Below are positions 1 to 64,000 of a stretch of DNA of 64,000 nucleotides, piece after piece. A model generated the notes under the pieces. The model did no database searches and was not told the DNA's origin. It saw only the letters and a program-made list of their open reading frames with translations. Each line of letters starts with the position of its first letter. Position 1 is the first letter of the stretch. The stretch covers positions 372,001-436,000 of the forward strand of contig JAJEKV010000146.1 of assembly GCA_021234155.1 (NCBI GenBank), written 5' to 3'. The DNA is from Isoetes taiwanensis. Its lineage: Eukaryota > Streptophyta > Lycopodiopsida > Isoetales > Isoetaceae. Position numbers and translations under genes: made by a program.

Positions 1-128
1 ATAGAGTGCCATGAAGGACGTCTTTCAGAAGCTGAAGAATTACTTCATAAGTTTTGAGCACTCTGTTTATGGCTGGGTAGCATTGCTTGATGCCTGCAAG
101 ATGCATGATAATAAGGAACTAGGGAAAT
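1..128 (+). pseudogene. PPR protein C-terminal remnant
   Basis: The first bases read RLSEAEELLHKF in frame 1. After a frameshift they continue as SVYGWVALLDACKMHDNKEL, ending in TGA near base 128. This is the pattern of the last PPR repeat and E motif of plant organelle RNA-editing PPR proteins (AEEL..M followed by W..LL.AC..H.N.ELG). A stop and a frameshift separate the two halves, so it is a remnant. The 5' part lies outside the window. An intact gene with a sequencing error cannot be excluded, but the missing linker between the halves argues against it. Confidence 0.5.
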
Positions 129-929
129 GAGTGCTTTCAATAAGGTTAGAAGAGAGGGTAAATCAGATTGAGATCCTTTTTCCACACCTGTCTTATTTTA
201 TGGCTGTCTTATTTTTATAAGACATCCTTTTGAGTTTCACGTCATTTATAAGACATGTCATATAAAATTTAGTTTTCCACTACTTTAATATGAGACATGT
301 CTTATTCAGATAAGACACGTCTTATATTCACAGTTTTCCACTATGCACAATAAGCAAAACCATAAACCATAAACATAAGCAAAACCATAACCATAACCAT
401 AAACAAAACCTTAAACCATGGTCTATGCACAAGGATTTTTCAATAATTTACATGACAATATGTACAATGATTTGGCATGACTTATGCGTAAGGATTCTAC
501 ATGAAGGGAATTACAAGGATTTCAAATGATTACCATGAGGTGCCATAGAAAGCCTAACCAAAAAATTTGGAAAGAACAGAAATTTGGAAGATATTGGAAT
601 TTTAAGAATTGGAAGCTATGTACATATTCACAAAAAAAAAATAGAAATATAAAAGAAAGAAAGACTCACTTCTGACTGGTGAAATGCTTTTGAATGCTTT
701 TGACTGGTGAATGCGAATGCTTTAGAAAGAAATGATTCTGACTGGTGAAATGCTTCAGAATGTTTATGACAAGAAAGCTTCAAAATGCTTCTGCCAGGGT
801 TGCTAAAATCTGATGAATTTGTTGCCTCTTTGTTAGCTTAGAAATAAGGATATCTGAAATCTGTTTTTTACTCTTTTTTTTGTTGCTCAGTTCGTGCTTA
901 GTACAGACGACTTGCTTCTGATCGGGCTT
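129..929. other. Non-coding, with clustered ATAAGACATGTCTTAT-like palindromes
   Basis: No credible gene. Bases 190-330 hold several degenerate copies of the palindromic motif ATAAGACATGTCTTAT, perhaps the end of an unidentified transposon. Bases 352-415 are an A-rich run of CCATAAAC-like words. The rest is AT-rich with no splice-consistent coding. Confidence 0.4.
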
Positions 930-1260
930 GAATAAACCTGAGAATCCGACCAATTACTTGAGAATCCAACCTGAGAAAACATCCGGCTTGAAACGACCTG
1001 AGAATCCGACATGTTTAAACGACCTGAGAATCCGACCTGCTTCAAACGAAGAATCCGACCTATTTAAATGATCTGAGAATCCGGCCTGCTTCAAACGACC
1101 TGTTAAAAGAAAGTAAGTTGAATGTCCGATCTGAGAAACCGACCTTTTTACAGAATCCGACCTGCTCTGCTTTTGAATCTGACCCTGCTTTTGAATCCGA
1201 CCTGCTTTGAAGCTTGAAGAACTGCTTTGAAGCTTGAAGAAAACTGATGAATCCGACCTA
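930..1260. repeat. Degenerate minisatellite (GAATCCGACCTG units)
   Basis: Units of about 20-40 bases built on CCTGAGAATCCGACCTGCTT repeat roughly a dozen times with substitutions and small indels. Open frames across it are products of the repeat, not genes. It lies about 680 bases upstream of the FCF2 start codon. Confidence 0.7.
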
Positions 1261-1938
1261 CATGGAGAATCCCACGTGTCACTTCTCATATTTGTTGGTG
1301 CAGTCGATTGTTGTTCCAGTTCCAATCGATTACAATTCTCAAGCCAGCCGATGATGTTTCAATTCCATCTAAGGCTGATTATCAACAGCTCTACTCTTCC
1401 CTTTATTTACGACAGCTTTGGATTGCGGCAAAGGAGGCAACTGATTGGTCATGATCTGCTGTCTTATTTTGTGGCGGAGAATTTTCCCCGGAAGAAAATA
1501 AGACTTTATAGTTGTACGGAAATGATTCAAGACATGTCCTAAAAGTTTTAGTAGAAAACCTATTGTGTCACATTTGCTTATTTGACCCAATCATATTGAG
1601 GTAAATTTATGACATCTAGGTCATTGAAAAAGGGCCTGAATACTCACTCACCTCACCGGAACCGAAGTGGCCCTAATTTTTTATTGCGATGTGGTAATCA
1701 TCCGACGTGGCATGGCTTCAATGGATCGCGTGGCAGAATGAAGCTTAACCTGCTTTTACGTCATCGAAAAACCTGATTAGGGTACCCTTGAACCCATCCT
1801 AGCCAGGCTTCTTGTGATCAAACAAATCTCCGTTTCGTCCAGACACAAGTGTGGCACATATTCCCAAGCTTAGAATTTTAGCCTCTTGGGCGGATTTTAG
1901 CCTCTTGGGCGGCCACCATTGTCCAATTTGTAGGAATA

Positions 1939-3613
1939 ATGGAGATGCAGCAGCAGAGCGGTGAAGATTTTGAAAAGCCAAACGAAAAGAGAGACGTCGA
2001 ACTTTCTGCAGGAAATAGCAACGATTCTACAGATGATGAAGATGAAGAAATTGCAGAGATGCTTCTTCACTCTTTACGCTCGCATCTCTGCCAATCAACA
2101 AGGTAAAGCCCAATAAATCCTTACACTTGCTTTTGAACATGTTTATGCTGCCTAAGCTGGAGTGGAAATCCATGTTTCTTGAGAATGTTTACATTAAATT
2201 TGTGCATGACTGTACTGCAGAGCTTGTCAAGAGGTTGTTCCATCCTTGGATGTTACCTGGTTACCAGATGCAAAGCTTCCAACAAACTTACAAGTGAAGT
2301 GTGGAAAGGAGATGAAGGCTGTACCCCCTCTCCATTCAGTAGATAGGCACTTGGTAGACGGACTGTTTGTACCTCCTAGAGATTCCCGTAAGCTAAACAA
2401 GCTCGCCAGAAGAGAAAGAAAAGACACAAGCGGAGATAAATGGTATCATCAGATCTAGTTCCTTTGAGGCATAATATTTATCTATTTTACGCAGATGTTG
2501 AATTGACTTTTATATGACCAGGTTCAATATGCCTGCACAGACAATCACACCTGAACTTAAAAGGGATCTTCAGTTACTGAAGGTATAAGCATTTCAGAAG
2601 ACAGCAGCTGGTCCATACGTATTACTAGTATTGAAACATTTAAATTTGTTCTTCACAGCTGAGGGGAGTGCTAGATCCTAAGCATCACTATAAGAAGACC
2701 GAAGAATCAAAACATATGCCAAAGTACTTCCAGGTAAGTGGCTCTTTTTTCTTTGTGTCCATCCAAACATATTCTTTGCATGACATGACATGACGGCTCA
2801 CTAAAGCGAAACAAGTTTGATTGACTAGATTGGTACTGTTATAGAAGGCCCAGCAGATTTTTACTCAGGAAGATTAACTCGAAAAGAGAGGAAGACATCA
2901 TTTGCTGATGAACTTCTTTCAGACGAAGCTCTGAATAAATTCAGGTGAGCATTTATTCTCAACAAATATGCCTTATCTAGAACTATTAGTAGAGGTAATA
3001 AGGACCAAAGGTACTTTCTACCTAGATTGGAAGGTTTCTTTTCTAGTCCTGGCATCTGGAACACAAGCAAAGGAGGCAAGAACCTATTTTTCTTGTTGGA
3101 TCTGTCTCCCAAGGCTTTCAATGAGGTGCTGCCACGCCTCAGGATCTGAGTGTCTTCTGCACTTTCCCTTGTAGTTTAAATCTTGTCTCTTGCCACCACT
3201 GCTTTGTCTGGCTCTGATTTTATCTTGAAGTTAGAGAGCAAGGTCTTAACCATAATGCGATATATCCTGATAACACCGCCTGGTTGAAAAGGTTCCAACT
3301 AGTCTTGTTATATGTTTAGACATATACAGCTAACAGGCTTAATTCCCAGCTACCTGAAGGAGCCCAAGATAATTATTTGTAATAGCCATGTATGTAAGAT
3401 AAGATATTGTCAGACTTTGAACACACTTTTATTATGAAGGTAATATTATAAGCACGATCAGTTTGAACTCCACATCCTTCAAAGTAAAACGCAGTGCTTA
3501 ACCTTAGCCTAATCTATATTTGCAGGAAGAGGAAATTCGCAGAGATACAGAAACAAAAGAGTGCTGGCAGGAAGAAATTTGTGAAAGGAAAGCAAAAATC
3601 ATCAAGAGGGTAG
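1939..3613 (+). CDS. FCF2: rRNA-processing protein Fcf2 (TdT-interacting factor 2 family)
   Basis: Fcf2 is a nucleolar factor needed for early pre-rRNA cleavage and 40S subunit assembly. Six exons can be read: 1939-2102, 2221-2442, 2522-2582, 2659-2733, 2829-2944 and 3526-3613. All use GT-AG introns and the phases agree, giving 726 nt or 241 residues. The N-terminal third is acidic (DSTDDEDEE). The Fcf2 core follows: WFNMPAQTITPELKRDLQLL, LDPKHHYKK, PKYFQIGTVIEGPADFYSGR and LTRKERK. It ends in a basic tail (RKRKFAEIQKQKSAGRKK). I chose the ATG at 1939 because it is the first in frame and is followed by the acidic leader typical of the family; the next Met is two codons on. Fcf2 proteins are usually 200-300 residues, so this looks complete. 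No promoter motif is assigned. Confidence 0.93.
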
Positions 3614-4897
3614 CTCTATTAGCAACTCAAAGCAGTTATCAGGTATGCACTTCAAGGCTCTCCCTTAACAATGATCTTTGTATCTTAAAGTTTCTTTTAT
3701 CAGGAAATTGCGTATACCAACAATGTCCTATTCGATATACAATGCCGTGAGCACATGCTTAAATCTTTGAAATTCGCACCAAATTGAGCAGTTTTGCAGT
3801 CAGAGACCGATAGCAGGTGTAGAGAATTTGAAGATTTTTGACAGGTTTTTTGAGGATGTTATTTTTGAGTCACATTAACACCTCAGGAATTATGGGCAAT
3901 GTTAATTCCACTACCAAATAGTCAGTGCATTAGAGTTCTATTTTAGCCTAGGAAAGGGCAAACTACAGCTTTATTTTGCTCAAATCCTGCTTGTACAAGT
4001 ACTTTTACTTTTAATAAACATTATAGCTTGACATTGGGCTGGTACCATATGCGTTCCAAACATGGTTCTTTTAATGTTTTTGTTTTGTCTTTTTTTTTTC
4101 TAGCACTTTTGCACAAACGCCCATCCAGGGTTTCGAGCATTCTGAGGTTATCCATGTTGCAGCCAGATGGGTTTTTTTAGCATGTGGTTGATGTTTTGGC
4201 CGTTGATTGGATCTATAGGCACGAAAAATAGAGAAATTAGAAGTTGGTTATGGGAGTGGGGGTGTTCTTATAGTCGGGATTTGGTAGTTTATTGTTAACA
4301 TCCCCTTTGATATAAGGGATTTTTCTTATAACATTTGCTCTTGTTTGTCGGTATCAATTCCTTCCGACTACCACTAACGGGGAAGGTATCCATTAACGCA
4401 GTCTTCTGGCACCTCACCAGAAGGATATTGGAGTCATTGCTTAATGATTATAGCTTCCCAAATGTTTAGGTAAACAATCATATCCAGTTTCTTGTGCAGA
4501 AGATTTGATCTCTTGGTGATCTGAAAATATTGGAGCACATTTTTCCCTAATACGGTATGTGCAACTCTTGGTTTCATGCATTCAGTTTCCATGCCTGCAC
4601 TTATGCCTTACTAATTAAGATACCTCTCTTGCTGCCCGTTTAACAAGCAGTTCCCTTTACCTAGAGGCAATGACCGATGCAGCACATTGCCACTTGTCTA
4701 CTTATACTATAGCCAGAGGGAACTGTTATTGGATAGTACTGTCTGAACAATGTCTGCTTGCCGTGAGTTTAGAGGGCATACTGAGCAGCAAATCCTTATA
4801 AATGAAATGCTAGGCCATACTGAGGAGAATACGCCTTTACAGGTACAACTGTACTTTATCTTACCTCATTGGAGTTACAGTGTGGCATAATGCTAAT
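3614..4897. other. FCF2 3' flank; possible orphan exon at 4750-4842
   Basis: Mostly AT-rich non-coding sequence. One stretch, 4750-4842, starts with ATG, is open for 31 codons (MSACREFRGHTEQQ...) and ends exactly at CAG/GTACAA, so it resembles a first exon. I do not recognise the peptide. It lies just upstream of the LINE and may belong to the broken KLCR locus or be chance. No other coding signal was found. Confidence 0.3.
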
Positions 4898-6890
4898 TCT
4901 TACGTAGACGTTAAAAAAACTTTGATACTGTTCCTCGGAACAGGTTGTTTCAGAGGCTCAAAATGTTGGGGCTTTCTCATGAGCTGATCTGGGCAGTGTT
5001 GACATTATACGAGAATGTAATAGGTAGAGTGAAAATAGATGGGCAGTTATCAGAGGAAGTTTTCAGTACAATTGGGGTTAAACAAGGGTGTCCCCTTTCT
5101 CCTACTTTATTTGGACTTTACATTGACGAGCTTGAAAACTTTGTTCAGTCATTAGGCGGAGAAGGCTCCATGCTTGCTCAGGAATGCATTCCCATTTTGC
5201 TTTATGCGGATGATGTGGTTCTAGTCTCACCATCTCCTCACGGGCTACAAAAACACTTGGCTGCCCTAGAAGCCTTTTGCAAAGATAGAGAACTGCAGGT
5301 AAATCTCTACAAGACCAAAGTGATGGTATTTAATACCTCTTGGAAAATTTGGAAAAATAATTCTTTTACTTTCCAAGGACAACCTGTAGAAATTGTTTCT
5401 ACGTACACCTACTTGGGTGTTGAGTTTGCGGGTCCTCTTTTCAGATTAAGGGAGGCTGGTCAGGCAAGGATTGCAAAAGGATATGCTTCTCTTGTACAGC
5501 TAGAAAAACAGTGCTACCAACTCGATTTCCAAGATGTTCATACAAAGCTCTTCCTGTTCGACATGTTGGTGAAGCCGGCAGCTTTATATGGTGCACAAAT
5601 ATGGGGAGTTGACCTACGAGCCGGTGACTGGGGTCAACTGGAGAGGCTCCAAATTTCTCTCCTTTCTAGAATGATTAGAAGCAAACATTCTGTACCCCAT
5701 GATATAATGCTTGCTGAATTTAATGCAAAACCTCTGAAGGTTGAAATTGCCTTTCAAACAGTGACTTATTTACATAAGTTACACCGTTTGGGACAGTCAC
5801 AAGGTCAAAAAAGACTTCCCTGGTTGCCATATGTGTCGTCTAAAGCATTGGCAGACCAAGGTAAGTGCTGTTGCTTCTCAAGGACATCTAAATTGTTCGA
5901 GGAGATGGGTTTCTCTATGGGAAATATCCCACCTTTTCAATACAGTATAATGGATGATAATCTGAATTTTACTCAGCAAGAAATCAATCAGCTTATACGC
6001 CATGACTTGGAATATCTTTATGTTTCAAATACATGGGTAAATCCCGTCAAAGATCTGCCTGCTAAAAAGAAATTCTATAAGGATAACTTCCGGATGGTTT
6101 CATAGGCCTGGATATTTAGATATTGATCTGCCGAATAAAGTGAGATACTCTATGGGGCAGTTTAGAGTGTCATCCCACCAGTTGGAGATTGAGGTTGGCA
6201 GGGCGAAAAACGTTAGTCGTGAGGATCGGAAGTGCCCAATGTGCGATCTAAACATGGTTGAGTCAGAAGAACATTTTATTTTTACCTGCCCAACCTACTA
6301 CATTATTAGAGGCAGATATCATTGTCTTTTTAGAGACCCCACATCTCTACGACAGCTGGTAGAATATTACGATCAGAAATGTGTGTCTCACTTTGTATAT
6401 GAGCTATCTCTAGACAGGAGAAATATTCTCAAACAAAAAAATCCAACGGGCCTGAAGCAAACAGAAATAACTAATTTCTTCTCATCTGAGTCAAAGGATG
6501 ATAAGATGATAGTGGACTCATCACAAAAGAGGAAGTATCCTGACCCTAAAGGGGTGACTTTGGCACTGTCTAAGAAGATAAAAAGATCAGCAGCCATGAA
6601 ACATAAAAAGTCTTTCCAGAAGAGGCCAAACATCAAGCATCAAAGCAAGCCAAGAAGGGGTATTATGAATTACTTTGCAGCAATCACAGGAACGAATGGG
6701 CTATCTCCATCAATCCCTACCTGATCAGATTTTTAGATTTTTAATTGTTAAACTCAATATTTTTGTTTCTATACTTTAGATAACAGGAGGGTTTTCCTCC
6801 TGGAGGTCTTGAACTCTGTTTGTGTTATGGTCTCATAGACCCTTCGGGTCTTACGTAGACGTTAATAAACCTTCCTTCCTTCCTTCCTTC
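4898..6890 (+). mobile_element. Non-LTR retrotransposon (LINE), 5'-truncated, CTTC-tailed
   Basis: The element begins within or just before reverse transcriptase motif A and runs through the C-terminal zinc knuckle. Its 3' end has a stem-loop (AGACCC-TTC-GGGTCT, 6836-6850), then TTACGTAGACGTTAATAAA and a (CTTC)n microsatellite near 6870-6890. There is no poly-A tail. The endonuclease domain and ORF1 are missing. The 5' border is uncertain: the 17-mer at 4898-4914 also occurs in the 3' tail. TGGCA occurs near both borders, too short to be a convincing target duplication. The element ends directly against a KLCR exon. Confidence 0.8.
4921..6724 (+). pseudogene. LINE ORF2 reverse transcriptase, frameshifted
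   Basis: This encodes the reverse transcriptase that would copy the element by target-primed reverse transcription. Visible motifs in order: FDTVPRNRLFQRL (motif A side), GVKQGCPLSPTLFGLYIDEL (motif B), LLYADDVVLVS (catalytic YADD) and STYTYLGVEF. After the RT comes a C-terminal zinc knuckle, CPMCDLNMVESEEHFIFTC. There are two lesions. A one-base shift near 4918 separates YVDVKK from FDTVPR. A TAG at 6103 is bypassed only by changing frame, after which the text resumes as RPGYLDIDLPNKVRYSMGQF. The last 60 residues are lysine-rich and of unknown role. The LINE clade is not assigned. Confidence 0.8.
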
Positions 6891-6893
6891 CTG

Positions 6894-7822
6894 GCAATAT
6901 CGAGGGCACTAGATATCCAGAAGAAAGCATTGGGAGATTTACATCCAGAAGTTGCAAATACATGCAGATACTTAGCAGAAGCACACATTCAGGACATTAT
7001 TACAATTGAATAACTGTTCTGCAGACAGGCATAACAAAATCTCTAAAGCTTCAAATATCAAATAGGAGTAGCCATTCTGTATTAATGATGACTCAGTGAT
7101 TTGGTGAAAGAATCCAGCAGTGCTGCCTATCAGGTTCTGTTATGACCGTTGAAGCACTTAAAGAACTTCCGGCATTGACAGAACCCTCCATGCAAGATTT
7201 TAGCACTTAAAGATGTATGTTAAATCTCCTCGTATTTATTATATGTATATTGAATTGGCATGCAACTTCTTCATATCAAAATTAGTCAAAATGAAGTAGT
7301 TAGGCATGCGTCTGGCATGACACATCAACTCAGGAAACTCATCTATTGCTTTAGGTTATGCAATTTGAAGAAGCAGAGGAACTTTCTGAACATGTCCCAA
7401 ACGCCTTTGTTGCTGCTAGTTCGTCAGGTTCTAAAACAGAAGTTGCAAAGCACTTGACAATTGCATCCATCTGTTGCATGTATGTAAGTCTGGGAGGGCT
7501 CTTTGTAAGAATGGGCAAGAAAAGTGAAGCAAAGGCCTGCTGGCAGAGGGCCTTACAACTTTATGGCAGCCATGAAGCTTGTCACACAGTTAATGACCTT
7601 ATAACACGATTAAGTGAAGCTGCATCTGTGCAAATCCATGCAATAGGCTTCTTAGAAAAAGCGCTTGAGTTCCTTGAGAAAATTCCAGGTGAACAGAATG
7701 CTACTATATGCATAGAAATTCAGATTGGTGTGTTGTACTATGAAATGCAAAAGTTCGAGGAATTGTTTCTGACATTTAAGAATGCAGTCACAGATAGGAA
7801 AACTTGGCTTTCATGTCTCTGA
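6894..7822 (+). pseudogene. KLCR: Kinesin light chain-related (KLCR) TPR protein, decayed
   Basis: KLCR/CMU proteins are plant TPR proteins of the cortical microtubule array. Two exon-like blocks survive. Block 6894-6992 reads ALDIQKKALGDLHPEVANTC and RYLAEAHIQ. Block 7355-7822 follows a CTTTAG acceptor and begins VMQFEEAEELSEHV. It then jumps to later TPRs (LFVRMGKKSEAKACWQRALQ, FLEKALEFLEKIPGEQNATI, IQIGVLYYEMQKFEE). The order matches the family, but about 100 residues seem missing after the first helix of block two. The donor expected after HIQ reads GA instead of GT. The frame stops after NAVTDRKTW, well short of the normal C terminus. No N-terminal exons were found. The LINE abuts the first block. 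Confidence 0.65.
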
Positions 7823-8785
7823 TTGCAGCCTAATGAAAGTCCCAGCATCAGCTTCATATTTGCCCTTTAGGGTGATTCAGAGTACCATTTTTCGAAGCAT
7901 AGCTTCGTTCTTTCTACTCCATGTCTTTCAATTCTGCTAGTAAAAGCATACTGCTCCTTTTCTTGCAGATTTTTGTGCAATGTCTTAATGGTTGCGAATT
8001 TTATGTTTGCAGGATTGCAACGATAGAACAGATCAACAAAGCATCTCCTAGGAATTTGCACAAGTTCCAAAATTCATAAGTTCAGAAAACGTTTTTGGGA
8101 GTTGCAAAGGTCATTTTCGGGACCACGCCTATGACCAGATGTTTGGTGCTTCAACTTCTTAGAAAAACATGTTGATATGTATCTTGCCTGAAATTATGGT
8201 GCGTCTTATTTTCGTCAATATATCAGCGGTATGCCCAATCAATGCCATAGATGTGCTGGAAATTTATTTGCTGTTTCATGATGCAGTAGATCTACAACAA
8301 GGTTCACAAATTATCTCACTTATATGGATATGGAACTCCTCCAAACCTTAGTCCATAAATGTGCTTCTAGGATACACATTATATGTCTCAAATGCCAGCA
8401 TGTGTTACGCGCCTACTGTTTCGAATAATTAGTGCCTGCTCTATTCCCACATCTGCAGCAGTTAATAGGCTTACTTTGAGCTATGCACATGATGGAACTG
8501 AAGTGCGTGCTTCATCTGTGATTGCAGATTAGTACATGCTCTTTGATCTTTTGTTTACAGGTTACCTTTGGGTCAAAAGATCTTTCAGTTATGAGATTAC
8601 GAGATGTTAAAAATACAATAGGTGATTATGCTGTGAAAGTGGCACTTCAACAAAAAGGCAGAAATAGTTGTCAAAATATGGAGTACCATTTCCAATCCTA
8701 AATTCATTGCCAATTCTTGTGCAGTAACCTTCATGCCATCAGCAAATGACCAATGTTATATACCCATAAAAACACCCAATATGTC
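7823..8785. other. Downstream flank of KLCR remnant, no gene seen
   Basis: Short open stretches only, without family resemblance or consistent splicing. It may include introns and degraded 3' exons of the KLCR locus. Nothing further can be supported. Confidence 0.3.
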
Positions 8786-9019
8786 TTAGGGTGGCTTCAC
8801 AGAGGCCGTTATGTTATGCTAAATTCTTAATATAACGGCAACATCATAACTGCGGGTTTCACTTCACACTGGTTGTTAGAGTAAAAGGTAGCATAACATA
8901 AACTGTTAAAGATTGCTTCAGACTGCATGACCTTGTTAGGTTAGATCAAAGATTAGCATAACAACGCTTCACACTGCAGAAAAATGCTTCACACTGCAGA
9001 ATGCTGTTAGGTTAGATTA

Positions 9020-9061
9020 GAAGATAGTATAACTATTGCCGAAGATAGTATAACTATTGCC
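9020..9061. repeat. Tandem duplication, 21 bp x2
   Basis: GAAGATAGTATAACTATTGC(C) occurs twice in direct succession with a 21-base period. It contains the inverted words ATAGT and ACTAT. Confidence 0.85.
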
Positions 9062-9296
9062 GATACTTCAAATAGATTGGAATTCAAAACGGCAAGTGGT
9101 TGAGCATAAAAAAGGACGATATTACAAGAAAAATGCAGATTTTGCAATCTTTGATGAGCAATCAGGGACGATTTTTATGCTGTCGAAAACAACCAGAAAA
9201 TAGTAAGGAATTCATCTTTCCTATTCAATGGAGCTATGCGCGCTGTAAAGCTGCCTGTAAACATCGATTCCTCTATCCAAGGACCACTGGAAATGA

Positions 9297-9364
9297 TTTG
9301 GGACTTTCCAAAACGCGATTTCCTGCAGGGTTTGGGACTTTCCAAAACGCGATTTCCTGCAGGG
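9297..9364. repeat. Perfect tandem duplication, 34 bp x2
   Basis: A 34-base unit beginning TTTGGGACTTTCCAAAACGC is present twice back to back with no differences seen, so the duplication is recent. Confidence 0.9.
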
Positions 9365-9532
9365 GTTAAGTTACGACGATGATTTTTAGGGCCAGTTATT
9401 GTTCTTAACCTGTATATCCAGTATGAAGCGCGGTTAAGAGGCACCATTTGCTTAACCAGTATGGTTAATTTTTAACCCCTTATTAATTTAGCATTTATCT
9501 TCACAACACTAATGTGAAGGCCAGTTAGCTAA

Positions 9533-9725
9533 GGGCCAGTGAATGCCTCAAATGTGTGAAAAGAGAACAGAATAGAATAGAATAGACAAAAAAGCGATTG
9601 TAAAATGACAATAAGTTGACTTCGAAGTGTCAATACGATGACAATAAAATGACAACGAGCTGACTTTAAAGTGATAATAAGATGACAAAAAAATGCCAAT
9701 AAGCTGACTAGTAACAAGGTAACAA
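9533..9725. repeat. Low-complexity AATAG run and ATGACAA-rich field
   Basis: A short AGAATAGAATAGAATAG run at about 9567-9586 is followed by degenerate units of 12-16 bases around AAATGACAATAAG and GCTGAC up to about 9710. Open frames here come from the repeat. The style resembles the TGACAAAAA field near 34.6-35.1 kb. Confidence 0.55.
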
Positions 9726-10479
9726 AACATTATTTCGAGAAGTCAAGGTATCATCAATCATCTTCTTGATCATCGTTGTTAAGTTCTAACATAGTAGTAT
9801 CAATCAGATGTCTGCGCCTGGGTACAACATGAACTACAATCCATCACGTTGGGCTAACAGGGTTTTCAAAAAAGAAAACTTGTTTAGGGTAAACAAATGG
9901 CGCATTCATTTTTTCAAGAACCTATGTTCAATCAATCTGGTAGAAACCCGAAGGATGTGATCTCATGGTCTGATTTCTGCCACTATAAATAACGTTGAAC
10001 CACTTTGCCTTCAAGATGGTTACATGAAATGAACAAAAGTCAACATCAATAATACTAGTAATTTGCCCAACATAATTAAGATCAACCGTAATAGGTTGTC
10101 GATCACGTTGACTGGCTTGACCTTTTTTTTTTTCAAATTGAGGACCAATTCCACAGTCATTTGTTAGTTGACCTTTGTCGACCTCTATAGTCCGAAGATA
10201 ATTTCCATAAGCCCACATTGAAGTGTGGAAATGAGCCTGCACTTTAAAGGATACGAGCATGCATTGGCAATAAATAGCGGCAGATAGGTATGTGCTTCAT
10301 GCACAAGCAGGGCAGCAGGCCGCAGACAGGGTTCAAGTTTGACAGGCACTCCCTAATTTTTCAATGACAGGCACTTTTTTTTTGGTCTTTCATATGACAG
10401 AATGTTGATCAATTTGAACCTTTCAACTGCCATACAAAAATTTTAATTGACAGAAGACCGTTTTTCAATTATAAACTTA
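9726..10479. other. Intergenic, no gene seen
   Basis: AT-rich sequence without a supported gene. The longest open frame (minus strand, 9928-10260) has no recognisable motif and includes a poly-lysine stretch from an A/T homopolymer. Confidence 0.3.
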
Positions 10480-10690
10480 GAATAGAATAGAATAGAATAT
10501 AATAGAATAGAATTTTGTTTTATCGTCCACGGAGACCAACTGGCCTATGGGACCCAAACAAAGAGAGAGCAGCAAGCGTATTACTGTCAGGATTAAAAAA
10601 CCCCTGCCCCGAAGGGTTTTCGAGGGAAAAACCTTAGTAGTAATAAGAATACTGGTATACTGTACAATCGTATATGACAATTCAATACTA
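10480..10690 (-). mobile_element. LINE 3' end with (ATTCT)n tail
   Basis: Read on the minus strand, this segment ends GGTCTCCGTGGACGATAAA, then AACAAA and an (ATTCT)n tract at about 10479-10515. The end resembles the tail of the 4.9-6.9 kb LINE (GGTCTTACGTAGACGTTAAT...). At the same position it carries a hairpin, GGCCA-GT-TGGTC with one wobble pair. No reverse transcriptase sequence is visible, so this is a strongly 5'-truncated copy or a SINE sharing the LINE tail. Confidence 0.55.
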
Positions 10691-10713
10691 TACCGGAGGT
10701 ACTAATATAAACA

Positions 10714-10778
10714 TACAAGAAATTTATTGCGGCGGCCTTGTATACAAGAAATTTATCGCGGCGGCCAAGGCCGCCGCG
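10714..10778. repeat. Duplicated unit ending in a GC-rich palindrome
   Basis: A unit beginning TACAAGAAATTTAT and ending GCGGCGGCC occurs twice. The second copy ends in an inverted repeat at 10757-10778, with arms CGCGGCGGCC and GGCCGCCGCG around AA. This is an abrupt CpG-rich island in AT-rich DNA, able to form a very stable hairpin. Confidence 0.8.
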
Positions 10779-11577
10779 AACATTTCTCTTTACCGACCCG
10801 CATCACACCCGCATCACAGTTCAATCTGTGACAGTAGAATACCAATTGTTTAAGTTCATACATCATTAGGAATCTAATATTTGAAAATGTTGATCAACGA
10901 TACCATGCATGGGAACGTGGTTGTAAATATGGTTGTCCAATCAATTACAAAGGGTACTATGCATGGGGATGTGGTTCTAAATATAATTATCCAATCAATT
11001 ACATATATTCCTTTTACTTTATGTTATACAATTTATACATGATTAGTAACATATCAAATGTCAATTGGAACTATCAAATACAAATTTAGCATCATCGAAC
11101 AACCAAAAATGCTTCGTCATCACCATAAATTTAGATCTTCCAACCTGTATACTTAAAGCAAAGAATTTGAGACAATTTGGAGAATTGGCCTCCTACCTTG
11201 TTTGTCATAGAAGAATGTCAATTGGTGCCTATGCATAAAGTGGGTAACCATTGTTTTGTTCTAGTTGAATGTGTTCCACAACTATTAATGTTTTGGTATG
11301 ATCTTAGAAGCCATCCAAATGAAGGCGCCTCTTTTGTGTGCAAATGAAGTATAGATTGGTCATAAAAATGTGGCAAAATTCACATCCTTTCTATGGAAAA
11401 ATCTTCCAATCCAGTTGTATATTTGACAAAGCTTTGAAACCAAAAAAAATACTTACAATGCAAGATTTGCATGAGGCTGGAGTCGATATATATATCGGCA
11501 AGATTTACACAACCAGTCTCCACCATTGAGATCGATCCAGTTGATTGATTTTTGCCTTCAATCCCTCCTCTTCAACA
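10779..11577. other. Intergenic, no gene seen
   Basis: AT-rich. Two similar sentences near 10900-10930 and 10950-10990 (TACCATGCATGGGAACGTGGTTGTAAATAT and a variant) indicate an old local duplication of about 60 bases. No coding feature is supported. Confidence 0.3.
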
Positions 11578-11910
11578 TCATTCATGAAATGAGTCTCTGA
11601 TATCAAAACAGCTTTGTCCCCGAATATCAATTCTTTTCATCCAATCAACCCAAGTGTCCCAAACTCCCCTTGGTGGACCTGGAAGCCTTGGAGGCACTGG
11701 CCGCAACATCAAATACCTATTCAGTTGCTTCGGCCCTCTCATAGCCAGTAATGCAATCTTAAATTGTCGTTCTCTTTCTTCCCTTATCCTTTCAATCTGA
11801 GGCCCAACACTTACCAAAGCAACCACGCACAGTGTTGTTGAAAGAAGGAGAGGAGAAAACAAAAGAATTAAATGGAAAAGGGGAGTAAGAACATCACAAC
11901 CATCAATCAT
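11578..11910 (-). CDS. Hypothetical ORF, 110 residues
   Basis: An open frame on the minus strand starts with a hydrophobic segment of about 30 residues (LTPLFHLILLFSPLLLSTTL). A basic region follows (IERIREERERQFKIALLAMR) and then a proline-rich stretch (RPVPPRLPGPPRGVWDTW). I recognise no family. The composition past residue 40 is more protein-like than the surroundings and could be an exon of an unidentified transposon protein. No supporting splice sites or neighbours were found. It may be chance. Confidence 0.22.
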   Translation of the reverse strand: MIDGCDVLTPLFHLILLFSPLLLSTTLCVVALVSVGPQIERIREERERQFKIALLAMRGPKQLNRYLMLRPVPPRLPGPPRGVWDTWVDWMKRIDIRGQSCFDIRDSFHE

Positions 11911-12316
11911 GCAAGCAGGGGTCGTCTCCCAAAAACAGAAACCATCTGAGATGCCTCCAAATCCATACTGTACAATTGATCAATAACTATAAAGCCAATT
12001 TGGACTAGATGAGGAAGCGCAATTTGGAAATTATCTGATTTCCTTGAATTCATGTGCCAAAGTATCTTATAAGCAATCCCAAATTCGGCATAGCGGCAGA
12101 TGAAAGCATTTCTGCTGTTGAAAGCATTGCAATAATTTTTAGTTGGTTATGTTTGTAGGAAGAAACTATGTACAACAAATTCCTGTCAAAGGGCTCCTCT
12201 TGCTGAATTACCTGCAAATACGAGTAATTTGAGGCCATGCAGAACGGGAAAATCAAGTACATCAGAGACAACTCAAATTATACATGGCAATAAAGAGAAT
12301 GCATCACGCTAGCTAG
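11911..12316. other. Likely intron upstream of the MULE-interrupted exon
   Basis: No open frame of note. It ends with possible splice acceptors (GCTAGCTAG, AG at 12311-12312 and 12315-12316) just before the short coding stretch interrupted by the MULE. Confidence 0.3.
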
Positions 12317-12348
12317 ATTCCTCTGAAGTTTTAGGCCTGGAGGAGGGG
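12317..12348 (+). pseudogene. Left part of host exon interrupted by MULE
   Basis: From a CTAG acceptor the frame reads SSEVLGLEEG, ending in the left target copy GGAGGAGGGG (12339-12348). It is in frame with the long open stretch starting at 20962 once the MULE and one target copy are left out. An in-frame TAG at 12310 shows that the exon cannot extend further left, consistent with an intron boundary here. Confidence 0.5.
12339..12348. repeat. MULE target-site duplication, left copy
   Basis: GGAGGAGGGG directly precedes the left terminal inverted repeat. The identical 10-mer follows the right TIR at 20952-20961. MULEs typically make duplications of 8-11 bp, most often 9. Confidence 0.85.
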
Positions 12349-12562
12349 CGCCCGTATATCGAGTCCGGGATCCGGTATTTCTGGACATTTTGCCTCTGGT
12401 GTTTCTGGACGTCCAGAAACACCCAATGCATGCCCATCCGCTGGTCCATGCATGCATCGATGCCCAGGACGCCCGAGGATCCATGCATCCCAGCCATCTT
12501 CAACCGCGCAACTGAACCGCGCGGTTTTTTGTCCAGAAACACCACTGATGTTTTTGAAGGCA
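12349..12562 (+). repeat. MULE left terminal inverted repeat
   Basis: It starts CGCCCGTATATCGAGTCCGG and pairs with 20733-20946. Four G bases just outside (12345-12348) also pair with C bases at 20947-20950, so the exact terminus is ambiguous by a few bases. It contains a 26-base perfect palindrome at 12398-12423 made of two opposed GTCCAGAAACACC motifs, plus further copies of TTTCTGGAC and CCAGAAACACC, and a GCGCGGTT block near 12515. Confidence 0.95.
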
Positions 12563-12808
12563 GTTGGACAGTTGGACGTGACACTTTTTTTGACTTGTAA
12601 CTGTGGCAGTGTCCCCTGTACTTGTTTGTACAGGTGCATTTAATGAATGTGGTGGTGGTATTTCCATCCCAAGGTTGGTGGGGTGTTTCCGGCCCAATTC
12701 AAACGGAATTGGGGGATCCATTCTGTTCGGCGGAATTGGGGAACCACAGAAACCAGTCTGACGGGCCTGTTCGAAAGATCCATTGGAACGCCTGGGTTCG
12801 GGCCAGGC
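12563..12808 (+). promoter_or_regulatory. MULE transposase upstream region
   Basis: A 246-base gap between the TIR and the transposase ATG. It is GC-richer than the flanks and repeats GGAATTGGGG and GATCCATTC words on both strands near 12700-12790. It presumably holds the promoter together with the TIR, as in other MULEs. No TATA box was assigned. Confidence 0.35.
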
Positions 12809-15635
12809 ATGGAGGCAGAGGATAATGGCATCCAGGTAGAACAGGTAAGGTTATATGCAGGTTGACATTGGGTTTAGCTTTAGCAGTGTGCCAAATCTTT
12901 ATAACTTAGTAATTTTTGTCTTCCAGATTCTTTTGCATCTCCCGGTTCAAGATCCCACCATCGGTGTATTTTCGAGACTGCAATTGCAATGGGAGATAGA
13001 GCAGCATTCTGTTGTGCAAGTAACCTACCCTGGACAGCAAACTATTCCAGTGCATGCATGCTATATCCCCACAAACAGGGTGCAAGATTTCGTGGAAGGG
13101 GAGCAGAATTTGCCAGGGTGCAACACCAACTTCAGGAAGCGTGGATCTCGGGGTAGAGAAGAGGGATCTGCCAAGAAAAGAGTCGACCAAAATGCCCACC
13201 TTAAAATAACCAAGTAAGTGAATTGATTTGTCATTCAGTTTCATTTGGATTCATGGAATTTCAAGTGAAGTGAATCAGGAACTGTTATTTCTCAGCTGTA
13301 ACTTAGCTTTATTCTTGAGACTTATTGCTTAGGTTTGTAACTGAACAACTATTTCTCAATTGTAGCTACTGGTGCAGCTATGGCCCTGAAGATTATCGTG
13401 AACGTTCTCGGGAGGTCAAAGATAAAACAACCCGAGCTCTAATTGCTGAAGAAAAGAAGAAGAATCCTTCGTACTCAAGGAGACAGAGGTATGGAATGAG
13501 TATTCGGCGAGGCTGCAGGTGCCACTTTCAGGTGAAGCAATTGTATTTGAGGTCTGAGATATGTAAAATTACATACTATGAGATGAGGCACATTGATAAT
13601 GAAGAGAAAGTCTGCCATGGATTTGAGGATCCTCAATGTGCAAGAACAAGGCATGATGTAGCTCCATGGCTATCAAAGAGTAAGAAGGCTTGGGCCTACC
13701 AACAGTTGCTCCATAACCATACTCCCCAAGAGGTTTTCCGTCAACACGAAGAACAATGGGAGATAGAAAAGAGGATGGATCCCAATGCCCCCAAGAACAG
13801 AGATGCATTCTTAGCCATGGATGATTTATATAATTTGTCCCGCAAGCTGGCTGCTGACACGTGGATGCTGCACAAGAATATGGCAACAAGTGTTAGGGCG
13901 TGGGTTGATTTACATCCAGAATATGTGTTCACGTACCAGGAGGGAGTCCCTTTCACATTGGACATCATCACACCGTTCCAAATGAAGATCCTGTTAGAGC
14001 ATGGAAGGGGGAATGCTGTAGCCTTGGATTCAACCTTCAAGACCAATGACCACTGCTACAGCCTTTATACCTTGCTAGTTTATGACACGCATGGAAATGG
14101 TGTCCCTGTTGCTTGGGTTCTATCCTCTAGTGCCACTGAGGAGGATATCCATCCTTGGCTGATTGCAATGAAGAACCGCATACATAGTGAAGACCCAACT
14201 TGGGAACCTGCATGCTTCATTGTAGATGATGCACAGGCTGAGATCAATGCCTTAAAGGATGTTTGGCCCGAAACGAAAATTCAGTTGTGTATTTGGCATG
14301 TTCGAAGAAACTGGATGAAATTGCTTTTAAAACATGTGAAGAACAAGAAAGTTAGGGGGGAAATGTTTAAGGAGCTCGGTCGTATTATGTATGACACTAA
14401 AGTAGATATTGACCCAAGAAGGACTAGTGATTATGTGGAAGCATGCACCAAAGAGGCCAAAAAGTTGTTGGAAGAATTCAAGGAAAAGTACAAGATGTGG
14501 AAGAGGGTTGTGAGGTATATGAATAGAGTTTGGACCAATAACATCACACATTGGATAATTGCCACAAGGATGTATCCACACGCTAATCAAGAGACTAATG
14601 CTGGTATAGAGTCCTACCATTCGCACATGAAGAGGAGATTAGGGGTATCCAAGCATGCCTTGAGAGGAAGGAGAATAGATTGGCTCATTTACATGCTTAC
14701 AGGTACATTACGAACTCACTTGTCCTTTGATAGGTTCATGAAGGATTCGGGTTTTAAAACCAACAAGAGACAGGAGCACATAGTTGAGACTGCCATCATA
14801 GGTGCTCGAGAACTTCCAGATGTAGCTGTTAGATGGCTGAACTTCAAGGAGGGGAGAGCCGAGGTGTGGAGTCAAAACATGGACAACTGGGATGAACCAG
14901 AGAGGCTTTGCCTTACTTAGTGGAGGTTGCACATGAACATTGGTCATCATGTGATTGTCCATGGGGTATGAAAGGGAATATGTGCAAGCATCAAGTTAAG
15001 GTGATCAGGATGATGTCCAGGTACAAAGAAGAAGACATTCTAAGGTTTTCTGGTACTCTACATGGTTCTCAGGCTGGCGGGCTGTCCAATCTAAGGTCCT
15101 TTGCCGAGGCATATGATGACACCATGCCTTCTTGGGAAGAAGGGCCATGCACAGGAGTTGCATCCGATGATGAAGAATTGGATTGTAAAATTGGGGCTGG
15201 TTTGAGTGAAAACCCCAAGGTGTTACAGAGCATAGAGGAGACAATGGCAGGTCTCAAGGAGACCATTGCTAGGAGCCCCCAGGTATGGAATCAAGCTAGG
15301 TTCCTTTTAGCTGAACTTAGCAATAAGCTGGCAAGGCTAAGTGAAAGTAGAAATGTCAATTTCATGGCACCGAGTCTAGCCATGGTACAAGACTTCAATG
15401 GGAACACCATTGCTAGACCAGTACCTTTCGTGGAGAGCCACAAGAAGAGGAAGAAGAGGAGTTCACTTAGCATTTTCTCGAAGGAATGCGAAGATCATAT
15501 CACACGATGTGAAGGTATTGCATTAATTCTAACACTCTCTTTGAAATTATTTCCTCTACTTGCGGATAGTAATGTTAAGTGGTAAATGCCATGTTGCTCT
15601 TGGGTGATGGTGGAGGCAATGCCAAGGGGGTCTGA
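12809..15635 (+). pseudogene. MULE transposase (DDE, SWIM zinc finger), one frameshift
   Basis: The enzyme cuts and joins element ends. Exon 1 is 12809-12844 (MEAEDNGIQVEQ), exon 2 is 12927-13213 and exon 3 starts at 13366; phases agree (AA/C across intron 2). An N-terminal Cys/His region (GCRCHF...CHG) resembles FAR1/WRKY-GCM1 zinc fingers. The MULE core follows: ALDSTFKT (first Asp, about residue 328), IVDDAQ (second Asp, about 394), LCIWHVRRNW (CxxH motif) and GIESYHSHMK (catalytic Glu, about 522). The SWIM finger CDCPWGMKGNMCKHQVKV comes next, but only after a shift from frame 2 to frame 1 between about 14895 and 14917. Without the shift the protein ends at TAG 14918, before SWIM. A last intron from 15516 to about 15614 and a stop near 15635 are possible. 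Confidence 0.88.
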
Positions 15636-15859
15636 TCATGGATGCTGCAGTTAGCATAAAGGGGTACATTGCTTGAATATTGCACTATTAAGATCATTAG
15701 TCATATGTGTGCTCCATCTTTTGATGACTTCTGATAATTTAAAAGATATACTGTAGTTGCTCCTTTCGGATACATATGGATACATATGGATTTTCAATCC
15801 AATCTTGCTGTTAAGTAATCTTGCTGTTAAGTAACTTATGTTCAGTAACCATGCTTATG

Positions 15860-16880
15860 TCTAGAAACACCAAGACTTGGCCAGAAACACCACTGGCTAG
15901 GCCAGAAACACCATTGACTTCGGCGGAAATACCACCCTTTTGGCGAAACACCTGGCTAGGCTAGAAACACCACTCAATTGGCGGAAACACCACTCTTTTG
16001 GCCGTAAAACACCACTGGCTTGGCTAGAAACACCACTCAATTGGCCAGAAACACCACTCTTTTGGCCAGAAACACCACTGGCTTGGCTAGAAACACCACC
16101 GACCGGCCGGAAACACCATATGCACGGCCAGAAATGCCACTCAATTGGCCAGAAACACCACTCAATTGGCCAAAAACACCACCTAGATGGCCAGAAACAC
16201 CGCCTAAATGGCCAGAAACACCACTACCTTAAACAACCCTTCAATGTTTTGCATGTTGTACTCTTGTGGCCAGAAACACCAAGGATGTGGCACTCATATT
16301 TCTACAAGGGGTTGCACTCACTTGTTGAAAGTTGCAATTCAAGGTTTTAGATATTGTATTGCAACCACTCTTCTCAATGTTTTAGATATTGTATTCCATT
16401 TAGAGGTCTCAATGTTCTATATATTGTATTCCAATTATCCTTCTCAATGTTCTAGGTATTGTATTCCAATTGGAGGTTGCATGTGCTCACAACACTTGCC
16501 CAGAAACACCACTCAATTGGCCAGAAACACCACTCAAATTGGCCAGAAACACCATATGCCTGGCCAGAAACACCACTCAATTGGCCAGAAACACCACTCA
16601 AATTGGCCAGAAACACCACCAAAATGGCGGAAACACCACCTAAATTTAAACACCACTCGCTTTTAAACACCATTTCATACTGTTTTACATGTTGTACTCT
16701 TGTGTGGCTTGAAACACCACTTTTCTGGCCAGAAACACCACTAAAAAGGCCATAAACACCATCTAAAAGGCCAGAAACACCAAGAATATGGCCAGAAATA
16801 CCACTAACTTGGCCAGAAACACCAAGATGTCTGACAAAAATAGCAGGTGTTTCTGGTCATATACTTGGTGTTTCTGGTCA
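15860..16880 (+). repeat. MULE internal array 1: GGCCAGAAACACC at 21-bp spacing
   Basis: Dozens of copies of GGCCAGAAACACCA lie between the convergent transposase and protease genes. In the clean stretch, GGCC/GGCT positions fall at 16022, 16043, 16064, 16085, 16105, 16126, 16147, 16168, 16189 and 16210, that is 21 bp apart with one step of 20. Only the 7-8 bases between motifs vary. Bases 16330-16480 hold a second repeat, about 40 bases, built on TTTTAGATATTGTATTCCAA. The last motifs near 16850-16880 are inverted. Open frames across it are repeat products. Confidence 0.95.
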
Positions 16881-17062
16881 AAGAGACACCATCCATAACA
16901 GTTGCAAAATGCTGTACAAGTCTTCTGTGACATAGTTATGCAATAACTTATGCTGTAAATCATGGAATAACTACAAAATCTGCTACCATGTTCCAGCCAA
17001 TCAAGAGTTTAGAAGCCAACACTGTTCAAGAGTTTAAAAGCAAAAGAAAAACAGAACATTTC

Positions 17063-19459
17063 TTAGATTGTCTTGGGTGGCTTTTTGGCCTGCACCACGG
17101 CTTCATGTAGCCTGCCCAGCATGCTGCTAAATGTGTCTCTGCAGTTTGCCACATCAATCTTGTCAAACCAGTCCTTAGTTACATGCATTTCAGCTTGTTA
17201 GTGTGATTGCGCAGTAGTATCTTCACACAACCAATACCCTTACCTCGACAGGTAGCAGCTGGAAATCCTTGAGAATGAAATCTCGTATAAAGCACCTTGC
17301 ATACAGTAATGTGTACACCCCACAGTCTGAACCATTTTGCTGCTGTGGACCGCGCATTTCAATTGCTTGAATGTCAGCCATTTCTGGTGCAGGGCTGCCC
17401 CAACTAGCATGCACTTCCTTGAGCAGCCTGCAGCCATCTCATGCTAGTGAGAGATGAATTTAAAAAAACCAACAAATAGTATTGCATGCAAATAACTTAC
17501 TCGACTACTTCTCGGGCCACATCAGCAGAATGATATCTCATCATAGAATCAAAATGCAGCAAGGCAGGGTGTGGCACTCCAAGTGACTTACATATTTCCC
17601 AATCAGCACAATACAGGTAAAGGCTCCAATGGTGGCTGCACTTAAACGAGGTGAGAGAGACAGAATTGTAGAGCAGTGATAAATGGACGAGTATTTTAAA
17701 TGTAAATAAATGTCATCATGCCAAAAATAACTTACCTTCTTACCACGGGCAACCAGTAGAAGAGAGATGGTTCTCGAGGTCTAGGAGGAATAATCTTCCT
17801 CCAAATTGACTCTCTCTTATTCATGTAGAGGTCTACCAGTCCAGGATGAAAAAACACATGACTTCATCTCTGGTGGACTGGTATGGTATGAGAGACCACC
17901 CTGCACAAGAATTTTGAATTCAGAAAAGATGCACAATCAGACTCTATAAAAGGGAAGACACTTACATCAAGTAGGCACCCACGCATTGCTCATTCAGCCA
18001 AGACAAGCCAACCTTCTCAGGATTATCTGAACCAGGATGCTCAAAGGAAATGGCTTCTGATTGACATATCACAAATTCACCTTTGCCATCTTTTACAGTA
18101 GCCCAAAGTGGGCTCCTAAGATGCACGGGCCACTGAGCATCGTATGAAAGAATTGGATTGGCCTTGGTGGCTTTCCCTTTCTTCTTTTTGTTAGCCCATT
18201 CCAAGGTAGTGAGGTCATCAAGATGCATGAAGAATTCAAAATCCAAAATAAAATCCTCGGTCATAGTTACCATTGTTCTCTTGATCACGTCTGTCTCCCC
18301 ATCATCTACCACATCCAAGTAAGTAGACATCTGGTGCACGGGAGAAGCTGCAGCAGCACTCAAAGGGGTACCCAAAGAAGTTTCGGCCCCAATCCTCAGC
18401 CTTGGTTTCTGTGGAGCTTTAAAATTCAAGCCAGCAACTATGGATTTTGTTAGCAATGTAACTGGTGTGGATGGAGATTTGGGGACACTAGAGATGCCCT
18501 CAAACCTGCCACAATAAAGAAGCCGTGTCTGCAGCCCCAGCTTGCATGTCTCCAAATTCCCATAAGCCTCACGGTCAGCCCATTCATTTCGGTCCACAGA
18601 ATCAAGACCATAATTGTGTGCTATGTACCTCTCACACTGAGCTATTTTTTTCTCTTTCATTGCCTCCCATTCCATCCTCCTCTGAGCTACATACCTCCCA
18701 GCATAAGACGCCAAAGTGTTCTCTTTCTCCTCCCCATCTTCAATATTCTGGAGCATAGCCCGGCCAGCACCCAGAGCTAGATCTTTGCATCTCTTTAAAA
18801 ACCTGGACAGATTTAACTTATACTTATATTCTGGATCAAGGGCTCGCTGCAAAGCATACTGGGATAAATCTCGCCCTTCCCTTCTTTTCTGCTTGGTAAC
18901 AGCCAACCTCTTTCTGCCCACTGGACTGCACAACCACATGCAATCCGTGCTCCCTTGCCAAGTGATCTTGCAGCCTTTGTTTTTTAACCGAAGACCAAAC
19001 ACAACCTTGAAATAAACAAACATGCCTATTTTTCTTATTGCTGTAATAATACCTGCGTTCCCAAGCCGCTTCATCGATCTCGGAATCCTCCTCTGAGTAA
19101 GCAGCAACTACCTTGGCATCCTGAGGTGCTCCACGCGGTGGGCTTCCCATATCTGTCCTTTTTTGCTTCTTGATCTCTCTCAAGGACTTTGTTTGAATAG
19201 CATCTGGCTGCTGCCCCGGCTGTTTTTCTAAGGCCCTGGCTCTCATTTGCAGCAAAAGTTCCTCTGGAGATGGCTCGGCTGACCCTGCTCCCTTGGCTGA
19301 GCCCGCTCCCTCGGGTGACCCTGCTTCCTCCGAGAAAGCTTTCCCGGAGCTGTAATACCAGTCCGAGCTCTCATCAGAGCTCGCGTTTTCTTCCTCCGAG
19401 CTGTCATTGGGGCAGCCCCATCTCGGCATATTGGCGTCGCGCGAGCCCGAAGCTGCCAT
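17063..19459 (-). pseudogene. C2H2 zinc finger + ULP1-type SUMO protease carried by MULE, two lesions
   Basis: Exons on the minus strand: 19459-17966, 17900-17736, 17635-17501, 17427-17244 and 17173-17063. All have GT-AG introns and consistent phases. The N terminus is acidic and Ser/Glu-rich. A C2H2 finger follows (CLFQGC...HLAREH, spacing C-x4-C-x12-H-x4-H). The C terminus is a C48 peptidase: SWLNEQCVGAYL, HHWSLYLY (catalytic His), LLHFDSM (Asp) and QQQNGSDCGVYTLLYARC (oxyanion Gln and catalytic Cys). The family removes SUMO from proteins. Lesions: a one-base frameshift between about 18890 and 18945, just after the finger, and an in-frame TGA at 17866-17864 in exon 2. The active-site residues are all present. 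It is convergent with the transposase. Confidence 0.85.
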
Positions 19460-19844
19460 GGCACTGCGCTAAACGAACCTGCTCTGCCCTGTTTTTTCGG
19501 ACCTGTGCCAAATGAACCTGCACCAAACGAACCTGTTTTTTCGGATGTGCTTTTCCTGTTTTTTTGGATGTGCTTTTGGTTGGGTCTGTGCTTTCCTATT
19601 TCGACCAAGCCATACCTGCCCCAAAAATTTTTGGACATGTGCTTTTCGTTTCGATCAAGATACTTTTCTGACAGGAACATTCTATTTCGAACCATTAGAT
19701 TTGCCCTGAAATTTAAAAATCTTGTGATGATTGATGTCGTACCATTGACACTGATGTTTAAAGAATATTTAGTTTCGACCCACTTCAAGTGCATTTAATA
19801 CTAGTACTCCCTTCCGAACAAAATTACCCATGGTTATGGTTAGA
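19460..19844. other. Upstream region of the ULP gene
   Basis: The gap between the protease start and array 2. It repeats GAACCTGYNCCAAAYGAACCTG near 19475-19540 and has no separate gene. It probably contains the promoter of the minus-strand gene. Confidence 0.35.
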
Positions 19845-20595
19845 AACACCCAGCCAGAAACACCATAACATTGGCTAGAAACACCTTACCCTTACTCAAC
19901 ACATTATGAAATCATCATTTCCATTTGAGATTGCCAGAAACACCATAAATTTGGCCAGAAACACCATGCCTGGCCAGAAACACCAATGGCTGGCCATAAA
20001 CAACATCCCTCAGGCCTTCCCCATGCTAGTGGCCAGAAACACCATGCCTCTGGCCAGACACACCATGCCTCTGGCCAGAAACACCATTCCTCTGGCCAGA
20101 AACACCATGCCTCTGGCCAGAAACACCATGCCATGCCTCTGGCCAGAAAAACCATGCCTCTGGCCAGAAACACCATGCTTGTGGCCAGAAACACCATGCT
20201 TGTGGCAAGAAAACCATGTCCTTGTGGCCAGAGTTGCAATTCAATGTTTTAGATATTGTGTTCCAATGTTCTTAGCATTATTAAGTTATCAATTCCAATT
20301 GAGATTTATGATTAATAATTGGTTGCAATCGGGATCTTGTGAATTGCAATTCAATGTTTTAGATATTATGTTCCAATTACATGTCTCAAGATGTAAAACC
20401 CCGCAACTCCATGTTGGGTTGCAAATTTGGCATTCACAATATTTATCTACACTATGTCAATGGGATGGCTCTATAACTTTTGTATCCTATGGCCAGAAAG
20501 ACTTAGCCCATGACCAGAAACACCTGTGGCCAGAAATACCAGGTATTGTCCTGAAACACCTATCACATTGGCATGACCAGAAAAACCATACCCAC
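19845..20595 (+). repeat. MULE internal array 2: GGCCAGAAACACCATGCCTCT at 21 bp
   Basis: The same 13-mer as array 1. GGCC positions are 20031, 20052, 20073, 20094, 20115, 20141, 20162, 20183 and 20204: every step is 21 bp except one of 26, where ATGCC is duplicated. Degenerate copies extend to about 20590. The TTTTAGATATTGTGTTCCAA repeat of array 1 recurs at about 20245-20385, so the two arrays share two repeat families. It lies between the ULP gene start and the right TIR. Confidence 0.95.
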
Positions 20596-20732
20596 ACTAC
20601 CGGATTTGCTCACGCCTGTGGGGAATGCAATCCCGTTTGAATTTGGAGGGGTACAATCATAACCCTGAATTTAATGCACCTGGCAACCTCAAACGAACCC
20701 GCCACAGGTATGATGCTGCCCGGTCCAAAAAG

Positions 20733-20946
20733 TGCCTTCAAAAACATCAGTGGTGTTTCTGGACAAAAAACCGCGCGGTTCAGTTGCGCGGTTGAAGATG
20801 GCTGGGATGCATGGATCCTCGGGCGTCCTGGGCATCGATGCATGCATGGACCAGCAGATGGGCATGCATTGGGTGTTTCTGGACGTCCAGAAACACTAGA
20901 GGCAAAATGTCCAGAAACACCGGATCCCGGACTCGATATACGGGCG
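20733..20946 (-). repeat. MULE right terminal inverted repeat
   Basis: Reverse complement of 12349-12562 over the full 214 bases with 3 substitutions counted. One of them breaks the 26-base palindrome in this copy (CACTAG instead of CACC). Confidence 0.95.
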
Positions 20947-20951
20947 CCCCC

Positions 20952-20961
20952 GGAGGAGGGG
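20952..20961. repeat. MULE target-site duplication, right copy
   Basis: GGAGGAGGGG, identical to 12339-12348. Confidence 0.85.
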
Positions 20962-21306
20962 TTGATCCGATGCAAAATAGATTTCACATGCATATCCAAG
21001 GAATCCGAAAGTACAGAATATTTCGACAATGTACCAGTAGTCTTACCTACAATTAACAGCTCTGGAGATGGTTTGGATGATATCTTTGAAGAGATTGATG
21101 AAACTATTTTAGAAGAAATAGACAATGCCTGCAAGCAGAACAGAAAATGGCAGGCTGATAACAACACCAGTATTTTCACATGCGACTCTGGAAATTCTTT
21201 TCAAGGACTAGGAAACACAGCTCTTCCAGCTGCGTATTTATCAGAAGAAATTTCACCATTGTATGTGGAAGAAATCGGCCATATGGTAATAGACTTACTG
21301 AATTGA
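20962..21306 (+). pseudogene. Right part of host exon interrupted by MULE; unknown protein C terminus
   Basis: Open for 114 codons after the right target copy: LIRCKIDFTCISKESEST, then an acidic stretch (GLDDIFEEIDETILEEIDNA) and a stop at 21304-21306 after GHMVIDLLN. The composition is protein-like and acidic. I do not recognise the family. The frame joins 12317-12348 exactly if the MULE and one target copy are ignored, so the exon was probably coding before insertion. As it stands, the frame would have to be entered from within the TIR. Confidence 0.5.
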
Positions 21307-23651
21307 AAGGCAAAGGGGCGGCCAGGGAAGAGGTAGTGCATGTGTAATAGCTCTCCGTTGTTGCTGTATCTAGCATGCAGTGTCTCGCCCCAGATACTCC
21401 TTTCCTTTCATTCTCAACAATTTATTTGTGTTTGGTCCTTTTAGAAAAAGGAATTTTTACCTCTGTTTAAGCCTTGCATGGCCTTAAAATAGAACATGTT
21501 TGCAGCTCCTTTTGCTCCAAAACCTACCATTTTAGCAATCTTTGCACGGCTTAAACGGAAATCCTTGCGCAATCTTTGCATGCCTTTGTAAAATTTGCAA
21601 TCTTTGTAATCTTTGCGCAATCTTTACATAGCTTAAACGACACAAATCAGCGGCCCCTTTTCTGCCTCTGTTAAATCTTTCCAGCTTAGCATCAAACAAA
21701 TTAACTCTGTGCACTCTTGATACAACATAAACGAAAGAAATCAGAAGTTTTGAAACCTACAATATTTACTGCAAAAGGAGCCCCAAATTCCCGATTTGTT
21801 TGCTCATGAGAAGCGGCACAGCTGCAGAAATAAGACAGAACGAAATCTGAAGAAAAGACGAACCGTAAATGCAGATTGAAGCATCCTACTTCCGCCACAG
21901 AGCCCAAAAATATGATCCGCGCCAATCCAACTCCGGCACCAGTGCAAGCCCTGCCACTAAATTCGAGCCCTGGGTTAGCCTTCGAAGCATTATCCAGAGG
22001 ACCCTTTTTTTTCTCCTTTTTTTTTTTATCGCTCACGAGCCATTCACGAAGTTGTAATGAAGCCGGAACCCAAGCGTTACAGCGTTGCTGGATTCGACAC
22101 GTGCTCAAATGGCACGTTGATGTATACTTATATATGTCTTGATAGTTAAAAAACTGAAAGCATCAACAACATAATTCAAGAGTCATCAAGAGACATTGCT
22201 GCCCTTCTACGTTTATCTTCATTCCAAGCATCAAAGCATGCTTTCCAATCCACGTGTTCAAATGGTTTACTCCACATGGAAACCACCATAGTAGCATCCA
22301 ATGTTTCCAGGTTCGTTTGGAAATGGGAGAATAAGAGAGATCAGGAATGTAGTAGAAGTTAAAAAAAAATTTAATGTTACCTAATTCATTATTCTATTAG
22401 AGGTAGGTAAGGACTGTAAGGTACATTAACTCGATATGCCTATGCCTATAAAATAACCCTAGTACTTACACAAAAATGAAAGGCAAATTTATATTTGCGA
22501 CCTTTCAAATGACATCCATGTTTTTTTTTCCCTTTCTATATGACAGGCAAATTGATATTTGTTACCCTTTATAAGCAATGTAATTTTTTTTGCTGCCTGT
22601 TTTGACGGGCAAAAAAGCCAAAAAACAGGCATGAAAGCTGTCAAACTTGAACCCTGGTCGCAGATAGGGCGAAAATAGGGAATGATGAGATTCAAGCCGA
22701 GGATGATAGACAAAGGAATGAAAGAGAGATGAAGCTTTAGGCAGGTCAAAGAAATTTAAACAGGAAGTGGCGGGAAGCTTGGAGTCTTATAAGCTAAGGA
22801 AGTTATTCTGTAAATGGGTTTAGGGCAGGTCATAAAGATTTTACAAGGGATCGATAGGGCACAAATAGGGATTGATAATATTCAGGCCAAAGATGAGAGA
22901 TAAAGGGATGAAAGGGAGAGATGAAGCTTTACGCAGATCAATTTCGTTTTTGGCAAATTTGTTTTTAGATTTGTTGGCTACAAAACCTTGCCGCTTATCT
23001 ATCCAGAAACTGTTTTCAGAAGCTTTATTTGAATATGTGAGATCCAGTATTTGCTAAACTACAGAGGTATTGAGCGAGGAGATGGAGTCAGCAGCGGGGC
23101 AGCCCCATTACATAGATGACCTTCTAAGTATCTGCATCTACTTTGCTTCGGCATGGATCTGCGATGCCATCTCAAAAGTGGCACTGCTCCTGCCACTGCC
23201 TTATCTGCAAAAAATTCCAAGGTCAAGAAGATGGATTGGTTCGAGACCAGTTTGAAAGAACCTACTCGTGACTTGTCCTTTTCCAAGCTTAAATCCGAGT
23301 AGTAGTTGTTGTGGTGCTTGCATTGTATTTTGGGCAGTAGTTGCTGTGGTGGTTACATCGTATTTAGGTAGTGGCCAAGCTGCCATTCATGGCCGTTCCT
23401 TTAATCCAAAAAATGACATGTTGTGGCCGTACTGGAGATGATCCAATTGATTGCTCTATGAGAATTTGGGTCAGAGTTATACCCTTCGATTGCCATGGCA
23501 TGTCATGAACTACTCGAGTCAGATGATGCACATGCTCACAGAACCCAAAAGCTCCTTTCCCACAATCTGCCATAGCTGCCCGCATGCCGCAGAAAAAAAA
23601 AGACTATTTATAAATTTGGTGTGTTATAAATGTTGCCTGTTGTGTTTAAAC
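21307..23651. other. Intergenic, no gene seen
   Basis: AT-rich. Bases 21480-21720 repeat words such as AATCTTTGCGCAATCTTTGCA. Homopolymer T runs occur near 22000-22030. No open frame shows domain resemblance or consistent splicing. Confidence 0.35.
22660..22945. repeat. Diverged duplication of about 90 bases, two copies
   Basis: Copy one (about 22665-22748) and copy two (about 22855-22940) share AATAGGGAWTGATRAKATTC, AGGMNRAGATGATAGA-like text and GAGATGAAGCTTTA, offset by about 190 bases, with roughly 15-20 percent differences by eye. Confidence 0.65.
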
Positions 23652-26600
23652 TGTTTAGACTGTACATGATACAATCCTAGGGATTCCGCTTTCATGATAG
23701 GTCGAAAGCAAATGGCTATTAAATGTTCTGCTAGCCTTGCTCAAAATTTTAAAATTCTATGATGTGCTCTACCTTACGACAAATATGTGCTAGGATTATG
23801 TTTTGGAGATCTTAGATGGACTGCAATACCAAGTTGTGGATGTATGATTTGGAGATCATTTAGATGGCTCTGCAATCCCAAGTTATGCCATTATACCTTC
23901 TTGATAATGTCTTGCCAAGCTATTGCTCTTGAACAAAACTTTGGGTAAAGGAAAATATTCACTAAGCATCCGAAATTACATTCTTCATCTCTAAGCAATG
24001 AAAAGTTCAAGTTTAGGGTTCCGAAACCCTAAACATTTACCATTTTAGAGCCATCGTCATTGAGGCAGTAATCAGCGATCGACTGCTTAGAATTGCTCTA
24101 TCTGTCCGCGGCATTTTGAGTCTGTTAGTGCTTTTACAAGTTCCTTGCTTGAAGATATGTTCTGAGTTATGTTCTTGACTATTTGAAAATGCTTTGTGCT
24201 CCGAAAATCATGCTCTAGAAAAAATATGAAGGCATTAAAGCCGTCTGGCTATGATTGAGCCGTCTGGCCTGGCAAAATCCTACCCGGAAGCAAGATATTG
24301 TAGTTCTTGCCAAGCAATTAGTTGAGTACTGCCGGATCTGCTATAGGTAGCTCTGAAATAGAAGATGTTGGTCAGAACCCTGAGTAAGAAATCTGATACG
24401 CAATCTAACATATGCATGCCATGGAACAACCTGGAAGTAGCACCAGAACTGAAGCCATGGGAAACTTTTCCCATCTTCAACGAACTCTTAAGGTTTGAGA
24501 TGCTGTTTTGCATTTTTGTAAATGAATAGCTGCAGATCTGAAGAAGAATTTCTATAATTTGTTCGTGGTAAATATTCTTTGAAATTTATTTGCTCTTATT
24601 ACATATGGGTAGAAAAGATTGCAGAGCCTATGATAACTATGAATATGATGGCAAACATTTATCTAGTTTGCTATGAGGGAATGCAAATTTATTTTATGCC
24701 TTGCATACAGTCTGGGCCTATTGTCACAATAAATGCTTAATATAAGAATGAGCATACTGTTGATTATCTGTGAATACTGGGCTATTAGCTTACATATTAA
24801 GATTCAAATTCTACATGTATTAACACTGTCTATAGTAGATTTAGCATCATTCTTCTAGCTAGAACTAATGCAGGGCAAAAGGTTACAAGGTGTGAAAGGC
24901 TAAATGCCGAGAGACACCACATGTACCTTTTGGCCCTTGCACTCTTACCCTTTTCAGGCTAACAGTGTGTTGATTGGCTGCAGGTACCGGTTCTCTCCTC
25001 TCCTTGTGGTCTTTTTGTCATTTGCTGTTTTTCTAGCAAGAAGAGTGATTCGCACAAATGTTGAAGCCTTTTGAAGATAAGTACATGCCACAAGCTGAGA
25101 TACAGGTTATGGGATACATGCTTGTTGGAAAGTAATATGCTGCTTTAGGAAGTATACTTTAGGTTTTATAGAGACAAGCTATTGTAGCTTTCTTATCAAA
25201 GTATATGCATTCTGCAGTAAATTATTTGATCCTCTTTTTCGTAGTTGGAGGCGATTTTTGGCTTGTTGATGAAGTTCAAAAGAATGGACTGCTACAATAG
25301 AATGTGGACACTGTTTGTTGAAGCTTAAGAACAAGGACTTTCAACCCTGAATACAGGTTGCTTTTGTGAATGCTCTCTCGCTAAAAATACTTCATGTTCT
25401 ATATGTAAGATACTTCTTCCCTTCTACTTGATTTTCTTTGGCAAGATGATACAAGACATGCAGACTTCTAGATATTTTTGGCAAAAAGACACAAGGCATG
25501 CAGACGTCTATCTGAAAAATGATATAAGCAGAACAATAAAGACATTGTAATTAATATCAGCATATGCTTATATTTTATTTTACTTGGTATACGGCATGTT
25601 TCTGCCAGAAAGGCAAATAATGATTGCTTGCTTTATACTTCTATAAGGTTTGTTTCTTATTTAAAGGACTATAGCCTTGTAAAAAAGGTTAAAGATTATG
25701 TTTCAAAGATTTTAAATTAAATAATGAAAGTTTCTCATGTAACCATGTCTTTGGCCTAAGTTCAAATGCACCTGGTTGATCTTAGGGCTGCTAATTGAAT
25801 CATGACTTGTTCTTGCAAAGATCATGTCATGATTAAAAGTCTTGAAGGTCTTAGGACCTGATTGACTTCAAAGGTTTTTTTCTCTCATCTCCAGTCTATT
25901 GGTTATACCAATAGCCAAGATTGTGGTTATTCTATTCTATTCTATTCTATTCTATTCTTCTATTCTATTCTATTCTATTCTATTCTATTCTTCAGGTGAT
26001 GTCTTTTCTCTTATTCTATTATACTAAAAAAATCGTATTTCACTTATATAGGGCACTGGTATTGGCAAGAGCGTGATAAGAGCAATCAATAAGAGAAATG
26101 AAATCCATTCGGAAAGGTAACAAGACTGTCATTGTTTATTAAATCAAGCTGAATCTTGGACTGTATTTGGCATTTAAACTAGCCTTTTGGCATTGGCTGA
26201 GTCCAGGGACCTTGACTTGATTACTTTCGTTAGGTGTAAACATACTATTATATGCTCTTTACATGATCTTATCCCGATGTGACTTGTAAAAATCTAGTCT
26301 TCAACTTACATGTGTGTTATCTTTGATATAGGGGAAAGCAAAGAAACTGTCAAAAATCTTATGGAGTTGATCTCCAATACCATTATTGCCATTTGGCTTA
26401 GAAAACAAAATATTTCAAACCACATTGTGGTGAAAAATGGCCACAGTGCCATGAAGCAAAATATTTCAAAGCCATTGAGTGGCCACTGAATGATTTCCAA
26501 GGCTGATGTAGCAGAAACGTACTCATGCAAAATGCTAGAAACACATAAAGAGGTACGTTCCTTCTTTTTATAATCTGATTTTACGCAAAGAATCACTATA

Positions 26601-26755
26601 TAAACATGATTATTGGGTGTGGCAAGACCCCTGCTGTAATGATAGGGGTCTGCCCTCCTTTAGATTACAGCATTACACTGAACAGGGGTGTTCATTACAT
26701 TGAACATGGGTGTTGCTCCACCTAACGGTTGGAGGCAGGTTTTTTTTTCTTAAAA
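23652..26755. repeat. 3.1-kb tandem unit, copy 1
   Basis: It begins TGTTTAGACTGTACATGATAC and is followed head to tail by two more copies. Copy 1 has the longest ATTCT run (about 25923-25991), explaining most of its extra length. No gene is visible. Just before the ATTCT run is a hairpin, CTATTGGT-TAT-ACCAATAG. A second hairpin with arms AGACCCCT and AGGGGTCT lies at about 26627-26651. Confidence 0.95.
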
Positions 26756-29700
26756 TGTTTAGACTGTACATGATACAATCCTAGGGATTCCACTTTCATG
26801 ATAGGTCGAAAGCAAATGGCTATTAAATGTTCTGCTAGCCTTGCTCAAAATTTTAAAATTCTATGACGTGCTCTACCTTACGACAAATATGTGCTAGGAT
26901 TATGCTTTGGAGATCTTAGATGGACTGCAATACCAAGTTGTGGATGTATGATTTGGAGATCATTTAGATGGCTCTAGTTATGCCATTATACCTTCTTGAT
27001 AATGTCTTGCCAAGCTATTGCTCTTGAACAAAACTTTGGGTAAAGGAAAATATTCACTAAGCATCCGAAATTACATTCTTCATCTCTAAGCAATGAAAAG
27101 TTCAAGTTTAGGGTTCTGAAACCCTAAACGTTTACCATTTTAGAGCCATCGTCATTGAGGCAGTAATTAGCGATCGACTGCTTAGAATTGCTCTATCTGT
27201 CTGCCGCATTTTGAATCTGTTAGTGCTTTTACAAGTTTCTTGCTTGAAGATATGTTCTGAGTTATGTTCTTGACTATTTGAAAATGCTTTGTGCTCCGAA
27301 AATCATGCTCTAGAAAAAATATGAAGGCATTAAAGCCGTCTGGCTATGATTGAGCCGTCTGGCCTGGCAAAATCCTACACGAAAGCAAGATATTGTAGTT
27401 CTTGCCAAGCAATTAGTTGAGTACTGCCGAATCTGCTATAGGTAGCTCTGAAATAGAAGATGCTGGTCAGAACCCTGAGTAAGAAATCTGATACGCAATC
27501 TAACATATGCATGCCATGGAACAAGCTGGAAGTAGCACCAGCACTGAAGCCATGGAGAAAATTTTCCCATCTTCAACGAACTCTTAAGGTTTGAGATGAA
27601 TGTCTATAATTTGTTCGTGGTAAATATCCTTTGAAATTTATTTGCTCTTATTACATATGGGTAGAAAAGATTGCAGAGCCTATGATAACTATGAATATGA
27701 TGGCAAACATTTATCTAGTTTGCTATGAGGGAATGCAAATTTATTTTATGCTTTGCATACAGTCTGGGCCTATTGTCACAATAAATGCTTAATATAAGGC
27801 AGCATACTGTTGATTATATGTGAATACTGGGCTATTAGCTTACATATTAAGATTCAAATTCTACATGTATTAACATTGTCTATAGTAGATTTAGCATCAT
27901 TCTTCTAGCTAGAACTAATGCAGGGCAAAAGGTTACAAGGTGTGAAAGGCTAAACGCCGAGAGACACCACATGTACCTTTTGGCCCTTGCACTCTTACCC
28001 TTTTCAGGCTAACAGTGTATTGATTGACTGCAGGTACCGGTTCTCTCCTCTCCTTGTGGTCTTTTTATCATTTGCTGTTTTTCTAGCAAGAAGAGTGATT
28101 CGCACAAATGTTGAAGCCTTTTGAAGATAAGTACATTCCACAAGCTGAAATACAGGTTATGGTATACATGCTTGTCGGAAAGTAATATGCTGCTTCAGGA
28201 AGTATACTTTAGGTTTTATAGAGACAAGCTATTGTAGCTTTTTTATCAAAGTATATGCATTCTGCAGTAAATTATTTGATCCTCTTTTTTGTGGTTGGAG
28301 GCGATTTTTGGCTTGTTGATGAAGTTCAAAAGAATGGACTGCTACAATAGAATGTGGACACTGTTTGTTGAAGCTTAAGAACAAGGACTTTCAACCCTGA
28401 ATACAGGTTGCTTTTGTGAATGCTCTCTCACTAAAAATACTTCATGTTCTATATGTAAGATACTTCTTCCCTTCTACTTGATTTTCTTTGGCAAGATGAT
28501 ATAAGACATGCAGACTTCTAGATATTTTTGGCAAAAAGACACAAGGCATGCAGACGTCTATCTGAAAAATGATATAAGCAGAACAATAAAGACATTGTAA
28601 ATAATATCAGCATATGCTTATATTTTATTTACTTGGTATACGGCATGTTTCTGCCAGAAAGGCAAATAATGATTGCTTGCTTTATACTTCTATAAGGTTT
28701 GTTTCTTATTTAAAGGACTATAGCCTTGTAAAAAAGGTTAAAGATTATGTTTCAAAGATTTTAAATTAAATAATGAAAGTTTCTCATGTAACCATATCTT
28801 TGGCCTAAGTTCAAATGCACCTGGTTGATCTTAGGGCTGCTAATTGAATCATGACTTGTTCTTGCAAAGATCATGTCATGATTAAAAGTCTTGAAGGTCT
28901 TAGGACCTGATTGACTTCAAAGGTTTTTTTCTCTCATCTCCAGTCTATTGGTTATACCAATAGCCAAGATTGTGGTTATTCTATTCTATTCTATTCTTCA
29001 GGTGATGTCTTTTCTCTTATTCTATTATACTAAAAAAATCGTATTTCACTTATATAGGGCACTGGTATTGGCAAGAGCTGTGATAAGAGCAATCAATCAG
29101 AAATGAAATCCATTCGGAAAGGTAACAAGACCGTCATTGTTTATTAAATCAAGCTGAATCTTGGACTGTATTTGGCATTTAAACTAGCCTTTTGGCATTG
29201 GCTGAGTCCAGGGACCTTGACTTGATTACTTTCGTTAGGTGTAAACATACTATTATATGCTCTTTACATGATCTTATCCCATGTGACTTGTAAACATCTA
29301 GTCTTCAACTTACATGTGTGTTATCTTTGATATAGGGGAAAGCAAAGAAACTGTCAAAAATCTTATGGAGTTGATCTCCAATACCATTATTGCCATTTGG
29401 CTTAGAAAACAAAATATTTCAAACCACATTGTAGTGAAAAATGGCCACAGTGCCATGAAGCAAAATATTTCAAAGCCATTGAGTGGCCACTGAATGATTT
29501 CCAAGGCTGATGTAGCAGAAACGTACTCATGCAAAATGCTAGAAACACATAAAGAGGTACGTTCCTTCTTTTTATAATCTGATTTTACGCAAAGAATCAG
29601 GATATAAACATGATTATTGGGTGTGGCAAGACCCCTCATGTAATGGTAGGGGTCTGCCCTCCTTTAGATTACAGCATTACATTGAACAGGGGTGTTCATA

Positions 29701-29762
29701 ACATTGAACAGGGGTATTGCTCCACCTAACGGTTGGAGGCAGAGGTTTTTTTTTTCTTAAAA
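26756..29762. repeat. 3.0-kb tandem unit, copy 2
   Basis: Close to copies 1 and 3 along its length. It lacks about 44 bases that both others have after GGTTTGAGATG (copy 1 near 24500, copy 3 near 30595) and has a contracted ATTCT run. The AGACCCCT/AGGGGTCT hairpin arms are kept while the loop differs. The minus-strand open frame near the end (29310-29639) is also in copy 1 but shows no coding signature. Confidence 0.95.
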
Positions 29763-31964
29763 TGTTTAGACTGTACATGATACAAATCTATAGGTCGAAA
29801 GCAAATGGCTATTAAATGTTCTGCTAGCCTTGCTCAAAATTTTAAAATTCTATGACGTGCTCTACCTTACGACAAATATGTGCTAGGATTATGCTTTTGA
29901 GATCTTAGATGGACTGCAATACCAAGTTGTGGATGTATGATTTGAAGATCATTTAGATGGCTCTGCAATCCCAAGTTATGCCATTATACCTTCTTGATAA
30001 TGTCTTGCCAAGCTATTGCTCTTGAACAAAACTTTGGGTAAAGGAAAATATTCACTAAGCATCCGAAATTACATTCTTCATCTCTAAGCAATGAAAAGTT
30101 CAAGTTTAGGGTTCCGAAACCCTAAACGTTTACCATTTTAGAGCCACCGTCATTGAGGCAGTAATCAGCGATCGACTGCTTAGAATTGCTCTATCTGTCT
30201 GCCGCATTTTGAATCTGTTAGTGCTTTTACAAGTTTCTTACTTGAAGATATGTTATGAGTTATGTTCTTGACTATTTGAAAATGCTTTGTGCTCCGAAAA
30301 TCATGCTCTAGAAAAAATATGAAGGCATTAAAGCCGTCTGGCTATGATTGAGCCGTCTGGCCTGGCAAAATCCTACCCGGAAGCAAGATATTGTAGTTCT
30401 TGCCAAGCAATTAGTTGAGTACTGCCGGATCTGCTATAGGTAGCTCTGAAATAGAAGATGTTGGTCAGAACCCTGAGTAAGAAATCTGATACGCAATCTA
30501 ACATATGCATGCCATGGAACAAGCTGGAAGTAGCACCAGCACTGAAGCCATGGAGAAAATTTTCCCATCTTCAACGAACTCTTAAGGTTTGAGATGCTGT
30601 TTTGCATTTTTGTAAATGAATAGCTGCAGATCTGAAGAAGAATGTCTATAATTTGTTCGTGGTAAATATCCTTTGAAATTTATTTGCTCTTATTACATAT
30701 GGGTAGAAAAGATTGCAGAGCCTATGATAACTATGAATATGATGGCAAACATTTATCTAGTTTGCTATGAGGGAATGCAAATTTATTTTATGCTTTGCAT
30801 ACAGTCTGGGCCTATTGTCACAATAAATGCTTAATATAAGGCAGCATACTGTTGATTATCTGTGAATACTGGGCTATTAGCTTACATATTAAGATTCAAA
30901 TTCTACATGTATTAACACTGTCTATAGTAGATTTAGCATCATTCTTCTAGCTAGAACTAATGCAGGGCAAAAGGTTACAAGGTGTGAAAGGCTAAACGCC
31001 GAAAGACACCACATGTACCTTTTGGCCCTTGCACTCTTACCCTTTTCAGGCTAACAGTGTATTGATTGGCTGCAGGTACCGGTTCTCTCCTCTCCTTGTG
31101 GTCTTTTTGTCATTTGCTATTTTTCTAGCAAGAAGAGTGATTCGCACAAATGTTGAAGCCTTTTGAAGATAAGTACATGCCACAAGCTGAGATACAGGTT
31201 ATGGGATACATGCTTGTTGGAAAGTAATATGCTGCTTTAGGAAGTATACTTTAGGTTTTATAGAGACAAGCTATTGTAGCTTTTTTATCAAAGTATATGC
31301 ATTCTGCAGTAAATTATTTGATCCTCTTTTTCGTGGTTGGAGGCGATTTTTGGCTTGTTGATGAAGTTCAAAAGAATGGACTGCTACAATAGAATGTGGA
31401 CACTGTTTGTTGAAGCTTAAGAACAAGGACTTTCAACCACGAATCTGGGTTGCTTTTGTGAATGCTCTCTCGCTAAAAATACTTCATGTTCTATATGTAA
31501 GATACTTCTTCCCTTCTACTTGATTTTCTTTGGCAAGATGATACAAGACATGCAGACTTCTAGATATTTTTGGCAAAAAGACACAAGGCATGCAGACGTC
31601 TATCTGAAAAATGATATAAGCAGAACAATAAAGACATTGTAAATAATATCAGCATATGCTTATATTTTATTTTACTTGGTATATGGCATGTTTCTGCCAG
31701 AAAGGCAAATAATGATTGCTTGCTTTCTACTTCTATAAGGTTTGTTTCTTATTTAAAGGACTATAGCCTTGTAAAAAAGGTTAAAGATTATGTTTCAAAG
31801 ATTTTAAATTAAATAATGAAAGTTTCTCATGTAACCATGTCTTTGGCCTAAGTTCAAATGCACCTGGTTGATCTTAGGGCTGCTAATTGAATCATGACTT
31901 CTTCTTGCAGAGATCATGTCATGATTAAAAGTCTTGAAGGTCTTAGGACCTGATTGACTTCAAA

Positions 31965-31967
<3 letters not shown>
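29763..31967. repeat. Tandem unit, copy 3, truncated at a poly-T
   Basis: Follows copies 1 and 2 for about 2.2 kb, then breaks at GACTTCAAAG where the others continue TTTTTTTCTCTCATC. A T run of about 30 follows and the next sequence is unrelated. It shares some variants with copy 2 (TCTGTCTGCCGCATTTTGAA) and others with copy 1 (CCTACCCGGAAGC). Confidence 0.95.
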
Positions 31968-31997
<30 letters not shown>

Positions 31998-34435
31998 AAT
32001 GTTATGCCAATTTTATCCTCCTTAGTAGACCTAATGTTTCTATTTTACCTTTCTGGAAACTGATAATCTTCATAAAAGCTTGCCAACTACCTTGGGCATT
32101 CTCAACGTAGTTGTCCTTTCTTTCTAACTTGCTTGGACCTCTATTTCCTGTTAACCAAGTAGCAATATTGAGAAACTTATCCGTATAAGCTTTCTAAACT
32201 ACATGTGATTTCATCTGATACAAACTCAGCAGTAATAATGTACCCAGCATTTGAAGGTGGATTGTACCTATTAACTTTCACTAGCTTTCATTTATTGTGT
32301 GGAAAATGTAACCCATCTTGAAACAAGGTGTTTAACATCTTCAAACCCATGGTTGCGAAGTCCCAGCTGCATAGACCTCATATTGGATTGCTGCATAGAC
32401 ATCATATCCAGGAGTATCAAGTTGAATTCTTTTCCAAAAACCATTGGGCACCGAATTTCTACCCCATATCTTATCTTGTATAACACATTTCAAATAAACC
32501 ATAAAATATTTGCTTCTAAATTTCCTTAATGCATTTCCTTTCCACGTTTAGGGTTTGCCCCTAACCTAGTATCACCTCAGCGGCAACAGATTTCTTTAGC
32601 GGCAGCGGATTTCTTTCTACTCTGTCTATCTTGCACAAGCTGGCCTATACAAACTGCAAATAGACGGACGGATGCTGGTGTAGACAATGGGGTAGCGTTT
32701 ACATGGCCCCTTAAAATGTTTCGCTTCTGATCATCTTTCTCCATTGCCCTTGGGCTTTATTTTGCTCTTGAAGAAGAATGGAGCTCTGCTCAGAAAGGTT
32801 TAACCAGCAAAGAAAGATCTACCAGAGTTAGAACTGTGCGGCACTATTGGGCGACTCTCAGTTTATGGTCATGTTGACCAAGATTTTTTTGATAAGCAAA
32901 GCACTCCTGAGGAGCCAGACTCTTTGTCCGATACATAATTTATCAAATTGGCGTCAAACTGGTGAAGCTCAAATCGATCTAATAGCTGGCATCATGACGA
33001 ACCAGGTTCTTGTTTTGTTTAGATTTATTTCACGCATAATCTCATGATAATTGTCTCTAATATGATGAACTAATTCGTTTTCCATAATATTTACTTTCTC
33101 TTATGCCTTAGATCTGATCATCTTCCAGAGGATCAGACCTCTTTAGTCAACTTGTGCTCTATCTATTTTCTACTCTAGATAATATCCTCAGCATCTTAGT
33201 CAGCTTTATAGCCCATTCTTAACAATTTTCCTGATTTTCTCATGCTTATACATGCCATAGGTTATTGCAAACTAGTTTGTTAAGATCATAGATTCTTTAT
33301 GCTCTGCTCTAAATCTCCTAGAGTGAATTAACATGCTCTTTCCCTTTACCCAAAATAATAACGATATTTCCTTTCCTAAACTGCTGTACTATGGCCAGAA
33401 GATTGCCTATATGTTTATGAATTTGAACAAGCGAATTCTTAGGACCAAACATTGTTTTTGGTGTAAAGTTCTGTGACCTTGTTGCAGTATTGGATCGTGC
33501 CCGATTCTTGCTTTGGTTTCTCTTGACTCTATTTGGTTAATGTTGTAATCAAGATGCTAGATTTCTCTCACTTATACTTCCATGTATTGCTTTCATATAT
33601 TGCTCCTCTATTTTTGTAGTAAGACTGTAAACTGGAATCTGTTATAGAAAATGCATGGGCTGCACATGGTCTCTAAATTAAGAGTACAATACTGTGATAA
33701 ATTGTGTTGTGATAAATTTTGTTCGTTATATGCTGAGTTTTTTTCAAAATAAATGGTGAAGGGCGTTAAGCCGGATGGGTCTTTAGCTTACCTGTTAGTG
33801 GCTTATGCATTTACCCTCTTTAGGCTAACTTGCATTTGGTTCCACTGCAGGTAACCGGACTTATCCCTCCATGTGGTATTTTTCATGGTGTTCAAGGAGC
33901 AAAAACCACTGCTCAAATCTGCAGGATTTAACTTCGGAAGTTAGCTTCTTGGTGACATCTATCTACTTTTCTCTGTTCTAAGTTATTATATGTTGTTCCA
34001 CCGCTACAGATTGTTAAGTCATAAATTATATTATGTAAACCAGGTGCTTCATATAAGCTAGTTTTGAATCATTCTTAGATCTGCAATAATGTTGTACGGT
34101 TGAAATATTCTATATGTTGTTGCTTTAAGCTCCAGACATTATGTGAATTATATTTCAATCTGTTATATTCGAATATCATATCTCTTTTTTCTACATTGTA
34201 AAATGTTACTTATTTGAGCTATTCTTTATTGAACTATGTGTGTAGTATTGTTGGTATTCCAAATTCTGTTCTTAAAGTTATGTTTATGGATCTATTTCTT
34301 ATTCCTGGTTGCTCCTTATCAGGGCCTAGATTTAGATCGCACCGTCTATTTCTAGGATTGCAATTGAAGGTCTTATTTTTCCAAATGGAATTATAAGGCC
34401 TAAAGTCTGTTATTTCTTATGGTCTTAACAGGCTG

Positions 34436-34440
<5 letters not shown>
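31968..34440. other. Intergenic; diverged relative of the 3-kb unit near 33.75-33.90 kb
   Basis: No gene. Bases 33780-33890 (GGCTAAC ... CTGCAGGTAACCGG ... TGTGGTATTTTTCAT) align with the internal part of the tandem unit (near 24958-25020: GGCTAAC ... CTGCAGGTACCGG ... TGTGGTCTTTTTGTCAT), showing that the unit belongs to an older dispersed family. Long T runs occur at 31966-31993 and 34441-34466. Confidence 0.4.
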
Positions 34441-34466
<26 letters not shown>

Positions 34467-34559
34467 CCCCAAACCCAAAAATACAACATCTTCCATAACA
34501 AACAGAAAAGAAGAGTTTGGGGGGGGAGGAGATTAAAAAAAGAAGAAGTAAAGATCAAA

Positions 34560-35160
34560 ATAAATTGAAAATGACATAGGTTGTGCCAAACGGGCGACAA
34601 TAATGTGCCAAAAAGATGATTTAAAATATGACAAAAAATGTGACTAATTACAAAATATCACCTAAAAATATGTTAATAGATGACATAAATATTCCAAATT
34701 TAATATAGACTATGACCAAATAGGTGACAAAAAATTGCCAAAAAGGTAACAAACATGATCTAAAATATGTTAAATTAAGTGAGAAAAAAGTGCCAAGGCA
34801 ACTTAAAATATGACAAAATAGGTGCTTCAAATTACCAAAAGAAAGGATCTAAAATATGACATAATAGGTGCCAAAGAATTGCCAAACAAGTGACAAGAAA
34901 TGATCTAAAATATGTTACTAAAGATGACAATAAATTGCCAAAAAACAACCTAAAATATAACAAAATATGTGTCAAAGAAATGCCAAAAAAGTGCTTAAAA
35001 AATGTTATAAAATGTGACAAAACATGTGTCAAAAAGTTGCCAAAAAAGTGACAAAAAACTGACGATCGTCATAATAACATTTTTATGGTCACATTTTTGT
35101 TAGCTCTCGGGAATTTGCAGTAGTGTACAAAGTGACAAAAAGATTGTCAATAAACGCATG
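34560..35160. repeat. Degenerate TGACAAAAA/TGCCAAAAA repeat field
   Basis: About 600 bases of loosely repeated 10-16-mers (GTGACAAAAAATTGCCAAAAA, GATCTAAAATATG). There is a strong strand bias: nearly all copies have the A-rich strand on plus. Minus-strand open frames rich in Phe/Leu/Ser/His are products of this bias. Confidence 0.7.
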
Positions 35161-37625
35161 TTCTCTTGTAGTGAAGTTATTTTCGTTTCGGCAATGTCTC
35201 AAAGTGTCTAGGTCTGAATGGGCCTTTGTTTCCTGCGTCTGTAAAAAGGAGCTTGTAGTCCATTGCCGGATTGGTGCTCTCATTGGCCCTTGTCGGATAA
35301 TACCTTCGACTTGAAGCAATTTGAGCTGCATTTTGTGTTTACCTTGGTCGAATTTTTCATGGTCGGATAGGGTTTTCTTTGAGGGCAATCCTTTCTTGCA
35401 TATGTATGTATGTATAGCCGCTTCTCCCATGGATATGATCTACTCCCCCACCTTCCTTATAGACATAGTACCTTTGTTGCACAAGCAGCTTAAATTTAAT
35501 GTTTTGTTTTTTTATAATTTTATGAAAGAACATCCCCCATCCCAGAACCCTAATTTTCAACCTAAAACCTCAAGTTCTTGAATTGAAGTTTGAGGAATTA
35601 GGGGAGGTTCCGTATTGGTTAGTGCTGCTTCCCCTTTTGTGGTGCTAAATGGAAGATCGGCCATGCAGCCGTGCATCGACCTTTCTCCAACACTTGTCTA
35701 TTGCAGATTAGAGATAGGCATTCGTCAAATGCGCTCATCTTTCCAATATTTTAGGTCTTACGCTAACAGGAGCGACCCGATTTCAAGCTGGTAAGCTTTA
35801 TCTGTGGCAGTAGAGTTATCCTACATCTTCTGGAGATTTTTAGCCTTCATTTCTCTCCATTCTTTCGCTTATAAGCTGAACATTTCGTTCATGTCTCATT
35901 AAGACTAAGGTCTGCTTAACCTTTTTATTGTGGGTAATTTTTTGTCCTAGATCGATCAAATCGAAATGCAGCTGCAGTCAGGTTTTGGATTTATTTAAGG
36001 TGCCCAATGATGGATGAATTTATTCACAGGTTAGGAGCTCTAAACTTCAGCTGTTAGAAGTGTAGAAAAACATTGATCTTTAGGCCTCTTTTGTTATATT
36101 TCTTTTTTGATACATCCAATCTATTGTACATTTGCTTTGATAAGCACTACCATCGATTTGGTCGTGTTTTTTAGTATAGGCAAAATACATATGCTTTTGT
36201 CATTTCTAGCTAGGCCATGAAGCTTTCTAGGATGGTTTGTGCAGCTTATTTTGATATTCCTTCCCTATTTGTTTGAAGGAAAATCAAGTTAAATCTGTGT
36301 AAACTGTGGGGCGTATGTGTTTTTCTTTTTTTTTTTTGTTTCTTAGAGCTTTTTGAAATGCACAAAACCTCTGGCTCTTTAATGCTAGTGCTCTAGCTAC
36401 TACAGCAGTTTTTTGAACAGTGTTATATGCAGTCTTTTAAACTCTATTTTTGCTATTTTCTAGAAATCACACAAAATTTATATGGCCTACTGCTGTGGCT
36501 TATTAGCTGCATTCGCTTTTTATGCATGTTTGATCAAATCAAGATACTTCAACAAGGCATTTGCATTGCCTTTGATGATAGTTCATGGCAGTTCTAGCCA
36601 GCTTGAGCCTACTTGAAGGGAATGTGCAGCTACACATCCAGCTAGAAATTATGCATGCAACTAATCTATTGTTGCTCTAGGGGCACATTTAATCTTATCC
36701 ATAACTTCCAATGGAGTTTTATGAATTAAACAATTAAATGTGTCTTTTAATCTAGAATGGCGTAGTTGAAGCTGGTATCATTTGATTAGAAACTATTCAT
36801 GCACTAGATTTGTTAATTGCGGAATTTTATTTGTCAAATTGCATTCTTGTTTGCCTAAAAGGTCAGTCATTTATTATGTTAACGAAAGCCTAATAGGTCT
36901 CTGCTTTTCATGTTAACAAAAATATGCTCATGTTCCAAAATTTTCAACATGGGATGCCATTCTTGATACCATTATCATGGCAAGCATTTCTTTAGTTTAA
37001 ATTGTATGTGTTGGGAATGGTGTCAATGACGCCCAGTATTAGAGACTACTATTGGTGTGAGATAGAGACTATCGGTGTGAGATACCTGGTGTGGCGGATT
37101 AAAAAGACTATGGTTGATTTAATATTTGGTACATGTTTCTCTTAGAACCATAGTCTTATAGTAGTCGATTAAAAACTAAATGATTAAAGGATAAAAAAAA
37201 AACTTGTAGTAAAAGATTTTGAACGGTCATTTTTAGCAAGCTAGCCCACGTTTATTGCAGTTGGTCGCCTCATTATTAGGGGAGGATTTATATGAAGTTG
37301 GGCTTAGTGTTATTTTTTAGCTTGAGAATTCAAACAATTGGATGTGTATTTTGATGCTATGAAGATAGATGACATGCTCTTTCCTTCAAATTTCAATCTA
37401 AGTAGAAAGTCACATCCTGGTGTTGAAATGCTTAGTCACATCTTGGTGTTGGAATGCTTGTCACTGATTATGCGTTTGTGCTAGTTATAAACTTGTGGGA
37501 GTTGCACCTTCTTAATTACCTTATTTTGCTTACTCTATTAAGTGGCATAATTTTTAACTTCTTATATCAAGTAGGAACGGCAAATGGCCTATTGTGAGGC
37601 ATAATTGTTCAAAGTTTTTTCCCAA
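35161..37625. other. Intergenic, no gene seen
   Basis: AT-rich non-coding sequence. A local duplication, GAGACTA(C)TNGGTGTGAGATA, occurs near 37040-37085. Nothing else is supported. Confidence 0.35.
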
Positions 37626-37728
37626 TGTTCTACTTGGTCGATTGGGTTGCTGAAGAAGGGGTTAACCATCCCTGCATGTTCTACTTGGTCGATTGGGTTG
37701 CTGAAGAAGGGGTTAACCACCCCTGCGA
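37626..37728. repeat. Tandem duplication, 51 bp x2
   Basis: TGTTCTACTTGGTCGATTGG... repeats with a 51-base period and a single T/C difference near the end (CATCCCTGC versus CACCCCTGC). Confidence 0.9.
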
Positions 37729-37849
37729 TTTGTTACAACCAGTAAATGGGCGAGCTCGAAGGGACTAGCCCTTTTACGGGCTGTAAGAGTCGAGGCTATA
37801 ACAGCCGAGCAGGGGTGGTTGACCTCTTTAATTGGCAGGACCACTAACT

Positions 37850-37990
37850 CACTTGCCATAGCTGGATTATCCCACCCACACCTCCACCCACAGCAAGATT
37901 ATCACACCAGACTAGTATTATGGGCATCCACATCAGGAGTATCACATCCATGCCAAGATTATCAGCACCCACAGCTGGAATTGAAGCAAA
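37850..37990 (-). repeat. GATAATCTTG minisatellite, inverted partner of 49.6 kb
   Basis: Repeats of CAAGATTATC(A) with CCCACA spacers. The reverse complement matches 49600-49690 (GATAATCTTGCTGTGGGTG..GGTGTGGGTGGGATAATC), so two copies of the same family lie about 11.7 kb apart in opposite orientation. Confidence 0.7.
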
Positions 37991-40900
37991 TCTAGGGATT
38001 TTAAATTGGGCTGGAGCTGATTTTGGCTTGTCATATGGTTGGGACCAATGGTGGAGATGAACTAGATCACAAATACTGTCAATTAAGGGTCTTTATGAGC
38101 ACAAGCTTGTCTTGAAAGGATGATGATACTACAAATACCTTAACATTTACTAACGATTCAGAGATAAAATATTATCGCACTTAATAGATTTTGAAAATTG
38201 TGTGAGCAGGTTTTGATAAACAGATTAGCATCTAGGATTTTTGCTCTTGCAATTTACCATGCCATGCACAGAAGATCAAGGTGAACAATAAAAGGTCTAT
38301 ATGCTTCTCAGAGAAATTTTTCATTTTGTTTATGAGGGGTTCACCATCCAATCTATGTTGCAAAGCAATCGGAAGTATAGCAAAAGCTCACCACATTTAA
38401 AAGCCAGCAACTCCGGCAATGGGTTGCTTGTTAAATTATGATCTGAAGTCAACTTTTAAAGTTTAAATTATGAGGTCAAAGTCAAAGTGAACTTAAGAAG
38501 TTTCATGAATATTCCTAATATTTATCAATGGGAACCTTATTGTAGGAGATTCTATGAATATTCCTTGAGATTTCCACATTTTTCTCCACTTGCCTTAGAG
38601 GTTCCAACAACCATGCACCTTGTCTTATTCATGGCACATGAAGCAATGACAATTTATCCCATCATAAGTGGTATGATGGCTAGGAGAGTTTGTTAATCAT
38701 ATTGATTTTTATTTCCCGATGCGCGTGCACACATAGAATTGGTTGGAATGTGTACCAGTCGCTATGGTTGCATTAGTATTCCATTATGTGCCTTGTATCA
38801 ACTTAACATCTTCTATTTGGCATTAACAAAGAGGACACTAGGACTAGTAGATTGCACATGGGAGATGGGTTTCAACACAAAATAATGTACTCCAAACACT
38901 GAACTAAGTGCACATAAGAGGTTAACGTTTAATTATGCTTAGCCAAGGTTTTGGAATGCCAAAACCATATTGTCTACCTCACATTGAAGGAAAAAAGCAT
39001 GGCTTAAATACACTCATGAACTTTGGGGTTGAAAGAAGGAAAACTTTTTCTTTCTTCCAAATGTTGTGGAGGGAAGAGAATGGAAGGGAAGGGGCATTTT
39101 CACTTGAATAATTCAAAGCTTAAGTTGTAAAGAAAGGGCATTTTCAAAAATGGGAGGGGCATTTTCACTTGAATAATTCAAAGCTTAAGTTGTAAAGAAA
39201 GGACATTTCTAAAAATGCTCTTATTATGTTGTAGAAATTATCAATTATTTCAAAAATTTGAAAATGCCTCTTTACAAGGAATATTTTCAAATCCTAGAAG
39301 ATGGTGGCTAGAAGACAGGATAAGGTCACTAACTCTGCTAGAGATACCTCTACCTTTTGGTTTCCTTTGCTTGCCCCATTGTCTTCTATCTCTATGGTTG
39401 TCAAACATCCTATTTGCTATAAAAGTTGGCATAATGTAGAAAGTTTTGAGATCTTCTTGATGGGGAGGTGGCCTTGGATTGCTTGAGAAGATTTGCAAAG
39501 TAGTTGATGAACAGATTAACAAATCCATCTATAGTCTTGTTGTTATGACCTATTCTCCTCACTTAAACCAAAATAGAATTGGAAATAGTTTTTGCCCGAT
39601 GAATTAGCTTTTCAAAACAAAAGGTACTTACAAGGTTTTAAAGTTCTACTATGCCTTGATTTCATCCAAGAGAAAAGCATGCTACTAAGCAAGGCCTCCA
39701 AATGGACATTTTCCAGAAGGTCATTCAGTTCTCCTCAAATTAAGGTGTTCATACATTTGGCTTGTTTTGCAGAATGCTCTGTTGTGTAAAACTTGTATGA
39801 TCAAAGGAAACTTTCAAATGTAGTCATAATAGAAAAAGAAGTAATATACCTAATGCTAGATCCTTAACACCAGCTCCCAATTTTTTGTAGCCTCTATAGT
39901 TTTGCTCTTACATTCCAAATTGCCTTGTGATTGCCTTGTAGATTATATGGGAGCATAGGAACAATGTGGTCTTAGCCGAAAAGAGTTGTGACATTACTTG
40001 AATGAAGTTCAATTTTTTAGTTTGAATTAGATGTGATATGGATCATTGGTTAATTACAAGGTATAAGTATATAGGAACTGGCTGGATTGGGGAAGATTTT
40101 GTGTTATCATGTTTTTTTTTGTGCTTTGATCATTTGCTTAACAAATGCTTCTTCTTGGATTGCAACATTCTTGGACTATGTAGCCCGGGTTTCAAAGGAG
40201 TATCACTGCTAGTTGAAGTCCTTGCTCAGCACTCTAGATCGCTCCACCAGGCCGCTATGGCTACCAGGCCACTATGGCTAGGTATGAACTAAATTTTCTC
40301 CTGAGAGAAGTCTATAATGCTTTCATCATTCATAAGTATATCTCAAAACTATGGTCTTAAGCATTAATTTGACCGCCTTTGTTCCATGTATTACTTTCAT
40401 AAGGGTAGGTGTGAGGCTTGTGCAGGAGTTGTGGTTGATTTTCCAAAAGTGTCTATCAATGAACTTATGCTTTAAGCTCCTTCACGGTATAAAATCAATT
40501 GGAATTCCCTTCCCTCTAACTGGATTTCACCTTTGGAACTCACTCATTTCCGGACTACTAGCTATCTTTTAAATTACCCTGCCCATTACAGTTTTGCCTT
40601 GGACTTTGAAAGATTCTAGCTACGGAGATGATTATGATTTCCCTTATAATGGTTGATATAACAATTAATTTAACTTGGAGCTAACTTAAATTATCAAGCA
40701 CTTAAAATAAAGTCCTTTTAATGGTTTGCTATAGTAAAAATACTGTAGTACTGGTATTGACTAAATCATTGTAGAGACGTTTACTATACATCCAAGAATA
40801 CAAGCATCACTTCTCTATCGATCTGTCTGCAAAACCACTGTGTAAATCAATACAATTATTTATAGGTTCTTCTTGGGTTTAAATCAAATCAATCTGGTCA

Positions 40901-41750
40901 TTGTGTTGGAGTGATCGTTTGAATGTCAGTTTTCAACCTAAAAAGAAAGACGAGTGTATTTTCATCTTTCTTTATATGCAGAGTCTTCAATTTTCGCTAC
41001 GCAATATTCCAAAAGCTATCTGTATTTTTAATATCTATGCAACCTAGTTAATACCTTAGGTAGTTCACATCAAATTCTATATTTGTTCAAGCAAAGTTTT
41101 GACATGATCATACTCTTCATTCCCCCCTAATTAGAATGTGTTGCATGCATCATTTATTTTAGCACAACAAATCTATTTTCCAGCAATGACTTCAGAATAT
41201 CAGCCAACTGATTTGAAGTATTTGTATAGCTGAACTTAACCAAACCTTTTGCTAACACTTCTCTAACGTAATGTAATGTAATGTAATGTAATGTAATGTA
41301 ATATCAACTCAATATATATGGACCTTTCATGTAGCACTGGTTCTGTCGACATAGTTACACAACTTATACTATGACAAAACATTTCAGATGGAACTCTTGC
41401 TCATAACCTAGTTCAATGATCAACCTTCTCTTCCAAACAAATTTAAATGCACACTCTGCTTTAGAACTAGACAAAGTAGTGGAACTTTATTTTGTGTATT
41501 TTCATACTATTAGAGCTCCTCCCAAGAATTAAATACCTTGAAGCGGATTTTCTTTCATCAAGGTCTCCACATTAATTAGCATCACACTATGCCTTCAATT
41601 TTAAATCTTCTGGACAGTAGGTGATTCCATCTTTGTTCATATCTTTAAGATACTACAATCTAGTGTGCTTTCTTTCGGTCGTTATTATCTACTAATCATG
41701 TTTACGGTATATGCAAATAGCCTTGAATAACATGCAGTATAAACAATCAA
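37991..41750. other. Intergenic, no gene seen
   Basis: Contains a 65-base tandem duplication at 39091-39215 (GGGGCATTTTCACTTGAATA...) and an (AATGT)n microsatellite at about 41268-41302. Short open frames at 38487-38696 and 39215-39789 have no recognisable motif. No gene is supported. Confidence 0.35.
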
Positions 41751-43774
41751 GAAGCTGTCAACGACAAGAAGGATGGTGGCATGGACCTGGGAGGATGGGA
41801 GCTCGATAATGAAATCCACTGAAATGCTCTTCCAAGAATGGGTTAGAACTGGTAGAGGCTGAAATAGGCCATGTGGAAGATGCTTGAGAGCTTTTGCACG
41901 ACAGCGTTACATGAGCGTACAAACGTCTTGACAGTGTTGTGTAAAGATCTGATCACCAATAATCTCGAGCGACAAGTTCCAGGGGCTTGGCAATTCCAAA
42001 GTGGCCAACAAATGGAAAATCATGACAGGACTGCAGAACTTAAAGTCACAGAGCACTTTCAGAAAGATATAAAATATTATACCAAAACATCAGGCCATTA
42101 TAGATGTGAAGGTTGATGTGAGGTTGAACCAAGATGAGAAAGGATATTGTATGCCAAAGGATATGTGGTAAGTGCAGTTGGATCGCCTCCAACAGAGTGC
42201 TATAATGAGAGGTCTTGAAAAATGAAGTGGCAAGAGGCTGCAATAAGTCGAGACCAAGAATAATCTAGGGCTATTTATCAAATATTATTTCTCCTATCTT
42301 AGGTTCCAAATAAGGTCTACAACAAAGAGCAATCAAAGCGAGATAGCAGATATGTAAACTATTGTGCCTAGCGACGATTGAAAACTCAATCATATTGAAA
42401 ATACTCCAGGTTTTGATAATCATAGTACGCAATTAATTTATGGGAGGAGCCTTCAAGAAATCGTCGCCACACTTGAAAAGGATCAACAACTGCTAGAAGA
42501 ATCTTATCATAAATAGCATAATTGATTTCAGGATCATGAAATTTTTGCGAATGATAAGCGATCATGTGCAACATATAATCATCTTCCGCTTGTGATAAGA
42601 TACTACCTACAGTAAAATCTGAGGTGTTAGCTTTGAGAACAGAGGAACGCAAAGGATCTCGACATGCAAGGACAGATGCCACTGTCAAGGCATGTTTCAA
42701 AGTGATGAACGCTGATTTTGCTTCAATTGTCCACTCAAAAGGATTATCCATCGATGAGATGTGTCAAAGGCAAGGTAATCTCCAAATAATCCTTGATGAA
42801 GTGGCGATACAAGTTGACAAACAATAAAAAACATTGTACATACTTAATTGAGAAAGATGTTTTGCAATCAAGGGCTTAACTGACCTTGTTTGGAACTTGA
42901 CATTGCTACTCGAACTGACACTTCTATAGCTTCACATAAAGTCTATCTTCTTGCATCTTCTTGAGAACCTTTTAGACACGTTCGTCATGCTCCTCTGTAG
43001 TTTTCAAGTAAGACAAACTATCATTCAAATAGATGATAACAAAAAGATCTCTAAACTCCTGGAAGATATCGTTAACCACGTGCTTAATAAATTCTAGAGC
43101 ATTGGTAAGATCGAAGGGGATGACATTATACTCAAAATGGTCGTACTAAGTTTAGAAAGTTATCTTTCACTCATTATCTTCCCTGATCCGTATAAGATTC
43201 TTAGCGTCACGAAAATTAATCTTGATGAAGTATCATGCGCCTTGCAGCCACTCGAGCAACTCTGGAATCAAATGAAGAGAATATTGATTATGCATTGTGA
43301 TTTTGTTGACGGCGCTGTAATTTACAACCAACAGCAAAGAGCCGTCTTTCTTGGAGACAAAGAAGATGGTAGCCCCTACAACTGATTGAGAAAAGTCGGA
43401 TAAACCCAATTGCAAACTTCTCCTCTACGTAAGTTCGTAAATCCTACAACTCTATTGGTGACAAACTATAGATAAGACCTATGGTGTGTTGTCCATGACT
43501 GGAGATCAATGTGGCAATCATAGAGACGGTGCTCTAGAAGTTTTTTGACCTTAACCTTATCACAAACATCAGCAAATCATTGATTTATAAGGAAGGACAT
43601 GGCAGAATTCACATAAAGCATACTTAGTGCAGATGAACTTGAATTGCAAATGTTGAACTGAGATCTTGCTTTCTAGATTTAATAAACTGAAAAGGAGAAA
43701 CCTTTGAGATATGGAGCTAAGAACGTGATTGGGATGACGAGAAATCCACGAAAATAGGAATCTGAACAGAAACA

Positions 43775-43806
<32 letters not shown>

Positions 43807-43950
43807 TCAGGAGTAGGAGCAAGAGCAAGAGCAAGCGCAAGAGCAGATAATGAAGCAAGAGCCAGAACAGAAGCAGATGGAAGGAATTGGGACATCGTCC
43901 ATGGACATAATCTGGGACATGAACAGATGCAAAAATAGGAATAGCATCAG
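41750..43950 (-). mobile_element. Ty3/gypsy pol fragment, copy A (decayed)
   Basis: The minus strand reads RT, RNase H and integrase in gypsy order. RT: KKDGSLLLVVNYSAVNKI (about 43280-43370), then HFEYNVIPFDLTNALEF and IIYLNDSLSYLK (43020-43130), where the catalytic YxDD has become YLND. RT connection/RNase H (42386-42751): FEWTIEAKSAFITLKHAL, ANTSDFTVGSILSQ and YHSQKFHDPEINYAIYD. Integrase zinc-finger side (41750-42030): HDFPFVGHFGIAKPLELVARDYW, with stops beyond it. A GGAGCA-rich run (43768-43860) lies at the 5' side. Many stops and frameshifts; no LTRs identified. Confidence 0.85.
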
Positions 43951-44174
43951 GACTTGGAGCAGCAACATTGACTGAAACATGGACAGAAATTGAAACAGAG
44001 GGACGTTAGAATCAAGAACTAATGACAATGTATGAACTGGAGTAGGTGTTAGCTCAGAGACAAGAAGTGCAGATGAACATGAACTGGGACTCTTGCCAAA
44101 AACCAGTAAACTGAAATGATCAAGAGCGTCAGTTAATCTGTGGGTTATGCAACTCAAGCCAGAGATAACCCAAG

Positions 44175-46160
44175 GCTAATGAGTGTACAAAAGCCTTGAC
44201 AGTGCTGCACGAAGATCTGACCACCAACAATTTCGAGCGACAAGTTCTAGAGTCTTCGCAAATCTAAAGTGGCCAGCAAGAGAAAAATCATGACAGGGAC
44301 TGCAGAACTTAAAGTCACGGAGCACTTTCAAGAACATATAAAATATTGTGCCGAAACATCAGGCCATTATAGAAATGAAAAGCATTATAATCTGAAGGTT
44401 AAAGGTTAAACCAAGATGAGGAAGGATATCTTATGCCAAAGGATTCGTGATAAGTGCAGTTGGATTGCCTCCAGCAGATGCAAATAAATTATGAGATCCT
44501 ATGATTTCCTATCTTAGGTTCTAAATAAGATCGACGACAAAGAGCATCTGGTTTCTCTTGAAGTGTATCAGGCTGAAATTTGAAGACAATCAAAGTGACA
44601 AAGCACATGTGTATGCTGTTGTGCTTGACGACGATTGAGAACTCGAACATACTGAAAATACTCCAAGTTTTGATAATCAGAGTACACAATTATAGGAGGA
44701 CCCTTCAAGAAATCGTCGCCACTCTTGAAAAGGATCAATTGCTGGAAGAATCTTATTATATATAGCATAATTATTTAAGGATCATGGAATTTTCACGAAT
44801 GATAAGCAATCCGGTGCAGCACATAATCACCCCCCCGCTTGTGACAAGATACTATCTAGAGCAAAATCTGAGGCGTCAGCTTCGAGAACAAAGGAGCGCA
44901 AAGGATCTCGACGTGCAAGGACAGATGCCACCATCAAGGCATGTTTCAAAGTGATGAATGCTGATTTTGCTTCAACAGTCCACTCAAAAGAAATATCCTT
45001 CGTGATGAGATGTGTCAAATGCAAGGTAATCTTTAAATAAACCTTGATGAAGCGGCGATAAAAGTTGGCAGACACTAAAATGCATTGTACATCCTTAATT
45101 GAGAAAGATATTTTGCTATCAAGAACTTAACTGACCTTCTCTAGAACTCGGCATTGTCCTACTCGAGCTGACACTTCTCTAGCTTGGTATGAAGTTTATC
45201 TTCTTGCATCTTCTTGAGAACCTTTCAGTCACGTTCGCCATGCTCCTCTGTAGTTTTCAAGTAAGTCAAACCATCATCCAAATATATTGATAACAAAGAG
45301 GACCCAAAACTCCTAAAAGACATTGTTAACCACGTGCTTAAAAAATGCGAGAGCATTAGTAAGATGAAGGGCATGACGTTATGCTCAAAATGGTCGTACT
45401 GAGTTCGGAAAGTTGTCTTTCACTCATTACATTCCCTGATCCAAATAAGATTCTTAGTGTCACGAAAATCAATCTTAGTGAAGTATCGTGCGTCTTGCAG
45501 CCACTCGAGCAACTCTGGAATTAGATGAAGAGAATATTGACTATACATTGTGATCTTGTTGAGGGTCACTGTAATTTACAAGCAACCAAAGAGTTGTCTT
45601 TCTTGGAGACAAAGAAGATGGCAGCCCCTGCAAGTGACTGAGAAAGTTGGATAAATCCAATTGCAAACTTATTCTCTATGTAAATTCGCAAAGCTACAAC
45701 TCTATTGGTGACAAGCCATAGATAAGACCATATGGTGTGCTATCCATGACTGGAGATCGATGTTGTAGCCACAGAGACGATGCTCCAAAAGTTTTTTGGC
45801 TTTGACATTATTAAAAATGTCAGCAAATCATTGTACTTATTAGGGAAGACAGTGCAGAATTTATTAAAGCAATGGTTTAGTCGGCAGATGAACTTGAATT
45901 GCAAATGTTGAACTGAGATCTTGCTTTCTAGATTTAATAAACTTGTGAAGAGAAATATTCGAGAAATAGAGCTAAGGGCATGATTGGGATGACGAAGAAT
46001 CCATGAAAACAGGAATCTGAATAGGAACAGAGCAGGAGCGGCGCAAGAGCTAAAAATGAAGCAGGAACCAGAATAGAAATAGATGGTAGGAATTGGGACA
46101 TCATCCAGAATATGGATATAATATGGGACATGAACAGAAGCAAAAATAGAAAATTCACTT
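44175..46160 (-). mobile_element. Ty3/gypsy pol fragment, copy B, in tandem with copy A
   Basis: Same order and orientation as copy A, offset by about 2.26-2.27 kb: integrase-side sequence (44180-44330), SDYQNLEYFQYV and CRRS pieces (44490-44700), NFYRRFIK and FEWTVEAKSAFITLKHAL with EADASDFALDSILSQ (44827-45075), and RT (45270-45690). Unlike copy A, the RT active site still reads YLDD (about 45275). Stops and frameshifts elsewhere make it inactive. The copy ends near 46155 with a shorter version of the repeat-rich leader. Confidence 0.8.
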
Positions 46161-48256
46161 CCTTATCTTAATGGACTTATTGGTGCATCCAAAGTGAGTT
46201 TTCAAAATCACACATGCTTCTAGATTAAAAACTCATAGGGTATCATGACTGCAACTACTTACATCACATGTAAATCGATCCCCAGACCTAGGTCCCATAA
46301 TAACCCATTAGTCTTAGAATTATTAAGCTTATAGGTTAACATTTTTATTTACAAAGTTCAATAATGCAAGTTCTTACATATATATTCGTGTTTTGTATTT
46401 CTCCTAATTCTCTTGCAGCTGCGCCTGAACTTACTCTATGGATAGTCCATGCCAGATCCATGCCCTGGTGCTTCCATATTTCATCTTTTGGATGCCTTAT
46501 ATATTTATTTATATTATTAAATAACAATTTGCTAACAAGAAGCAACCATGACCAAAGAACATTAACTTATCCTAGATCTATATGCAGCTCTAAATAAACA
46601 ATCCTAGCAATTTACACCAGAAAATCCATGTTCTCATCACTGCATAGGCTCTTAATATAAAGCATGTACAAAGCTAAGCTTAGCTGCAGCATATGTAATC
46701 TCTAGAATCAAGCATACATAAATCTGATCATGACAGCCCATATGTCTCTGATTAAATACATTCATCGGAAAGCCTCCAACCTTAGAATTTTTTCATGTAT
46801 GGACCTTTGGGCAAAGGTATTCTTACATAGAATGAATATTGTTGTAGAGGGAAAGACGAGGTGATTAGACGTGGAAAGCATGGTTATTGGGTCCGCAAAT
46901 CTCTTAAAATAAATTATTAAATTAGAGCTAAATGCTTTGGTATTAGGAAGTTAAGAGTCAAAACATAACTCATAAAATTCCAAAATTTTCCAACAATCAC
47001 AGGGAAACATGACATTTGCTAATAGCCTAACGAGATGAATTCACCCTTGTGGTGATCGAGTTAGAATACTGCCGTACAGAAGTAGATTCTGAACCGATCT
47101 CTTTTGTATGACCTTGATAAAATGACTTTGTTTGATGAATCTTTGTCTAGCACAAGATGCAAATTCTTGCTTTGATTCTAGACAGCGAACGTGCATATCT
47201 AAACCATTAAGTGCAAAGTGGGAGTAAGAACGAGACATGTATCTTATGATGAACAATCATCGAACAATTTCTTAATGCAGTTGAAGATGGTGTTTAACAA
47301 GAAGATTTAATATTGATGTCATCCCAAATGCCAAGCATGAAGAAAGTATCAAGAAGGTTGTGATTCATCTTGTAAGAAGAAGATTACAAACCATGTTTAT
47401 AGTAGGGAAGTGTCACCAATAGTGAAGCATGGTAAAATGGATCAAAATTTCTAATAGAACAACACAAAATTATTGTCTCAATTTAAACCATCGAATGAAG
47501 TGGGTGGGAAAAGTCGGCTCAATCGTGAGCATCCAATTTTGATCCATAATAGGGTATTTGAGCAATCATGACAACCAATTTGAGGGCAGATTTTATGGGC
47601 TATATGCACCCATTTTTTTCAAGAAAAGGATCCAAAATTTAACATAAGACGAGATATATTTGAGATGTAATTGAATCAATATTCAGATATTGTAAATGAA
47701 CCTTGTGCCGCAATTGGGTCAATGCCTTTAAGTCTTGAAAGATACATTGCAAATTATTGAAGGGTGTGCATAACAAGTTGCTAGAAATAAATATCCCTTG
47801 GCTTGAACGAGTTACCTAAGTTTAATTTGTATTAAGATCGGAATGGTTTGGATCAAATTTGTAATGATTTTGCTCCTAGTTCAAGAACAACCATTAGAGG
47901 TGCATAGTTTGAATTTATTTAAAAATGTACTCATTTTGAGTCGTCCATTATTATACAAAAATTGGTGAGCATAAATTGGGATAATCACCCTTGTTTCCTC
48001 AAGTGGAAGTACTCTTGAAGCCATATGAATAAGCCAAATTGGACATGCCACACAAACATTGTCGTGTCAGTAGAGTTCTCAATCTTAATTTTGACATACA
48101 ATGGGTGTTTTATGATCGTGATCTTGCTTTGATGTACTTGCTTGGTCAATGTAGATCTTTAAGGTTTGTATTTGTAAATAATTTCTAGCATGTTTTATAT
48201 TTCAACAAAAGCATGACAAATGTAATATGAAGATATGGATTTCAAAAACTCTATAT
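46161..48256. other. Intergenic, no gene seen
   Basis: AT-rich DNA. Short open frames at 46345-46597 and 47041-47256 show no motifs. Confidence 0.35.
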
Positions 48257-49151
48257 ATAGTGTTTGATTTTTTTTTTTTTGAAGGACTGAGACACTTATA
48301 TTAAAAGAATGGCAATGATACAAGAGGAGTAATGAGGAAAAAGAATGCCCCGAAGGGACAAAGACACCTCAGCACTCCATACTAAAAAACTAGAGCGTAA
48401 ACTTCCAATCGCCTCTAGTAATCACTGTACAAACTCCCCATTCGCATTTACAATGTGCAAAATATCTCGCCAGATGCAAAACTTTGTCTCTTCTAGGCCA
48501 GTAAACACAAGAAAACTCTGGAATAGCTTATGTCTGAGTCGTGGAACTAGAGAGGCTGCAGGTTGCTGAATCCCTTGAAAAATCCATAAACGACACCGTT
48601 TCCAAATCAACTAAACCAACCACGCCTTACACAGATGGAAAGTCTGCTTCTTAGGAGAAGACCATGAAGCCGGAAACACATGAAGAAGTATCTTCTGGCT
48701 ACACATCCTGATCCAGAACAATGCTCTGACCCAATCCCATGCAGCTTGCAAATGTGGGCACAAGACTAGACAATGTTCAATAGACTCCCGATGAGAGCCA
48801 CAGCAGGGGCAAAGAAAACTCACAGCTGGCTTAAATCTATGCACCAGAACATTCACCCTAATGCAGCGGTGCACCACTTGCCACAAGAGAACCCTAACCT
48901 TCGGTGGGGGAGAGAGTTCCAAGTCCATGTCCAGACGGAGCGCCAACAAGAACCCTGAAGCTTCAGTGTCCACTTGTCAGAAGGAGGTAAAGTATCATGG
49001 ATAACCAATGTTCGGTAACAAGAACGAACAAAACATGACTCATCGACCCCTCAATGAACCTTCCAAATCTGAAAGACCACCTCTCCCTGGAGGAGAACAG
49101 GAATATGCAGTGGAATACAGGAGGCCACTTGCTGCCAGATAGTGTTTGATT
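48257..49151 (-). mobile_element. 5'-truncated LINE (zf-RVT), with 13-bp target duplication
   Basis: The insert (48270-49138) is flanked by ATAGTGTTTGATT at 48257-48269 and 49139-49151. On the minus strand it ends in poly-A (the T run at 48268-48280 on plus). It encodes the zinc-binding C terminus of a plant L1-type reverse transcriptase: PPPKVRVLLWQVVHRCIRVN, CPCCGSHRESIEHCLVLCPH and AWDWVRALF. The RT and endonuclease were lost by 5' truncation. This is a different family from the microsatellite-tailed LINE at 4.9 kb. Confidence 0.88.
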
Positions 49152-49589
49152 ATTGTGTGGTCATATTAGAGTCTAAGCTTAGAATAATATGTTGCATGTC
49201 TAACATCATCATAAATGTTAAGTACTTTTGGAGCTAAATATGTTGCATGTCTAACACATGATAAAAGTTCACCACTTTTGGAGCCACAAGGGGGTGTGGC
49301 AATCCTCATAATTATCTAGATAGGCTTATTCCCATCAAGTGCATATATTAACCACACACTCTACATAGATGTCGACGTTGTTGAACAAAAGTCCACTAGT
49401 TCAATTGCAATAATGTTATTCATTTATGGTGTGCACAATATAGTTAGGCACATGTATTCACTTTTAACCGGCAAAACTCTTGAGTCTAGTCTATCTCCAC
49501 CGTTGTTTCCAACTCTGTGATAGGCCAGATCCAACCCAATTCTGAGTTGCGATTAAGCTATTGGACTTGCTTCCGGCCTTGGGTGCCGA

Positions 49590-49695
49590 CACTCTTGATG
49601 TGTGTGTTGACAATCTTGTTGTGGGTGTGATAATCTTGTTGCAGGTGCCGATAATCTTGCTGTGGGTGCAGGTGTGGGTGGGATAATCAGGCTCT
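49590..49695 (+). repeat. GATAATCTTG minisatellite
   Basis: Three or more units of GATAATCTTGYTGYGGGTG. Inverted relative of 37850-37990. Confidence 0.7.
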
Positions 49696-49782
49696 AAGTG
49701 TGTGAGTTGAAGCTCCTGCCGACTAAGGGGGTTCACTTCCACTCCTCGCCCATTACATCAGATAAATGCTTATGGGCCCTAA

Positions 49783-49924
49783 TGCTGGGTTCACATGCAC
49801 CTTCAGGACCATCACCATCACGTAAAAGGGCTCACCGTTTTACGCCCACCGTCGCCCACCATCGCCAATTTGCACTGGGCAAAGCAGGCCCCCTCTCCGG
49901 CGATGGTTGTATGTGAACCAGCCC
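49783..49924. mobile_element. Short MITE, Harbinger-like
   Basis: About 142 bases with inverted ends: TGCTGGGTTCACATGCACC on the left and GGTTGTATGTGAACCAGCCC on the right. It is flanked by TAA on both sides, within a longer CCCTAA match (49777-49782 and 49922-49927). The inside is GC-rich and repeats CGCCCACCRTCGCC. No coding. It lies about 400 bases upstream of the starch synthase start. Confidence 0.6.
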
Positions 49925-49927
49925 TAA

Positions 49928-50319
49928 GGGAAAGTGGACCCCCTCTTAACATCCGACTCTCTGATTTCTAGAAGTCCATAAGCGCATATAGACTTTTGTA
50001 GAAATTGCCGAGGAATTACACACTTTTAAAGTCACGTATAAGGGTAATGCAATTGGGACAGGATTCCCAATTTGGCAGTGACCGGCGGAGCCAGGAGCTA
50101 CAAACTAGGAATCGTGGAATTAGAATCGTGGAATTAGAGCGACCCAAATCTTACAATAGATAGATCGATAGTCGGAAAACACGTGAAATATGAAAGTCGG
50201 AGACAAGGACACCTTTCTGCCTATCGAACTCATAGCTCCTACGTGGCAACACGTGGCCTGCGCTGCACTTATCATTTTCTTCACGTGGATATTTGTACCA
50301 TCCTAGCTCAGACCTGGCT
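49928..50319 (+). promoter_or_regulatory. Starch synthase III upstream region
   Basis: The 390 bases before the ATG presumably hold the promoter and 5' UTR. Two CACGTGG words (50226-50280 area: TACGTGGCAACACGTGGCC and TTCACGTGGATAT) are G-box-like, a motif common in plant light- and ABA-responsive promoters. A functional role is inference. No clear TATA box was assigned. Confidence 0.4.
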
Positions 50320-53300
50320 ATGGCGATGCGAGCTCCGGCGCTGGCCATCCCCTGGAAGGCCACAGGCCAGTTACCTGGATTGCCTAGCTCTGGAATACTT
50401 AGAACTGGCTCAGATGATTTACCCAATTGCATTGGAGCTGGAAATGCCTCAAAATGTGATAGAATGGCTTGTTGCTTGGTGACCAGTTCTGGCAATGGAG
50501 AGTTCATTGTTGAGTCTTCATTTATGGGTTACAAGTCTACCTTGGTAAGTATATATCCATCTTTGCCGAGTTGGTGTGGGTCTCAAGAATTTATTAACTT
50601 TTTTTTATGAATTACCTTGCTGTCCGTTTTCATTATTCTGCTCATTTGAAGTGTATCGCATTTCTATGGTTGATCATACAGCCTAAGTGGTAGTGGTGAA
50701 TAATTCCTAGTGTTTAAGTGATTTTGCTGCAAAGCAAGCTAGTTCATTTCACAATGAAAACTTGATGGAACCAGACCATAAAAGTGCCCAAACAAATCAT
50801 TATGATGCATAGAAGGATATTGTCAAGAATTCAGCTGGCACGGTCTAGTGACTGTGTTCAAAAGGATGCCAGCACTTACTGGATTACATTTGGTTATGTC
50901 TTATTCTTACTAAGTGATCTTCACATGACATTTGTTAGCCATGTTAAAGATGCGTCAGTTGTGTACTTTTGCAGGTGAGTAATTGAGAAACATGAATAAG
51001 GTTTGTAAAGCCTACTAATAGATTTTGCTGATGGATAAAAACAAGTTGTTTCATCCAAGCTGTTGGGAAAATCAACATTTGGAGTAAATGCTGATTTTGA
51101 TCTCTATCAATATTTGCAGAAATCAAGAAGACATGGTTGTGTTGCTCAAAACGGTGTGTCAAAAAGAAATGTCAGTTGTGCAGGTATGTCGTGGCCGTTT
51201 TGTTTCTTCACCTGTTAACATTTCGATAGTCAATGCTGCTGTTAGATTAGTTTCTGAGAATTTTTTCCAGTCGAGCTAGTCAATGCATACGGTGATACTG
51301 TCTCCTTGAAAGTGCCTTCTATCCAAAGGAGGATAGATGTGTCCCAATCTAGCCACCAAAGATGAGCATGGCAGAGAGAGGAAAGTTCTCTCAGCCGGGT
51401 ATAAGCTCTCGAAGACCAAAACTTGAAGACACGCTAGGGAAATGGGAATTTAAGTAGCTAGGATATATATAGCTCATGCGAGGTTCATGCTTGTAAATGT
51501 CTTAAGCACTACTTAAGCTATATTTAAGATAAAACATGTCTTTAAGCATTACTGTTTCCTTCATTGTACAGCAAAGGTGCCAAAGAAGTCTGTTCATCAA
51601 AAGAGTAAAGAGGTGGAAGGTCTTCAAAAAACCCTTAGTCATGATGGTCAGGAATCTAAAGCTGATTTTATTGAAGAAAATGTTGTAAGTGATAGAATGG
51701 GAGATGAGAAGGCAAAGCCAGAAACCGTAGATGTCAAACATGAGAATCAACTGGAACAAGAGGAATGGGGAGCAAAGCAAACAGCCACAGGAATGCACAA
51801 AGTACAGGAAGAGGAAGAAGAGAGGAAGAAACATGATGAACTAGGCCGGCATAAGGAGGCTGTTCTGAAAAGGAAAAAAGAGGAAGAGCTAGCTAGGCAA
51901 AAGGAGCTTGCTTTGGCCCTTGAGAAGGAGAAAGCTGAGATGGAGGCAAGGAAGCATGAAATTATAAGGCTGGCTGATATATCACAGCTTGCAAAGGAAA
52001 AGGTGTTCTTTTACCCAGAGGTTGCACGTGCAGGAAATGAGATCGAAATATTTTTGAACCGGAGATTGTCAGCATTGGCCAATAGGGATAATGTTCAAAT
52101 CATGGGGGCATTTAATAATTGGAAATGGGAATCTTTTGTTGTCAAGTTGCAAAAATGCAATATTCAAGGGGATTGGTGGTCATGTAAACTTAGTATTCCA
52201 AAAGAAGCATATAAGCTAGATTTTGTATTCTTTGACGGTGAGAATGTTTATGAAAACAATTCAATGAAGGACTTCTCTGTTTTAGTGGACGGTGGTATGA
52301 CAGAGGAAGACTTTGAAGACTTTTTGATAGAGGAGAAATCTAAGCAAGCTCAGAAGTTGGCATTAGAACAAGCAGAGAGAGATCGTATTACTGCGGAAAA
52401 GCGCAAGATCGCAGAAGAGAAGGCAGCTGAGCAGGTTGACAGAGCTGAAGCAAAAAGATTGGCAAATGAACAAAGAGAGAGAACACAGGCAGCATTTCAA
52501 AAAGCAGTTACTCATGCAGATGGTTTGTGGAGGATTGAACCATTAAGTTTCACTGCTTCTGATACCATTAAGCTATTCTATAACCGCAGTTTCCGTCCAC
52601 TTTCTTCAAGTTCAGAAGTGTGGATCCATGGTGGTTATAACAATTGGCAGGAAATGGTATCTATAGTAAAGAAGCTCTCACCTACCGTGTCAGAGGGCGG
52701 TGATTGGTGGTCTGTTGAAGGTAAAATAGAAGGGCATATGCTTACATGTTTGTAACAGTGTTTGCTTTTCAGTTTTTGCTGACCTGTCACTGTTGTGTGA
52801 AGTAACTGTGCCGCAGAATGCTTTTATACTTGATTGGGTCTTTGCTGATGGACCGCCTGAAAGAGCAGCTGTCTATGATAATAACGCTTATCAGGATTTC
52901 CATGCCTTGGTACCTATGTCAGTTCCGGAGGAGCAATACTGGGCAGAAGTTGAAGATAAGCTTTTTAAAAGCTTACAAGAAGAGAGGAGAAAGAGAGATG
53001 AAGCAATTCAGAGAAAAGTAAGTTATTTCTACCATGTAGCCTAACTTCAGTTTGTAGAGGCTTGCTAATGCTAGAGCAATTGTTTTTTGTGATATAATCA
53101 TATAAACCAAATGGCATACTAATATGAAAAAAGATGGCCCATGGCTGAGACAAAGTAGGCTTTCATTATATAGCCTAATGTAACCCTTTTGCCTGACGAT
53201 CGAAATGAGCTCAGAAAAGAATGACATTATTTAAGATAAATGAGAGAGTCTACATTCAATCATAAATTTAGTGGAAAAATAAAGTATATTAAGAGAGACA

Positions 53301-56300
53301 TTCCTGCTTATAAAAGTAAATCTGCAGTCAGCCTCGAATTACATAAATCAGGGCATTATGTCATAATCATTATTTTGGAAAATTACTATAAAATCCTCCC
53401 CTTACTTAGCTAACAGCTTAGAGATAAGAGTGGGAGTGCCGTTGATATCTGGATCAACTTAATATATAGGTTGATGAGACAGTAACTTCTATAATAATGT
53501 GTCCATCTGAGATCCATCAGAATATATCAAGCACCAGAGTGTCAGTATAATGTCCATTCTCAACCAAAGTATGTAAAACAGTCATATTTTTAACTCTGTT
53601 CTACCTTTCTTTTCCTAATTTATGGCTCGTATCTTCTGCACCTTTAGGATTGATACTAGAATAGGGTATTTGCAGACTATGATCTTTTGTCTCTCATTTG
53701 GGCCAGTCATCTTCATTGATGCTCTCTCCTTTTTTCCATCCCGTGCAATCCTTTTTACCATCCTGGAAGGCTTAAATACTTGAAGATCAGCCCTAAGGAT
53801 AACAATGGCAGGTCAATCATATCCTCGTGTTGATGCCCGTTGATGGGGTCACTTTCCATGCCTGGTAATTCTTATTAGTGGCCATAGAGACCTTATATGG
53901 ATAAAGCCTTTCCCCTGCTTGCGTAACAAAAATGGTGATTGTCTTTCCTCCTGACTTTTAAGACTAATCTCCGGCTTTTAACATTATTTACTAGGCTGAA
54001 TTGAAGCTTCGTGCAAAAGCTATTTTGAAGGAGAAAACACAGAAGAGGTTTTTACAGTCACAGTCTCATATATTTTACACAGATCCTGTTGATATTAAAG
54101 CAGGCTCAGATGTCTGTTTATTCTACAATCCTTCAAATACAGTCTTGAATGGGAGGCAAGAAGTTTGGCTTAGATGTTCATTCAACCGATGGACGCACCG
54201 GCGTGGTTGTTTGGCACCATTGAAAATGGAGCCTGTTAAAAATAGCTCACATATGAAAGCAACAGGTCAGGAAGATTGTCTTTGTTTGTCATAATGTAAC
54301 ATATTGCTTACAAGCACTTTTTATGCAGTGAAAGTGCCAAAAGATGCATATATGATGGATTTTGTTTTTTCTGAAAGAGGGGACGAACATGGTGGGCTGT
54401 ATGACAACAGGGGTGGCCTAGATTATCACATTCCTGTGATTGGGGGCATAGTGAAAGAACCACCCATGAACATTGTTCATATTGCAGTTGAGATGGCACC
54501 CATTGCTAAGGTATTTGATCCCTTACTTTCTTGAGTCACAGATTGCTTTCACTCTGTCATATTAGGTACCCTCCTTTAGTTCCATTCTGCTTATTTTGTT
54601 ATATGGAAAGGATGTTACTAAGAGTAATGTTGTTCCTTACAAAACATTTTTGATTGAATGAGTGATGGAGGTGTGCATTTCTTTCTGCATGTGTCCATTT
54701 GATCTGTCTTCATTATAAGGATAAATTTTGTTTTTGGCTTGAAGACTGAATTTATTAAGTTTTAACAGGTTGGAGGACTTGGGGATGTGGTCACAAGCCT
54801 TTCACGAGCAGTGCAGGAACTGGGACACAATGTGGAAGTTATAGTACCAAAATACGACTGCCTAAAGTACAATTATGTAAGGATTTGCATATACACATGA
54901 TTTAAATTTCATTAGTCAACAACAGTTGGTTGCTGTGTCTGAGGGATAAGTATTACAGCTGTTTGAGTCAAACATGAGGCAAGTTCAATGTTATGCTGGC
55001 CGTGGCTAAACAGCACAATTTACACTAGATACAATTACAATTAACAAGAGGTATATGTTCCTCTGGTGGCTTTTAAACCACACCATCTAACGTTGTTTAT
55101 ATTGCCAATTGAGACCATCAGATGAATGAGATGACATGATGACATCACGTTCATTCAATGTGATTCAAAGGCACTTCTCCACAAAATTCCGCTATTCTCT
55201 TATTTGAGACATGATAACATCATTTCTCTCCTCCTGTACATCAATTATTTGGTCCACATTCTATTATAAAGTAATGCTTCAGTCCATAATGCATAGGAAG
55301 ATCAGAAATATGTGTATGATTAAGGTTGAGAAAGGTTATTAAAGACTTTATAAACGCTTTTTATCGAAAAGCAAGATATGTTGCAGTGAAGGTCTATGGC
55401 ATATGGCTCCCAGGAGAATGCTCCAGGTTAAATTGCATGCGAGAAGTCATCCAGTGTTGGTGGCACAGTGGGCTAGCATGTTCCTGTTTTAGCTGAAATG
55501 TTGGGTATTTAGAGGTCTCTCCATGAGATAGACACAAAACACGTGCAAAAACATCAGCGAAATCATCATACTTGTCGAGTCCATGCCATTTGCCCCTTCT
55601 TTCTTGTTCCATTTGGATGGATGGCAAAATCATAAACCTCTCAACCAGCCTATAATGAATAAAGTTTCCCAGATGGTTCATGCTCTGCCTAGTGGATAAA
55701 TTAAGATTACAGAAAGGCTGCTGGTTTTGTTCATGGGCAACCAATGTATTCAGCTTCTCTAAGATTGCATGCTTTGTCCTGAAACAAATCCTGTCCATGT
55801 TACTTATGTATATGTTCTTTTTTAAATGTGACCACATCCAACTTCAGGTTCATGATCTTGAAGAGAAACAGGCCTTTCACTGGAGAAGCACAAGGATTAG
55901 AGTATGGCATGGGAAAGTAGAAGGATTGACTGTGCATTTTATTGAGCCAGAAAACGGGTAGGAACATTTTAACTGCTGTTATGATCTCCCGTTAGAATTG
56001 TTTTTCATTCGGATGGCTTAAAGACCTATGTTCTTGCAGAATGTTTTGGGCTGGATGTGTATATGGTCGCAGAGATGATGGAGCTCGGTTCGATTTCTTT
56101 TCTGGAGCTGCCTTGGAGTTCCTGCTTCAAAGTGGAAGGCATCCGGTAAGTCATGACTGGGCAATTATTCAGCTTGCACTTTCATTTTTATTAGCCAAAA
56201 CAACTCGTGAATGGAACTGTGTATTTGGAAATTGCATCATACAATTTGATGGACGGTAAACAAAATTGGTGATTAAATGGGATCACATATCAATTGCCTG

Positions 56301-59201
56301 GTTTCCTTTCGGTTTTCATGCTCACTTCTGCAAGCTGTGTAAGGGCTAAAGCTTAGGCTTGGAATCTCTGTATTTGTCAATTTTATCTTAGCGTTTATAG
56401 AATTGTACACATACTAGGCTTGCTGTCAGAAAGAACAATGCTATTCTGTTTCGCTCATGACATTATTTATATGGCAATTCTGTGCCCATTTTACTGTCTT
56501 CATTCCCCTTCTTTTAGTGGTAGCATCACGTGCCTGTAAGCTTGTGCATTCCATCTAAAATAATCTGCATGTTTCTTAATGCTTATGATATTTAAATGGC
56601 TCTTCTGGAACTGAGGTTTTGCTCTAGGTATGTTGTGCAGGACATAATTCACTGTCATGACTGGTCAACTGCTCCGGTAGCATGGCTATTTCAAGAAAGT
56701 TACCATAAGCTTGGTCTCTCTAATGCCCGGATCGTCTTCACTATTCATAACCTTGAGTTTGGAGCTCCTTTAATTGGGAAAGCAATGGCAAATGCAGATA
56801 AGGCTACCACAGTAAGTCTCACGATTGATGACCTGGATGCTTGTGGCAGTGTCAAATCAGAGCGAAAACATTTGCGGGGGCTGCCAACAGAATACATGTT
56901 GGATCCTTTACAATGCTTAGTCTACAATAATCAATTAAGGGACTTCTTGGTTCTGTTGTATGTATCCCATTTTTCATGGTTTCGCTTACTTGGCATCACT
57001 ATGTTTATATCAGGTCTCATATACATATGCACAAGAAATTTCTGGCAATCCGCTGATATCTCCTCACCTGCACAAGTTTCATGGAATTATAAATGGCATA
57101 GATCCGGAAATTTGGGATCCATTTGATGATCCATTCATCCCAGTAAGTACATGATCTGGTCTTTTGTGCTGCAACCAGTTTGACAATTAAGGAAACGAAA
57201 TTGTACTTGTAACAGTTGTGTTACTCAGCAGACCAAGTTATTGAAGGTAAACGTGCAGCAAAACAAGAGTTACAACGGCGCTTGGGTCTTGGGCAGCAGG
57301 ATAGCCCTTTGGTAGGTATTATTACTCGTTTAACAGCACAGAAGGGAATTCACCTTATTAAGCATGCCATTTGGAGGACAATGGACCGTAGTGGCCAGGT
57401 AATTTCTGGCCTACCTCAGCTGGGAAAATAAGACTTTGAGTTTTTAATTTATTTGTGCCATGGCTGCGATGTAGGTGGTTCTCCTTGGGTCTGCTCCTGA
57501 TCCACGTATTCAAAATGACTTTGTCAATCTTGCCAACCAACTTTCACATGATAACAGGGCAAAGCTTTGGCTTACATATGACGAGCCACTTTCTCATTTG
57601 GTAGTCTTTTTTATCTGGTTGCTAATCCTTTCTTTCTGTTTCTCGTATCAGATCATGATATATTGTATCTTGGAAATTGTGCCAGATATACGCAGCATCA
57701 GATTTCATTCTAGTCCCATCTATTTTTGAACCATGCGGGTTGACACAGCTGACTGCCATGCGATATGGTGCTATTCCTGTTGTTCGTAAAACAGGAGGTA
57801 CTCTGAAAGAATTAAACTATCAAACTTCACCCTCGAGCGTTTTTCAGAATTTTATGTTCTTTTATAGCGTGTTGGAGCTGTCCAATGCTCCTGTTTGCTT
57901 ATTCTCTTGTTCACTAACATTTTTCTAGCAAATGTGGATAATGACAGGGCTGAATGATACAGTTTTTGACGTGGACCATGATGTTAGACGTGCACAAGAA
58001 CAAGGACTAGAACCCAATGGGTTCAGTTTTGAAGGCACTGATGCTTCAGGTGTAGATTATGCTCTGAATAGGTATTGCCCCTTCCTCTTCCCAGTGAATT
58101 TTTATGTTTTGTTGAGATTTACAAGTCTGTGAGCTGTGTAAGAAATACATAGACAATGATCTAAGGGTGTATTCATTGGGAACATCACTATGGCCTCACT
58201 ATCCACTATGTGACTGGGTTAGGATGTCGCAGTCTTAGTATTTGAAAGGTGCCTAGGGGTCAAGGTTCAATACTCATGGTTGTCAGAAACTCACCAAACC
58301 ATGCTGATGATAAACAGGAGAATTGTACTAAGCATGTTAGGAGTATGTCAAACCTAGCCCTTTAGGCAATAATCATTTACAGGTACATCAAACCTAGTCT
58401 TTACTGCATAATATGCTTGGCAAAGTATACGTAAATGAGCCTCATTTCGACACCGTTCCAACCACATACCTTTACAATACCTAAATTCAGAAGGTATGCT
58501 ATACATCTGCTGATGATCTAACTGAATCGCGTCGTGCACATATTGTTTCCTTTTTCTTTTTTTTCCTTTTTTTTTGAGGAAATGGTAAGGGTTTTATATT
58601 AATCATAAGAAAGTAACATCAGAGCAGAAGTGGGTGGTTATAAGATAACCTACCTCACATGAGCCTATACACATTTTGTCATTCATTGGCCACAAAAGAT
58701 ATCCAATTATACCACTAATACTTTTGATCAACTTCCTGATGTGGGCCGCACCAAGGAAAAAACTTCGCTTCTCTGCTGCACCGTCGCCTCCCATTCAAAG
58801 TACTGCATTTAATGTAGTTCCGGATTCTTGATTTTTGTTAACATTATTTTTTGCACGTGGCTTGTACACATCCTAGATAGTACATACTCCCTAAACTCTT
58901 TTTGAAGATCTAGCAGTTTTATTTTAATGCCATAAAGCCTGCTTGGTCACTTGTAGAAATAAGAAACCTGTATGCAACACTAGTTTATATAATGACTTTG
59001 GTGGAAGCACTGTGGAAGCATTGCATCTATTAGACACTAATTACCTTATGTCCTGGTAAACACTGCGCCAGAGCAATTACAGCTTGGTACGAGCGTCGAG
59101 ACTGGCTCAATACATTGGCAAAAACTGTGATGGAACAAGATTGGACTTGGAATCGACCCGCTCTTGATTACATGGAACTTTATTATGCGGCCAGAAAGTG
59201 A
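50320..59201 (+). CDS. SS3: Soluble starch synthase III, plastidic
   Basis: Transfers glucose from ADP-glucose to growing alpha-1,4-glucan in plastid starch. Sixteen exons: 50320-50544, 51120-51183, 51572-52720, 52803-53017, 53995-54265, 54329-54510, 54769-54876, 55848-55957, 56040-56145, 56641-56811, 57014-57142, 57216-57398, 57475-57600, 57686-57797, 57948-58071 and 59072-59201. They total 3405 nt (1134 residues), with all phases consistent. Order: a Ser/Ala-rich transit-like N terminus, a Lys/Glu-rich coiled coil (about 100-240), three CBM53 starch-binding modules (about 240-340, 418-515, 576-685; NNWKWES, NNWQEMV, NRWTHRR) and a GT5 catalytic domain. GT5 motifs: KVGGLGDVV (ADP-glucose binding), [42 protein letters not shown] and KTGGL. 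It ends [10 protein letters not shown]. It is close to Arabidopsis SS3 in length and shorter than cereal forms. Confidence 0.97.
58556..58800 (-). mobile_element. Possible LINE 3' fragment in starch synthase intron 15
   Basis: A T-rich tract (58551-58575) followed by GAGGAAATGGTAAGGGTTTTATATTAATCATAAG resembles the 3' end of the 48.27-kb LINE (T run, GAAGGACTGAGACACTTATATTAAAAG). On the minus strand it would be a poly-A-tailed 3' fragment. No target duplication was found, so this is tentative. It sits inside the longest 3' intron and does not affect exons. Confidence 0.35.
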
Positions 59202-61689
59202 TTCCTCCGATAATGAATAGAATATAATTGATTCATATGGTTCATAGCATGTGGCAAATAATATTATCTGTTTAAGCATTCTTTTGAGAGGGAATAAGAA
59301 CAATAATCAAATATTTGATGTCAATTGATAAAACATGAAATAATGGAAATCTTCTTTAGACGAAAACCAGCGTGGAAGGGATGTTTATCCAGCAGTCACA
59401 TACAATATGACAGAACCAATAAGCTTTATTTTAGCCCTGAAGCATAAATAGTTTACTGTTATAAACATCAGCAACTCATTTGAAAAGAAACATTTGCTGT
59501 CAAATTATATTAACTATCGGGAATTCAAAAGCAAAAAGATTAAGATGATAACTTCGCAAATTAAAAGGAGACATGGAAGCACAAAAGCAGCAGCAATGAA
59601 GGAATTGACTGAATTAATATGTCTAAAATAAATTGATATAAGCATTATCATAATTGAACTTATATATCCAAAGTAGATTGATATATACATTATGCTGATT
59701 GAACTCGTATATTTAAAATAGTTTGGTATAAGCATTAAGATAGCAGCACCACTGGTTTGCCATATGTCCTTCACTTGTGCAAGTTCGCAATGTTGTGACT
59801 CTTGCTGCAAAGGAGCGAGGTCATAGTCTACATAGAGAAAAGTTCCCTTCAAATTTCTTGCTTGGGGAGCATTGCATTCCACGTAAGTGCATTTGGGACT
59901 ATGAATATAACATGTCAAGCTTTGAAAATGGACACAAAAGCAAAAAATTGCTTTTTAGAGAGAATAGTTCTTGAAATTTTGCTTGCTAGATCCTCACTTG
60001 CTAATTCATCACCACATTATGAGATTACACCTCTGTTCATGTTCCATAAGGGCCTATCCAATATTTTGTGGGGACGTCTAATGGACATATATTCATGGCT
60101 CTTCTTGTTGGTCATGTTTTATTTTCATCTACCAATCGGGATATCAACTCCTGTGTATAGACTAAATAGAAACCTTTTCTTGGTGTTGTGATTCTTTTAC
60201 TAAGCCAGGCAAAGAGTACTTGTATCATATGTACAAATTTAAAATAAACCAGTACCATAAAGTTTTAATAATCACTGTCATTAAAATCAGAGTAGAATTT
60301 GATTATTTTCATCTCTTAGAGCCGTACTTTTCGTTGCTCCTTAGAAACATTGTTAATCTTTGGCATAGTTGATGATCTTCCTTGCATTCTGAACCATGCA
60401 TATTTTACTTGGCCCTCTGAGGTAGATGCCTATATAGGCATGATTTTGGAGTTGTGTAGCCACCACCAATACGAAATGCCAGAATGTTATCTAGACAAGA
60501 AAAGTTGCCACAGATGCGATGCATCATTAGTATTTCATGTGCAAAAGTCTAGCTATGCAAAAATAAGACATCCGACCTATCCTTCTGTAAAAATGGCCGA
60601 AAGACAGTCTAGATCCTGGACCCAGCTCTTCAAAGCATGAAATCCAGCTTGAGTATCTACCGGACATGTGTGCATCCACGTGGAGAAGAAATTTGCATCT
60701 ACTTCTAATAGAGGCAAGGAGGAGGCATTACAAGACCATGCAGCTCGAGTTGCAAAATCCGTCAAACACAGGGGTAAGGAAGTAAGCACTGCAGAAGATA
60801 CTAAAGTTAGACTGAGGGTACATTCCCATGCTGTCACCTGACTTCAAATTATTGTCAAAGTTAATGCTAAAGTTGACTTTGAGTTTTTAGAAATGGCGGA
60901 GGATTTCTGAAAGCTGCGGTTGACACCTTTGAATTTCGAAGTCCGGTTAGGGTCATGGGAATGTAGCCTGATACTAGTGCATTACAGTTAACTGATACTA
61001 AGGAGTGCATTGCCTTATGTTTGCACGCCCCTCCAGTGGTTCATCATAAGTTTTCATCATTAAAGCAGGATTTTATTGCCTTGTTAATATTAGCTGGATT
61101 GCGTAGACATGTAAATAATATGAACGAAATTTTAACCATCTTAAAATTTCGCCCTAATTCAACAAGATTTTATATAGCGAAATTTTCTGTTGAACTGTGG
61201 CGATGTTCTTGGGCGCCGCCGCCTTGCTCTGTTTCTGCACAGCCCTTGCTTCTTCATCTCTGTTTCATGCAAACGCCATAGTAGAGATGCGAATCGAAAC
61301 CAATGATGCAAAATCGAAAGGTAGGGATGCAAATCGAAATCAAGGATGCAAACGCCGTAAACGGCTGACTGGCTGGAAACGCCAGAAACAATCTTTCCCT
61401 GTACGCTACAGAGCTCACAATCTCTGCGTCAGTTTTAGGGTATGCAACTTCAGCTGCTCTACACAGACTTCGATCTGGACATACTCAATAGATTTTGCTT
61501 ACAGTGCAGTTGTGATCTATATCAGAACATTTGACAGATGGAGGTGGAGGGCAATGTGTCATATTTAGTGCAATGTTTAAGCAATAGACAGAACCAGGGC
61601 TTCTTCTGGCTACCATAGATAGAGCTTGTATTAGAAATCTGGCTGCATCAAAGCTCAAGAACGGACTAAATTTTAAGGTGGATAAAATT
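59202..61689. other. Starch synthase 3' flank, no clear gene
   Basis: Mostly AT-rich. Bases 59620-59735 repeat TTGATATANNCATTATNNTNATTGAACT words. An open frame at 61197-61568 starts with a hydrophobic stretch (FLGAAALLCFCTALASSSLF) resembling a signal peptide, but the following sequence is repetitive (GGATGCAAATCGAAA units) and unlike a known family. I do not call it a gene. Confidence 0.35.
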
Positions 61690-62150
61690 TCGTCGGAAAA
61701 TTTCATTCACCATTGAAATTTAAGAAGGAAATTTCGACCTGGCGGCTGAACTTAAGGAAACACTTTACACATTGACTCAAAGCAATTTTAAATTGTCAAA
61801 TAGGCTAGCAATACCTGATAAAAAGTTAGAGAAAGACTCTTATCATTACGAGGAGATTGTTTCTAACTTGACGAAAGAAAACGACCAATTAGAAATTTAA
61901 CTGATCATTGAGACGCTGGAAACATAAACCTTTAGATTACTAGCATTGCTAATCTCCAACAAGATATAAAAGGGTTGTAGGCAATCAAATCTAAGGAAGA
62001 TATTTTAGAAAAAATACATGCTTCAAATTTCTACAGGGGTTATGGGCTAACGAGACAAGTTGATAAGTGTGAACGTAATGTGGGCTAGTTTAATACTATA
62101 AAAGACCATATAAAAAGGGCGGAGGAATTGCAAACTAATTTTACATAACA
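61690..62150 (+). pseudogene. Coiled-coil protein remnant, retroelement gag-like
   Basis: Long protein-like runs are broken by several stops and a frameshift: DLAAELKETLYTLTQSNFKL, DKKLEKDSYHYEEIVSNLTK, ASIANLQQDIKGL, AIKSKEDILEKIHASNFYRG and TIKDHIKRAEELQTNF. The heptad-like Leu/Ile spacing and Lys/Glu content indicate a coiled coil. Such segments occur in plant retrotransposon gag proteins, but I cannot name the family. It is plainly non-functional and lies directly beside the hairpin array. Confidence 0.5.
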
Positions 62151-62197
62151 ATTGATAGATAGGTGCTACTATTGGCACCCTAACTATACATTCAAAA

Positions 62198-62440
62198 CCA
62201 AACGTATATCGAGTTAGATATACTGCGTATATCGAACTCGATATACAAATATACAGCGTATATCGAGTTCGATATACGACGTATATCGAGTTAGATATAC
62301 GACGTATATACAAATATACAGCGTATATCGAGTTCGATATACGACGTATATCGAGTTAGATATACGACGTATAGCGAGTTAGATATACGACGTATAGCGA
62401 GTTAGATATACGACGTATATCAAACTCGATATACGATTTT
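62198..62440. repeat. Array of short hairpins (GTATATCGAGTTCGATATAC)
   Basis: About ten units of roughly 20-27 bases. Each is an imperfect to near-perfect inverted repeat with arms GTATATCGA and TCGATATAC (or TAGATATAC), separated by CGAC or by AAATATACAGC linkers. Units alternate TTCGATATAC and TTAGATATAC forms; some have TATAGCGAG. The array ends in a T-rich run (62438-62460). Confidence 0.92.
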
Positions 62441-62460
62441 TTTTATTTTTTTTTTTTTTA

Positions 62461-64000
62461 AATTAAAGTAGAAATTATATAGTTAGCTCAAATATGATGC
62501 ACATGAGGTTGCCAACATAATGGCCAATATATGATATCCCAGAATATGCAATGAAGGCATATGTGCCATGTAATTGATATCTCTGAAAAAATGGCCATGT
62601 TATGGTAAAATATAGATGATAGTTTGTCAGGCATGGAATAAACCATAGGGTTGTTCTTGTAGCAATATGGCAAATAACAAATAGTCATTTGATTAAACAA
62701 AATTGATGTTGACATTAACATGTGGAATATGGAAATTTCACTTTTTGACTCTAAAATTGGAGTTGACTTATGGTTGCATTATGGCTCACGTTTTGGAAAA
62801 CAGCATGTGCTCCTTACATGCAAGTTGCCATTTGCCTAAAAGGCTTTGTTGCATGCACATGCATGGCATATTTTTAGCCCTTGTACATGCACGTCTAAAA
62901 TTGTCATGCCTTCTTTCCCCTTGGTTTTGTTACATAGATGTTAACATATTGGGATGTTTATTTTGCCATGTATATGTATGAATCTTGAGTTGCAGTATGC
63001 TATGTTTCACTTTTGGATTACCTGATAATCTCCCAAAAAAAAGGGAAAGGGCATATTCTGCCTTTTGTATTTTCTGAAAATATTAATTCGTTTTTACCTT
63101 AGACGAACTCATTTTAGGGTTCGAAGTTAGGTTTTCGTTCAAATAGTGGACAGCCGGCTGCTGTTTGTGCAACATGAACGGCCATGGCGGTGCTATAAGA
63201 CAAAGTGGATTCCACTAGAAAGAGGTATTCCTTTGTGCGAGAAGGATCGTTGCATGTGGTAAACCAAGTTCTGCTGCATTTCGCTCTTCTATTTGGCCCA
63301 TATTTTCTCTTGAAGATGCTGGCATCTCCCTTGGCAATTTCGTTGTATCTGCCTTTGCCATTGTCGCCGTGAGAAGCAGAGAAAAAGCTGACCAAAACAT
63401 GCCAAAGAAATGATCCTAAGAGGGCATGCTATGGACAGATGAAGTTAGAAGGCAATGAAAATAACAACAAGACAACTGGAGCTATCCGAGAGCGCACAAT
63501 AATCAGGTTCTTTGCTGGTTTTTACGATTTGAATATTCTTATAGATCTGGCAAATGAAGATCTTATAGATCTGGCAAATGAAGATTGTAGCAAGAAATAG
63601 GGGAATTAATATATTCATTGTATTTCCTTTTTTAAGGTTTTTTTGCTGTGATTACATGCTGAGTTTAAAGATTGCTGGATCTGTTACTCACTAAATAAGT
63701 GTTGATATGAAATTTATTCAAGTTATTGCTAATGCATGCATGAAGATTAGGTCATTGGAATGGTTGTTAGATGCACAAATGTTAGATGCTAATTTGTGCA
63801 GGAATAAAACATGTAATGACTTCTTGCTTTTAAGAAGTTGGGAAGAGATAATGCATTGGTCAGTGGTATACCCTGATTGGCATATAAGATTTAATGGGTT
63901 ATTATAACTTTAAACTTGGAGAAATTAGCTGGATCCCTTATTTACTGAACCATATATGAGCTGGAAGTTTAGTTGCTGACTCTTACCATTAGGGATAAGG
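62461..64000. other. Intergenic; weak minus-strand ORF at 63215-63400
   Basis: No confirmed gene. The minus-strand frame 63400-63215 (61 codons) begins MFWSAFSLLLTATMAKA, resembling a secretion signal, and continues LPREMPASSRENMGQIEERN. It has no recognised family, and an overlapping frame in the same place is also open. A perfect duplication of ATCTTATAGATCTGGCAAATGAAG-like text lies at 63540-63585. Confidence 0.3.

Follow-up and report, generated by a model that had tools for sequence, protein, structure and literature searches.

The closest described counterparts are the VANDAL21 and VANDAL6 elements of Arabidopsis and their VANC proteins (PMC5735166, PMC10398659). As presented in the available parts of these papers, they are MULEs with an extra gene, the second protein being less conserved than the transposase, and with a short motif that is tandemly repeated in noncoding DNA and differs among related elements. 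The sections seen of Hosaka 2017 do not settle which region of VANC determines its target specificity, nor by what route anti-silencing results from binding. The Kaonashi (KI) MULEs, with their KIU genes, and the melon ULP-bearing MULEs, which have TIRs too, carry a gene that runs opposite to mudrA and has an Ulp1-like domain; KIU-bearing Vandals are credited with motif recognition, and the accessible portions of these sources describe neither a finger fusion nor fixed-pitch arrays (PMC13317346, PMC2528002). In excerpts of two papers (PMC2613891, PMC10398659), the TnpA of Spm/En is an element-encoded protein with a repeated short target motif, sites that are kept in deletion derivatives, and a link to demethylation. 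MuDR shares with the element described here a mudrA-type transposase, long TIRs and a 9-bp TSD. Its transposase, MURA, binds the TIRs, and we know of no internal arrays or ULP gene in that element.

In the window (the whole 64,000-nucleotide stretch analysed) the entire set of 13-mer motifs was confined to one 8.6-kb TIR-MULE at 12346-20949, the features of which are listed in Table 1. The MULE transposase domain PF10551 scored above the cutoff in a Pfam profile search, and TIRs with a TSD of about 9 bp were present, as in the Mutator superfamily. The TSD was identical over 9 bp in the relatives L006, L020 and L023; a match was not seen in L022 or, by eye, in L004. The termini, GGGCGCCC, and the 9-bp TSD differ from the CACTA termini and 3-bp duplication of Spm/En. 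ORF2 is convergent with the transposase gene. Neither gene is intact in the window copy, the transposase frame being broken near 14915 and ORF2 by a frame shift and an in-frame stop.

Table 1. Features of the MULE, in window positions
Feature	Position	Strand	Basis or remark
Left TSD, 9 bp, CTGGAGGAG	12337..12345	.	8/9 letters equal to right copy
Left TIR, motif-like sites at 12374, 12398, 12411, 12531	12346..12565	+	arms 221 nt, 98% complementary
mudrA-like transposase gene	12809..15585	+	Pfam MULE PF10551 4.8e-20, ORFs; start and exons assigned by eye
Array A of TGGCCAGAAACACCA, modal pitch 21 bp	15859..16879	mostly plus; 16846 and 16867 inverted	13-mer matches
ORF2 gene, C2H2-type finger and Ulp1/C48 peptidase (predicted)	17063..19459	-	ORFs; PF02902 1.1e-10 on the spliced relative L008
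C2H2-type finger region of ORF2, C-x4-C-x12-H-x4-H	18929..19054	-	
Ulp1-like domain of ORF2, five exon pieces	17063..18009	-	splice sites by eye
Ulp1-like exon pieces	17966-18009, 17736-17900, 17501-17635, 17244-17427, 17063-17185	-	
Array B, upstream of ORF2, core and modal pitch as array A, linkers different	19838..20587	+	
Right TIR, motif-like sites at 20752, 20872, 20885, 20909	20730..20949	-	arms 221 nt, 98%
Right TSD, 9 bp, CCGGAGGAG	20950..20958	.	read from sequence

The 13-mer GGCCAGAAACACC was matched 58 times across the window at ≤2 mismatches, where about one match was expected (100 shuffles; mean 1.0, maximum 5), which bears out the recurrence of one motif in two separate arrays given in the preliminary description. 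Four matches lay in the left TIR, 29 in the array A interval, 20 in the array B interval and four in the right TIR, with a further one in the stretch separating the left TIR from the transposase gene (12682); the window transposase gene, the ORF2 gene and the DNA outside the element contained none at this threshold. Ten anchors had been reported at 16022-16210 and were recovered with eight steps of 21 bp and one of 20. The nine reported at 20031-20204 were also present, but one step was 26 bp and the ninth anchor was too poor for the ≤2-mismatch list. That nearly every step is 21 bp holds for the regular stretches but not for the arrays as wholes: exactly 21 bp was measured for 17 of 26 plus-strand steps in array A (21 of 26 within 20-22) and for 9 of 19 steps in array B (11 of 19 within 20-22). 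Further regular stretches occur at 16498-16617 and 16706-16823; these, and the sites in both TIRs, had been passed over in that description.

The proposed division into a conserved core and a free linker stood, but the sizes given for it, 13 bp plus a 7-8-bp spacer, were replaced by a 15-bp core, TGGCCAGAAACACCA, and six weakly conserved linker columns. Column identity in the window was 0.90 for the 13-mer and 0.28-0.42 for the linker columns; between arrays A and B the 13-mer identity was again 0.90 and that of the 6-bp linker 0.19, so that both arrays combine a conserved core with a linker of constant length and free sequence. Core columns far better conserved than the linker, and a core common to arrays A and B and to the TIR sites, with linkers not common to the arrays, argue against a functionless plain satellite expansion, which was already disfavoured and which we consider the least probable of the readings. 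In its favour, linkers were more alike between adjacent units (0.65) than between non-adjacent ones (0.43), so the units were made by tandem duplication and the pitch was inherited in that way, and in the youngest run of the window the linkers were 0.80 identical.

Relatives were collected from 33 further loci of the same genome, making 34 family loci with the window. Loci L001-L020 were chosen by transposase and ORF2 matches (those of G1 were partly known beforehand to bear arrays), L022-L025 by TIR or array matches, and L026-L034 by transposase matches; L021 extends L020. The genome searches scored the best candidates, and the family counts are therefore lower bounds. The check on other family members asked for earlier came out positive, with arrays in 32 of the 34 loci, and in 21 of the 23 chosen regardless of arrays (L007-L020, L026-L034). 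All 28 loci having an ORF2 match had arrays, a further point against plain satellite expansion. Among the six others, L022, L023, L025 and L034 had arrays, and L032 and L033 had neither arrays nor an ORF2 match; truncation is possible in this class, since L025 is represented by a piece of 1.7 kb and L032-L034 by pieces of 8 kb. In the array loci counted for it, the commonest 10-mer was present in 25-113 copies, except in L013 (7 copies), where the array is weak, with 16 sites; in five control stretches of 9 kb from the window the counts were 13, 4, 6, 3 and 6.

Ten motif types with group-specific cores were distinguished (TGGCCAGAAACACCA, TGGCCAGAAATACCA, TGTCCTGATTAACCA, TGTCCAGATTAACCA, TGTCCAGGTTAACCA, TGTCTAGGTTTACCA, TGGCCACATTAACCC, TGTCCAGATAAACCA, TGTCATGTTTGAACCA and TGACATGTTATAGCCA), and all ten could be aligned, with trimming and alignment by hand, on a single TG..CC.....ACCA frame. 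The commonest word of L012 (G7) differs from its group core and is GTATAAATAC. Core matches were absent from the mapped ORF2 stretch in 27 of 27 elements, the gene being only partly mapped in some, e.g. L007 and L011. Modal pitches by group were 21/22, 26, 23, 16/28/44 and 22/24 bp (16 to 26 bp overall), and in the 26-bp and 22/24-bp groups the linkers are largely conserved, as plain satellite expansion would have it.

Since the modal pitches differ among groups, a pitch of 21 bp characterizes some of them, and helical phasing at 21 bp was ruled out as a general rule. The selection for a pitch of two helical turns that had been suggested is not supported, given the other pitches of related groups and the inheritance of the pitch through tandem duplication. 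The suggested match of 21 bp to a small-RNA length fails on the pitches of 16, 23 or 26 bp. A role of the arrays as RdDM targets or decoys is improbable: noncoding regions of VANDAL are targeted by RdDM according to the part of PMC10398659 available, but pitches ranging from 16 to 26 bp do not track 21- or 24-nt lengths, and matching by small RNAs needs no conserved core with free linkers.

ORF2 is predicted to be a C2H2-type finger fused to a SUMO-protease-like (Ulp1/C48) domain. Pfam placed the C48 domain PF02902 on the spliced ORF2 of the relative L008 at 1.1e-10, and the ORF2 protein matched SENP5 at 3.4e-7. The finger cysteines and histidines were found in G1 to G9. Groups G1, G2, G3, G5, G5b, G7, G8 and G9 each have one or more elements with the contexts of the catalytic H, D, Q and C; the predicted His-Asp-Gln-Cys set of L008 lies in HHWSL, LHFDS and PEQENGSDCG. 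A ULP match was not found in L011, the sole G4 element, and the set is incomplete in G6, the Gln not being seen in L014 and L030 and the Cys also being lost in L014. With E values up to 1 admitted, DUF1985 was not found in 494 residues of the L003 ORF2, in the L008 tail (215 aa) or in the window ORFs scanned. A single C2H2 finger on its own reads just 3-4 bp, so a dimer or further contacts would be needed for recognition of the core.

Purifying selection acts on ORF2 between groups, where dN/dS was 0.15 (G1-G2) and 0.10 (G3-G4), with 0.14 and 0.15 for the transposase; among recent copies the ORF2 ratio was 0.41-1.00. Identity between the window and G8 was 0.31-0.32 for ORF2 vs 0.46 for the transposase, an order matching that of VANC, less conserved than VANA in the part of Hosaka 2017 available. 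With dS higher in ORF2 than in the transposase (1.46 vs 0.80 for G1-G2, 1.38 vs 0.38 for G3-G4) and dN/dS alike in both genes, the reduced identity of ORF2 does not point to adaptive change. Motif distance correlated with ORF2 distance (r 0.60, a value reached by 19 of 5000 permutations) and equally with transposase distance (r 0.60; 21 of 5000), the partial correlations being 0.18 and 0.19 and the two protein distances correlating with each other at 0.88. Covariation therefore does not name the binder, and no clear conflict was seen between transposase and ORF2 trees (23 sequences each).

The transposase as binder is a serious rival, in our estimate somewhat unlikely, in which the arrays would be its own internal sites, copied from the TIRs, that aid synapsis, titrate transposase or serve a MURA-like anti-silencing by the transposase. 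Besides the equal correlations, it draws on the likeness of the TIR sites to the array sites, TIRs being the expected place of transposase binding, and on pairs of motif-like sites, 24-28 bp from each other, that lie close to the left end in 8 of the 11 loci inspected, from five groups. In the other three (L009, L011 and L015) no TIR-like site pair was seen upstream of the transposase; the left ends of L011 and L015 are perhaps lost or beyond the piece. It is also consistent with the arrays kept in L022 and L023 without an ORF2 match, and with the TIR hypomethylation induced by MURA that is mentioned in the portion of PMC10398659 at hand. Differences between array core and own TIR sites point the other way: GGCC vs GTCC in G1, AAATACC vs mostly AAAGACC in G2, and CCTGATT vs CCGGATA/CCGGAAA in one G3 element. 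Likewise G1 and G3 differ at 5 positions in their arrays and at 2-3 in their TIR sites (counted by hand); with few elements per group, both comparisons are no more than suggestive.

L023 is a 3.0-kb deletion derivative with a partial transposase, no ORF2 match and a perfect TSD (identical 9 bp, TTCAAGACC), in which just the arrays and TIR sites are otherwise kept. Such a copy would suit cis-determinants of the Spm/TnpA kind, where ORF2 on arrays and TIRs would assist excision and regulate the promoter and would not remove silencing; TNPA is required for transposition, binds repeated subterminal motifs and acts in trans on site-keeping deletion derivatives, as far as the excerpt of PMC2613891 goes. 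We consider this distinctly unlikely, as the window arrays are internal, beside gene ends, with some 3.5-4.5 kb separating array A from each end of the element, and a protease domain would be superfluous for simple end-binding.

The arrays and the private words of the relatives suggest a target-site system, possibly used against silencing. We give about an even chance to the reading, drawn from sequence comparison, that the arrays are clustered sites for a DNA-binding regulator encoded by the element, most likely the finger-ULP ORF2, with an anti-silencing role like that of VANDAL/VANC; we infer ORF2 as binder, the anti-silencing effect and the involvement of SUMO. Points that weigh against this reading are the deviating commonest word of L012, the gaps in the catalytic set, the short reach of a single finger, the higher ORF2 dN/dS among recent copies and the broken genes of the window copy. 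The earlier idea of phased protein-binding sites is thereby best read as predicted sites for an element-encoded protein, with the C2H2 protein as a good candidate. The ORF2 finger would recognize the 15-bp core both within the two arrays and at TIR/promoter sites, the many copies would concentrate the protein on the element, and the Ulp1-like protease would strip SUMO from silencing factors there, or otherwise disrupt them, so that the array-bearing subfamily would stay expressed and mobile. New sites would arise by local tandem duplication while selection keeps the core and linkers drift; core and protein would diverge together, hence a private target word per subfamily. More tentatively, ORF2 could possibly be a sequence-guided SUMO protease that counters silencing, its finger directing an Ulp1-type protease to private sites of 15-16 bp, of which the element has dozens, and confining deSUMOylation to the element's own chromatin, with about ten subfamilies each having a private protein-address pair, separate from the DUF1985-type VANC solution.

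Literature searches with the motif letters returned no transposon paper by title among the matches listed, and those combining MULE with Ulp1, finger, tandem-repeat or anti-silencing terms, subscription papers lying outside their scope, gave no title or abstract with this architecture. The Spm/En likeness is one of description, Spm/En being of the CACTA superfamily with subterminal repeats in the parts of PMC2613891 and PMC10398659 available. With KI-MULEs the present element has in common a predicted Ulp1-like domain in a gene of reverse orientation to mudrA, but KI-MULEs are described as non-TIR in the sections seen of PMC13317346 and PMC2528002, whereas the present element has TIRs. It shares with VANDAL the tandem noncoding motifs that differ among relatives, but it is not a VANDAL, since both the window copy and relatives have TIRs and the ORF2 sequences scanned gave no DUF1985 match. 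It differs further from VANDAL/VANC in its 221-bp TIRs with 9-bp TSD and sites in the TIRs also, in the predicted C2H2-type finger and Ulp1 domain of ORF2, and in dense arrays with group-specific modal pitch and ten motif types in one genome. The function of VANC has been tested experimentally, whereas that of ORF2 is predicted from sequence. Within one genome the family supplies a natural series of some ten protein types with their matched motifs, and with a small candidate reader (one finger) and a candidate effector (the protease) both questions left by VANC become directly testable. If the anti-silencing reading is true, the target-array strategy would take in TIR-MULEs as well as another protein architecture.

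Matches to the 13-mer GGCCAGAAACACC (up to two mismatches) numbered 58 in the 64-kb window, vs. 1.0 expected, and all were located within a single element, a TIR-MULE; the preliminary description had likewise placed the arrays inside a MULE. At its ends the element has inverted repeats, each arm 221 nt long and 98% complementary to the other, with flanks CTGGAGGAG and CCGGAGGAG; the flanking 9-bp duplication contained one difference between copies. The two genes are convergent, a mudrA-like transposase (PF10551, 4.8e-20; frame broken near 14915) and ORF2, which is interrupted by a frame shift and by a stop codon in frame; the window copy is therefore degenerate.

Features of the window and 13-mer matches within the element
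Feature	Position	Strand	Motif matches
Element (span placed by eye)	12346-20949		
Left TIR			4
Between left TIR and transposase gene	12682		1
Transposase gene		plus	0
Array A interval	15859-16879		29
ORF2 gene	19459 to 17063	minus	0
Array B interval	19838-20587		20
Right TIR			4
TCAATGTTTTAGATATTGTATTCCAA-like repeat, array A	16339-16471		
TCAATGTTTTAGATATTGTATTCCAA-like repeat, array B	20240-20267, 20350-20377		
Reverse transcriptase (PF00078, 6.6e-22; broken frames), judged LINE-like	4915-6724		
Starch-binding CBM53 domain (PF16760, 7.7e-24), in support of plant origin	51517-52755		
Array of ATATACGACGTATATCGAGTTAG-type units (23/46/65 bp)	62202-62436		

Twenty-nine window units had a successor exactly 21 bp on. 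Identity of the 13-mer among them was 0.90, a value inflated by choosing the units by 13-mer match; conservation extended to the next column (0.86) and to the final column of the unit (0.75), giving the core TGGCCAGAAACACCA, and the remaining six linker columns ranged from 0.28 to 0.42. Core and linker (here eight columns) were compared in fixed-pitch runs, giving 0.90 vs. 0.45, 0.95 vs. 0.52 and 0.94 vs. 0.41, and 0.97 vs. 0.80 in the youngest. Between arrays A and B the linkers agreed at 0.19 (six columns) and the motifs at 0.90; the earlier proposal of a conserved core and variable linker was borne out. Linker agreement was 0.65 for neighbouring units and 0.43 for others, which points to tandem duplication as the source of units; on this comparison the linkers drift and the core stays. 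A second, TCAATGTTTTAGATATTGTATTCCAA-like repeat sits in gaps within both arrays, with a 35-bp period in array A; the array B copies were found by eye.

The genome (1.66 Gb) was searched for relatives, yielding at least 155 ORF2 matches (identity among those listed going as low as 33%) and at least 97 transposase, 46 TIR and 145 array matches. Several separate array B matches were located inside 8 kb of one contig (G000:C291:7851-15845). Thirty-four pieces representing 33 loci (L numbers) were retrieved, making 34 loci with the window. Arrays were present in 32 of the 34, including all 28 having an ORF2 match, and every motif group (G1, that of the window, to G9, and G5b) had its own core, trimmed and aligned by hand. 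For G7 the first word returned by de novo motif search was GTATAAATAC, not the core, which was derived from word counts (9-mers with 45–47 copies in L012 and 6–7 in L013). Both G7 loci contain, besides the core, many copies of this palindrome-like word at 15-bp spacing.

Motif groups, their cores and ORF2 finger helices
Group	Core	Modal pitch (bp)	Finger helix
G1	TGGCCAGAAACACCA	21	KKQRLQD
G2	TGGCCAGAAATACCA	21/22	KKQRLQE
G3	TGTCCTGATTAACCA	26	RRERLQK
G4 (one element only)	TGTCCAGATTAACCA	26	KRARLQK
G5 (one element only)	TGTCCAGGTTAACCA	26	KRLRLQT
G5b (one element only)	TGTCTAGGTTTACCA	26	
G6	TGGCCACATTAACCC	16/28/44	KRARLEE
G7	TGTCCAGATAAACCA	23	KRKRMEK
G8	TGTCATGTTTGAACCA	22/24	RKDRLLK
G9	TGACATGTTATAGCCA	21/23/24	RKYRFKT (L027, KKDRFKT)

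In G2, G3, G5 and L012 of G7 every array A site was on the minus strand and every array B site on the plus strand; both arrays were mostly plus in G1, and orientation was mixed in G4 and G6. No core match (up to three mismatches) was found in the mapped ORF2 stretch, a partial gene in some cases, of 27 of 27 elements. Sites were also located directly upstream of the main transposase exon in L011. Palindromic head-to-head pairs in some groups (L009, L018, L014; ACCATGGTAT in G2, GTTAATGTGGCCACATTAAC in G6) suggest a dimeric reader.

ORF2 consists of an acidic serine-rich stretch, one C-x4-C-x12-H-x4-H finger, and a conserved region leading into an Ulp1-like peptidase of five exon pieces (splice sites placed by eye). 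The spliced tail from L008 matched Peptidase_C48 (1.1e-10) and sentrin-specific protease 5 (3.4e-7). Putative catalytic His/Asp/Gln/Cys contexts were present in at least one element each of G1, G2, G3, G5, G5b, G7, G8 and G9. In both G6 elements having a domain match (L014, L030) the Gln was not seen, and L014 had lost the Cys as well; the peptidase domain search gave no match in L011, the sole G4 element. Under the usual finger-helix numbering, the invariant Arg is position 3 and the variable residues are positions 2 and 6. In G8 and G9 the finger is followed by an AT-hook-like RGRP.

Cores differed between groups at 1 to 9 of 16 columns. Motif distance was correlated with the distance of either protein: for ORF2 r was 0.60, a value reached by 19 of 5000 permutations, and for the transposase r was 0.60, reached by 21 of 5000. 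The test used nine groups with one representative each, G5b omitted, and the hand alignment of cores. Partial correlations were 0.18 and 0.19, so the two proteins were not separated as the motif's partner. Identity to the window was 0.31–0.32 for ORF2 vs. 0.46 for transposase in G8, and 0.42 vs. 0.68 in L010 (G3). For ORF2 and transposase, respectively, dN/dS was 0.15 and 0.14 (G1-G2) and 0.10 and 0.15 (G3-G4), and dS was 1.46 vs. 0.80 and 1.38 vs. 0.38; these comparisons drew on L003, L006, L008, L010, L011 and L017, with some representatives differing between genes. ORF2 dN/dS between recent copies was 0.41–1.00. By these sequence comparisons ORF2 is under constraint, and its lower identity by itself is no sign of adaptive change because dS is also higher and dN/dS is alike for both genes. 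Such a gap in dS between ORF2 and transposase within one pair of groups may reflect exchange of modules, ORF2 with the arrays being one and the transposase the other.

Two motif-like sites 24–28 bp apart were located near the left end in 8 of 11 loci examined (G1, G2, G3 [L019], G7 [L013] and G8 [L020]), beginning about 23–51 bp from the element end where known; L009, L011 and L015 did not show the pair. The TIR sites resemble array sites, differing at one to three positions. Between G1 and G3, TIR sites differ at 2–3 positions and arrays at 5. A division in which the transposase reads the TIR and ORF2 the arrays, both words descending from one ancestor, would fit these differences; a single protein that reads both is compatible with them too.

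Two deletion derivatives, L022 (TIR ends 4.3 kb apart) and L023 (3.0 kb, with part of the transposase), kept arrays and TIR sites and gave no ORF2 match; L024 kept ORF2 and arrays, with no transposase match within the retrieved piece. The flanks of L022, when compared, did not match each other. Given the identical TTCAAGACC on both sides of L023, this derivative was most likely mobilized by trans-acting proteins from elsewhere.

Binding of the arrays by one or another protein of the element is highly probable. The favoured reading, a VANC-like system in which ORF2 both reads the motif and acts as the effector, has about an even chance. From the Ulp1-like domain alone, a SUMO step may be proposed for ORF2. 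DUF1985, which VANCs carry, was not found in L003 ORF2 (494 aa), the L008 tail (215 aa) or the window ORFs (E up to 1). Two studies of Arabidopsis VANDAL21 and VANDAL6 describe their VANC proteins: these bind short motifs that are tandemly repeated in noncoding DNA and remove methylation from elements of the same family, and motif and protein diverge together (PMC5735166, PMC10398659). A 2026 review states that Ulp1 is carried by some VANC genes, its role being unknown (PMC13317346). The Isoetes family repeats the pattern of motif arrays and a co-diverging protein; unlike VANDAL/VANC, it has TIRs and its ORF2 combines a finger with Ulp1.
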